Made by a program: the position numbers and the translations under genes. Under the pieces are notes generated by a model. The model was not told where the DNA came from, ran no database searches, and saw nothing but the letters and a program-made list of their open reading frames with translations. Shown here one piece after another: positions 1 to 36,885 of a stretch of DNA of 36,885 nucleotides. This DNA comes from a virus. Where the stretch lies: the IMG/VR virus record IMGVR_UViG_3300035691_000016, positions 1 through 36,885 of that record; one strand, given 5' to 3'. Numbering within the stretch: the first letter of the stretch is position 1; each line of letters begins with the position of its first letter.

Positions 1-78
1 AAAGTGTATGGAGATAAGACACAAACCGAAACAACAATTACCTTTAACCATGAAAACGCTTTGAAGGAACTTAAATAA
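1..78 (+). CDS. Terminase small subunit, C-terminal end (left copy, partial)
   Basis: The last 25 codons of the small terminase gene, whose complete copy lies at 36385-36846. It ends in TAA sharing one base with the ATG of the large terminase gene (TAATG), so the two subunits are translationally coupled. It carries Lys where the full copy has Asn near the C-terminus. Confidence 0.9.
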   Translation, partial: KVYGDKTQTETTITFNHENALKELK

Positions 79-117
79 TGAGTCCTGAAGAGCGAGAAAT
101 ACGACAAAAACTCAAAG
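1..117. repeat. Terminal overlap of a circular genome (left copy)
   Basis: These 117 bases match 36769-36885 except at position 66 (G here, T at 36834). The overlap joins the end of terS to the start of terL, so the window is one turn of a circular or circularly permuted molecule plus an overlap. The mismatch changes one codon of terS (Lys here, Asn in the right copy), which suggests a mixed population or a read error. Confidence 0.95.
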
Positions 118-1652
118 ATGATTTTCCTCATTATGCAACAAAGTGCTTAAAAATAAGAACGAAGGAGGGGAGAATTGAGCCATTTGTTCTTAATAAAGCT
201 CAGCTATACCTCCATGAAAAGGCCGAAAGACAAAGAGGCGAAACCGGTAAAATAAGAATTATCGTTTTAAAAGGGCGCCAACAAGGGTGCTCAACGTATA
301 TCGGCGGTCGATTTTATAACAAAACATCCCACCAGTTTGGAATACAAACATTTATATTGACGCATGCCATGGATGCGACAAATAACCTTTTCAAAATGGC
401 AAAGCGTTATCACGATTACATGCCAGAAATTGTCAAGCCTCAATCTTCAACCAATAACAGCAAGGAGCTAATTTTTGGACTACTGGACAGTGGTTATAAA
501 ATAGGGACTGCTGAAAACAAGTCAGTTGGTCGCTCTTCAACTATTCAATACTTCCATGGTAGCGAGGTGGCCTTTTGGCAAAATGCGGCAGAGCATGCCA
601 AAGGGATAATGCAGACAATTCCCGACGCATCAGGAACTGAAGTCTTTCTTGAATCAACAGCCAATGGCGTTGGTAATTACTTTCACCAGCAATGGCAGAA
701 AGCAGAGGCTGGATTATCAGATTTCATAGCTGTTTTTATTCCATGGTTTTGGCAAGAAGAGTATTCAAGGGCTGTCGATGAAACATTTGAACCGACTCTT
801 GAAGAAATAGAACTACAACAATTATATGGACTTTCGAATGAGCAATTAGCCTGGCGTAGGGCGAAGATAGTTGATTTGTCAATAAACGGCATGGATGGCG
901 CCAAAGCCTTTAAGCAAGAATATCCTTGCACTGCCGCAGAAGCCTTTCAAACAACAGGCGAAGACACTTATATTTCCCCTGACTTGGTCATGAGAGCCAG
1001 GAAGGCCGTAGATATTGAGCCTTATGGTTCTCTAGTTGTTGGAGTAGACCCGGCTCGATATGGGGACGATCGTTCATCAATCATTAGAAGACGCGGCCGC
1101 GTTGCATATGGACTAGAAAGTCATGTCAAAAAAAACACAATGGAAATTGCAGGGATAGTTCATTTAATCATTATAAATGAAAATCCAGACAAGGTTCTCA
1201 TTGATATAGGCGGCTTGGGGGCTGGCGTATATGATAGGTTAGTTGAGTTAGGGCATGGGGATATTGTTGTCCCCGTGAATGCCGGCTCATCGCCTTTGGA
1301 TGGGAAAAAATATTTCAATAAAAGAGCAGAAATGTGGGGAACTGGCCTTGAATGGTTGGCTGATGAACCTTGCCAAATACCTGATTCAGATTCTCTGCAC
1401 GCAGATTTAACCGCACCAAAATATAAGTTCGATTCTAATTCACGTCTACAGATTGAAAAAAAAGAAGAAATGAAAAAAAGAGGCATTCGTTCGCCTGACG
1501 AAGGGGACGCCTTTTGTTTAACGTTTGCTTTGCCCGATAGTGCCCTAAATAAAACAAAACAGAACACTGGTAATAGCGTCATGTCCACTCTCGCACAGAA
1601 CATGCGACGCCAGTCTCAACTAAGGAATACTCGCTATGGCTCAAACCTCTAG
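78..1652 (+). CDS. terL: Terminase large subunit (packaging ATPase/nuclease)
   Basis: Motor of headful DNA packaging: the N-terminal ATPase pumps DNA through the portal and the C-terminal RNase H-like nuclease cuts it. Visible motifs are a Walker A variant GRQQGCST (residues 66-73), a Walker B-like strand YFHGSEVAFW (158-167) and the coupling motif LESTANG (191-197). Nuclease acidic residues sit in VGVDPARYGDD (Asp324), LIDIGG (Asp376) and SPDEGDAF (Asp474/477). The length of 524 residues fits a terminase with both domains intact. The start ATG overlaps the terS stop and the 3' end overlaps the portal gene by 17 bases. Assignment is by family motifs; closest relative not determined. Confidence 0.95.
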   Translation: MSPEEREIRQKLKDDFPHYATKCLKIRTKEGRIEPFVLNKAQLYLHEKAERQRGETGKIRIIVLKGRQQGCSTYIGGRFYNKTSHQFGIQTFILTHAMDATNNLFKMAKRYHDYMPEIVKPQSSTNNSKELIFGLLDSGYKIGTAENKSVGRSSTIQYFHGSEVAFWQNAAEHAKGIMQTIPDASGTEVFLESTANGVGNYFHQQWQKAEAGLSDFIAVFIPWFWQEEYSRAVDETFEPTLEEIELQQLYGLSNEQLAWRRAKIVDLSINGMDGAKAFKQEYPCTAAEAFQTTGEDTYISPDLVMRARKAVDIEPYGSLVVGVDPARYGDDRSSIIRRRGRVAYGLESHVKKNTMEIAGIVHLIIINENPDKVLIDIGGLGAGVYDRLVELGHGDIVVPVNAGSSPLDGKKYFNKRAEMWGTGLEWLADEPCQIPDSDSLHADLTAPKYKFDSNSRLQIEKKEEMKKRGIRSPDEGDAFCLTFALPDSALNKTKQNTGNSVMSTLAQNMRRQSQLRNTRYGSNL

Positions 1653-3831
1653 AAATCTAACTACTAAGCTGGAAAGTATTAAAAATAATGTGAAGCAGTC
1701 TTATGACTACTTTAAGAAAAACTATAAGCGTTATCACGAATTTAGGCGTTTCCTTTATTTAACGACGCTTACAGATAATGACATTACGAATGCTACAGAG
1801 CTGCAGTTGCCACAAGAAGAGTTTAACTTAGTTGAGGCGTATGTAAGCCGATTATGCGGCGAGTTCTCAAAAATGGATCCAGCCTTCACAGTCAGGGCTA
1901 TCGAGGCCGTTAAATTAGTTAATCCCGAAGTTATCGAAGTTGTAGAAGGGCACATGAAAGCAGCCTTCAAAGGGGCTGATAAAGATTCCCTTGCATATAG
2001 GCTTTATAAACACACTATTAGCGGAGGCTTTTCTGTAGCAAAAGTTTACACCGACTATTCTTCACCAATGTCATTTGACCAAAAAATTTGTGTAGATATG
2101 GTTTTTGACCCCACCTTATGCGGTTTTGACCCCTTAGCGAGGAAATCACACAAGGGTGATGGTCGTTACGCTTATGAACTTTTCCCCAAATGCGCGGATG
2201 AGGCTAAAGCAATCTATGGTAGTGATATCCTGAAAGGCGTTAGCTTCACCAGAGACCCAAACTTTTCATCATTTAACTGGTCATATCGAAATCAGCATGA
2301 AGACATCATGATGTTTTGCGAATATTTCGAAATCGTTAAGAAAAAAGAAAAAATCGTTAAACTGGCAAACGGACATGTATTGCCGCTAAAAAGCTATGAG
2401 AAATTTCTCAATTTATATAAAGAAATCGGAGGAGTTGAGCAGCCACCTATTATTATCAAACAACGTGAAACAGAAATTGAATCGATAGAACTTGTGACAT
2501 TAACCCAAGGCAAAATAATCGATAGGCAAAAGACTGATTACAGCATGCTGCCTTTAGTTTTCTTTGATGGTAATTCGGAAGTATTAAGAGAAAACGACCA
2601 ATCCCCAGCACAGCAAGTAACTCGTCCATATATCTATAACGCAAAGGGCGCGCAACGATTAAAAAACTACTCAGGTCAGTCTTTAATTAATGAAATCGAG
2701 AACATTCCACAGCATCGCTGGATGGCTTCTGTAGAAGGTATACCTGATAACGATGATTATCAATTGGCCTATACACAGCCTCAGAAAGCATCGATTCTTC
2801 TCTATAATGCATTCTTGGATAACGATACAAGTAAGTTACTACCCGCACCACAGGCCGTTCCTCGTGTACCAATCCCACGTGAAATACCAGAAACCTTTGG
2901 TATGGCAGATAATTTGATTCAATCAATCCTAGGTTCTTATGATGCCGCTATAGGTGTGAATGAAAATGACATCTCAGGTATTGCAATCATGCAAGGTGCG
3001 ATGCACTCCAATGCAGCTGCAATGCCTTATACAGTGGGATTTATTGACGGCTGGAACCGATGTGGTGAAATTTATCTCAATTTGCTGCCAAAATATTATG
3101 TTACTCCTCGTAGCATTCCGATTATCAAGAAAGATGGAAAGCGTGAATTCTATGAAATCAATAAGCCAGGCAACGTTTTCTTTGATTACGATACGACAGC
3201 TCTCGAGGTAACCGTTGAGGCAGGCGTCAATTTTGCCGTACAAAAACAGATTGCATTAAAAACAATTATTGCTTTGATGCAAGCTTCTCCATTATTTGCT
3301 CAATTCATGAACGAAGACGGCTTGGAAGTACTCCTTGACAACATTGATATCAAAGGCATTGACCGCTTGAAAGTCATGGCAACGCAATTTATGAAGAAGA
3401 CTAAAGCCGCGCAGCAACAAGCTCAAGAGCAAGCAGCAAATCAACCTTCGCCATTAGAACTTGCAGTGAAAGAACTTCAAATAGAAGAAGATAAGATTGC
3501 TCAGAAACGCGAGGAAGCTCAAATCAAGTCGCATACAAATCTTGCAATGAATGCTGCAGATAATGCTGAAAAGAGCAAAGAAGCTGATATCAAGTTCTTG
3601 GAGGTTATGGCCAAGGTACAAAACCAAGAAGTTGAGAATGCGCTGCAGCAAGAGAAAGTTGACGCTGAAAATGCAAGAAGCACACTCATGGCAGTAATGG
3701 AAGTGGATAAACACATCCAAGAAAAGGGGAAGTCAAATCAAAATGAAATTACTGAAAGAGATAGTTCTATGGATTCTCCTGAATTGGAAGGTGAAAAAAA
3801 GCCAAGAAAGAAAAATAAGAAAAGCACATAA
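1636..3831 (+). CDS. Portal protein, P22 gp1-like
   Basis: Dodecameric portal at the capsid vertex through which DNA enters and leaves. At 731 residues it matches the size of the P22 portal (about 725) and sits directly after terL. The central part has the mixed wing/stem composition of the family. The last ~140 residues are a Glu/Gln/Lys/Ala-rich helix (from about residue 590), fitting the long helical barrel that extends into the head in P22-type portals. It starts inside terL, which implies coupled translation. The lysine-rich 3' tip contains A-AAA-AAG, a sequence known to be slippery in E. coli (see findings). Confidence 0.9.
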   Translation: MAQTSRNLTTKLESIKNNVKQSYDYFKKNYKRYHEFRRFLYLTTLTDNDITNATELQLPQEEFNLVEAYVSRLCGEFSKMDPAFTVRAIEAVKLVNPEVIEVVEGHMKAAFKGADKDSLAYRLYKHTISGGFSVAKVYTDYSSPMSFDQKICVDMVFDPTLCGFDPLARKSHKGDGRYAYELFPKCADEAKAIYGSDILKGVSFTRDPNFSSFNWSYRNQHEDIMMFCEYFEIVKKKEKIVKLANGHVLPLKSYEKFLNLYKEIGGVEQPPIIIKQRETEIESIELVTLTQGKIIDRQKTDYSMLPLVFFDGNSEVLRENDQSPAQQVTRPYIYNAKGAQRLKNYSGQSLINEIENIPQHRWMASVEGIPDNDDYQLAYTQPQKASILLYNAFLDNDTSKLLPAPQAVPRVPIPREIPETFGMADNLIQSILGSYDAAIGVNENDISGIAIMQGAMHSNAAAMPYTVGFIDGWNRCGEIYLNLLPKYYVTPRSIPIIKKDGKREFYEINKPGNVFFDYDTTALEVTVEAGVNFAVQKQIALKTIIALMQASPLFAQFMNEDGLEVLLDNIDIKGIDRLKVMATQFMKKTKAAQQQAQEQAANQPSPLELAVKELQIEEDKIAQKREEAQIKSHTNLAMNAADNAEKSKEADIKFLEVMAKVQNQEVENALQQEKVDAENARSTLMAVMEVDKHIQEKGKSNQNEITERDSSMDSPELEGEKKPRKKNKKST

Positions 3832-3907
3832 AATCGGTAATATTGCACGCAAATGCATTAAACGTGCAGTTAAAATGCAAAAACTGGCAAAACAAAAAGG
3901 AATGTAA
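3791..3907 (+). CDS. Small very basic ORF overlapping the portal 3' end (doubtful)
   Basis: A 38-residue frame (+1 relative to portal) that starts at a GTG and is rich in Lys and Arg (contains KIRKAHKIGNIARK), overlapping portal by 41 bases. Its composition looks protein-like and it fills an otherwise empty gap. However, the purine-rich GGAAG is directly next to the GTG with no spacer, so initiation would be poor. It could be a remnant, a product of +1 frameshifting from portal, or chance. Confidence 0.3.
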   Translation: MKKSQERKIRKAHKIGNIARKCIKRAVKMQKLAKQKGM

Positions 3908-3911
3908 TAGA

Positions 3912-4028
3912 ATGAAATCAATGAATAAAGGCTTACTGGCAGCCTATAACCAGGTTTCCCATCTTACTGGCAGAGTAAAACCAGGCTACTACGTTCACGA
4001 CGGCAAAAGTGAGATTGCAAATGACTAA
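3912..4028 (+). CDS. Small protein between portal and scaffold (unknown)
   Basis: A 38-residue protein. ATG 3912 is chosen because AAAGGA lies about 10 bases upstream; the open frame itself extends further 5'. The sequence contains GLLAAYNQVSHLTGR and ends SEIAND. Its stop overlaps the scaffold start by eight bases, so the two are probably coupled. No domain recognised; function unknown. Confidence 0.55.
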   Translation: MKSMNKGLLAAYNQVSHLTGRVKPGYYVHDGKSEIAND

Positions 4029-4725
4029 TGATGATGCAGCTTTAGAAGTTGAAAATGCTGACTCTGCCGTCGAAGGACAGCAAGAGAAAATGCTTCCGCA
4101 GTCACGCGTCGAAGAGCTGGTTCGAAAAGCCAAATTGAAAGGACGTGACAGCATGCAAGAAGAGCTTGAGGCTTTAAAGCGCGAAAATGAAGAATTGAAA
4201 ACCAAATCTTCTGGAATGGGCGGAATGCCTGCACCAGTAGATACTGAGGCATTGCGAAAGCAAGTCATGCAGGATTTGGTTTCTGAGTTCCAAGCTCGCG
4301 ATGAAAAAGTACAGCAAGAGAATTTGCAAAAGGAAGCAGAGCGGTTAGCCAACGAATACCATGGCAAAATCTCCGGTGGCAAAGAGCAATTTGAAGATTT
4401 TGACGAGGTAATGGCGGATTTTAACCCGCAAGCATTTCCAGAAATTGTTTTGATGGCAACACAAGCGGATAACACAGCGGCCATTATGTATGACCTTGCT
4501 AAAAATCCGCAGAAATTGGCGCAAATTGCCTTATATGCTGAGCGTGACCCGCGTTATGCGCAATTGCTTGTCAATAAGTTAAGCACGTCAATAAAAGCCA
4601 ATGAACAAGCTAAAGCACAAGAGAAGAACGTTAATGCACCGCTTAGTCGCTTGCAGTCTTCCCCAACGGGGCAAGACAGCGGCGATCTCGATATCAGGGA
4701 CTTTAAACGAATGTTTAGAGGATAA
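4021..4725 (+). CDS. Scaffolding protein (P22 gp8-like role)
   Basis: Predicted internal scaffold that directs coat assembly and leaves before or during packaging. Evidence is its position between portal and coat, its size (234 residues) and its highly charged helical composition, with a coiled-coil-like stretch around residues 25-110 (EELEALKRENEELKTK). The short C-terminal tail, DIRDFKRMFRG, ends in a basic/aromatic helix like the coat-binding tail of P22-type scaffolds. ATG 4021 is preferred over GTG 4009 because it overlaps the upstream stop. Function rests on context and composition, not on a catalytic motif. Confidence 0.75.
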   Translation: MTNDDAALEVENADSAVEGQQEKMLPQSRVEELVRKAKLKGRDSMQEELEALKRENEELKTKSSGMGGMPAPVDTEALRKQVMQDLVSEFQARDEKVQQENLQKEAERLANEYHGKISGGKEQFEDFDEVMADFNPQAFPEIVLMATQADNTAAIMYDLAKNPQKLAQIALYAERDPRYAQLLVNKLSTSIKANEQAKAQEKNVNAPLSRLQSSPTGQDSGDLDIRDFKRMFRG

Positions 4726-4779
4726 CCCTAAGAAGGCGCGCCGCGTCTTGTCCGAAAGCAAAAACTTTTGGAGAAGAAC

Positions 4780-6030
4780 ATGGCGCTGCCAAATAATATT
4801 TTACAGAATGTCATCACCTACAATAAAGCCGACTTAGCTTACTTACAAAACTCGAACTGCTTTATTGCAACTGCTAATAAAAAATACAAAGATTTCCAAA
4901 AAGCGAATCCTGCTAACCTTGGCGATACAATTTCATTTGATAAACCTCCTCGTTTTACTGCTAACGACGGATTGGTTGTTAATTTCCAAGGCGTAGAACA
5001 AAGAGTTCAAAACCTAGTTGTTGATAAATCAAAAAACGTTCCAATCGCTTTAACTGCGCAACAAATGATTTTCAACGTTGAAGATTATATGGAGCGCTTT
5101 GGTAAAGGTGCTGTTGAAGAATTGGGCGCGGTAGTAGAGGCAGATGTTGCTGATGTATGTGTAACGGCTCCTTATCGTTTCTATGGCGATGGCGTCACAC
5201 CAATCAATTCATTTGGACAGCTCGCAGAGGGCTTAGCTCTTTTTAGAAATTTTGGCGCCGCAAAGTTTAGTACTAAGGGTTATTTATCCGATATCGTCGT
5301 GCCAACCATCGTTAACTCAGGTCTAAACCAGTTTGCACAAAACCGTAACAACGATATGGCAAACTCTTGGGAACTTGGTAGCTTTTCAAAATGCGAATGG
5401 TATGAAAGTAACTTGTTACCTATCCATATCGCAGGTACCGAAGGTCAAGCGGGCTCTACATTAACCGTTGTTAGTGTGACTACAAATTCTGACGGGGCTG
5501 TTACCGCAATTACCTTTAGCGGAACAGACCAGGCATCAGATGCAGATTCCATCAAGCAATACGATAAATTCCAATTTCTGGATAATGTTGCTGGTCAAGC
5601 GAATATTCGCTTTAGAACGTTCATTGGTCATATTCCTTCAGCCGTTCCTGTTCAATTTAAAGCAACTGCTGATGCTCAAAGTACCGCCGGTTCGCAAGTT
5701 ACAGTGACGATTGACCCTCCTTTGCAATCTGCAGCTGGCAAAAACCAAAACATCACTCGCTCTATTACAGCGGGCATGCAAGTAAAAGTACTGCCTTCCC
5801 ATAGAGCCGGAATGATTCAGTCAGGTGACCAATTCTATCTGGCGATGCCAACGCTACCTGACCAAGACCCATTCACCACAGCTGTAGCAACTGACCCTGA
5901 TACTGGCGCAAGTCTACGTATGTACACAGGTACATTATTCGGACAAAACCAACAGGGTACGGTACATGACTGTATTTGGGGTAAGACTCAGGTATCAGAT
6001 AACGCCATGTCTGTAATTTTCCCATTATAA
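4780..6030 (+). CDS. Major capsid (coat) protein, P22 gp5-like
   Basis: A 416-residue protein following the scaffold gene, close to the ~430 residues of P22 gp5. The N-terminus (MALPNNILQNVITYNKADL) is followed by an Ala/Asn-rich core. The segment around residues 215-285, rich in Thr/Ser/Val/Gly, looks like an inserted beta domain, as in P22-type HK97-fold coats. ATG 4780 is preceded by GGAG with eight bases spacing; the in-frame TTG 12 bases upstream lacks such support. Family call from position, length and composition. Confidence 0.85.
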   Translation: MALPNNILQNVITYNKADLAYLQNSNCFIATANKKYKDFQKANPANLGDTISFDKPPRFTANDGLVVNFQGVEQRVQNLVVDKSKNVPIALTAQQMIFNVEDYMERFGKGAVEELGAVVEADVADVCVTAPYRFYGDGVTPINSFGQLAEGLALFRNFGAAKFSTKGYLSDIVVPTIVNSGLNQFAQNRNNDMANSWELGSFSKCEWYESNLLPIHIAGTEGQAGSTLTVVSVTTNSDGAVTAITFSGTDQASDADSIKQYDKFQFLDNVAGQANIRFRTFIGHIPSAVPVQFKATADAQSTAGSQVTVTIDPPLQSAAGKNQNITRSITAGMQVKVLPSHRAGMIQSGDQFYLAMPTLPDQDPFTTAVATDPDTGASLRMYTGTLFGQNQQGTVHDCIWGKTQVSDNAMSVIFPL

Positions 6031-6040
6031 GGAATTCAAG

Positions 6041-6778
6041 ATGACAGTTAATATTCCAATAGTAAACGCAGGCCTGTTATACGTTAACGGGCTGCAATTG
6101 GCTCGCGCCTCAAATACAACTTTGACTGTTCAAGCAGGTCAAGCTCGTGACAGCTCAAATGTGAATGACATTATCATTGATAGCGCCGTTACCATTAATG
6201 GTGCCGCTAATGGTTTTAACCGCTTAGATACAGGTTCGCTGGCAAATAACACCTGGTACGCAGTCTATGCAATCGGTGATTCTACCCAGAACAATCCTGC
6301 TGGTTGCCAGATTTCTGCCAATACTTCACAGCCTTTGCTTCCTGATGGCTACGATATGTATCGCCGAATCGGTTGGACGCTCACTGATGGTTCTGCTCAT
6401 TTCCTTCAATTTTATCAATACGGCTCCGATGAAAAGAGAAACTATTGGTGGGATGTTGGTATTAGCGAGCTTTCAGGCGGAGCAGCAACGACTTTCACAG
6501 CTATCAATTTGCTTAGCTCAGTACCTCCAATTGCCACAAATGTTCGTTTTGACATCACCTTTACACCTGATGGCGCAACAGAATTGGCTGAATTCAGACC
6601 AACTGGCTCTACTGCAACCAACGGTGTCGTCCGTTTTGGATGTGGTGTTGCAGCAGCTCAAGTTGGTTCAATTGTCGTTCCTTGCCAATTGGTTACAGGT
6701 GCTCCAAGCGTTGATTATAAAGTAGCTTCAGGTGATACATTGACCCTGTTGACTACTGGCTTTGATGATTTCCTATAA
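6041..6778 (+). CDS. Virion protein, possible head decoration/fibre (unknown)
   Basis: A 245-residue beta-rich protein directly after coat, with a good AAGGA ribosome site. Recognisable blocks are GLQLARASNTTLTVQAGQAR, a NGFNRLDTGSLANNTWYAVY block and LPDGYDMYRRIGW. I associate these blocks with phage structural proteins but cannot name a family. P22 has no gene at this place; decoration proteins often follow coat, so a capsid decoration or head-fibre role is inferred. The C-terminal half is Thr/Val/Ala-rich and could be a second beta sandwich. Confidence 0.6.
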   Translation: MTVNIPIVNAGLLYVNGLQLARASNTTLTVQAGQARDSSNVNDIIIDSAVTINGAANGFNRLDTGSLANNTWYAVYAIGDSTQNNPAGCQISANTSQPLLPDGYDMYRRIGWTLTDGSAHFLQFYQYGSDEKRNYWWDVGISELSGGAATTFTAINLLSSVPPIATNVRFDITFTPDGATELAEFRPTGSTATNGVVRFGCGVAAAQVGSIVVPCQLVTGAPSVDYKVASGDTLTLLTTGFDDFL

Positions 6779-6788
6779 GGAGTAAATC

Positions 6789-7505
6789 ATGGTCTCTACG
6801 GTTAATGAACTGATTGTTGAATCTTATTATGCAAGCGGGATTGTTAGCCGTGAATTTGAAACTGTTTCAGGCTCTCAGATTGCTGGGGGCTTGAAGTTTT
6901 TGAATGCCATTATTGGCGATAAGGCGATACAAACCAAATTATTGCCCTATGCTGATAAATATACCTTTAATGCTCAAGCAGGCGTTGAAGAGTACTTCAT
7001 CCCGAATTTAGTGGGAATAGATACGTTTGTCTTCTATATTCAAGGCTTGCGTTATGAGACAAATAACCAGCAGCGAAAACAATATTTCGGTTCATTTAGG
7101 CCTACTAATATACAAAGCTTGCCTTTTAACTGGCATGCAGAACGCACTTTAAACGGAACAAATTTATTTTTGTTCTTTATTCCAGACCAGAATTACCCGC
7201 TTGAAATATGGGGTAATTTTAAAATTAGTTCTGTTACGCAGTTTCAAGATTTAAGCCTGACAATGGAGCAGTTTTATATCAATTTGCTTCATTACGAGCT
7301 TACCGCACGCTTGTGCAAAGAAAATAACTACATTATTCCTCAGGATATTAAAGACCAATTGCAAAGTTATTACGACGCAATAAGTGGTCAATCAAATACC
7401 ATTGATTTGCGCATGCAAAAGTGGTCGGCCTTTAGAAAGGGTGGCGCAATCAATTACGCCTATGTCAATGTGAGTGGCGGCTGGACTCCTGGCGGAGGTG
7501 ATTAA
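6789..7505 (+). CDS. Head-completion / tail accessory protein, P22 gp4-like
   Basis: Predicted to bind the portal ring after packaging and start the tail. It has 238 residues (P22 gp4 is 166) and lies just before the gp10-like gene, as in P22. The N-terminus (MVSTVNELIVESYYASGIVS) is a helical segment, the middle has beta strands with aromatics (FVFYIQGLRY), and the C-terminus ends in a short Gly-rich tail. RBS AAGGAG precedes the ATG. Confidence 0.7.
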   Translation: MVSTVNELIVESYYASGIVSREFETVSGSQIAGGLKFLNAIIGDKAIQTKLLPYADKYTFNAQAGVEEYFIPNLVGIDTFVFYIQGLRYETNNQQRKQYFGSFRPTNIQSLPFNWHAERTLNGTNLFLFFIPDQNYPLEIWGNFKISSVTQFQDLSLTMEQFYINLLHYELTARLCKENNYIIPQDIKDQLQSYYDAISGQSNTIDLRMQKWSAFRKGGAINYAYVNVSGGWTPGGGD

Positions 7506-7508
7506 TTC

Positions 7509-9107
7509 ATGCCTATTACTGTCGGTGGGGTAGAAGTTCCAGTTCGAATAGTTGGTTCCTCAGTTTTTGGGGTTCATCCAATTATTTCATCTGAACGAAC
7601 ATATAACATGTTTGTAAGCGATAATTGGTTGATTAATTTCGCTGGCTGGAGAACTGCGTTAGAGCTTTTATCCAGTGGTGTAGAAGGGCGAGGGCTATTT
7701 CATTCAATTCGAGGTAATTTTTTAATTGTTGTAGCAGGCGCAAACGTCTACCGCATCGATATGATTACTGGCGCGCCATCTATTGTTGGTAACCTAGGAA
7801 ACTCAACGGGCGAAGTCTTTATTGATGAAAATTTAGCCTCTCAAATTGGTATTGTAGCTACTCCAGAGCTTTGGATTTATAACTATTCAACCAACAGCTT
7901 TGGTCAGCCTTCGTCAATAACATCAAACACAGATTTGATACCAAATTACATTACTTATCAGAATACTCATTTCATAATTGGGAACGGCATTAAAACGGCT
8001 GCCGGTTCACAATGGTTTGTTTATCAGCCAACTACGCCTGTAACTACCGGCTACGAATTGACGCTTGTTTCAACTTTAACACTGCAAACAAAGCCTGATT
8101 ATGCTTTAGCAGCAATTAGAATTCCTGGCGCGGGTAATAACTTGCTTCTACTTGGCTCGAGTGTAGGCGAAATCTGGCAAGACATTGGCGGTGCTACTGT
8201 TTATCGTCGTAATGCCACGTTGAATATAGACTATGGAACCGTGAGTGTTTCAACGATCGCAGCTAACGAAACCATGATTGCATGGCTTTCTATCAATGAG
8301 AAATCAGCGCCATCAATTATGTATATGACAGGTGGTCAGGCTCAGCGTATCTCAACCGATGGCATAGATAAGCTTTTAGCAAAAGTACTTCATCCAGAAG
8401 ATTCGACTGCATTCTTTTACCGACAAGACGGACATTTATTCTATGTATGTACCTTTTTTAATCCTGAAGACAATTTCACCATTACTCATGATTTCACTAC
8501 TAATCGGAATTATGACCTAACAGATTGGAATTTTAATTGCCATCCAGCAAGGCAGGTCGCTTACTTCCAAGGCAGAACTTACTTTGTCAGCCTGAAAGAT
8601 GGTCGATTGTATGAATTAAGCTCAAATCTTAACGATTATACGGATGAAGAGGCTAATTTAGTTTATCAAATTCCTCGAGTTCGTATTTGTGATACTCAAC
8701 GTGTCATGAAAGAAGGAATGGCTCGCCCAGAAAAGTTTATTGTGAATCTTTTCACATTCACTTTAGAGAATGGCACAGAGCCAAACGTGACTTATGTTAA
8801 TGATTGCGTTGGTTACATCCTTACTGAACAAGACGACGACATCATTTATACCGAAGATGACTTGCCAATTCTCGTTGAAGGTGGCTATTGCGGCATTTAT
8901 AAGCCACGAATTGATTTTACCTTTTCCAAGTCCGGCGGTGAAACATTCAGCAATGCTGTTCCTTATTACATGCATAAAACAGCTGATTACAACTGCCAGC
9001 CACGATTTTCCCAATTAGGTGAGTGCAATCAATTTACCCCACAACTTCGATTCTGGGGTTTATGGCGTTTCGTAGTGAACAACGGCTGTCTGGAGGTTCG
9101 TCAATGA
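7509..9107 (+). CDS. Tail hub / packaged-DNA stabilisation protein, P22 gp10-like
   Basis: Predicted hexameric tail hub that plugs the gp4 ring and holds packaged DNA. Length 532 residues (P22 gp10: 472). Beta-rich sequence with propeller-like repeats: SERTYNMFVSDNW near the N-terminus, LLLGSSVGEIWQDIGGATVY around residues 215-235, and the aromatic DLTDWNFNCHPARQVAYF near residue 340. Position after the gp4-like gene supports the call. It ends with a four-base overlap (ATGA) with the next small gene. Confidence 0.8.
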   Translation: MPITVGGVEVPVRIVGSSVFGVHPIISSERTYNMFVSDNWLINFAGWRTALELLSSGVEGRGLFHSIRGNFLIVVAGANVYRIDMITGAPSIVGNLGNSTGEVFIDENLASQIGIVATPELWIYNYSTNSFGQPSSITSNTDLIPNYITYQNTHFIIGNGIKTAAGSQWFVYQPTTPVTTGYELTLVSTLTLQTKPDYALAAIRIPGAGNNLLLLGSSVGEIWQDIGGATVYRRNATLNIDYGTVSVSTIAANETMIAWLSINEKSAPSIMYMTGGQAQRISTDGIDKLLAKVLHPEDSTAFFYRQDGHLFYVCTFFNPEDNFTITHDFTTNRNYDLTDWNFNCHPARQVAYFQGRTYFVSLKDGRLYELSSNLNDYTDEEANLVYQIPRVRICDTQRVMKEGMARPEKFIVNLFTFTLENGTEPNVTYVNDCVGYILTEQDDDIIYTEDDLPILVEGGYCGIYKPRIDFTFSKSGGETFSNAVPYYMHKTADYNCQPRFSQLGECNQFTPQLRFWGLWRFVVNNGCLEVRQ

Positions 9108-9370
9108 ATATTCCTGTGTTTCAAAACGTTCTATTTGTTCAAGCAGACGGCTACTTAACGGCTTCAATGCAAATTTACTTTGATGATTTGATTCAAACAT
9201 TGAATGAAGGTTTGGCGGATTCCGGCTGGGAAGCACCAATAAATACAACAGCTCAAATAGCTGCGGCTGAGCCTAATAAGCCAATCGGTACTTTCTGGTT
9301 TAACAGTAATTTAGCAAAGCTTCAGGTCAAAACGGCACCTGGAGTAATAGAAACAATTCAAAGCGTGTAA
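9104..9370 (+). CDS. Small virion-associated protein (unknown)
   Basis: An 88-residue protein. ATG 9104 overlaps the TGA of the gp10-like gene, so translation is coupled; the longer open frame upstream is read-through of that gene. The N-terminal half contains MQIYFDDLIQTLNEGL, an amphipathic helix, and the C-terminal half (KPIGTFWFNSNLAKLQ) looks like a short beta hairpin. In P22 the tail needle gene gp26 follows gp10, but this is far too short for a needle. Function unknown. Confidence 0.65.
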   Translation: MNIPVFQNVLFVQADGYLTASMQIYFDDLIQTLNEGLADSGWEAPINTTAQIAAAEPNKPIGTFWFNSNLAKLQVKTAPGVIETIQSV

Positions 9371-9379
9371 GGGGCTTTC

Positions 9380-10018
9380 ATGAGCATATTAAGTGAATAT
9401 CTAAAAGGCGGTAAAAACCCTGCAAACGCAGCGATGCCATATTTAAACCAGATTCCACAAGTTGGAATTAATTCCTATGCGCCTTTTATTAATGAAGGCA
9501 AAACCGCAGGCAATAGATTATCTGGTGAATATGAAAAGCTTCTTGCTGACCCGTCTGCGTTTATTGATGCATTGATGCAAAAATATGAGCCTTCTCAAGG
9601 TTATCAATTTAAAAAAGACTTGCTATCGCGTGAGGTTGGAAATACTGCAGCCGCGGGCGGTATAGCCGGAACTCCTTATCACCAACAACAAGAAGGCGAG
9701 CTCGTTAACAACCTTCTTTCTGAAGACATGCAAACATTTCTTAAAAATGTTTTGGGTCTTTACGGAACAGGTCTTCAAGGTGAAGGTGACATCTATAACA
9801 AAGGATTTAGTGCATCAGAGGCGCTCGCAAGTCTTTTAGGTTCTAACTTATCTCAGCAAGGTTCTTTGGCTTTTCAAGGTCAATCTCAAAAGAACGCAAA
9901 TCGCTCTGCAATGATAAATTCCTTTGCAAAATTACTAGCCACAGGCGCAGGAGCTGCCGCAGGTGGGGGCTTTGGTGTAGGTGGTAACTTAACTTCAGAC
10001 ATGTTTGGAGGTGGCTAA
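9380..10018 (+). CDS. Putative DNA ejection protein (gp7-like position)
   Basis: A 212-residue protein in the position of the P22 ejection (pilot) genes. It has Gly/Ala-rich stretches typical of proteins that pass through the tail and line a membrane channel, including the C-terminal GAGAAAGGGFGVGG. The N-terminal part is mostly helical with few cysteines. Function inferred from context and composition. Confidence 0.55.
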   Translation: MSILSEYLKGGKNPANAAMPYLNQIPQVGINSYAPFINEGKTAGNRLSGEYEKLLADPSAFIDALMQKYEPSQGYQFKKDLLSREVGNTAAAGGIAGTPYHQQQEGELVNNLLSEDMQTFLKNVLGLYGTGLQGEGDIYNKGFSASEALASLLGSNLSQQGSLAFQGQSQKNANRSAMINSFAKLLATGAGAAAGGGFGVGGNLTSDMFGGG

Positions 10019-10019
10019 T

Positions 10020-11045
10020 ATGGCACTTCAAATTATTGATTACAGCAAAATCCCTGCTAAAAGCCCTGATTTATCTGGTCTAACTGATATTTTTGAAAAT
10101 GCTTTGAAGGGTTATAAGATTGCTAAAGAGCCAGAGAAGATGGGGCAAGAAGAAGAACAAAGAAGATTAATTAACGCATTTAAACAATTAAAGCTTCAGC
10201 AAGAACCAGAAAGGTTTAGAGCTGAAATGCAAGGTTCAAGTTTATCTAATAAATTAAAAAACTTGCAGATTATTGCTGCCAATATGGAAGTAGATCCTAA
10301 CGCTAAATTAGCTTATATAAATGCGTTAACCAATGCGTTAGGCGGAAGTGCTGCTGCAAATACTGGTAATAATTCATTTAATTTGAAAGATGCTTTAATT
10401 AAAAAGGCATTGGGTATTCCATTAAACTCAGAAACGCCTGAACAAAAAAAGCAGCGTGCAATTGATGTGGCGATTGCTAAAGATGAACAAAAATTACGCT
10501 CTAAAGATATTCATAACTTAGAGCAAAATATCCCGGAAGCAAATAATTATCTAAGCAAAATAGATAAAGCCATTGATATCATTAATCAAGATAAAGCGAA
10601 TAAATGGTTTGGTCCTGGTGTCCTGGGTTTTAAAGGTTTGGGAGGGTCTGTAGCTCGTAAAAGAGGAATTAAAGACCAGGACTATGGAACATTAGAGAGT
10701 ATTTTTGGAGATTTGGTTGGTGAAAAAGCGAAATCTCTATCTGCAGGTAATAAGGTTCTTGCAACTGCATTAAACCTTGCCGGAGAAATTAAACCAAACT
10801 TTGATGAAAATTTACCAATTGTAAAAGGGAAATTAAATCAAATTAGAGACGAACTTGTTAAGTCGTTAGAAAGACAGACCGGTTTTTATAAAAATCAGGG
10901 TGGTAGAAACGAAAGTATACTTAATTCACGTCAAGAAACGTCTTCTAACTCTCTAGTTCAAATAAGAAGTCCAGATGGAAAAATAAAACTTATTCCTCAG
11001 TCAGCTGTAGCTGCTGCTTTAAAAGCAGGAGGTAAACGTGCCTGA
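10020..11045 (+). CDS. Putative internal virion / ejection protein
   Basis: A 341-residue, strongly helical, charged protein. ATG 10020 is chosen because GGAGGTGG lies six to seven bases upstream; the 10005 frame start is inside the previous gene. The middle (residues about 50-215) is Gln/Lys/Glu-rich with heptad-like spacing. The C-terminus has a short KLIPQSAVAAALKAGGKRA tail. Placed between two other candidate ejection proteins, it is most likely injected with the DNA, as gp20/gp16 are in P22. No domain recognised. Confidence 0.5.
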   Translation: MALQIIDYSKIPAKSPDLSGLTDIFENALKGYKIAKEPEKMGQEEEQRRLINAFKQLKLQQEPERFRAEMQGSSLSNKLKNLQIIAANMEVDPNAKLAYINALTNALGGSAAANTGNNSFNLKDALIKKALGIPLNSETPEQKKQRAIDVAIAKDEQKLRSKDIHNLEQNIPEANNYLSKIDKAIDIINQDKANKWFGPGVLGFKGLGGSVARKRGIKDQDYGTLESIFGDLVGEKAKSLSAGNKVLATALNLAGEIKPNFDENLPIVKGKLNQIRDELVKSLERQTGFYKNQGGRNESILNSRQETSSNSLVQIRSPDGKIKLIPQSAVAAALKAGGKRA

Positions 11046-13092
11046 ATTTAATTGGGATCAATATGAAGATGTGCCAGAAACTTTTGATTGGGATAAATAT
11101 CAAGATGCAGAAACTTCTGAATCACCCACTCAATCTAAAGGTTTCTCTGGAATATTAGAGGACTTGGGGACTTCTGCAAGAAATATTCCAGATGAAGCGC
11201 TTCAATTATTTTCGGACGCGTTAAAGGAGTCATATAAAAGTGGTAAGCAGCTTATTTCTGAACCGTTTAAATCTCCACCAAGAATAGCTCGGAATGTTCT
11301 TTCCGGTTTAGGAGAGGGCGCAAAAGGGGCTTTTAATCTTCCTTTAAATATTGCTACTTACCTGGGTTCGAAAGATATCCCATATTTTAAACAAATAAGT
11401 CCGCTAGCGGAAAAACTTAAAATAGGGGAAACAGGATTAGAAAAGGCTATTTTAGGTGAAGAGCAAGAAGGAGATGCTCTTTGGAAAGCATTGGCATCTT
11501 TTTACCCCTATACAAAAATTGGAGCTGGAATACCAGGAAAGAAAGGATTGGCGTTAAAAGCAGCTGGTGGGGCAGCTTTTGGCGGCGGTAATGAATCAAA
11601 TCCTTTGTTCGCTGCGTTGCTTAATGTTTTGCCAGAAATTGGCATTAATAAAGCAAATGAGGGCATTTCCAATGTTAAAAATTTAAATGATATTTATGAA
11701 GGAGCTAATAATGCTGAGGCAACATTTTTACAATCTAAAGATCAGTTAGCTGCATTACAAGAAGCGTTAGGCAATGAGTTTGCAGAAACAACGCCTGGTG
11801 CGTTTTCTCGTTCAATTAATAAGAAACAAGAACAGTTAGAAAAATTAGCTCCTGATGTCCAAATTCCTTTTGAACAAACAGAAAATTTATTGTTACCACC
11901 TTCATTAGAAGAATTAATCCCAAATTCTCAGAGGGAAATTACATCTCTGGAATCAGAGATATCAAATTACCTTAATAGAGGTAGTAATCATGACGTTATT
12001 GTTCAAGAGGGCATTCTCAATGCTGTTAAAAATAGAAAAAGAGAAATTCAAGATACATATTACCACCCTTTTGAAGAAAATATTCAGAATGAACATATAG
12101 CTATCCCAAGAGATATAGATACAAAAGAATTTGAACATTCTCTAATCAAATTTATGGGTGGTGGTTTTGAATTAACAGAAGGATTCAAAAAGGCTGTAGA
12201 TAAATTTAAAAAGGATAACCATGCAGTTGATTTAATACCGGCTATAGATTTCTGGAATATGTATAAAGAAACGCGAGACGCTGCCTCGGATGCATTTTCT
12301 AAATCCAGAAAAGAAGGCGGCGATCGAAAAGCTCATTATGAGAAAGAAAGCCAAGAATTAAGAGACTTAGCAGAAAAACAATTAGAAATACTTCAATCAC
12401 ATGTTGGAGACGAGAATTTAAATCTTCTGAACCAAGGAAACTATTTTTGGTCAAAAGATATTACCCCTCTTTATGGTAATCCTTTATATGAACAAGCCAA
12501 AAAGAGAAGAGGTTTAAATAGCGGTAACATAATTAAAGCAACACGAGGTGAACATCGTGGGCAAGAAATATTGCGAAATATTATTACAGAAAATCCTGAT
12601 TTGAATCGCGCTGCTGTTGGTCAACTATTTGCAGAAAATCCTAGAAATTTATTGGATTTGAATATGCAACAATCTCATTTTGTTAATCAACTTCCTCAAT
12701 TAGAAGGAATGATGGGTCGTTTAAGAAACGCATTAGCTACTTTAGATAGAAATCAGGATCGTGTCAGCCAAAGAGCAGATGAAATCAAGCGTATAAATAA
12801 AGGTTTTGAAGAGTCTTTAAAAAAACAGATGACCAGAGAGAAAGCTATAAAAGAATCAGAAAGATTAAAACGAGAAATAAAGCAATTAGAAAAAGCTAGG
12901 GCTGAATTAATAGAAGAACAAAGAAAAGTAGATATAGATGAAGAAGAGTATAAAGAGATGTCACGTCAAAGAGATGAAATTGATCGTTCAATTAATAAAT
13001 TGAAAGATGCATTAGGGAAGGCTATTAAGATTGGCGCCACAGCCATAGGCATTGGAAAGCCAAAAAATATTTTAAAGAAATTGATTCGCTAA
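11038..13092 (+). CDS. Putative large ejection protein (gp16/gp20-like position)
   Basis: 684 residues starting at GTG 11038, five bases after a near-perfect AGGAGG, and overlapping the previous gene by eight bases. The N-terminus has two copies of an acidic/aromatic motif (FNWDQYEDVPETFDWDKYQD). A Gly/Pro/Ala-rich region (about 85-190) could be membrane-active, followed by a long charged helical region. Residues about 570-660 form an apparent coiled coil. Size and place fit the P22 gp16/gp20 ejection proteins, but homology is not demonstrated. Confidence 0.55.
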   Translation: MPEFNWDQYEDVPETFDWDKYQDAETSESPTQSKGFSGILEDLGTSARNIPDEALQLFSDALKESYKSGKQLISEPFKSPPRIARNVLSGLGEGAKGAFNLPLNIATYLGSKDIPYFKQISPLAEKLKIGETGLEKAILGEEQEGDALWKALASFYPYTKIGAGIPGKKGLALKAAGGAAFGGGNESNPLFAALLNVLPEIGINKANEGISNVKNLNDIYEGANNAEATFLQSKDQLAALQEALGNEFAETTPGAFSRSINKKQEQLEKLAPDVQIPFEQTENLLLPPSLEELIPNSQREITSLESEISNYLNRGSNHDVIVQEGILNAVKNRKREIQDTYYHPFEENIQNEHIAIPRDIDTKEFEHSLIKFMGGGFELTEGFKKAVDKFKKDNHAVDLIPAIDFWNMYKETRDAASDAFSKSRKEGGDRKAHYEKESQELRDLAEKQLEILQSHVGDENLNLLNQGNYFWSKDITPLYGNPLYEQAKKRRGLNSGNIIKATRGEHRGQEILRNIITENPDLNRAAVGQLFAENPRNLLDLNMQQSHFVNQLPQLEGMMGRLRNALATLDRNQDRVSQRADEIKRINKGFEESLKKQMTREKAIKESERLKREIKQLEKARAELIEEQRKVDIDEEEYKEMSRQRDEIDRSINKLKDALGKAIKIGATAIGIGKPKNILKKLIR

Positions 13093-13101
13093 GGAATAAT
13101 T

Positions 13102-15252
13102 ATGGCTTTAGATGAACGTTATATACCACTATTCAACTTAGAAGAAACTTACTTCGACAAAGATACAGGGCTGCCTTTAGCTGGTGGCGTGGTTAAATTT
13201 TGGGTTGATAATCAGCGTATCACGCCTAAAGAAGTCTTTAGATTAACCGGAACATCGACCAATTACACCTATACATCTATGGGCGCTCAGGTCACATTAA
13301 GTGATATTGGAACCTTCTTAGATAGTAATATAAATGTTGCTCCCTATGCTTTCCCATTTGCATCCGATGGGGTTACGACCCAACTGTATTATGTAACATT
13401 TGAAAATGCTGACGGTGTATTTCAGTTTGATCGCGAAGCGGTTCCTTATATTTTCCCAAATTTGTCGCCAGAGGGTGAAAATGTACAGTCTGAAAATCAG
13501 ATAACAAACCCGCAGTTTGTTGAGACATTATTTAATCCTGACGCTGTTCAAACATTATCCGTATCGATTAATGGACAAGTTTCGCCAATTGCACCTGGCT
13601 GGGACATTATCACGTCTGGAACCGGTACTGTAACAGTGCAGAGAGTTCCAATATCTGCAACAAATGTTACCACTCAACCACCTTATGTTTTAGATATTAA
13701 CTCATCAGGCGGCTTAAGTAGTCTCCTATTGAGACAAAGGATTAATAACAGTCCCAGATTATTCGCTGGTGGCAATGTTTTTGGTTCTCTTGTTGCACGT
13801 GGATTCTTAGGCGGAACGCCATTATTAACATTGACCTATGTTCCTTCAAATGGAACATCCGTGGTCATTATGCAAGACGAAGTAACGAATGACGGTCTAT
13901 TTTCTACCCTTAAAGGTAATGTCGCCATTCCTGCAACCAACACCGATGATGGGGATGATGGCTATATCGATATTACTTTAGCCATTCCCGTTAATACGCA
14001 TGTCCAATTCTCTAGTTTTCTATTGGTTGGCGTCAATGAAAGTGTGGCTGCAGTAGTCTTCCCACAAGAATCAGCAGATAGACAAAAAGACCATTTATTT
14101 CATTTTTATCAAGATTCAATTGTTATTCAGCCTAAAAACACAATGGTAACTGGTTGGTCATTTGCTCAAAATCCTTATCAATTTAATGTTCCTAATATAA
14201 CGGCAGTTATAGCAAATGAATACGTTGCTGATCAAACAATTGCGATTACGCAGCAATTTGTTACAAGTGCTTTGGGAAATCAGATTAGCACAGGAGTAAA
14301 TGGCTTAAATGATTTCACAATCGCACCATTAACAGTTAATAATCAATGCGCAATTGTTCAATATATAGACCCAAGAACAATGTATCAATTTTGGGGATAT
14401 AAAGTTTCTGCGATGGCAAGAGTTCTTTTTACTAGCTCAAGTAACACAACATTGCCAGTAAAAATGCTGCTTTTTTATAGAACATCATTACCTAATACTA
14501 TTAGTCAAACTGATCCAGTAGTCACATGGACTGAATTTGGATTGCCTGTATTAGCATCAGGATATACAGCAATTACACCTTTAAATAATCCAACTTATAA
14601 TTTGACGAATGGAGCTAATTATATTGATATACCTTTTAATCAATTCCAATTGCCAGCTCTTTCTTCAAGCACTCAAACACTTGGAGTAATGTTTTATACG
14701 ATGGGAAGAATGGCTGTTACCGATTCGCTCTCTTTTCGAGCTATTTCTTTAATGCCTAATGATTTTGCAATGGAAACGAATTCAAAAACATGGGATCAAG
14801 TTTTAAAAGAATGCGAATTTTATTACGAAAAGACATTTGATTATACCGTAATTCCTGGTACTGCAGGGGCATTTCCTAATGGGCAACGCCTTCAAAATTT
14901 ATATACCATAACATCAGGGATTACACCTAACTTTACTGTTGCTGCCTATGGCAGCACATTTGATATTTATTTTAAGACTCCTAAGCGAATTAGCAATTCA
15001 TTTATTCAACTATATTCACCTGCAACTGGTGCTTCAAATAAAATCAATGTGCTAATAAATGTTAATGGAACGCAATATGGAGGGGATGTCTCATTCACAG
15101 GCTCTTATACGACTGTTGGAGTAGGAGATAAAGAAGCAACTTATTTAGGAGTAATTACTCCTCTCTTATCCCAATCACCGCTAGCCAATACAGCACCAAA
15201 TTATGCATTAGCTTCTTATCACGCAACCATTGACGCACGTATAGGTCGATAA
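13102..15252 (+). CDS. Tail appendage protein (virion)
   Basis: A 716-residue beta-rich protein. The N-terminal ~120 residues contain YFDKDTGLPLAGGVVKFWVD and DGVFQFDREAVPYIFPN, a domain I associate with phage tail-appendage proteins that attach to the virion. The rest is Thr/Asn/Val-rich with repeated beta-sandwich character and no enzymatic motif I recognise, so it is not evidently a P22-type tailspike endoglycosidase. The C-terminus ends in a compact beta module. Likely part of the receptor-contacting apparatus. Confidence 0.6.
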   Translation: MALDERYIPLFNLEETYFDKDTGLPLAGGVVKFWVDNQRITPKEVFRLTGTSTNYTYTSMGAQVTLSDIGTFLDSNINVAPYAFPFASDGVTTQLYYVTFENADGVFQFDREAVPYIFPNLSPEGENVQSENQITNPQFVETLFNPDAVQTLSVSINGQVSPIAPGWDIITSGTGTVTVQRVPISATNVTTQPPYVLDINSSGGLSSLLLRQRINNSPRLFAGGNVFGSLVARGFLGGTPLLTLTYVPSNGTSVVIMQDEVTNDGLFSTLKGNVAIPATNTDDGDDGYIDITLAIPVNTHVQFSSFLLVGVNESVAAVVFPQESADRQKDHLFHFYQDSIVIQPKNTMVTGWSFAQNPYQFNVPNITAVIANEYVADQTIAITQQFVTSALGNQISTGVNGLNDFTIAPLTVNNQCAIVQYIDPRTMYQFWGYKVSAMARVLFTSSSNTTLPVKMLLFYRTSLPNTISQTDPVVTWTEFGLPVLASGYTAITPLNNPTYNLTNGANYIDIPFNQFQLPALSSSTQTLGVMFYTMGRMAVTDSLSFRAISLMPNDFAMETNSKTWDQVLKECEFYYEKTFDYTVIPGTAGAFPNGQRLQNLYTITSGITPNFTVAAYGSTFDIYFKTPKRISNSFIQLYSPATGASNKINVLINVNGTQYGGDVSFTGSYTTVGVGDKEATYLGVITPLLSQSPLANTAPNYALASYHATIDARIGR

Positions 15253-15299
15253 AAATGAATTAAAAATAAAAAATCCAACATCGCAAAGGAATAATAAAA

Positions 15300-15689
15300 A
15301 TGACAACGAGATTTCAAACTCAACAAGAAATTCAGGCTATTAATGATTTTGGTCAAGAATTTTGCGATCAAATTTTTACAGCAACGCTTGCTCAAAATAC
15401 AGATACAACTGTAAACGTTCCAGGCGCAGGACTAATTGGAGGACTTCCAGCTTATGAGAATAATCAATATCGAGCAGTAATTCGCGTCTCTAATGCTAAA
15501 GACGTTTGGATAGCAAAGAATACAACTGCAGCAGTTCCAGCTGGTGCCACATTCGCAGCAAGCGATTCAGAATTGATTTCAGGCGGACAAGATTTCAGCA
15601 AAACTTGCCAAAATGGTGATGTTTTACACTTCTTTACCGCTAGTACGGGTGTAAGTGTAAGTATCGCTTTTTATGCTTTACCAGCATAA
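15300..15689 (+). CDS. Small virion protein (unknown)
   Basis: A 129-residue protein with RBS AAAGGA. The helical N-terminus (TQQEIQAINDFGQEFCDQIF) is followed by a beta-rich domain with ATLAQNTDTTVNVPGAGL and VLHFFTASTGVSVSIAFY. It sits between two tail-appendage genes, so it is probably a virion component such as an adaptor or decoration. No family recognised. Confidence 0.6.
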   Translation: MTTRFQTQQEIQAINDFGQEFCDQIFTATLAQNTDTTVNVPGAGLIGGLPAYENNQYRAVIRVSNAKDVWIAKNTTAAVPAGATFAASDSELISGGQDFSKTCQNGDVLHFFTASTGVSVSIAFYALPA

Positions 15690-15699
15690 GGAGTGAATC

Positions 15700-17178
15700 A
15701 TGCCTATTACGAATTCTAAATTTAGTAATTTTGCAGATGGCGGCGCACTACAAGAAGATGATGAAGTCGTTGGCCTGAGAGATGGTGTAAATACAAGGTT
15801 TACTTACCAAGGTGCTTTACCTCCTGGCTTTATCACTCCAATTGTCAATGGAGGAACTGGCGCTGATAACGTTCCTGATGCGAGAGATAATCTTGGATTG
15901 GGAACTATGGCAATCCAGAATGCAAATGCTGTAAATATTTCTGGCGGAACAGCAGCTTTAGGAAGCGGACAGGTAGCGGCAGCTCCAAGCAATGCAACAG
16001 ATATAGTAAATAAGCAAGCTCTTGATACTGCAATATTAAATGTAAACACATTTACAGCTCGTGTAGCCACAACAACTAACTTTTCTGCAACATATAACAA
16101 TGGTTCAAGTGGTGTTGGTGCAACCCTTACAGCCACATCTAACGGAGCAGCTTCAATTGATGGTGTTTCTTTATCTGTCAATGATGTAGTTCTATTTAAA
16201 AACCAAACAAGTAGCTTCCAGAATGGTCTCTATAAATTAACTACGAATGGAACGGTGGGAACGCAATCAATATATACGCGCTCAACTGATTACGATCAGC
16301 CATCAGAAATTATTCCAGGTGATTTAATTTCTGTAGTATCAGGAACGCAGAATAGTAGTTCTTCGTGGCAACAAACGGCAACTGTTACAGCGGTAGGTAC
16401 CGACCCTATTCTATTCACTATTTTCAGCCAATATGGAAAATTGCCTCAGCCATTTTTTGTTGGAGGAAATCAAGTTAATTCAAATGCAACACAACTTAAT
16501 TTGCTTTCTGGATTAACACTAGTACCCATAAATAAAGTGGTAACTCAATCTATTAACGTTTCTGGTACATATACCCCAACTCCTGGCATGAAATATTGTT
16601 TTGTGCATGCAATTGCTGGTGGCGGTGGTTCAGGAGGATCTGTAGGTGGTGGCGCAGGTACAAGCGGATTAGGTGCTGGCGGTGGATCTGGCGCAGAGGT
16701 TTGGGCGTGGTTTGATGCAGCAACCATCGGTGCATCTCAGTCGGTAACAATTGGGTCAGCTGGTCTTGCAGCCCCTTCTGGCGGAACCGGAGGAGATGGC
16801 GGATCGACTTCATTTGGATCATTAATCTCTTTGACAGGCGGCGGTGGTGGCGCACCAGGTACAAGTACTAGCACGGGATTATATAGCGTAGGCGGTACTG
16901 GCGGTGGAATTGTTACAATTCCAGCCGGTCAGGTTGGCCGAAATGGCGAAGCAGGCTTGTTTGGTTTTACGATTGGCGGAATAGCCGGGGTTCCTGGGAA
17001 AGGCGGCGCATCTAGCCTAGGTGGTGGAGGAAAACCCGCAGTAGTAGGTAACTCTGTCGGCTCTGCCTCAATAAATAAAGGTGATGGAGGTGGCGGTTCT
17101 TATTCAACCACGGTTTCGCAAATCGGGGCTGCTGGTGGCGCAGGTATAGTGTGGATTACAGAATATATAGCAGCTTAG
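15700..17178 (+). CDS. Tail fibre with glycine-rich C-terminal domain
   Basis: A 492-residue probable receptor-binding fibre. The N-terminus (MPITNSKFSNFADGGALQED) resembles virion-attachment ends. Residues 40-280 are Ala/Asn/Thr-rich beta sequence with fibre-like repeats. From about residue 300 there are long glycine runs alternating with short strands (for example GGGGSGGSVGGGAG), resembling glycine-rich adhesin domains of the kind seen in S16 gp38, where polyglycine helices carry variable recognition loops. The gene keeps normal spacing with neighbours. Confidence 0.75.
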   Translation: MPITNSKFSNFADGGALQEDDEVVGLRDGVNTRFTYQGALPPGFITPIVNGGTGADNVPDARDNLGLGTMAIQNANAVNISGGTAALGSGQVAAAPSNATDIVNKQALDTAILNVNTFTARVATTTNFSATYNNGSSGVGATLTATSNGAASIDGVSLSVNDVVLFKNQTSSFQNGLYKLTTNGTVGTQSIYTRSTDYDQPSEIIPGDLISVVSGTQNSSSSWQQTATVTAVGTDPILFTIFSQYGKLPQPFFVGGNQVNSNATQLNLLSGLTLVPINKVVTQSINVSGTYTPTPGMKYCFVHAIAGGGGSGGSVGGGAGTSGLGAGGGSGAEVWAWFDAATIGASQSVTIGSAGLAAPSGGTGGDGGSTSFGSLISLTGGGGGAPGTSTSTGLYSVGGTGGGIVTIPAGQVGRNGEAGLFGFTIGGIAGVPGKGGASSLGGGGKPAVVGNSVGSASINKGDGGGGSYSTTVSQIGAAGGAGIVWITEYIAA

Positions 17179-17187
17179 GAGATTAAA

Positions 17188-17394
17188 ATGCAATGGGCTT
17201 TAATAGCGACCACAGAGCAGCAATTGATGGTATATACACCAGAGTTGAATTGGCATTTTATAACTGTTCAGCCGGGAACAATTATAAATACCATTGTTTA
17301 TGATGGTGTTACTGAATATACACCACCAGAGGGTTCGAGACTTTTAGAAGTTTCAGTAGATGCAAAAATTGGTGACACTGGGTATAACGAATAA
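17188..17394 (+). CDS. Small fibre-associated protein (unknown)
   Basis: A 68-residue acidic beta-type protein directly after the glycine-rich fibre gene, with a GGAG ribosome site. The central VYDGVTEYTPPEGSRLLEV looks like a small beta domain. Small genes directly after glycine-rich fibres often encode chaperone or accessory proteins, so that role is possible but only inferred. Confidence 0.5.
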   Translation: MQWALIATTEQQLMVYTPELNWHFITVQPGTIINTIVYDGVTEYTPPEGSRLLEVSVDAKIGDTGYNE

Positions 17395-17403
17395 GGAACG
17401 AAA

Positions 17404-17619
17404 ATGGCAAAACTAACAAGCTCAGCAAGAAAGAAATTATCAAGCTCTAAATTTGCATTACCTGAAAGCAGGAAATACCCCATTCAGGACAAGGAACACG
17501 CAATAAATGCAAAAGCGCGCGCAACCCAAATGGAAAAGAAAGGGGTTATCTCAAAAGCTACAGAAAGTAAAATTGATGCAAAGGCTAACAAAGTTCTTAA
17601 ATCGAAAAAGAAAAAATAA
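17404..17619 (+). CDS. Small lysine-rich protein, DUF6582-like
   Basis: A 71-residue very basic protein. The N-terminal pattern SARKKLSSSKFALPESRKYP followed by DKEHAINAKARATQMEKKG is one I recognise from a widespread family of small phage and bacterial proteins (DUF6582-like). Function unknown; DNA binding or virion internal packing is possible from its charge. Ends in a KSKKKK tail. Confidence 0.6.
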   Translation: MAKLTSSARKKLSSSKFALPESRKYPIQDKEHAINAKARATQMEKKGVISKATESKIDAKANKVLKSKKKK

Positions 17620-17648
17620 TAAGTTTTATCCAACCTTGAGGAAAGAAA

Positions 17649-18134
17649 ATGGGAATTAAAAATATTGTGGTTAATCCAACAGGTCTCGTTGGGGTGAATC
17701 CTTCTATTATATATATAGATACAGATGATACTGCTGCCGAGGTGTTGGCAACTGGTTATTTAACTCAAGCCAAGCAAATATATGGCAATGTATTTAGCGA
17801 AAAGCAATTGGCTTTGGTTAATACAACCAGCGGAGTAGGGTTGTATCAAGTCTCTATTAGCAATGATGGCCAAGTTAGTTTACAGGCAAGATTAAATCCT
17901 GGCAGCACAATGATATTTGGTACGACAGCAGCTTATGCTGGTGGTGGTACAAGCCATGCATTTACAGTTGCAGGTTTAACAAGTTCAAGTATAGTAACAG
18001 CTAATATTTTAACATCTGCAAACGCTGTAGCAATCGCAAAACCGGTGCCTACTACAGATACATTAACTGTGACCTTTACTGCTGACCCTGGTGCAGGAAC
18101 AACGGTCAATTATATTGCAATAATTCCTCAGTAA
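17649..18134 (+). CDS. Probable virion beta-sandwich protein (unknown)
   Basis: A 161-residue protein rich in Val, Thr, Ala and Gly with no obvious helices. It is the last gene before a terminator-like hairpin, so it closes the late operon. The first ~80 residues contain VGVNPSIIYIDTDDTAAEVL; the rest resembles one repeating beta domain. A structural virion role is inferred from position. Confidence 0.5.
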   Translation: MGIKNIVVNPTGLVGVNPSIIYIDTDDTAAEVLATGYLTQAKQIYGNVFSEKQLALVNTTSGVGLYQVSISNDGQVSLQARLNPGSTMIFGTTAAYAGGGTSHAFTVAGLTSSSIVTANILTSANAVAIAKPVPTTDTLTVTFTADPGAGTTVNYIAIIPQ

Positions 18135-18150
18135 AAAAATATCATTTCTT

Positions 18151-18178
18151 AAGTCTGATTTTGCCGATAATCAGACTT
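18151..18178 (+). terminator. Late-operon terminator hairpin
   Basis: A perfect 10-bp stem (AAGTCTGATT / AATCAGACTT) around an eight-base loop, 16 bases after the last late gene. On the + strand it is followed by AGGTATATATTTT, a weak U tract; on the other strand a T run lies about 10 bases beyond. Probably ends late transcription, perhaps in both directions. Confidence 0.7.
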
Positions 18179-18189
18179 AGGTATATATT

Positions 18190-18219
18190 TTGACCAATAA
18201 AATACTAAAATTGTATATT
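18190..18219 (+). promoter_or_regulatory. Secondary sigma70-type promoter candidate
   Basis: TTGACC (18190-18195) and TATATT (18214-18219) with an 18-base spacer, just past the late terminator and reading toward the small-gene operon. Weaker than the promoter at 18252. Confidence 0.4.
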
Positions 18220-18251
18220 TCGTGTGTTTTTTTATCTTTTTGTGATCATTT

Positions 18252-18279
18252 TTGACTCGCGTGTGAATTCTGATAAAAT
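18252..18279 (+). promoter_or_regulatory. Strong sigma70-type promoter of the small-gene operon
   Basis: TTGACT (18252-18257) and TAAAAT (18274-18279) with a 16-base spacer. Transcription would start near 18286, only about 24 bases before the first ATG at 18310, giving a very short leader. It would drive the overlapping run of small genes up to about 22500. Confidence 0.65.
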
Positions 18280-18309
18280 TTTTTGGATTTATATTCATTT
18301 TGGAATTCT

Positions 18310-18690
18310 ATGGGTTGCGATATTCACGCCTATTTTGAGGGACTCGACAAAGGCCAATGGCATTTTCTAAAACAATGGGATTTTGGTCGGTCTTATCAAA
18401 TATTCAGCAAAATGTCTGACGGACATGGAAGAGGTCATGAAACGCCAATATCACCAGCAAAAGGCACACCCGACAATATTTCTTTAGTTGTTAAAAGAAT
18501 CTTCGACAGTAAGGTTTACGATTATCATGCCTTTAGCTGGTTATCTCGTGAAGAATTAGATCTCTTGCATGAATGGTTTATGGAATTAGAAGACATTGAG
18601 CTAGCTTATGAAATAGAAATGGCCGAAGAATATTTTATTGGTCACTATGAATTTGAAGACTACCGGCTTGTTTTTGCGTTTGATAATTAA
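18310..18690 (+). CDS. Conserved phage protein of the MGCDIH type (unknown)
   Basis: A 126-residue acidic protein. I choose ATG 18310 because the product then begins MGCDIHAYFE, the conserved N-terminus of a phage family I recognise; the longer frame would lie in the promoter. Other features are DFGRSYQIFSKMSDGHGRG and a WLSREELDLLHEWF helix. Function unknown. Codon use is similar to its neighbours. Confidence 0.7.
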   Translation: MGCDIHAYFEGLDKGQWHFLKQWDFGRSYQIFSKMSDGHGRGHETPISPAKGTPDNISLVVKRIFDSKVYDYHAFSWLSREELDLLHEWFMELEDIELAYEIEMAEEYFIGHYEFEDYRLVFAFDN

Positions 18691-18729
18691 TAGGCATTTC
18701 TAGAATGAATCAACTATACGGGTGTCTGA

Positions 18730-19020
18730 ATGAATGATTTCAAAATCGGCGACAAAGTAAAATATAAAAACAACCCTGAGTTTTTAGGTTATGTTTCTCA
18801 TGTACATAAAGGCTATTTGTTTGAACTGCCTGATTATGAAGTCCATGTTCATATAGGTAATAAAGAACACGTTATCGTTAATGAAAGTCAGTTAGAACAT
18901 ATTGAAATGCATCATTGTAACCACGAATGGGATGGAGTTTTACTTAATCGTCCTTATGGCGGCAATTTTGGATTATGCAAGCACTGTGGCACTGAATGTT
19001 ATATAGCTCTCAAACAATGA
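18730..19020 (+). CDS. Small zinc-binding-type protein (unknown)
   Basis: A 96-residue protein. The N-terminal half resembles a small KOW/SH3-like barrel (FKIGDKVKYKNNPEFLGYVS). The C-terminal half has His/Cys residues placed to bind a metal (HHCNHEW and CKHCGTEC). Its first codons, ATGAATGATTTC, resemble the start of the paralogues at 21241 and 21601. Function unknown. Confidence 0.6.
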   Translation: MNDFKIGDKVKYKNNPEFLGYVSHVHKGYLFELPDYEVHVHIGNKEHVIVNESQLEHIEMHHCNHEWDGVLLNRPYGGNFGLCKHCGTECYIALKQ

Positions 19021-19031
19021 GAAAGAATAGT

Positions 19032-19196
19032 ATGGACAATGTTCTAAAATTCGAAAGACAAGTTGATTTAGACGTTTACGCATGCGATTTATGTGAAAAT
19101 GACACTTTCTATTTGGCTATGAATAAGGAAGTATATTGCTCTGAATGCAGAAGACAGGCATGCGTCATTACGGATATTAAAGAGGCTGATGAATGA
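19032..19196 (+). CDS. Small zinc-ribbon-like protein
   Basis: A 54-residue protein with two CxxC pairs (CDLC and CSEC) about 20 residues apart, the pattern of a zinc ribbon. Start uncertain: ATG 19017 overlaps the previous stop (ATGA) and would add five residues; ATG 19032 gives MDNVLKFERQ. The stop overlaps the next start by four bases. Possible regulator or adaptor; function unknown. Confidence 0.55.
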   Translation: MDNVLKFERQVDLDVYACDLCENDTFYLAMNKEVYCSECRRQACVITDIKEADE

Positions 19197-19354
19197 AATT
19201 CTTTAAATTATTTTTTAATAGTCTAGATTTATTGGGCGTCTTTTTAATTGCTTATGCTTTTATGAAACATTTTCATTTCAATGACAAGGAAATATGTATG
19301 GCTGTTCTTGGTTTAGGATTAATCGCAGACAAGATTATTGGAGAAAATGAATAA
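19193..19354 (+). CDS. Small membrane protein
   Basis: 53 residues coupled to both neighbours (ATGA overlap upstream, TAATG downstream). Hydrophobic segments at residues 12-24 and 34-46 could form one or two membrane helices, separated by a charged loop (KHFHFNDKE). Holin-like in size but far from the lysin gene, so no lysis role is claimed. Confidence 0.55.
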   Translation: MKFFKLFFNSLDLLGVFLIAYAFMKHFHFNDKEICMAVLGLGLIADKIIGENE

Positions 19355-19710
19355 TGAATAAATTCATTTTTATTTTATTATTTTTTGCACAACAAACGTA
19401 CGCTATATCTAATATGGGAGGTGTTGCTGTGTCTTTTGCTGCTGCAAATGCAGCTCATCAAACAAGAATCAACAATGAGTTAATTAATGCTCAACAAAAA
19501 AGATTAGTTCGTAACAATCAAATAAAAGGAGTAATGACGTGTTCTGCTTCTTATTCGGATATTCCCGAATCTAGAGCATGGGATTATTACGGCTGCAAAG
19601 GATTTTCTATTCAAGAATTTTTTAAAAAATATAAAAGAGATAAAAAATATCAAATTTTACAAGTTTATTATAATGAACATGCAAACGAATTCATGATTTA
19701 TTATGGATAA
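19354..19710 (+). CDS. Exported small protein with signal peptide
   Basis: 118 residues beginning with a typical Sec signal (MNKFIFILLFFAQQTYA, cleavage likely after the Ala). The mature part has a helical middle and a Cys pair (MTCSAS and YYGCKG) that could form a disulfide in the periplasm. Both ends overlap neighbouring genes by one base. An exported product in an early-type operon could act in superinfection exclusion; this is speculation. Confidence 0.55.
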   Translation: MNKFIFILLFFAQQTYAISNMGGVAVSFAAANAAHQTRINNELINAQQKRLVRNNQIKGVMTCSASYSDIPESRAWDYYGCKGFSIQEFFKKYKRDKKYQILQVYYNEHANEFMIYYG

Positions 19711-19928
19711 TGATGACAAATTACACCAAAAAACGTAAACGCCAAAGCGGTCGACAAGATTGCAATCCCTCAGAAAGACAAAGATCCTATCTAAAAGGCT
19801 ACTTAGACGGTCAAGGAGAATTAGTTCAACGTCTCATTAAAGCCGGCATATTGCCAGAAGTAAATTTTGAATTGAAACCAAAAACCTTTGAACAATCTTT
19901 CGTTAATAATGAATGGAAAAAACAATGA
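19710..19928 (+). CDS. Small basic protein (unknown)
   Basis: 72 residues, N-terminus rich in Lys/Arg (YTKKRKRQSGRQ) followed by a helix (RQRSYLKGYLDGQGELVQRL). Possibly nucleic-acid binding. ATG at 19710 or 19713. The stop overlaps the next gene's ATG (ATGA). Confidence 0.5.
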   Translation: MMTNYTKKRKRQSGRQDCNPSERQRSYLKGYLDGQGELVQRLIKAGILPEVNFELKPKTFEQSFVNNEWKKQ

Positions 19929-20221
19929 GCATCCTTGAAGAAGCAGAGAAAATTGTAAATGGCCAAAGACAACAAGACTATGGTGACATGAGACTGTCTT
20001 TTGAAAGAATTGCGGGCTTGTGGTCTTATTATTTAGGAACTTATATTAACCCTGAAGATGTGGCAAAAATGATGATTTTGTTGAAGGTTTCAAGAGCCAG
20101 ACACAATAATCACATGGATAGCTATGTTGATATAGTTGGATATGTTTTATGTATTGAAAAGCTTTTAAATCCAGAAAAAGAAACCAGCGGCGTTGACAGT
20201 GAAACGCGAAGAAGGGAATAG
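19925..20221 (+). CDS. DUF6378-like phage protein
   Basis: 98 residues from ATG 19925 (ATGA overlap with the previous gene). The body (EEAEKIVNGQRQQDYGD, then FERIAGLWSYYLG and PEDVAKMMILLKVSRA) matches the DUF6378 pattern, an all-helical family distantly like MazG-type pyrophosphohydrolases; the activity is not established. The last ten residues, GVDSETRRRE, are nearly the same as a segment at 23040-23063 and are encoded by a hairpin-forming sequence (see findings). Confidence 0.7.
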   Translation: MSILEEAEKIVNGQRQQDYGDMRLSFERIAGLWSYYLGTYINPEDVAKMMILLKVSRARHNNHMDSYVDIVGYVLCIEKLLNPEKETSGVDSETRRRE

Positions 20222-20260
20222 GCTTGAAGACTTGAAGTTTGTTGAATATAGAGGGTAATA

Positions 20261-20602
20261 ATGTGTTACTGCAATCCATCAATAAGAACACCTTTTTGTG
20301 GCGCCCCAGGATGTCAATGGCCAACAAGTGCAGCGCACAGTATTGACACAGCCGCAAATAATGACAGAACAATCATTGCAATTGATTTTCCTTTAGATGA
20401 TAAAGACATTATCAAAATAATGAAGGGAAATGAATATTCATTGTATAAAATGATATCTCCTAGAATAGAAATAAGAGTTAAAGTTTTTTCTTCAGATAGA
20501 GTGAAAAATATTTCATGGGAAAACTGGCGATTATTGACTAAGTTTGCTTGGGAACATCCAGAACTACGAAGTTTAATAAAAAAAATAGAAAGTGAGGAAT
20601 AA
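20261..20602 (+). CDS. Phage protein with Cys-rich N-terminus (unknown)
   Basis: 113 residues starting MCYCNPSIRTPFCGAPGCQW, a Cys-rich N-terminus I have seen on small phage proteins; it could bind zinc. The C-terminal half is helical and charged. RBS GAGGGT upstream. Function unknown. Confidence 0.6.
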   Translation: MCYCNPSIRTPFCGAPGCQWPTSAAHSIDTAANNDRTIIAIDFPLDDKDIIKIMKGNEYSLYKMISPRIEIRVKVFSSDRVKNISWENWRLLTKFAWEHPELRSLIKKIESEE

Positions 20603-20605
20603 CAA

Positions 20606-20845
20606 ATGCTACCTGATATCCGCTTAGACTCAATATCGAACATAGACCATGAATTTATCAAAGTAATGACTCAATATCGAAAAAGATTTATTGAACTTGA
20701 TAATGACTTAAGAGGACTTGGAATTCTTTCCGAATCCAAGAAAGAGGGCGCAGCAAGATGCCTTTCTATAGCTCGCACGAATATCGAAACGGCTTGTATG
20801 TATGCTATTAAAGCAATTTGCATAATGGGAGAAAATAAAGAATGA
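20606..20845 (+). CDS. Probable Acb2/Tad1-family anti-CBASS cyclic-nucleotide sponge
   Basis: 79 residues. Acb2-type proteins sequester cyclic di- and trinucleotides made by bacterial CBASS (and some Thoeris) systems, and form small helical hexamers. The call rests on the C-terminal helix ARCLSIARTNIETACMYAIK, which fits the family pattern of Arg..(S/A)IA.T.LE.A.MWA..A, preceded by a helix (EFIKVMTQYRKRFIEL) and a loop. Length fits the family. RBS GAGGAATAA precedes the ATG and the stop overlaps the next gene (ATGA). Trp of the usual MWA motif is Tyr here. The function is family knowledge plus inference; alignment to a solved Acb2 is the decisive test. Confidence 0.6.
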   Translation: MLPDIRLDSISNIDHEFIKVMTQYRKRFIELDNDLRGLGILSESKKEGAARCLSIARTNIETACMYAIKAICIMGENKE

Positions 20846-20991
20846 AACAAACAATATTAGAGTATCTTGATGAACAAATTGAACAAGGAACAATTCTAAA
20901 AGGAACCGTAAAAAATAGAAGGGGTATAGATACTATTACAGGAGCTCTACAAGCATTTGAAGAGGTAAAAGAATTTATTGAAAAGCTATAA
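20842..20991 (+). CDS. Small helical protein (unknown)
   Basis: 49 residues, coupled by ATGA to the Acb2-like gene. Acidic helices at both ends (TILEYLDEQIEQG and GALQAFEEVKEFIEKL) with a basic middle. No family recognised; the coupling suggests a shared early role. Confidence 0.55.
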   Translation: MKQTILEYLDEQIEQGTILKGTVKNRRGIDTITGALQAFEEVKEFIEKL

Positions 20992-20996
20992 GAAGA

Positions 20997-21248
20997 ATGA
21001 AATATAGAAAAAAACCAATAATTATTGAAGCATTCCAGTTTGGAGTAGATGAACAACCAGAATGGTGTGAACATGGTGGGAAAGTGATGATCGTCGCATC
21101 ACCATTAAAAGTATGCGCTTATATAGATACTTTGGAAGGCAGAATGACAGCTGAGGTTGGCGATTACATTATAAAAGGCATAAAAGGCGAAATTTATCCT
21201 TGTAAACCTGATATTTTTGAAGCTACTTATGAGCCTATAAATGAATGA
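20997..21248 (+). CDS. PGDYG-type phage protein
   Basis: 83 residues. The start MKYRKKPIIIEAFQFG, the middle YIDTLEGRMTAEVGDYIIKG and the end YPCKPDIFEATYE are the hallmarks of a very common phage protein family (PGDYG). Function unknown. The stop overlaps the next ATG by eight bases. Confidence 0.75.
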   Translation: MKYRKKPIIIEAFQFGVDEQPEWCEHGGKVMIVASPLKVCAYIDTLEGRMTAEVGDYIIKGIKGEIYPCKPDIFEATYEPINE

Positions 21249-21441
21249 CTTCACCAAAAAAGAGCTCGAGTTAATTATGGATGCCATGCATTATTGGGTA
21301 ATTCAAATAGAGAACCCACCACCAGAAGAAACAGATTTACTCGATAAAATTCATTCCATGATCGAAAATTATGGCTGTGAGCATGAGTGGATTAACAATA
21401 CTTATTGTGAGAAATGCAATAAATCATGTGAGTGTCATTGA
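21241..21441 (+). CDS. Tandem-paralogue small protein 1 (zinc-type tail)
   Basis: 66 residues with the layout MNDFTKKELELIMDAM, then a variable helix, then KIHSMIENYGCEHEW and a CEKC/CECH metal-type tail. Same layout as the genes at 21601 and 21786. Function unknown; such genes occur as variable tandem sets in phage early regions. Confidence 0.65.
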   Translation: MNDFTKKELELIMDAMHYWVIQIENPPPEETDLLDKIHSMIENYGCEHEWINNTYCEKCNKSCECH

Positions 21442-21458
21442 ACATTTTAGTACGAATC

Positions 21459-21608
21459 ATGATTATTCGAAAATTAATTTGTTATTTTCTTAGCCATCAA
21501 TATAGATATCACCATACAAATAAATGGTATGACATAAAATGGAATTTACTGGAAAGTAGAATTGGTCGCTGCGAAAGGTGTGGCTTAATGAGGAAATTAA
21601 ATGAATGA
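21459..21608 (+). CDS. Small zinc-ribbon-like protein
   Basis: 49 residues, basic and aromatic, with a single CERC motif near the C-terminus and HQYRYHHTN in the middle. It overlaps the next gene by eight bases. It resembles the protein at 22317 in layout (MII start, CxxC tail) but is not clearly the same family. Confidence 0.5.
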   Translation: MIIRKLICYFLSHQYRYHHTNKWYDIKWNLLESRIGRCERCGLMRKLNE

Positions 21609-21789
21609 CTTCACGAAAGAAGAATTAAAAGAACTTATTTTATTTGTAGATGGTGGCATACGACACGCCACTCATGCGGTTGAGTTACGTAATAAGCTCC
21701 AATCCATGATTGATAACTATTGCGAGCATGATATGCAATATGCGTCTGGTGAGTTTAATTATTGTGATAAGTGTGGAATAAAAGATTGA
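21601..21789 (+). CDS. Tandem-paralogue small protein 2 (zinc-type tail)
   Basis: 62 residues: MNDFTKEELKELILFVDGG, then KLQSMIDNYCEHDM and a CDKCG tail. At the DNA level its first ~24 bases are nearly the same as those of paralogue 1. The stop overlaps the next gene's TTG start (TTGA). Confidence 0.65.
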   Translation: MNDFTKEELKELILFVDGGIRHATHAVELRNKLQSMIDNYCEHDMQYASGEFNYCDKCGIKD

Positions 21790-21992
21790 ACGAATTTACC
21801 AAACAGGAACTTGAGCAGATTAAAGGCGCTCTCTGTAGCGCATCATTTCCAATAAACATTGATTTGTTCAAGAAAATCCACTCCTTGATCGATAATTACT
21901 GCGAACACGAATGGATATTCCATCTAAAACTACCTGGCAGTTCTATTGAATGTCGCAAATGTCAAAAGATTCTACAAAATGATAATCAGTGA
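21786..21992 (+). CDS. Tandem-paralogue small protein 3 (zinc-type tail)
   Basis: 68 residues starting at TTG 21786, which overlaps the previous TGA; the product then begins (M)NEFTKQELEQIKGAL and aligns with paralogues 1 and 2. Middle KIHSLIDNYCEHEW, tail CRKCQKILQ, C-terminus NDNQ. A longer frame from 21771 would lose this alignment. Confidence 0.65.
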   Translation: MNEFTKQELEQIKGALCSASFPINIDLFKKIHSLIDNYCEHEWIFHLKLPGSSIECRKCQKILQNDNQ

Positions 21993-22212
21993 CTATATAG
22001 GCGAATGGAAAAACGATCATGATGATGAAGCATGCAATGCATTAAAAGAATACGATACTCAATGTGATTACTCTGATGGCACACCCAAACCAGCAAGATA
22101 CACAAAACCGCTTAGTTACTATTCTGAAAAAATAGGTCGAACTTCAAAAGAATTAAAAGAGCATTGGAGATGTATAGAAAATGACAATCAGCGAGAGACA
22201 AGAATGGAATGA
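21979..22212 (+). CDS. Small phage protein (unknown)
   Basis: 77 residues from ATG 21979 inside the end of the previous gene (14-base overlap). The start MIISDYIGEWK is shared in its first four codons with the gene at 22317. Ser/Thr-rich middle (SDGTPKPARYTKPLSYY). No domain recognised. Confidence 0.5.
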   Translation: MIISDYIGEWKNDHDDEACNALKEYDTQCDYSDGTPKPARYTKPLSYYSEKIGRTSKELKEHWRCIENDNQRETRME

Positions 22213-22330
22213 ATTCCTTGATTGGTTTGATAAAAATAAATACAACCTACCAGAATGGTTAAACGAAGACATGTCTATGCACGAATGCATATTGCTTTGG
22301 AAACAAAGGATAAAAAATGATAATCAGTGA
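22181..22330 (+). CDS. Small phage protein (unknown)
   Basis: 49 residues (MTISERQEWNEFLDWF and an acidic, Trp-rich helix), ending NDNQ. It starts within the upstream gene and ends within the next: both junctions use the same AATGAYAATCAGYGA-type sequence, read in two frames. Confidence 0.5.
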   Translation: MTISERQEWNEFLDWFDKNKYNLPEWLNEDMSMHECILLWKQRIKNDNQ

Positions 22331-22496
22331 AAAGGCAAATTATTGTAATTATCTCAACCATCAAGTTTATGAAAGACGATTTCTTGGTTTTAGCTTCTAT
22401 CAATGTAAACTTTGCAGTAAGCGTATGACAAATAGAACAGTTGCATTGATTGGAAAATTGTCTTTAGATTTTAAATCCAATAATGTTAATCAGTAA
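22317..22496 (+). CDS. Small zinc-ribbon-like protein
   Basis: 59 residues starting MIISEKANYCNYLNHQV, with CKLC in the middle and a basic end. Last gene before the RNA cluster. It overlaps the upstream gene by 14 bases. Function unknown. Confidence 0.5.
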   Translation: MIISEKANYCNYLNHQVYERRFLGFSFYQCKLCSKRMTNRTVALIGKLSLDFKSNNVNQ

Positions 22497-22504
22497 AAAA
22501 ACTC

Positions 22505-22581
22505 GGGGAGTAACTCAGTTGGTAGAGGGCAAGACAGAAATGTCGGGACGTGTCGCTGGTTCGAGTCCAGCCTCCCCACCA
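22505..22581 (+). tRNA. tRNA-like gene with degenerate anticodon arm
   Basis: 77 bases ending in an encoded ACCA. The acceptor is only 6 bp (GGGGAG / CTCCCC). The D-arm core ACTCAGTTGGTAGAG is canonical. The T-arm GCTGG-TTCGAGT-CCAGC is perfect. In place of the 5-bp stem and 7-base loop of an anticodon arm there is GACA-GAAA-TGTC, a 4-bp stem with a GNRA tetraloop and no U33-type loop, so no anticodon can be assigned. RNase P and RNase Z could still see the acceptor/T-arm half. It is either a decayed tRNA or a deliberate tRNA mimic. Confidence 0.6.
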
Positions 22582-22654
22582 AATACCGAAGTAGTAGAAA
22601 TTGGTATGTTATTAGTATAATAACGGTATAAATTATACCTATCATTGAAATTTC

Positions 22655-22795
22655 ATGAATAAAATCAAAGATATTGCGACGTACACAATTATTACAATAG
22701 TCGTATTAACTGCTTTTTTTGGTCTTAAAATTTATAGCTATAAAGACTGCAAAAAAGTCGGTCATTCAACTTTTTATTGCATAATTAATAAATGA
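22655..22795 (+). CDS. Small membrane protein (unknown)
   Basis: 46 residues with one hydrophobic segment (TIITIVVLTAFFGLKIY) and a two-Cys tail (CKKVGHSTFYC), a layout common in small phage membrane proteins. The stop overlaps the next gene by ATGA. The upstream 70 bases hold the dyad GGTATAA-A-TTATACC (22625-22639), a possible operator. Confidence 0.5.
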   Translation: MNKIKDIATYTIITIVVLTAFFGLKIYSYKDCKKVGHSTFYCIINK

Positions 22796-23118
22796 ATTTA
22801 AATATTTCATATGCTGAACTTTTAAAACCTTTATGCTGGATATGCAAAAAAGAAGTGGAACAATTTGATGTTTATGATGATTTTCCTAGATATGCGAAAA
22901 TCTTTGTGGCCAAATGTCACGGTTTTGAACAAAGATTTTGGCTCGGTAATGAGTTTGTGAACGATTTGCTGAATAATAATAGTCTTGAAAAAGGTTATGC
23001 ATTTAAGCCTGAAGATGTAAATTTGTTAAATGACAATCGCGGCGTGGACAGCGACACGCACAACGGCCGTAACGACGTGTACCTGACACACTGGCCACGG
23101 GGCGAATATAACCGTTAA
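22792..23118 (+). CDS. Unknown protein whose 3' end overlaps an RNA-like element
   Basis: 108 residues. The first ~80 (YAELLKPLCWICKKEVEQF and FEQRFWLGNEFVNDLL) are AT-rich, ordinary protein sequence with a CxxC. The last ~29 residues, beginning DNRGVDSDTHNGR, are coded by much more GC-rich DNA that also forms the 140-nt tRNA-like fold at 23032-23171. Residues GVDSDT match the tail of the DUF6378-like protein. The true protein end could be this extension or the RNA gene may have been placed over it. Confidence 0.55.
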   Translation: MNLNISYAELLKPLCWICKKEVEQFDVYDDFPRYAKIFVAKCHGFEQRFWLGNEFVNDLLNNNSLEKGYAFKPEDVNLLNDNRGVDSDTHNGRNDVYLTHWPRGEYNR

Positions 23119-23171
23119 CTACGGGAATAACCCTACAGGATAATCGGTGCAATTCCGATCGATTGTCACCA
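23032..23171 (+). ncRNA. Candidate tRNA-like RNA of 140 nt
   Basis: The ends GACAATCG (23032-23039) and CGATTGTC (23060 bases of the next hundred, i.e. 23160-23167) pair over 8 bp and are followed by ACCA. Directly 5' of the 3' strand lies a T-arm-like hairpin ATCGG-TGCAATT-CCGAT with exact 5-bp/7-base geometry and most T-loop positions (T54, C56, R57, A58, Y60). Inside are hairpins GCGTG-GACAGCGA-CACGC (23042-23059), GTGT-ACCTG-ACAC (23077-23089, enclosed by GGCC/GGCC) and CCGT-TAACT-ACGG (23112-23124). A competing local stem (GGTGCAAT with ATTGTCACC) exists. No known family matched; fold is by eye. Confidence 0.4.
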
Positions 23172-23300
23172 GAACTCAATCAGCCTAGGTTCATGGTTGA
23201 GAGGCGCTAGCACCTTGCCATAATGTTGGTAGTCACGTGCCACGTGGCTTCTGTAAGTGCTCTGCGAATCTTGGCAGTAATAGAAAGACGAGAGTGGGAA
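23172..23300 (+). ncRNA. Structured segment with three-way junction and pseudoknot
   Basis: An 8-bp hairpin CTCAATCA / TGGTTGAG (23175-23201) is followed by a stem AGCAC (23209-23213) / GTGCT (23257-23261) that encloses a 6-bp hairpin GTCACG-TGCCA-CGTGGC (23232-23248). TGCCA (23216-23220), inside that stem, can pair with TGGCA (23272-23276) outside it, a classical pseudoknot. No protein is predicted here and there is no match I can name. May form one RNA with the element just upstream. Confidence 0.4.
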
Positions 23301-23360
23301 GGGCGCTCAAGTAATTCATCATTATACCGATAAAAAAATAAATAACTGATTGAGATAACA

Positions 23361-23534
23361 ATGAAATTATCGGAAGAACAGTTTTTATTTTTGATACAAG
23401 TCTTGAAAGAATCAATTGAAGTTGACCCAAGATTTGATTATGTTTTTTCTAATGCTAAGTTGGAGCGCAAGAGATTCTATAAACAATTAGTTGCTACACA
23501 GCCAGCAGAAATATTGTTGAAAATTGATTTGTAA
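23361..23534 (+). CDS. Small phage protein (unknown)
   Basis: 57 residues (MKLSEEQFLFLIQVLKESIE, then a basic helix KLERKRFYKQL). Short helical proteins starting like this are common in phages. RBS weak (GAG seven bases upstream). It splits the otherwise non-coding stretch into two. Confidence 0.5.
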   Translation: MKLSEEQFLFLIQVLKESIEVDPRFDYVFSNAKLERKRFYKQLVATQPAEILLKIDL

Positions 23535-23934
23535 CAATATTGTTAGATAGATACAATGGAAGTGCTTTAATACTCCTTGTGTTGAGGTCTTGCAGGCTTG
23601 TCACTGTGCCTTAAACAGTGACAACCATCTATGAGCAACATGTTTTTAGTTAACTTCTATTCCAAGAATACTAACCAATGTTGCTCACCAATTAATATAA
23701 ATATACTTTAATTAAATCATCAATTTAGTTATATTTAAGGTGTTCAACCATTAAATTTCATCAAGCAGTGTACTGCAGCTACGCTGCTTGTCTCTTTGCT
23801 CTCTTTGTTGTACATTTAAGTCGCTGTAAGTCTATGCAGCTCGGCGACGTTGTTTAACTCTCTTCGTCGCCAACCGACTATGCCCTGGTGTTTAGAGCTC
23901 CTTCTCGCTGGGGCGCCAATCTCAAAAGGAAATT
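23535..23934 (+). ncRNA. 400-base structured leader upstream of ssb
   Basis: No gene seen. Stems found by eye: TTGTCACTGT / ACAGTGACAA (23598-23624, 10 bp); TGAGCAACAT / ATGTTGCTCA (23632-23687, 10 bp, with an inner GTTA/TAAC); CAAGCAG / CTGCTTG (23762-23790); and two mutually exclusive hairpins, GTCGC/GCGAC (23820-23848) and GGCGACG/CGTCGCC (23843-23871). Loops are rich in CTCTTT-type pyrimidines. The ssb RBS AAAAGGAAATT follows directly. The alternative pairing looks like a leader that can switch, controlling ssb, or an independent RNA. Confidence 0.45.
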
Positions 23935-24354
23935 ATGAAAGGTATAAACAAAGTTATCCTTGTTGGTGCAGTTGGCCAAGATCCGGATTTTGCATTTAGC
24001 AATAACGGCAATCCAAGAGCCTCTTTTTCTTTAGCCACCGGCGTAAAGTTTAAAGACAAAACTACAGGTGAAACTCAAGAAAAAACGACCTGGCATAATT
24101 TAGTCGCTTTTGGAAAGAAAGCTGAGATTGTTAATGAATACGTGAGAAAGGGTAGTCGCTTGTATATTGAAGGCACAATAGACAACCAGTCTTATGATAA
24201 AGATGGTGAAAAGCGATATTTCACGAAAATAATTATTCAAGACATTAATTTGCTGAGCAGCAAAGACGATTTTAAATCGCCGCATAACCAAACGCATCAA
24301 GAGCCGCCGCCGAATATGAGTGACAACGAGCTTGATGACGACATACCATTTTGA
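23935..24354 (+). CDS. ssb: Single-stranded DNA-binding protein
   Basis: 139 residues: an OB-fold (MKGINKVILVGAVGQDPDF to about residue 108), with INKVILVG, ATGVKFKD and TWHNLVAFG blocks typical of bacterial SSB, then a Pro/Gln/Asn-rich linker and the acidic tip DDDIPF that recruits partner proteins. Protects single strands during replication and the RecT-type annealing encoded leftward at 27368-28468. Probably controlled by the structured leader upstream. Confidence 0.95.
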   Translation: MKGINKVILVGAVGQDPDFAFSNNGNPRASFSLATGVKFKDKTTGETQEKTTWHNLVAFGKKAEIVNEYVRKGSRLYIEGTIDNQSYDKDGEKRYFTKIIIQDINLLSSKDDFKSPHNQTHQEPPPNMSDNELDDDIPF

Positions 24355-24363
24355 TAGTCATGT

Positions 24364-24418
24364 GACGCCGGATTGACGTCACATTGACACAAAAACGACA
24401 TCAAAAAGACGTCATTCT
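24364..24418. repeat. Centromere-like array parS-L: five 11-bp repeats
   Basis: GAC starts at 24364, 24375, 24386, 24397 and 24408, exactly 11 bases apart. The best units are GACGTCACATT and GACGTCATTCT. The last unit overlaps the stop codon of the ribbon-helix-helix gene. Same period, unit and orientation as the array at 25388-25442 on the other side of the operon. Probable binding array for the ribbon-helix-helix protein. Confidence 0.7.
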
Positions 24419-24681
24419 TTTAAATACTTAATCTTTTGTTTCACGGACTCCCAGATGAATTCCAGACATATTGAATTCATTGATTGGCCGGTGATATTTG
24501 AAATCTCTTCGACCGTATCATATAAATTTGCAGGCATTCTTAAAGTGAATCGTTTTGTTTCTTGTCGAGACGCCTTAGCAGGTTGTGGAATGTTTACGGC
24601 TCCATTAATAAAATCGCTGCGCATCTTTTCTTTTTCAATTTCATTCATGATTGGCGGTTTAGAAAACTTAGGTCTGTTCAT
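24412..24681 (-). CDS. Ribbon-helix-helix partition protein (ParG-like)
   Basis: 89 residues. The basic, flexible N-terminus (about 1-42) is followed by a ribbon-helix-helix fold: strand KRFTLRMPANL, helix YDTVEEISNITG, helix SMNSICLEFIWES. This is the layout of ParG/CopG partition proteins: the tail stimulates the ParA ATPase and the fold binds DNA repeats. It follows parA by one base gap in the same operon and lies against the left repeat array. Function by context and fold pattern. Confidence 0.7.
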   Translation of the reverse strand: MNRPKFSKPPIMNEIEKEKMRSDFINGAVNIPQPAKASRQETKRFTLRMPANLYDTVEEISNITGQSMNSICLEFIWESVKQKIKYLKE

Positions 24682-24682
24682 A

Positions 24683-25363
24683 TCAATTACCCTTTACAAA
24701 AATTTCGGCGTATAGTTGCTTGAGTTCGCTTTCGGCGTTTTTATCGACAACACCACTTGTCTTGTCATGCAAAAGCTCTAATACAGATTGGCCGAGGATT
24801 GCTGATTTGCGATAGGCTTGGCGAGTTACTAAAACAGTGTCCATCAAAATCAAATCGGGGAACTCTTCTAAATAATCGAGCATGTCCTTGATTTCATTTT
24901 TCTTGAGTTGTGGCTGAAAGGATGCTTGGCTTAATAAGATAAGAACCTTGAGCTTAGGATTAAGCAATTTGGCGCGCTTGATGTGCTCATTCATTTTACT
25001 CATCGTCCAAATATCGAATTGACCCGCGCGGAAAGGGGATATCAATAAATCCGCAACAAGCATGCCTGAACGTAATTCGAAAGAATCGTAGCCGCCAGCA
25101 TCAATGATTACATCTGAGTATTTCTTGTTGAGTGACTCAATATCTTGGCTGATATCACCTGTTTTTTGCACTGACGTGATTTTTGTTTTAACATTCTCGG
25201 ATAAATTTCGCGTAGAACACCAGAGCGTGGCAGTTTGTTGTTTGTCGGCATCTGCTAGAAGGAGATTATCACTGCCGATTTCAATGGCTCTCATTGCAGC
25301 CAAATTTGTTGCGATCGTTGTTTTTCCTGTGCCGCCTTTCTCGCCACCGATTAAAATAATCAT
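24683..25363 (-). CDS. parA: ParA-type partition ATPase
   Basis: 226 residues with the deviant Walker A GGEKGGTGKTT (residues 6-16), a DADKQQTATLW segment (Walker A' region) and VIIDAGGYDS (Walker B). This small form, without an N-terminal DNA-binding domain, is the ParF/ParA-Ib type. It moves plasmid copies over the nucleoid. RBS AAAGGAAAA is upstream; a -10 TATGAT (25386-25381) is embedded in the right repeat array, implying autoregulation. With no integrase in the genome, it points to episomal maintenance. Confidence 0.9.
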   Translation of the reverse strand: MIILIGGEKGGTGKTTIATNLAAMRAIEIGSDNLLLADADKQQTATLWCSTRNLSENVKTKITSVQKTGDISQDIESLNKKYSDVIIDAGGYDSFELRSGMLVADLLISPFRAGQFDIWTMSKMNEHIKRAKLLNPKLKVLILLSQASFQPQLKKNEIKDMLDYLEEFPDLILMDTVLVTRQAYRKSAILGQSVLELLHDKTSGVVDKNAESELKQLYAEIFVKGN

Positions 25364-25387
25364 GGTTTATTTTCCTTTAAATCATAC

Positions 25388-25442
25388 GGCGTCTTTTCGA
25401 CACCAAAACGGCGTCATAATGACGTCACACTGACTGTTCATA
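25388..25442. repeat. Centromere-like array parS-R: five 11-bp repeats
   Basis: G(A/G)C starts at 25388, 25399, 25410, 25421 and 25432, exactly 11 bases apart (GGCGTCTTTTC, GACACCAAAAC, GGCGTCATAAT, GACGTCACACT, GACTG...). It covers the parA promoter. It matches the array at 24364 in period and core (GACGTC), so the par operon is bracketed by two arrays. Confidence 0.7.
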
Positions 25443-25521
25443 GTTTAAATTTCGAGCGTATCTTACCTGATTTATTTATAAAAACACTAGAAATATGCGT
25501 TTTTTCGGCGGTACACTATAG

Positions 25522-25550
25522 ATGGCGCGTTTTCCACTATTTCGCGCCAT
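25522..25550 (+). promoter_or_regulatory. Hairpin in the leader of the lysis genes
   Basis: A perfect 8-bp stem ATGGCGCG / CGCGCCAT around a 13-base loop, about 27 bases upstream of the DUF1353 gene. No U tract follows, so it is more likely an RNA-stability or attenuation element than a terminator. No convincing sigma70 promoter was found in the 130 bases before it. Confidence 0.4.
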
Positions 25551-25577
25551 GTCCAACAAAGGGAAAGGGAAGGTTCA

Positions 25578-26084
25578 ATGCGCTTTATACAACAGCTTTT
25601 AAGCTGTCTTTCGCTATTTTTAATCGTTCTGATTCTTTTAACGAGCTGTATTAAGCCGTCCCATCAAGTGACTTTCCTTGAGAATAGCTGTATAAAGCCT
25701 TATCACCGATATCATTACCATACTTGTTCGGTGCTTCGAGCGCAGGTAGACGACAAATACATTTTTGAAGTTCCAGAGAATTTTGATACAGATTTAGCCA
25801 GTATTCCGCGTTGGTTCTGGTCTATCTTAAGCCCCCAATACTCAGCGTTTGTTTATCCAGCGATATTGCATGATTACCTTTATCACTGCCCGGGAAATCT
25901 GCCCAGAGCCTTTGCAGACGATGTTTTCTTTTCAGCACTTATCACAGAAGGTGTTTCACAGTTCACAGCATCCAAAATGTATATGGCCGTGCGCCTATTT
26001 GGACAGCACAACTATCACAAAGGCGATTATTGCCTAGATAAATATGCTTTTAGTGATCACAAATTCATTTATGGCTACTCATGA
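25578..26084 (+). CDS. DUF1353 lipoprotein
   Basis: 168 residues. The N-terminal signal ends in a lipobox (LLTSC, Cys at about residue 24), so the product should be lipid-anchored at the periplasmic face. The rest is a DUF1353 domain: FDTDLASIPRWFW, then ILHDYLYH and ADDVFFSALITEG. DUF1353 proteins often sit beside phage lysins but their activity is unknown. Good RBS (AGGGAAGG). Lipid anchoring of this domain is unusual in my knowledge; it could act in lysis or in blocking superinfection. Confidence 0.75.
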   Translation: MRFIQQLLSCLSLFLIVLILLTSCIKPSHQVTFLENSCIKPYHRYHYHTCSVLRAQVDDKYIFEVPENFDTDLASIPRWFWSILSPQYSAFVYPAILHDYLYHCPGNLPRAFADDVFFSALITEGVSQFTASKMYMAVRLFGQHNYHKGDYCLDKYAFSDHKFIYGYS

Positions 26085-26091
26085 GGTTTAG

Positions 26092-26637
26092 ATGGAAGTT
26101 TATTCACCAGAAACACGCGCGAAAATTGCTATAGATTTTATCCTTGAACACGAAGGAGAGCTTTCAAATGATCCTAACGACCGCGGCGGTCTTACTAATT
26201 TTGGCATTACTCTATCGTTCCTAAAAGAATTCAATATTGATATAAACAAAGATGGAATCATTAATAAAAGAGATATATTGAACATCGATAGACCAACGGC
26301 AGTCTATGTATATCGAAAGTATATTTGGGATCGCTTTGGTTATGAGCGAATCCATGATTTAGATGTCGCTAAGAAAGTGGCAGACTTAACGGTAAACATG
26401 GGTGAGGGTGCGTCTCATAAAATATTACAGAGAGCAGTTAATTCTTTGCGCCATAGCAGTCTTGTAGTGGACGGGATCCTAGGAGTCCGTACAATTGCCG
26501 CTACAAATATGTGCGACGAAACTCGATTGTTAGCAGTTATTAAAAAATTAGCCTCCGACAGATACAAAGAAATAGTCGAAAAAGACCCAACCCAAGAAGT
26601 TTTCATTAAAGGGTGGTTAAATCGCGCAAGCGCATGA
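26092..26637 (+). CDS. Endolysin, GH108-type muramidase
   Basis: 181 residues with the GH108 pattern: FILEHEGELSNDPNDRGGLT followed by NFGIT, catalytic Glu most likely the one in HEG (residue 21), and a C-terminal helical part with VADLTVNMGEGAS. It cleaves peptidoglycan sugar bonds. No signal peptide is seen, so it needs a holin or another export route; none is next to it. Normally GG follows the catalytic Glu; here it is GE. Confidence 0.85.
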   Translation: MEVYSPETRAKIAIDFILEHEGELSNDPNDRGGLTNFGITLSFLKEFNIDINKDGIINKRDILNIDRPTAVYVYRKYIWDRFGYERIHDLDVAKKVADLTVNMGEGASHKILQRAVNSLRHSSLVVDGILGVRTIAATNMCDETRLLAVIKKLASDRYKEIVEKDPTQEVFIKGWLNRASA

Positions 26638-26711
26638 TTTCCTATAAATTGCGAAGTTGGTAAGCAATTATCATTATTGCCTATTAATTGTTATTAATCA
26701 ATAAATTGAAT

Positions 26712-27002
26712 CTATTGATGTTTATTAAATAAACTGGCTAGACCAGTAACTGCTACTGTCCCAATTGCTATTAAAGCCCCTGGTAATTCTTGTTTATAAT
26801 GAGCTAAATAAATTCCTCCGCCAACAGTAGCAATTGCAACAATTCCAAGCGAAATAACTACTAAAATGTAGAACCATTTATTATGAGCATCAAGTTTTAT
26901 AGTGGAGTCTCTAACTTGTATAATGGTTCCATATCCTTGTTGGATATTTGACGGCTCAACTTTTCCCCAATCTAATTCTTCTAATTTTTTTTCACCGCTC
27001 AT
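26712..27002 (-). CDS. Two-helix membrane protein (unknown)
   Basis: 96 residues: a cytoplasmic N-terminus of ~42, then two hydrophobic segments (about 43-66 and 72-91). It is coupled (ATGA) to the ribbon-helix-helix gene upstream. Size and topology would suit a holin, but it runs opposite to the lysin gene and is paired with a regulator, so an exclusion or toxin-like role is equally possible. Confidence 0.55.
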   Translation of the reverse strand: MSGEKKLEELDWGKVEPSNIQQGYGTIIQVRDSTIKLDAHNKWFYILVVISLGIVAIATVGGGIYLAHYKQELPGALIAIGTVAVTGLASLFNKHQ

Positions 27003-27223
27003 TTATCAAGTCCTGGAATTATTAATCTTTCAGTTTCACCTTTTGAATTTAATATGAATAATTTTTCTCCATTTTCCAAATGATCAGCCAATGAAGATGT
27101 TATAGATAATGCAATGCTCACAGCCTCAGCTTTACTCCTGGTGTGCATTTTTTTTTCTAGTTTTTCTGTGTTTTTTACATCTCTCTCCGTTAAATTCATG
27201 GTAACTCTGGTTAAATTGGTCAT
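26999..27223 (-). CDS. Ribbon-helix-helix regulator
   Basis: 74 residues: MTNLTRVTMNLTERDVKNTE (strand and first helix) and SKAEAVSIALSITSSLADHL (second helix), then a short beta tail ending IIPGLDK. First gene of a two-gene operon with the membrane protein; a four-unit 11-bp array lies 41 bases upstream, fitting autoregulation. Confidence 0.65.
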   Translation of the reverse strand: MTNLTRVTMNLTERDVKNTEKLEKKMHTRSKAEAVSIALSITSSLADHLENGEKLFILNSKGETERLIIPGLDK

Positions 27224-27263
27224 CGCGCGCTCCTATTCCTTTTATATAAATCATATCTCATTC

Positions 27264-27307
27264 GTATGCGATATGTATATTGTATGTATATAGTATGTTT
27301 ATATTAT
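27264..27307. promoter_or_regulatory. Operator array of four 11-bp repeats
   Basis: Units begin at 27264, 27275, 27286 and 27297: GTATGCGATAT, GTATATTGTAT, GTATATAGTAT, GTTTATATTAT. The 11-base period puts each unit on the same face of the helix, as ribbon-helix-helix proteins need. The promoter of the leftward RHH/membrane-protein operon must lie in or next to it. Confidence 0.6.
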
Positions 27308-27322
27308 AGTCAATTTGTTTTA

Positions 27323-27358
27323 TTAAAAAGACACACGCCAAGCCAATGAGCCGGCGTG
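27323..27358 (-). terminator. Terminator of the exonuclease/RecT operon
   Basis: On the minus strand CACGCC and GGCGTG (27358-27334) pair over 6 bp around a 13-base loop, and TGTCTTTTTAAT follows: a rho-independent terminator just after the recT stop. Confidence 0.75.
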
Positions 27359-27367
27359 ATAGGGCGG

Positions 27368-28468
27368 TTAGAGCGATTCAAGCTTAAAGATGAAATCTTC
27401 AGCCTGTTCTTTTGTGAGATTTTTCACAGCAGGGACGTTGTAGCTATTAAAGAATTCTTTGTATTCTTTCTTGAAATCAGTTTTTTGTTTTAGCAGCCTG
27501 TCGATAGTTTCGCGCTGCTTTTCACTAATTTGCGCATCTGGATTAACTGATTCATCAACAGGAATTTCTTCTTTTCTAGGTTCAGCCATTGGTTGAACGC
27601 TGACGACTTGTTCTGTTTCCTGCGAATTTGATTGATTTTCATATGAATTAGAAGCGCTATTAGGCACATCATTGGCGCTAGTACTAGACGAATAAGACTC
27701 ATTTTTTAATCCTTTGCCGTTAGACTTAAGCTTCTCTTTTACACGCTCTGTTTGCGTTTGCATTAATGATGCTTCATTTTTAGGTTCAGGGTCAACAACT
27801 TGACCGTCTATTACATTCATATTGTCATAGACTTCTTCAGCAATTGGTATGCCTTTGAGGGCGTCAGCAAACTTGTCCCTAATCGCGAAGCCTCGGGCGC
27901 GAAGCTTAAGCATGCGCTCTTCATACTGTGACCATGGTCCTGGTTTGCCTATTAATTTAGCTTTGGCAGCCATAATTTTTGTGAAAATTTCTGTATGTTC
28001 AGGATAACCACGACGTTTCACTGTGCAGAATGCGCCAGTAATATTTCCACGGTCATCATATTGATAGCCTTCTTTGACATATTCACAGTGAGGGTGGCTA
28101 ATTACGATTGCAAGAGCGCTATCACCCCATACGCAGGCGCGGCCATTGATTACGGCTATATTTTCTAAGCATTGCTCAACTGGCAGCCCAAGTTGGTATC
28201 CTTTGGCGATTGCAAGAAAGATATCGTCAGGGCGATTTTGGTAATCTTTAGGGACTAAATTAGATTTAGCCATCCGTTCAGCAACTTTTGAATAGTGTTC
28301 ATATAAATCAGGCGCGAACAGACTATCTTCTAATTTTGATACCTTTTTGTTCTTTGCAATCTGCAATTGAAACTTGAGTTCGATTATCTCAGCTTCTTTA
28401 CGTGCCATAAGGGCGTCATTTTTGGCTTCTTGTAATTGTACTTGTAGTAATTGTAATTCTGCGCTCAT
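27368..28468 (-). CDS. recT: RecT-family single-strand annealing protein
   Basis: 366 residues. The core (about 45-220) has the RecT pattern: YEHYSKVAERMAKSNLVPKD, then DIFLAIAKGYQLGLPVEQCL and ERMLKLRARGFAIRDKF. The C-terminal ~140 residues are a Ser/Asn/Glu-rich linker and a charged helix. The N-terminus is a coiled coil. Anneals strands resected by the exonuclease encoded upstream in the same operon. RBS AGAGGG precedes ATG. Confidence 0.85.
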   Translation of the reverse strand: MSAELQLLQVQLQEAKNDALMARKEAEIIELKFQLQIAKNKKVSKLEDSLFAPDLYEHYSKVAERMAKSNLVPKDYQNRPDDIFLAIAKGYQLGLPVEQCLENIAVINGRACVWGDSALAIVISHPHCEYVKEGYQYDDRGNITGAFCTVKRRGYPEHTEIFTKIMAAKAKLIGKPGPWSQYEERMLKLRARGFAIRDKFADALKGIPIAEEVYDNMNVIDGQVVDPEPKNEASLMQTQTERVKEKLKSNGKGLKNESYSSSTSANDVPNSASNSYENQSNSQETEQVVSVQPMAEPRKEEIPVDESVNPDAQISEKQRETIDRLLKQKTDFKKEYKEFFNSYNVPAVKNLTKEQAEDFIFKLESL

Positions 28469-28481
28469 TCTTATCCCTCTC

Positions 28482-28754
28482 TTAATCTAATGAATAACTG
28501 CCGTAAAATTTATCGCCGATTCTTACGCAAGAACCTCCAAAACAAAGGTTTCCGTGGTTTGCGTAAAGCAATAATTCTTCTTCATTAAGCTTGCTTCCGG
28601 CTCTGATTGACCCTTCAAACTTCACGCAATTGTAGTCATATGACTTCTTTAGGCTAATTACATCGGTGTAATCAGCGCTTGCATATTTATTGAAAATCTC
28701 TTCTTTCAGTTGTTGTTCATTAGGCTTCATTGCATAGCCGTCGAAATAACTCAT
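28482..28754 (-). CDS. Small protein in the recombination operon (unknown)
   Basis: 90 residues between exonuclease and recT, with ATGA overlap to the former. An N-terminal helix (PNEQQLKEEIFNKYA) is followed by a beta-rich part with two Cys near the C-terminus (CFGGSC). Could assist recombination; no family recognised. Confidence 0.6.
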   Translation of the reverse strand: MSYFDGYAMKPNEQQLKEEIFNKYASADYTDVISLKKSYDYNCVKFEGSIRAGSKLNEEELLLYANHGNLCFGGSCVRIGDKFYGSYSLD

Positions 28755-29581
28755 TCAGATACTCCTTTTAATGCAAACCGTCTGTAACCGTTCTTTGTTG
28801 CTTTCCAAGTTACTAAAGGCTTGCCAGCATCATCAGTGATGCATTCGGCAGACTGCATATATTCCATAATCTCCTTTTGGCCTTCTTTCTCGATTCGCTC
28901 AAGCTCTTTGATTTGTTTCTTGGTTTGAGCCAAGCGATTCAATTCGTTCCGGATTGCCTCGTCAGCTGTAATTGCCTTGTCTGGGTCAACGTTTCTGTAC
29001 TTTAGTTTGCAGTCTTCGATTGTCTTCAAGCCCGGTTCGACCTGATTCTGCACGCAGTTCCAGAAGTCTTGAGCTGCACTAACAATCATTGATTCGATTT
29101 CTTTATCGCGATTGTAGACAAACTGCCTGTACTCATTTCCACCAATTAAGGTGCCGATGTTCCAACGCTCGACGTTTTCAATCAAACAATAATGTGCACA
29201 TTGGATAATGTAGGGCATAGGAATAACGTCTGTTCCATCTTCACCCCATTCATTACGCATGTATTTATCAGAGCATTTAACTTCTAAGCCTTCATTCCAA
29301 GCAGGTATGAAACCATCGTAACTACCGCGTAGAAATGTCATCGTCGGATGGTATTTTGTAGGCACTGAAATCACTTCAACGTTATTGATGCGTGCAAAAT
29401 GATTGATAACTGAAGGTTCAAGCATCTTTCCCCAATACTGTAACTCGCTCTCAGTGTCGTCTGTTTCGAGCAAGCCAAGCTTCTCAAGATACAATACGTA
29501 AGGTGTTTTATAAGAAGATAAACCTAAAATAACCGGCATATCAGAGCCGCCAATGCTCTTTGAGCGATCTAATTTTTCCAT
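28751..29581 (-). CDS. YqaJ-type viral recombinase (exonuclease)
   Basis: 276 residues. N-terminal YqaJ signature RSKSIGGSDMPVILGLS with KTPYVLYLEKLGL, a middle LRGSYDGFIP block, then LEVKCSD, whose Glu/Lys pair with the preceding Asp (SYDG) forms the PD-(D/E)xK nuclease centre. QCAHYCL follows. The C-terminus is a coiled coil plus a small domain. Degrades one strand at ends for RecT-type annealing. Start at 29581 is supported by GGGGAG nine bases upstream; longer frames overlap the next gene. Confidence 0.85.
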   Translation of the reverse strand: MEKLDRSKSIGGSDMPVILGLSSYKTPYVLYLEKLGLLETDDTESELQYWGKMLEPSVINHFARINNVEVISVPTKYHPTMTFLRGSYDGFIPAWNEGLEVKCSDKYMRNEWGEDGTDVIPMPYIIQCAHYCLIENVERWNIGTLIGGNEYRQFVYNRDKEIESMIVSAAQDFWNCVQNQVEPGLKTIEDCKLKYRNVDPDKAITADEAIRNELNRLAQTKKQIKELERIEKEGQKEIMEYMQSAECITDDAGKPLVTWKATKNGYRRFALKGVSE

Positions 29582-29582
29582 G

Positions 29583-29684
29583 TTATTCATCTCCCCAATA
29601 TTGATCGTCGTAATACTCATCATCTACAACGTAGTCACTATCGAGAATGAGATGCTCATCGCCATGATATTTATCTGGGCTCAT
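29583..29684 (-). CDS. Small acidic protein, first gene of the leftward operon
   Basis: 33 residues, very acidic (DSDYVVDDEYYDDQYWGDE at the C-terminus), with RBS AAGGA upstream and its stop one base before the exonuclease ATG. It is the first gene behind the leftward promoter. Asp/Tyr-rich peptides can mimic DNA, so a nuclease or defence inhibitor is conceivable but untested. Confidence 0.5.
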   Translation of the reverse strand: MSPDKYHGDEHLILDSDYVVDDEYYDDQYWGDE

Positions 29685-29718
29685 TTTTATTTTTCCTTGT
29701 TTTGCTAAGTTGGACGTA

Positions 29719-29818
29719 TTTAAACACCAACCTTAAGGTTGTGTCAACCATAAGGTTGTACAACTTTAAGGTTTATTATTTTGATATCCTTAAGCATGCA
29801 TCCTTAAGGTTGTACAAT
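29719..29818. promoter_or_regulatory. Divergent promoter-operator region with five CTTAAG operators
   Basis: Five 14-bp sites: CAACCTTAAGGTTG (29728), CAACCATAAGGTTG (29745), CAACTTTAAGGTTT (29761), TATCCTTAAGCATG (29785) and CATCCTTAAGGTTG (29799). The leftward promoter has -35 TTGACA (29747-29742) and -10 TTTAAA (29724-29719) with operator 1 filling its 17-base spacer. The rightward promoter candidate has -35 TTAAGC (29790) and -10 TACAAT (29813) with operator 5 in its spacer. A mirror-image lambdoid switch. Confidence 0.7.
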
Positions 29819-29863
29819 AATAAAGATTGTGTTACGTTCTCGCATATTACTATGAGGTACAAA

Positions 29864-30073
29864 ATGACACTAGAAGAAGCGGTCGCAGAATTTGGTAGTG
29901 GTAGACAAGTTTGCTTGGCTTTAGGAATATCAGATCGTAATTATACAAAATGGAAACAAAGAGGCTGGATCCCGCAGGCTCAGCAGTTACGATTAGAAAA
30001 ATTGACACAAAATAAATTGAAAGCTGACGAATTTGGCTCTGATCGAAGGCCATTACCGAAAGTAGAGGATTAG
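29864..30073 (+). CDS. Cro-like transcriptional regulator
   Basis: 69 residues from ATG 29864 (GAGG six bases upstream). Small HTH: EEAVAEFGSGRQVCLALGIS then DRNYTKW as recognition-helix region, and WIPQAQQLRLEKLTQNKLKA, the tail seen in P22/lambda Cro proteins. First rightward gene after the five operators, so it probably binds them. Its first 30 residues are about 80% identical to the regulator at 31304. Confidence 0.8.
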   Translation: MTLEEAVAEFGSGRQVCLALGISDRNYTKWKQRGWIPQAQQLRLEKLTQNKLKADEFGSDRRPLPKVED

Positions 30074-30099
30074 TTGTAACTAAGTTGTAGAGGTGTGTT

Positions 30100-30252
30100 G
30101 TGAATTTTTTATCTTCTTTGAATATTGAACAATATTTAGTGATTCTAGTGGGGATTTTGTTTTTTATGGGTGTTCGTCAATCAGATAAAATTGACAAGCT
30201 CGAACAAAGAATTGTGGACTTAGAGTGTAATTACTCTGAGATAATGGACTAA
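30100..30252 (+). CDS. Small membrane protein with coiled-coil tail
   Basis: 50 residues from GTG 30100 with AGAGG upstream. One membrane helix (YLVILVGILFFMGV), then a cytoplasmic coiled coil (SDKIDKLEQRIVDLEC). Unknown; first of several membrane genes in the rightward early operon. Confidence 0.5.
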   Translation: MNFLSSLNIEQYLVILVGILFFMGVRQSDKIDKLEQRIVDLECNYSEIMD

Positions 30253-30289
30253 AATTTGTATATATGAATGCTAAATAGAGAGTTAATCC

Positions 30290-30481
30290 ATGAATAAGTC
30301 TTTGAATACTTTGATTCAAATAAATGAAGAGATTTTAACTCCTGAAGCTTTTTTAAATCTCAGTGACAAAGAAAAGTCCAATATATCTCATACTGAAATT
30401 GTAGCGCCTCGGGGAGGACGTCATGATTTTGGGAAAATTAAAGTACATTATCGTAATCCAAAATACAGACCAATAAAATGA
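30290..30481 (+). CDS. Small phage protein (unknown)
   Basis: 63 residues. Helical first half (EILTPEAFLNLSDKEKSNI), basic second half with PRGGRHDFGKIKVHYRNP. The stop overlaps the next gene by ATGA. No family recognised. Confidence 0.55.
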   Translation: MNKSLNTLIQINEEILTPEAFLNLSDKEKSNISHTEIVAPRGGRHDFGKIKVHYRNPKYRPIK

Positions 30482-30891
30482 ATGATATTACTAATGACGA
30501 TCAAGGTTCATCGATCAATCCTTCCGAATTAAATAGAATTATTTCTTTGCAAGAGCAAGAGTTAATGCTTAGGATGCAAGAATTAGAGTTACGTAAACAG
30601 ACAGATAATAATAATCTAGATTATGCAAAAGCTGCTTTAGATGCAAGAGTACAAGACCTCAAAGATGAACGCCAGCATGCGAAAGACATCCAAAAGAATC
30701 TTTTATCATTTTTTAAAATATTAGGTATAGTTTTCTTTATTTTTTTAGGGATAGCTTTATCTTTGAACAAAGATGAAATAGTCAAAGAAATAATTAAAGC
30801 GATAATTTATATAGGCGCTGGGGGCTCTGGTGGCTATTTTTATGGAAAATCCAAAGGGTCTACCAATATTGATCAGGAAAACAAGAATTAA
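30478..30891 (+). CDS. Membrane protein with coiled-coil N-terminus
   Basis: 137 residues. Residues 15-80 form a long coiled coil (QEQELMLRMQELELRKQ), then a hydrophobic segment (SFFKILGIVFFIFLGIALSL) and a second, glycine-rich one (AIIYIGAGGSGGYFYG). Topology suggests a membrane-anchored sensor or plug. Superinfection exclusion is possible from its place beside the switch; unproven. Confidence 0.55.
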   Translation: MNDITNDDQGSSINPSELNRIISLQEQELMLRMQELELRKQTDNNNLDYAKAALDARVQDLKDERQHAKDIQKNLLSFFKILGIVFFIFLGIALSLNKDEIVKEIIKAIIYIGAGGSGGYFYGKSKGSTNIDQENKN

Positions 30892-30894
30892 TAC

Positions 30895-31113
30895 ATGGCT
30901 GTAAAAATTAAAGATTATAAGTTGTTATTAGAGCTTGATGGTGGTGACTTATCAAAACTTAATCAAGTAATAGATAAATGGCAGTTTAAGGATTACCAAA
31001 GCTTTATAAGGTTTGCAGTAAGTGTTTTTCTATTGAGTGATGGTAAATCAATCGTTATCAATAATGACGGAATTAATAGACAGCTAGCCCCAGCATTGGA
31101 ATTGCTAAGATGA
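30895..31113 (+). CDS. Small protein, possible RHH-like (unknown)
   Basis: 72 residues; LDGGDLSKLNQVIDKWQF and YQSFIRFAVSVFLLSD could form helices around a short strand. The stop overlaps the next ATG (ATGA). No family recognised. Confidence 0.5.
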   Translation: MAVKIKDYKLLLELDGGDLSKLNQVIDKWQFKDYQSFIRFAVSVFLLSDGKSIVINNDGINRQLAPALELLR

Positions 31114-31307
31114 AGCCAAGATTTGCTTTTATCATTTTTATATTTGTATTTATATTCTTACAAATGGGATTTTTATTTCAATTTATGAACAATGTAAGCA
31201 TGACTAAAACAATAATTGATGTACAAGGAGTTATTGCTTTTTGCTGGGGTGCTCTGTGTTTTCAAATATATTTTGTAGTCAAAACTCTGGTTGAGTGGAT
31301 AGGATGA
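31110..31307 (+). CDS. Small two-helix membrane protein
   Basis: 65 residues with hydrophobic segments at about 6-28 and 41-62 separated by a short loop (MNNVSMTKTIIDVQG). Holin-like by size, but in an early operon. Overlaps the next gene by ATGA. Confidence 0.5.
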   Translation: MKPRFAFIIFIFVFIFLQMGFLFQFMNNVSMTKTIIDVQGVIAFCWGALCFQIYFVVKTLVEWIG

Positions 31308-31684
31308 CGATAGAAGAAGCTCTAAAAGAATTTGGCAGTGGAAGACAGGTTTGCATAGCCCTAGGTATTAGCGATCGAAACTGGACTCGCTGGGTTCGTG
31401 AGGATTTAATCCCCCTAAAACACCAGCAGAAGCTTTCAGAATTAAAGCCAAAATTGAAAATGATGGACTCGATTACCTATCAAGAGAAACAACAAAATAA
31501 AGGCAAAAAAGAAATTTCTATTGATGTCAATTATGGATTTCCATCGAAAGAACAATTCAAAGAAATGGCAAAATTATGCTTAAAAGACAAGAAGAAATTT
31601 ACAATTGATGATTTATCTGATGCAATTGAAGCAGCGTTTATTGCTGGTTGGAATAAAAAAGAAAAACAACTTAAAAAGGAATAA
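31304..31684 (+). CDS. Second Cro-like regulator with C-terminal extension
   Basis: 126 residues from ATG 31304 (ATGA overlap; the GTG nine bases upstream is less likely). Residues 1-55 are a close copy of the first regulator (EEALKEFGSGRQVCIALGIS, DRNWTRW). Residues 56-126 add a helical domain (PSKEQFKEMAKLCLKDKKKF, then DAIEAAFIAGW). No CI is found elsewhere, so this could act as the lysogeny repressor. Not a CI by sequence: no LexA-type peptidase residues. Confidence 0.75.
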   Translation: MTIEEALKEFGSGRQVCIALGISDRNWTRWVREDLIPLKHQQKLSELKPKLKMMDSITYQEKQQNKGKKEISIDVNYGFPSKEQFKEMAKLCLKDKKKFTIDDLSDAIEAAFIAGWNKKEKQLKKE

Positions 31685-31731
31685 TAATGCGGTAATTTAA
31701 CTTATAAAAAGACTATTTTATAAATAAAAAA

Positions 31732-31784
31732 GGGGCGCCATAAGCAACCCCGATTCACCAATCACAGTGTAGCATAGGCGCCTC
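31732..31784 (+). promoter_or_regulatory. Long stem-loop in the leader of the replication operon
   Basis: GGGGCGCC (31732-31739) pairs with GGCGCCTC (31777-31784) over 8 bp with one G-U, enclosing a loop that also contains GATT-CACC-AATC. The 133 bases from 31685 to 31817 hold no gene. Candidate attenuator or binding site in the leader RNA. Confidence 0.45.
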
Positions 31785-31817
31785 TTCTGTCAAATAAATT
31801 TCAGGAGATTTAGGCTT

Positions 31818-31928
31818 ATGTTTGCAAAAAATTTTTATACTTTCCCTTCAAATGACAATTATTTGTCTTTCAATTTCTCATTCCGTCAAAAACTAGGTAT
31901 GCTTAAACGCGCATGGCCTCGTAATTAA
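31818..31928 (+). CDS. Small basic peptide (unknown)
   Basis: 36 residues, MFAKNFYTFPSNDNYLSF and a basic tail ending KLGMLKRAWPRN. AGGAG lies ten bases upstream. Placed just before the initiator gene; possible leader peptide or regulator. Confidence 0.45.
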   Translation: MFAKNFYTFPSNDNYLSFNFSFRQKLGMLKRAWPRN

Positions 31929-32080
31929 GTTGTTCAAAGGAAAGAAGGATTTTCAAGCAGCAACGAAATCAAATACTCGTATTGGATACCTGTGCTCAGG
32001 TTTCTTTGCAGCTTGTTGAAGTACAACGCAGGCAATGCCCTGTCCAACAAGATGCCGCAGAAGGCGGTAGGAGTAGTAAA

Positions 32081-33385
32081 GTGAATTTAGCTCAATCAAC
32101 AGAAACAGAATTTCGATCCAACTCAAGATACGTAAAAATGGAAGAGGATGTAATTAAGGTTTTACGTAATACAACACGTGGTGTTTATTACACATTACGT
32201 CTATACGCCGATTATAAAAAGAAAGTTTCCACTGTAAAAATGACTGTCGATAAAATTGCCAGACTAAGCAATATCGGTAGAACAACAACAATCAAATGCA
32301 TCAAAGAGCTCTGTGATTTAGGTGTGATTCAGCGACAAGAAGGAAGAAGCTGCTATGAACCTGCAACATATTTGATAGCCAATGAGATTAATTATTTTAC
32401 GAAAGATAGCGAAAATATTTCCGTTCCAATAGGATCAAATATAAACCATTCGATCAAATATCAGTCATACAATAGTAGTTCAACGTTAGTTTATAGTGGT
32501 ACACATTCTGTACCACAGTGGTTCACAAAGTGTACCACTGTAGTTCACAATCCGAACCACTGTGGTTCAAAAAGTGAATACTATTCATTAATATCTTCAT
32601 TATCTTTTTCAATAAATAAAAATAAACTAATAAAAAATGATTTTGGAGAAGATAAGAAAAGTGAACTACAAGGAAAAATTAATCGACTTGACGAGGACAC
32701 CTTGTTAGAGCAAGATTTGGCAAAAAACGAAAATCCTCAAAAAATGGATAATTTGCAACAAACTGATTCTATTAACGAAAAAATCACTAAGTCTGATTAT
32801 CGAAATAATCGTGCAAATTGTTCATTGGATGTACAGAATGGATTGATTAAGAAGAAAAACAAGACTAAATCTAAGTTAAACATAGAACCTTACATAGAAA
32901 TTTACAATCGCATCGCAGTCGAGCAGGGAAGCCCACCTGTGCGAAATAATAAATCAATCCTCAAGCAAGTTGAGAAGAGCCTTAGGGACTTATTGGCCGA
33001 ACTGAAAGAGGAAGAAAATCCCGTTGATTTCACGCCAGAATATTTCGAGCGATTTCTCAAGGCTTCGATTCAAAGCAAATGGTTCTTGCTCTGCGAATAC
33101 AAATCAAACCTTCACGTACTTCTAAGGCCAAAGAATTTTCTTTTGCAACGCGACGTTCTCAATGCAGCGCTTGAAACGCAGAAATTAGATCGTCAAAAGA
33201 AAGACGACAATGCAAAGCGGCAGCTAGAACAAGAAAAAGCCCAAGAAATCATGGCTAAGAAGAGGGCGGCTGAATATCTCCAAGCAGCGAATGAACGAAA
33301 AGAAACAGCTGTAGGGGCTTTAAAATATCCAGGCTATCAAAGCAGGCGAGCTACGTTACTAAGTCTCGTAGGGCGAACCGTATGA
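32081..33385 (+). CDS. Replication initiator (lambda O-like)
   Basis: 434 residues from GTG 32081, with AGGAG seven bases upstream; a longer TTG frame lacks a ribosome site. N-terminal winged helix (about 15-100): VKMTVDKIARLSNIGRTTTI and CIKELCDLGVIQRQEG, the O-type DNA-binding domain. The middle is a Ser/Asn/Lys-rich linker containing the candidate origin. C-terminal domain (about 265-370: EPYIEIYNRIAVEQGSPPV and KASIQSKWFLLCEY) is of the kind found at the end of phage primosomal initiators and should load the host helicase. Confidence 0.8.
   Translation: MNLAQSTETEFRSNSRYVKMEEDVIKVLRNTTRGVYYTLRLYADYKKKVSTVKMTVDKIARLSNIGRTTTIKCIKELCDLGVIQRQEGRSCYEPATYLIANEINYFTKDSENISVPIGSNINHSIKYQSYNSSSTLVYSGTHSVPQWFTKCTTVVHNPNHCGSKSEYYSLISSLSFSINKNKLIKNDFGEDKKSELQGKINRLDEDTLLEQDLAKNENPQKMDNLQQTDSINEKITKSDYRNNRANCSLDVQNGLIKKKNKTKSKLNIEPYIEIYNRIAVEQGSPPVRNNKSILKQVEKSLRDLLAELKEEENPVDFTPEYFERFLKASIQSKWFLLCEYKSNLHVLLRPKNFLLQRDVLNAALETQKLDRQKKDDNAKRQLEQEKAQEIMAKKRAAEYLQAANERKETAVGALKYPGYQSRRATLLSLVGRTV
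32494..32645. other. Candidate replication origin inside the initiator gene
   Basis: Direct and inverted copies of GTGGTTCACA / GTGGTACACA: forward at 32496, 32518, 32540 and 32562; inverted GTACCAC or GAACCAC at 32510, 32532 and 32554. Alternating units recur every ~22 bases (two helical turns). An AT-rich stretch (32578-32645) follows. Lambda O has its iteron origin plus AT-rich unwinding region in the same place. Confidence 0.7.
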
Positions 33386-33609
33386 ATTTCAAAGAGCATT
33401 GCCAATTGAGAGGAATAGAAATTCATCGTGACGATTTGAAGTTCATCAAGACGTCGCTTGCAAAGCTGCCTTATCCGCGAAAAAGAGAGGCTGTAAAAGG
33501 CTATCTCGATGAATGGCTTACAGGAATGGAAAAAACAGAGAAGTCTTTCCAGAAGCAAAATTTCGGCCGTTTTAGCGCAAACACCTATTTGAGGAGATTA
33601 GTAGATTGA
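33382..33609 (+). CDS. Small basic protein (unknown)
   Basis: 75 residues, overlapping the initiator by four bases. Charged helices (FIKTSLAKLPYPRKREAVKG, EKTEKSFQKQNFGRFSAN). Its coupling to the initiator suggests a replication role, such as a helicase-loader partner, but it is too short for a DnaC-type loader. Confidence 0.6.
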   Translation: MNFKEHCQLRGIEIHRDDLKFIKTSLAKLPYPRKREAVKGYLDEWLTGMEKTEKSFQKQNFGRFSANTYLRRLVD

Positions 33610-33860
33610 AACAATTAGCTCACATTGATTCAGAGTATAAAAATATTCGTAAGAAAATTAATAAAACTTTTTTGGTTGCAAATACTGGAAATCAAACAGT
33701 AAAAACCATGCTGTTTATTTGCGTTGAATTTATTGAATTATCAGAAAAGAAATTGATGAAAATCAAGGATAAAAATATTGATGCCAGCGACATCTTAAAA
33801 ACCTTTGCAGATTCACTTCAAGATATTCGAAATGAAATATTAGATTCAATAGGTAAATAA
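33606..33860 (+). CDS. Small helical protein (unknown)
   Basis: 84 residues from TTG 33606, chosen because GAGGAG lies nine bases upstream and the start overlaps the previous stop. Helical throughout (VEFIELSEKKLMKIKDKN). No family recognised. Confidence 0.5.
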   Translation: MKQLAHIDSEYKNIRKKINKTFLVANTGNQTVKTMLFICVEFIELSEKKLMKIKDKNIDASDILKTFADSLQDIRNEILDSIGK

Positions 33861-34084
33861 TGAAAAAATTATTTATCTTATTTTTATTCATTTTTTTAGT
33901 CGCAGGTTGCGAGGATAGAAACGCAAGAATTCCTGCGCATCATTACAAAGTAATTAAAGTTGAAAAAATGAAATGTGAGCTTAGTGATTTGCCAAAAAAA
34001 GAATGCCTTGCCGCATTAAAGAAAAGAATTTATAAACCTACCGTGCAAGAAATGGATGAAAATCCAGATTATGACCCATGGTAA
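33860..34084 (+). CDS. Small lipoprotein
   Basis: 74 residues with signal peptide and lipobox (LVAGC, Cys at 19). The mature part is charged with two Cys (MKCELSDLPKKECLAALK). It is the last gene of the replication operon. Phage lipoproteins here often act in superinfection exclusion; not shown. Confidence 0.6.
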   Translation: MKKLFILFLFIFLVAGCEDRNARIPAHHYKVIKVEKMKCELSDLPKKECLAALKKRIYKPTVQEMDENPDYDPW

Positions 34085-34096
34085 GATAGTCTTATA

Positions 34097-34339
34097 TTAT
34101 TGATTGTCACGCATCTTTTGAAGCTGTTTGATCATGTAGTCTATAAGCTCGTTTTTACTCTTGAAAGTCCATTCAGCAGGGTAGCTTAACGAATTATTCT
34201 CAAAGTAGACGAAGCCTGTTTCCGTTTTTTCTTTGCAAATAGCCGAACCTATTCGTAGGTTTGTTAAATTAAAGGGCATCCAGGCGTCATAGTGTTCCCA
34301 GGATGGTGTTTCAAAATAATATAGTTTTTCCTTTTTCAT
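34097..34339 (-). CDS. Small phage protein (unknown)
   Basis: 80 residues, aromatic-rich (YYFETPSWEHYDAWMPFNL, FVYFENNSLSYPAEWTF), ending in a helix. GGAG precedes the ATG, which follows the upstream stop directly. No family recognised. Confidence 0.55.
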   Translation of the reverse strand: MKKEKLYYFETPSWEHYDAWMPFNLTNLRIGSAICKEKTETGFVYFENNSLSYPAEWTFKSKNELIDYMIKQLQKMRDNQ

Positions 34340-34681
34340 TTATTCTCCACATAATTTGGATTTAAGAAGTTCTTTGGCATACCCAAGCCGGTGGCGATCC
34401 TCATTGCCGGTTAAGATTTTTCCTTTCCATTCCAGATACCATTCGTCTAGCATGTAACAAAGAAAATCTAATTGCTCGCTGGTAAATGATTGTTGAATCG
34501 CTTTATGGCGTTCGTAACGTATTTTAATTTCAGGATGTGATTTTTCAATGACATCTATAGTGGTTTTAAATCCTTCAATAATTTCCATGACTTCTGATGA
34601 TTCTTTTTCAAGAGGTTCTTTTTTAAACATTGAAAGCGCGTTTCTGGCATTCCTATATAAGTTTTCTAAAAATTCAATCAT
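34340..34681 (-). CDS. Small helical protein (unknown)
   Basis: 113 residues, mainly helical (MIEFLENLYRNARNALSMF; FTSEQLDFLCYMLDEWYLEW). It overlaps the upstream gene by ATGA. No family recognised. Confidence 0.6.
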   Translation of the reverse strand: MIEFLENLYRNARNALSMFKKEPLEKESSEVMEIIEGFKTTIDVIEKSHPEIKIRYERHKAIQQSFTSEQLDFLCYMLDEWYLEWKGKILTGNEDRHRLGYAKELLKSKLCGE

Positions 34682-34884
34682 TCTTTATTTTCCTTTGGAT
34701 AATATTTTTCCCATTCGGTGACAGCGTAGAGTAGTTCAGTAGCAATTACTTCTGCCGCCGCTCGGAAATCTTCCCATTCAAGTTCTTTGCATGATAATCG
34801 AAAGAGCGCCACAGAACAGTCGCGCGTTCTCTTTTGCAGCCATTCCTCACGGGGAGTGAGTTTAATGTTGTAGTTCTCATTCAT
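34678..34884 (-). CDS. Small phage protein (unknown)
   Basis: 68 residues: LTPREEWLQKRTRDCSVALF and a C-terminal helix. Overlaps both neighbours. No family recognised. Confidence 0.55.
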   Translation of the reverse strand: MNENYNIKLTPREEWLQKRTRDCSVALFRLSCKELEWEDFRAAAEVIATELLYAVTEWEKYYPKENKE

Positions 34885-35068
34885 TATTTTCGTGCTCCTT
34901 CAAAAGCGCATCATGCATTGAACGCAACATAATGTCGTGATGCAAAACCATTTTTGTGGTAATGGATATTTCTTCATTCATAGTTTTAAGTAGACAATGC
35001 ATCAACCAAAAATTAAGCGCAGATAGAATAGCTAATCCTGCGCCGAGCATATATAGACCGATATTCAT
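34877..35068 (-). CDS. Small membrane protein
   Basis: 63 residues from 35068 (GGAG nine bases upstream; start overlaps the stop of the broken gene at 35065-35184). One hydrophobic segment (YMLGAGLAILSALNFWLM), then a charged helical tail. Unknown. Confidence 0.55.
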   Translation of the reverse strand: MNIGLYMLGAGLAILSALNFWLMHCLLKTMNEEISITTKMVLHHDIMLRSMHDALLKEHENNE

Positions 35069-35184
35069 CCTTTTTGACTCCAGGCCATAAAATGGAAGCA
35101 ATTATTGCAAACGAGCACGTGTTTGGGAAATTGTTTGAAGATTTATAGGTTGGAGCAGCTGTAGCAGCGGAAATGATAATTCAT
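35065..35184 (-). pseudogene. Zinc-ribbon-type gene interrupted by one in-frame TAA
   Basis: Reading from ATG 35184: MNYHFRCYSCSNL, stop TAA (35145-35143), then IFKQFPKHVLVCNNCFHFMA and WSQKG. The two CxxC pairs lie on opposite sides of the stop with normal zinc-ribbon spacing, and the final TGA overlaps the next gene's ATG (ATGA), as for real coupled genes here. Decayed gene, sequencing error or readthrough; TAA is an ordinary stop elsewhere in this genome. Confidence 0.5.
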
Positions 35185-35199
35185 AGTGCAATAACCTGA

Positions 35200-36021
35200 T
35201 TAATAATTGATAGAAATAAAATCGATATACTTTTGGTCAATTGCATCAAATACTTTCTCTGCGAGATTTTTATCCAGACCCGCAAAAAGCATTAAGCTTG
35301 AAATTGCTTCATGTTTAACAAATTCGCGATGCTCTTCATTTTTTCTACGTTGCTCGGCTTCTCTTTCTTGTAGCTCAATAATTTGCTTGGCTTTTAATTC
35401 CTGGGCTTTTATTGCTTCCTCTTGTGCACGCACCGCCTGTTCTTGGGCTTTTACTTCTCTTTCTTTTGCAAGGCGTACTTCTTCTTCTAGCTGTCTTTGT
35501 TTATCTTCTGCATCTTTTAGCGCTCGTTGTTTAGCTTCTTCATAAATTCTTTTCTCATAAGCTTCTCTTTCAATTCTTTTTTGCTTTTCGATTTCTATCA
35601 ATTCTTGTTTAAAGCGCTCATGTGCGTCATGTGCTTCATCCCAGCATTGGATAATGGCTTGTTCTATTTCTAGTTTTTCAATTCTAATGGCCTCAGCAGC
35701 TTCCCATTCATCTAAAGGCTTTCTAATTTTGTCTTTAAGGTTATCAAGGAAATCGCGAGCATATTTTCTACCGGCATCAATTTTTTTAGGAATTTCTTTG
35801 TATTCAGCCGCTAGGTCTTTCCCAATATTTTCAAGATAGGATTTGCTTTGAGCTATTTTGTAAGCAAGCGATGCGATATCTTTTCTTCCTTTGGCAGAAG
35901 ATAAGTCAGGCACTAACGACCCATATTCATTAGAAATTTTCGCAAGGAGCGTGGTTAATTGCGTTTGGTTAGTAAAGACTTCAAGAGCATTTGAACGATC
36001 GATATTGATTAACTCAGACAT
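35200..36021 (-). CDS. Long coiled-coil phage protein (DUF1351-like)
   Basis: 273 residues. The N-terminal ~95 residues (KIAQSKSYLENIGKDLAAEY and a KKIDAGRKYARDFLDNLKDK block) resemble a phage family related to DUF1351. Residues 110-235 are a long Glu/Arg/Gln/Ala coiled coil with AQEQAVRAQEEAIKAQE repeats. The C-terminus is a short helical domain. First gene of the leftward operon behind a promoter with two operators. Related proteins occur near phage recombination genes; function unknown. Confidence 0.65.
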   Translation of the reverse strand: MSELINIDRSNALEVFTNQTQLTTLLAKISNEYGSLVPDLSSAKGRKDIASLAYKIAQSKSYLENIGKDLAAEYKEIPKKIDAGRKYARDFLDNLKDKIRKPLDEWEAAEAIRIEKLEIEQAIIQCWDEAHDAHERFKQELIEIEKQKRIEREAYEKRIYEEAKQRALKDAEDKQRQLEEEVRLAKEREVKAQEQAVRAQEEAIKAQELKAKQIIELQEREAEQRRKNEEHREFVKHEAISSLMLFAGLDKNLAEKVFDAIDQKYIDFISINY

Positions 36022-36051
36022 TTATATTTCCTTAGTGGTTACAACGCGCCC

Positions 36052-36095
36052 ATTATAATAAATTAATTTGCACAAACAACATATTTGTACAAATA
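36052..36095 (-). promoter_or_regulatory. Promoter and two operators of the leftward operon
   Basis: On the minus strand, -35 TTGTTT (36079-36074) and -10 TATAAT (36057-36052) with a 16-base spacer. TTTGCACAAA (36067-36076) overlaps the -35 and a perfect 14-bp palindrome TATTTGTACAAATA (36082-36095) lies just upstream. The binding protein is unknown; the core differs from the CTTAAG sites of the main switch. Confidence 0.6.
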
Positions 36096-36185
36096 TAAAT
36101 TATTGAAAATCAATTTCCATAAATATTGTTTTTAAAAGCAATGAATATGCTATCAAAATTCAATATCTTAACAATATTATGACTT

Positions 36186-36202
36186 AATGATAAATTATCA
36201 TT
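36186..36202. promoter_or_regulatory. Dyad before the late operon
   Basis: AATGATAA-A-TTATCATT, an 8-bp dyad ending about 7 bases before the RBS of the zinc-ribbon gene that opens the late operon. A TATTAT -10-like box lies just upstream. Could be an operator or a small RNA hairpin. Confidence 0.45.
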
Positions 36203-36220
36203 TTAAAAGGAGAGTTATTG

Positions 36221-36364
36221 ATGTCGCAAAAATGTCCAACATGTCTCGGCGCAAAAAATGTTATGAAAATTGGCGGTATGAAAGGTAAGTGCAACACCTG
36301 TCATGGCTCAGGATTCATAAAAGAAACCCAAGAAAAAATAAAGAAAACCAAAAAAGCTGAATAA
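36221..36364 (+). CDS. Small zinc-ribbon protein opening the late operon
   Basis: 47 residues with two CxxC pairs (CPTC and CNTC) and CNTCHGSGF, resembling DnaJ-type zinc modules, then a Lys-rich tail. RBS AAGGAGAG. It lies just ahead of terS; by place it could be a late regulator, but function is unknown. Confidence 0.6.
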   Translation: MSQKCPTCLGAKNVMKIGGMKGKCNTCHGSGFIKETQEKIKKTKKAE

Positions 36365-36384
36365 ACCCTCAGAGGGTGAGTCCA

Positions 36385-36846
36385 ATGTCCAAGGAAAATA
36401 AAACGAGCAAAAAGGCGTTAGGTCGCCCATCTATTGCTATACCCGATAAGATTCTTGAAGAAATTCTCGACGGAGTTAGTACAACAACTAAGGGGCTCGA
36501 AATTCTTTGCGAAGAAAATCCAAGCTGGCCTTCTGCTCGAACCATTTATCGTAGGATGCGACATGATGAAGATTTTTGTCAGAAATACGCACGAGCGAAA
36601 ATAGTTCAAGCTACAATCCTTGCAGATGAAATTATTACAATTTCCGATTATTCAGATCGAGATACTATTGTTGACGAGGATGGGATTGAAAGAGCCAATC
36701 ATGAATGGATAGCCCGGAGCAGGTTGCGAGTTGATTCTAGGAAATGGCTTGTCTCTAAACTTATTCCTAAAGTGTATGGAGATAAGACACAAACCGAAAC
36801 AACAATTACCTTTAACCATGAAAACGCTTTGAATGAACTTAAATAA
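36385..36846 (+). CDS. terS: Terminase small subunit (Sf6/P22-type)
   Basis: 153 residues from ATG 36385 (GAGGGTGAG upstream; GTG 36376 is less likely). N-terminal HTH region (GRPSIAIPDKILEEILDGVS, then ARTIYRRMRHDEDFCQKYAR), a helical oligomerisation part with ADEIITISDYSDRD, and RLRVDSRKWLVSKLIPKVYG, a motif I know from Sf6-type small terminases. It recognises the packaging start and hands DNA to TerL. The short palindrome CCCTC-A-GAGGG (36366-36376) sits just before it. Confidence 0.85.
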   Translation: MSKENKTSKKALGRPSIAIPDKILEEILDGVSTTTKGLEILCEENPSWPSARTIYRRMRHDEDFCQKYARAKIVQATILADEIITISDYSDRDTIVDEDGIERANHEWIARSRLRVDSRKWLVSKLIPKVYGDKTQTETTITFNHENALNELK

Positions 36847-36885
36847 TGAGTCCTGAAGAGCGAGAAATACGACAAAAACTCAAAG
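36769..36885. repeat. Terminal overlap of a circular genome (right copy)
   Basis: Copy of bases 1-117 with T instead of G at 36834. Carries the end of terS and the first 36 bases of terL, showing that genome numbering simply wraps here. Confidence 0.95.

Follow-up and report, generated by a model that had tools for sequence, protein, structure and literature searches.

The question raised by this locus is whether two short repeat arrays, a parA gene and a ribbon-helix-helix (RHH) gene constitute a partition system in a phage genome, and whether that system maintains the phage as a plasmid. The window analysed is the whole virus record of 36,885 nucleotides. Very probably, the locus encodes a partition cassette of type Ib (ParF/ParG-like) that has two centromere/operator sites and maintains a phage-plasmid. 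The type Ib features found are a small Walker ParA lacking an N-terminal DNA-binding domain, an RHH gene directly downstream whose product has a flexible tail, and an upstream array. A GACGTC-like core occurs on both sides of parAB in an arrangement that recurs in relatives, and the surrounding phage genome is complete, encodes packaging and virion functions and lacks an integrase.

On the minus strand the operon runs from the right array through parA and the RHH gene to the left array, after which the end of ssb is reached (Table 1). Counted from the parA start codon, the right array lies 25–79 bp upstream, and the RHH gene follows the parA stop by 1 nt. The RHH stop codon (24412–24414) falls inside the last unit of the left array, which begins 9 bp past ssb, so that this array touches the RHH gene and the region just past ssb, as the first-pass annotation had described. 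A sigma-70 scan gave no clear promoter for parA. The ATPase carries a deviant Walker A motif (KGGTGKTT, residues 9–16), its ATPase domain starts at residue 2, and it matches the PHROG of ParA-like partition proteins (phrog_164, E 2e-36); its nearest solved structures are ParF of TP228 and another ParA. These matches and the Arc-like partner bear out the earlier assignment of a partition operon flanked by the arrays.

Table 1. Coordinates of the main features in the window
Feature	Position	Strand	Description
Direct terminal repeat	1–117	none	Identical to 36769–36885 except for one base (mismatch at position 66)
ssb, single-stranded DNA-binding protein	23935–24354	+	Convergent with the par operon; neighbour, outside the module
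Left (downstream) array	24364–24418	none	Five 11-bp units where ssb and the RHH gene converge; proposed centromere site 2
RHH centromere-binding protein gene (putative role)	24412–24681	-	89 aa, Arc-like
parA	24683–25363	-	226 aa, ParF-type Walker ATPase
Right (promoter-side) array	25388–25442	none	Five 11-bp units, GRCGYC-like cores; proposed operator and centromere site 1
Candidate replication initiator/helicase loader	31982–33385	+	Winged helix; weak DnaD-like and replication-initiation PHROG matches

Direct reading of the arrays gave five units on each side at an 11-bp period. The left array reads GACGCCGGATT, GACGTCACATT, GACACAAAAAC, GACATCAAAAA and GACGTCATTCT, and the right array reads GGCGTCTTTTC, GACACCAAAAC, GGCGTCATAAT, GACGTCACACT and GACTGTTCATA. 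The core is a quasi-palindrome with the variants GACGTC, GACGCC, GGCGTC, GACATC and GACACC; the third unit of the left array (GACACA) and the last of the right array (GACTGT) are degenerate. GACGTC reads identically on the opposite strand, and GAC occupies the first half in 8 of the 10 units and GTC the second half in 5 of the 10. The shared core proposed earlier stands; the accompanying statement that both arrays have the same orientation is nearly empty, because the orientation of palindromic units is hardly defined.

The genome is a complete P22-type podovirus. Its 117-bp terminal repeat, with a single mismatch, indicates a circular or terminally redundant genome that is complete at 36,768 bp. 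It encodes terS, terL, portal, scaffold, a P22-type coat, a head-closure protein, a tail fibre and an endolysin, together with RecE/RecT, ssb and a candidate replication protein. The reported absence of an integrase was upheld: no tyrosine integrase (PF00589) was found in the window, and a PHROGs scan of the larger ORFs revealed neither a recombinase nor a transposase. No phage record showed direct DNA similarity, and related podovirus records are numerous at the level of TerL (54–69% identical). Several of these TerL relatives have terminal repeats of ~100–177 bp, so those genomes look complete too. Integrase and ParA genes were counted in 47 podovirus records (44 found via TerL and 3 via ParA), many of which are fragments. 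An integrase is present in 5 of the 47 and absent from 42; a ParA-family gene is present in four, three of them the records found via ParA, and the majority have neither. A replacement of integrase by par within the TerL group could not be demonstrated, as most records hold neither gene. In two records of the same phage group (G012, and G045, which holds L002/L189), the par genes lie close after the tail-fibre genes, and the comparison of gene content indicates that members of this group may carry par or do without it, as an optional cassette.

A phage-plasmid is the likeliest lifestyle, as first proposed, given the complete phage genome and the missing integrase; however, the latter is weak evidence alone, since integrase absence is usual in related records (42/47) and is uninformative by itself about a plasmid prophage. 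An unlikely but still appreciable alternative is that the module belongs to a virulent phage or pseudolysogen, in which ParA and the RHH protein would position or segregate replicating DNA without a stable plasmid prophage, or ParA might serve some other purpose. Such a lifestyle would agree with the common lack of integrase among the relatives and with the lack of any recognised CI-type repressor in the window, where two Cro/YdaS-like regulators were the only ones found. Yet these Cro-like regulators, together with a four-copy operator-like repeat (29728–29813), suggest a genetic switch, and many mycobacteriophages carrying par in place of integrase form extrachromosomal lysogens (PMC7157519, PMC6550527).

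Related operons keep the period of the arrays while the core changes. Loci with a related ParA and an RHH partner were gathered from viral contigs, genomes and plasmids, and about 40 were surveyed. An 11-bp period scored best both upstream and downstream of the operon in the window as well as in L101, L102, L182, L186, L189, L191, L197 and L199, with shuffle P values of 0–0.1 per side. Their cores are GATATC in L101 (a gammaproteobacterial MAG) and L189, TGATATCA/GCTAGC in L102 (Legionella drozanskii), TGATTGCA in L182 and L186, and TGGTGC in L197, which is a D6-like record, as is L199. Other periods also occur on both sides, namely 9 bp in Photobacterium pPDD-Na-1-3 and 7 bp in pEC224_4. The downstream array is absent from L183, and no clear array was found in L201, L220 or L090; bracketing of the operon is common, not universal. 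In a separate observation, L090 (positions 1290–2124; record G012, which also holds L025) is a quite different ParA/RHH pair located after the tail genes of a same-group podovirus, with no obvious arrays around it.

The two arrays of a locus resemble each other far beyond chance, and this resemblance does not extend between loci. Across 12 loci, own upstream and downstream arrays shared 207 7-mers against a mean of 120 for swapped pairs (0 of 20,000 permutations), whereas control stretches 300–500 bp away showed no significant pairing (P 0.07–0.71). These far-flank controls rule out base composition as the cause. Sharing within but not between loci points to the two arrays of each locus being bound by a single cognate RHH protein, which lends support to the earlier claim that both arrays here are sites of one RHH protein. 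At the positions that we take to be the DNA contacts of Arc, the aligned residues are R, T, R in the window and A, Y, R in L189; this difference fits the GACGTC and GATATC cores, a match that is suggestive only.

The recurrence of downstream arrays also bears on whether the right array alone matters, acting as a transcriptional operator, with the left array being no centromere but a decoy, or else a roadblock where ssb and par converge. The positions suit such an arrangement, as the right array occupies the region immediately upstream of parA, from which ParG-type proteins control their own expression (PMC7308502), and the left array sits exactly between two convergent genes. We nevertheless regard it as improbable, because downstream arrays recur in relatives and have their motif in common with their upstream partners, and several of them match or exceed the upstream array in length.

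The identity of the RHH protein was assessed from sequence and predicted fold. It matches Pfam Arc (3.7e-5), and Arc is also its best sequence match among solved structures. In the AlphaFold2 model, a low-confidence N-terminal tail (pLDDT 61–76 over residues 1–40) precedes a confident two-helix C-terminal ribbon-helix-helix domain (pLDDT 89–96 beyond residue 40). A Foldseek search of the PDB ranked Arc best, with TacA, CopG and CdbA below it, although the E-values are not significant for so short a chain. The N-terminal tail carries an F-x-K/R-P-P motif common to the closest relatives, and the RHH alignment contained no stretch conserved enough for a profile search. The resemblance to Arc, in a phage whose virion genes are P22-type, could mean that the RHH protein acts as a regulator of the phage, in the manner of P22 Arc, and that its association with ParA is incidental. 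This is very improbable in view of the small RHH-like gene that follows parA in the window and in nearly all relatives examined, the conserved tail and the flanking arrays.

The arrays stand out from the rest of the window by several measures. No run of four or more G[AG]C at any fixed spacing of 6–15 bp was found outside the two arrays on either strand of the whole window, and five G[AG]C at 11-bp spacing turned up in none of 200 first-order Markov sequences. When scored against GACGTC at spacing 11, the arrays reached 25 and 23 of 30, compared with a maximum of 19 in 200 randomised windows and best scores of 16–18 at the other spacings of 8–14 bp. Randomisation thus agrees with direct reading in confirming the two five-unit arrays with a GACGTC core that had been annotated. 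Chance is ruled out by these statistics, and although plasmid origins too carry arrays of short direct repeats, chance or replication iterons together deserve next to no weight, as independent loci have arrays flanking parAB on both sides and the candidate replication gene lies 6 kb away.

For the favoured partition cassette, a working mechanism can be proposed. RHH dimers would bind the quasi-palindromic hexamers, one per helical turn, in both arrays. Binding to the right array, just upstream of parA, would repress the operon and form one partition complex, and binding to the left array would form a second. The arrays probably cooperate and, judging from precedent, may be bridged into a loop of ~1 kb. 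As expected for the family, the RHH N-terminal tail would stimulate nucleoid-bound ParA-ATP, which would separate circular phage genomes before division; the phage is most likely a low-copy plasmid prophage. Full ATPase stimulation in pSM19035 needs at least four contiguous sites (PMC9499535), and if that rule holds here, five units per array would suffice.

Known partition systems share parts of this design. TP228 parFGH, whose ParF is the nearest solved ATPase, also combines a small ParA lacking an N-terminal HTH, an RHH partner with a flexible N-terminal tail and an upstream repeat region that is both operator and centromere (PMC7308502, PMC5016525), a role that is putative here. It differs in that parH consists of degenerate tetramer boxes with AT-rich spacers, a site type not found in the window arrays. 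Those have period 11 with hexamer cores and gave no signal at 8 bp, and one of them stands downstream of the operon. The idea that ParG-type proteins need sites phased on one DNA face at 11 bp consequently fails: parH is built of tetramer boxes (PMC7308502), and 11-bp repeats are described for R1 ParR (PMC9426499). Against 10.5 bp per turn, an 11-bp spacing drifts by ~2 bp over five units. In plasmid R1, the RHH protein ParR binds 11-bp direct repeats in parC, and ten repeats are described as flanking the operon promoter (PMC9426499). The likeness of this type II system is limited to the RHH protein and the 11-bp repeats, because its motor is the unrelated, actin-like ParM and its repeats are all upstream, whereas the window has repeats on both sides and a Walker ATPase of the ParA/MinD type, not a ParMRC-type actin-like ATPase.

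The bracketed layout has closer parallels elsewhere. One account of pB171 par2 gives the order parC1-parA-parB-parC2 (PMC4270457). Both this E. coli plasmid and the window have parAB bracketed, by two centromere sites in pB171. In work that PMC4270457 cites, the pB171 RHH ParB reportedly pairs both sites, a precedent by which bridging of the window arrays may be possible; the repeats themselves are said to be unlike those of the window in sequence and number. The temperate mycobacteriophage RedRock lacks an integrase; each of its two parS loci consists of eight 8-bp repeats, and its prophage is extrachromosomal at 2.4 copies per cell (PMC7157519). It resembles the window in lacking an integrase and having two flanking sites, a likeness of layout; it is an actinobacterial phage, and its 8-bp repeats differ from the 11-bp units of the window. 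Escherichia phage D6, a P1-related phage-plasmid, encodes a ParA 36–37% identical to that of the window and a small downstream gene, and D6-like records have 11-bp arrays on both sides; D6 differs in its ~91-kb genome, P1-like genes and TGGTGC-like core. Metagenomes have also yielded circular phage scaffolds that encode ParA/ParB, some of them lacking an integrase (PMC4490671).

The bracketed partition design is already known from plasmids and other phages, and what is possibly new is a centromere subgroup. We tentatively suggest, at less than even confidence, a distinct and widespread type Ib subgroup with an Arc-like RHH protein, an F-x-K/R-P-P tail and two operon-flanking centromeres at a fixed one-turn (~11-bp) spacing. 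In this subgroup, the core would change in parallel in the two arrays of each locus (GACGTC, GATATC, TGATTGCA, GCTAGC, TGGTGC), giving naturally diversified orthogonal RHH–centromere pairs in P22-type phages, larger phage-plasmids and bacterial genomes. The comparison of relatives shows that the spacing of the docking sites persists across changes in their sequence. Such related, differently addressed cassettes offer a direct test set for DNA recognition by RHH centromere-binding proteins and allow the need for two flanking sites to be tested directly. A complete, small P22-type podovirus also joins the likely phage-plasmids.

Other parts of the genome may serve replication and regulation. The candidate replication gene (Table 1) possibly supports plasmid-state replication, or it could serve lytic replication only. 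Two paralogous Cro/YdaS-like regulators (29864–30073 and 31304–31684) have start regions 74% identical in DNA; the latter, which has a C-terminal extension, may be the lysogeny regulator, given that the window has no recognised CI-type repressor. The palindrome CAACCTTAAGGTTGT occurs four times at 29728–29813, between recE (minus strand) and a Cro-like gene (plus strand), and this stretch is likely the operator region of a genetic switch.

Adjoining ssb and par, about 500 apparently non-coding bases (23430–23935) contain a chain of strong hairpins, with folding z-scores against shuffles of −5.75 on the plus strand and −2.36 on the minus strand. No convincing Rfam match and no phage-database BLAST match were found for this region. 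In integrase-less mycobacteriophages with par, RNA-based origins are often near parABS (PMC7157519); by analogy, the region is a candidate structured RNA or replication origin/origin RNA. A tRNA-like Rfam match at 22504–22579 scored 35.3 bits (gathering threshold 29) and was not called by ARAGORN. Three small ORFs at 21241–21992 have similar openings (NDFTK/NEFTK) and C-terminal CEH...C..C motifs, and they resemble tandem copies, since diverged, of a gene for a small zinc-finger-like protein.
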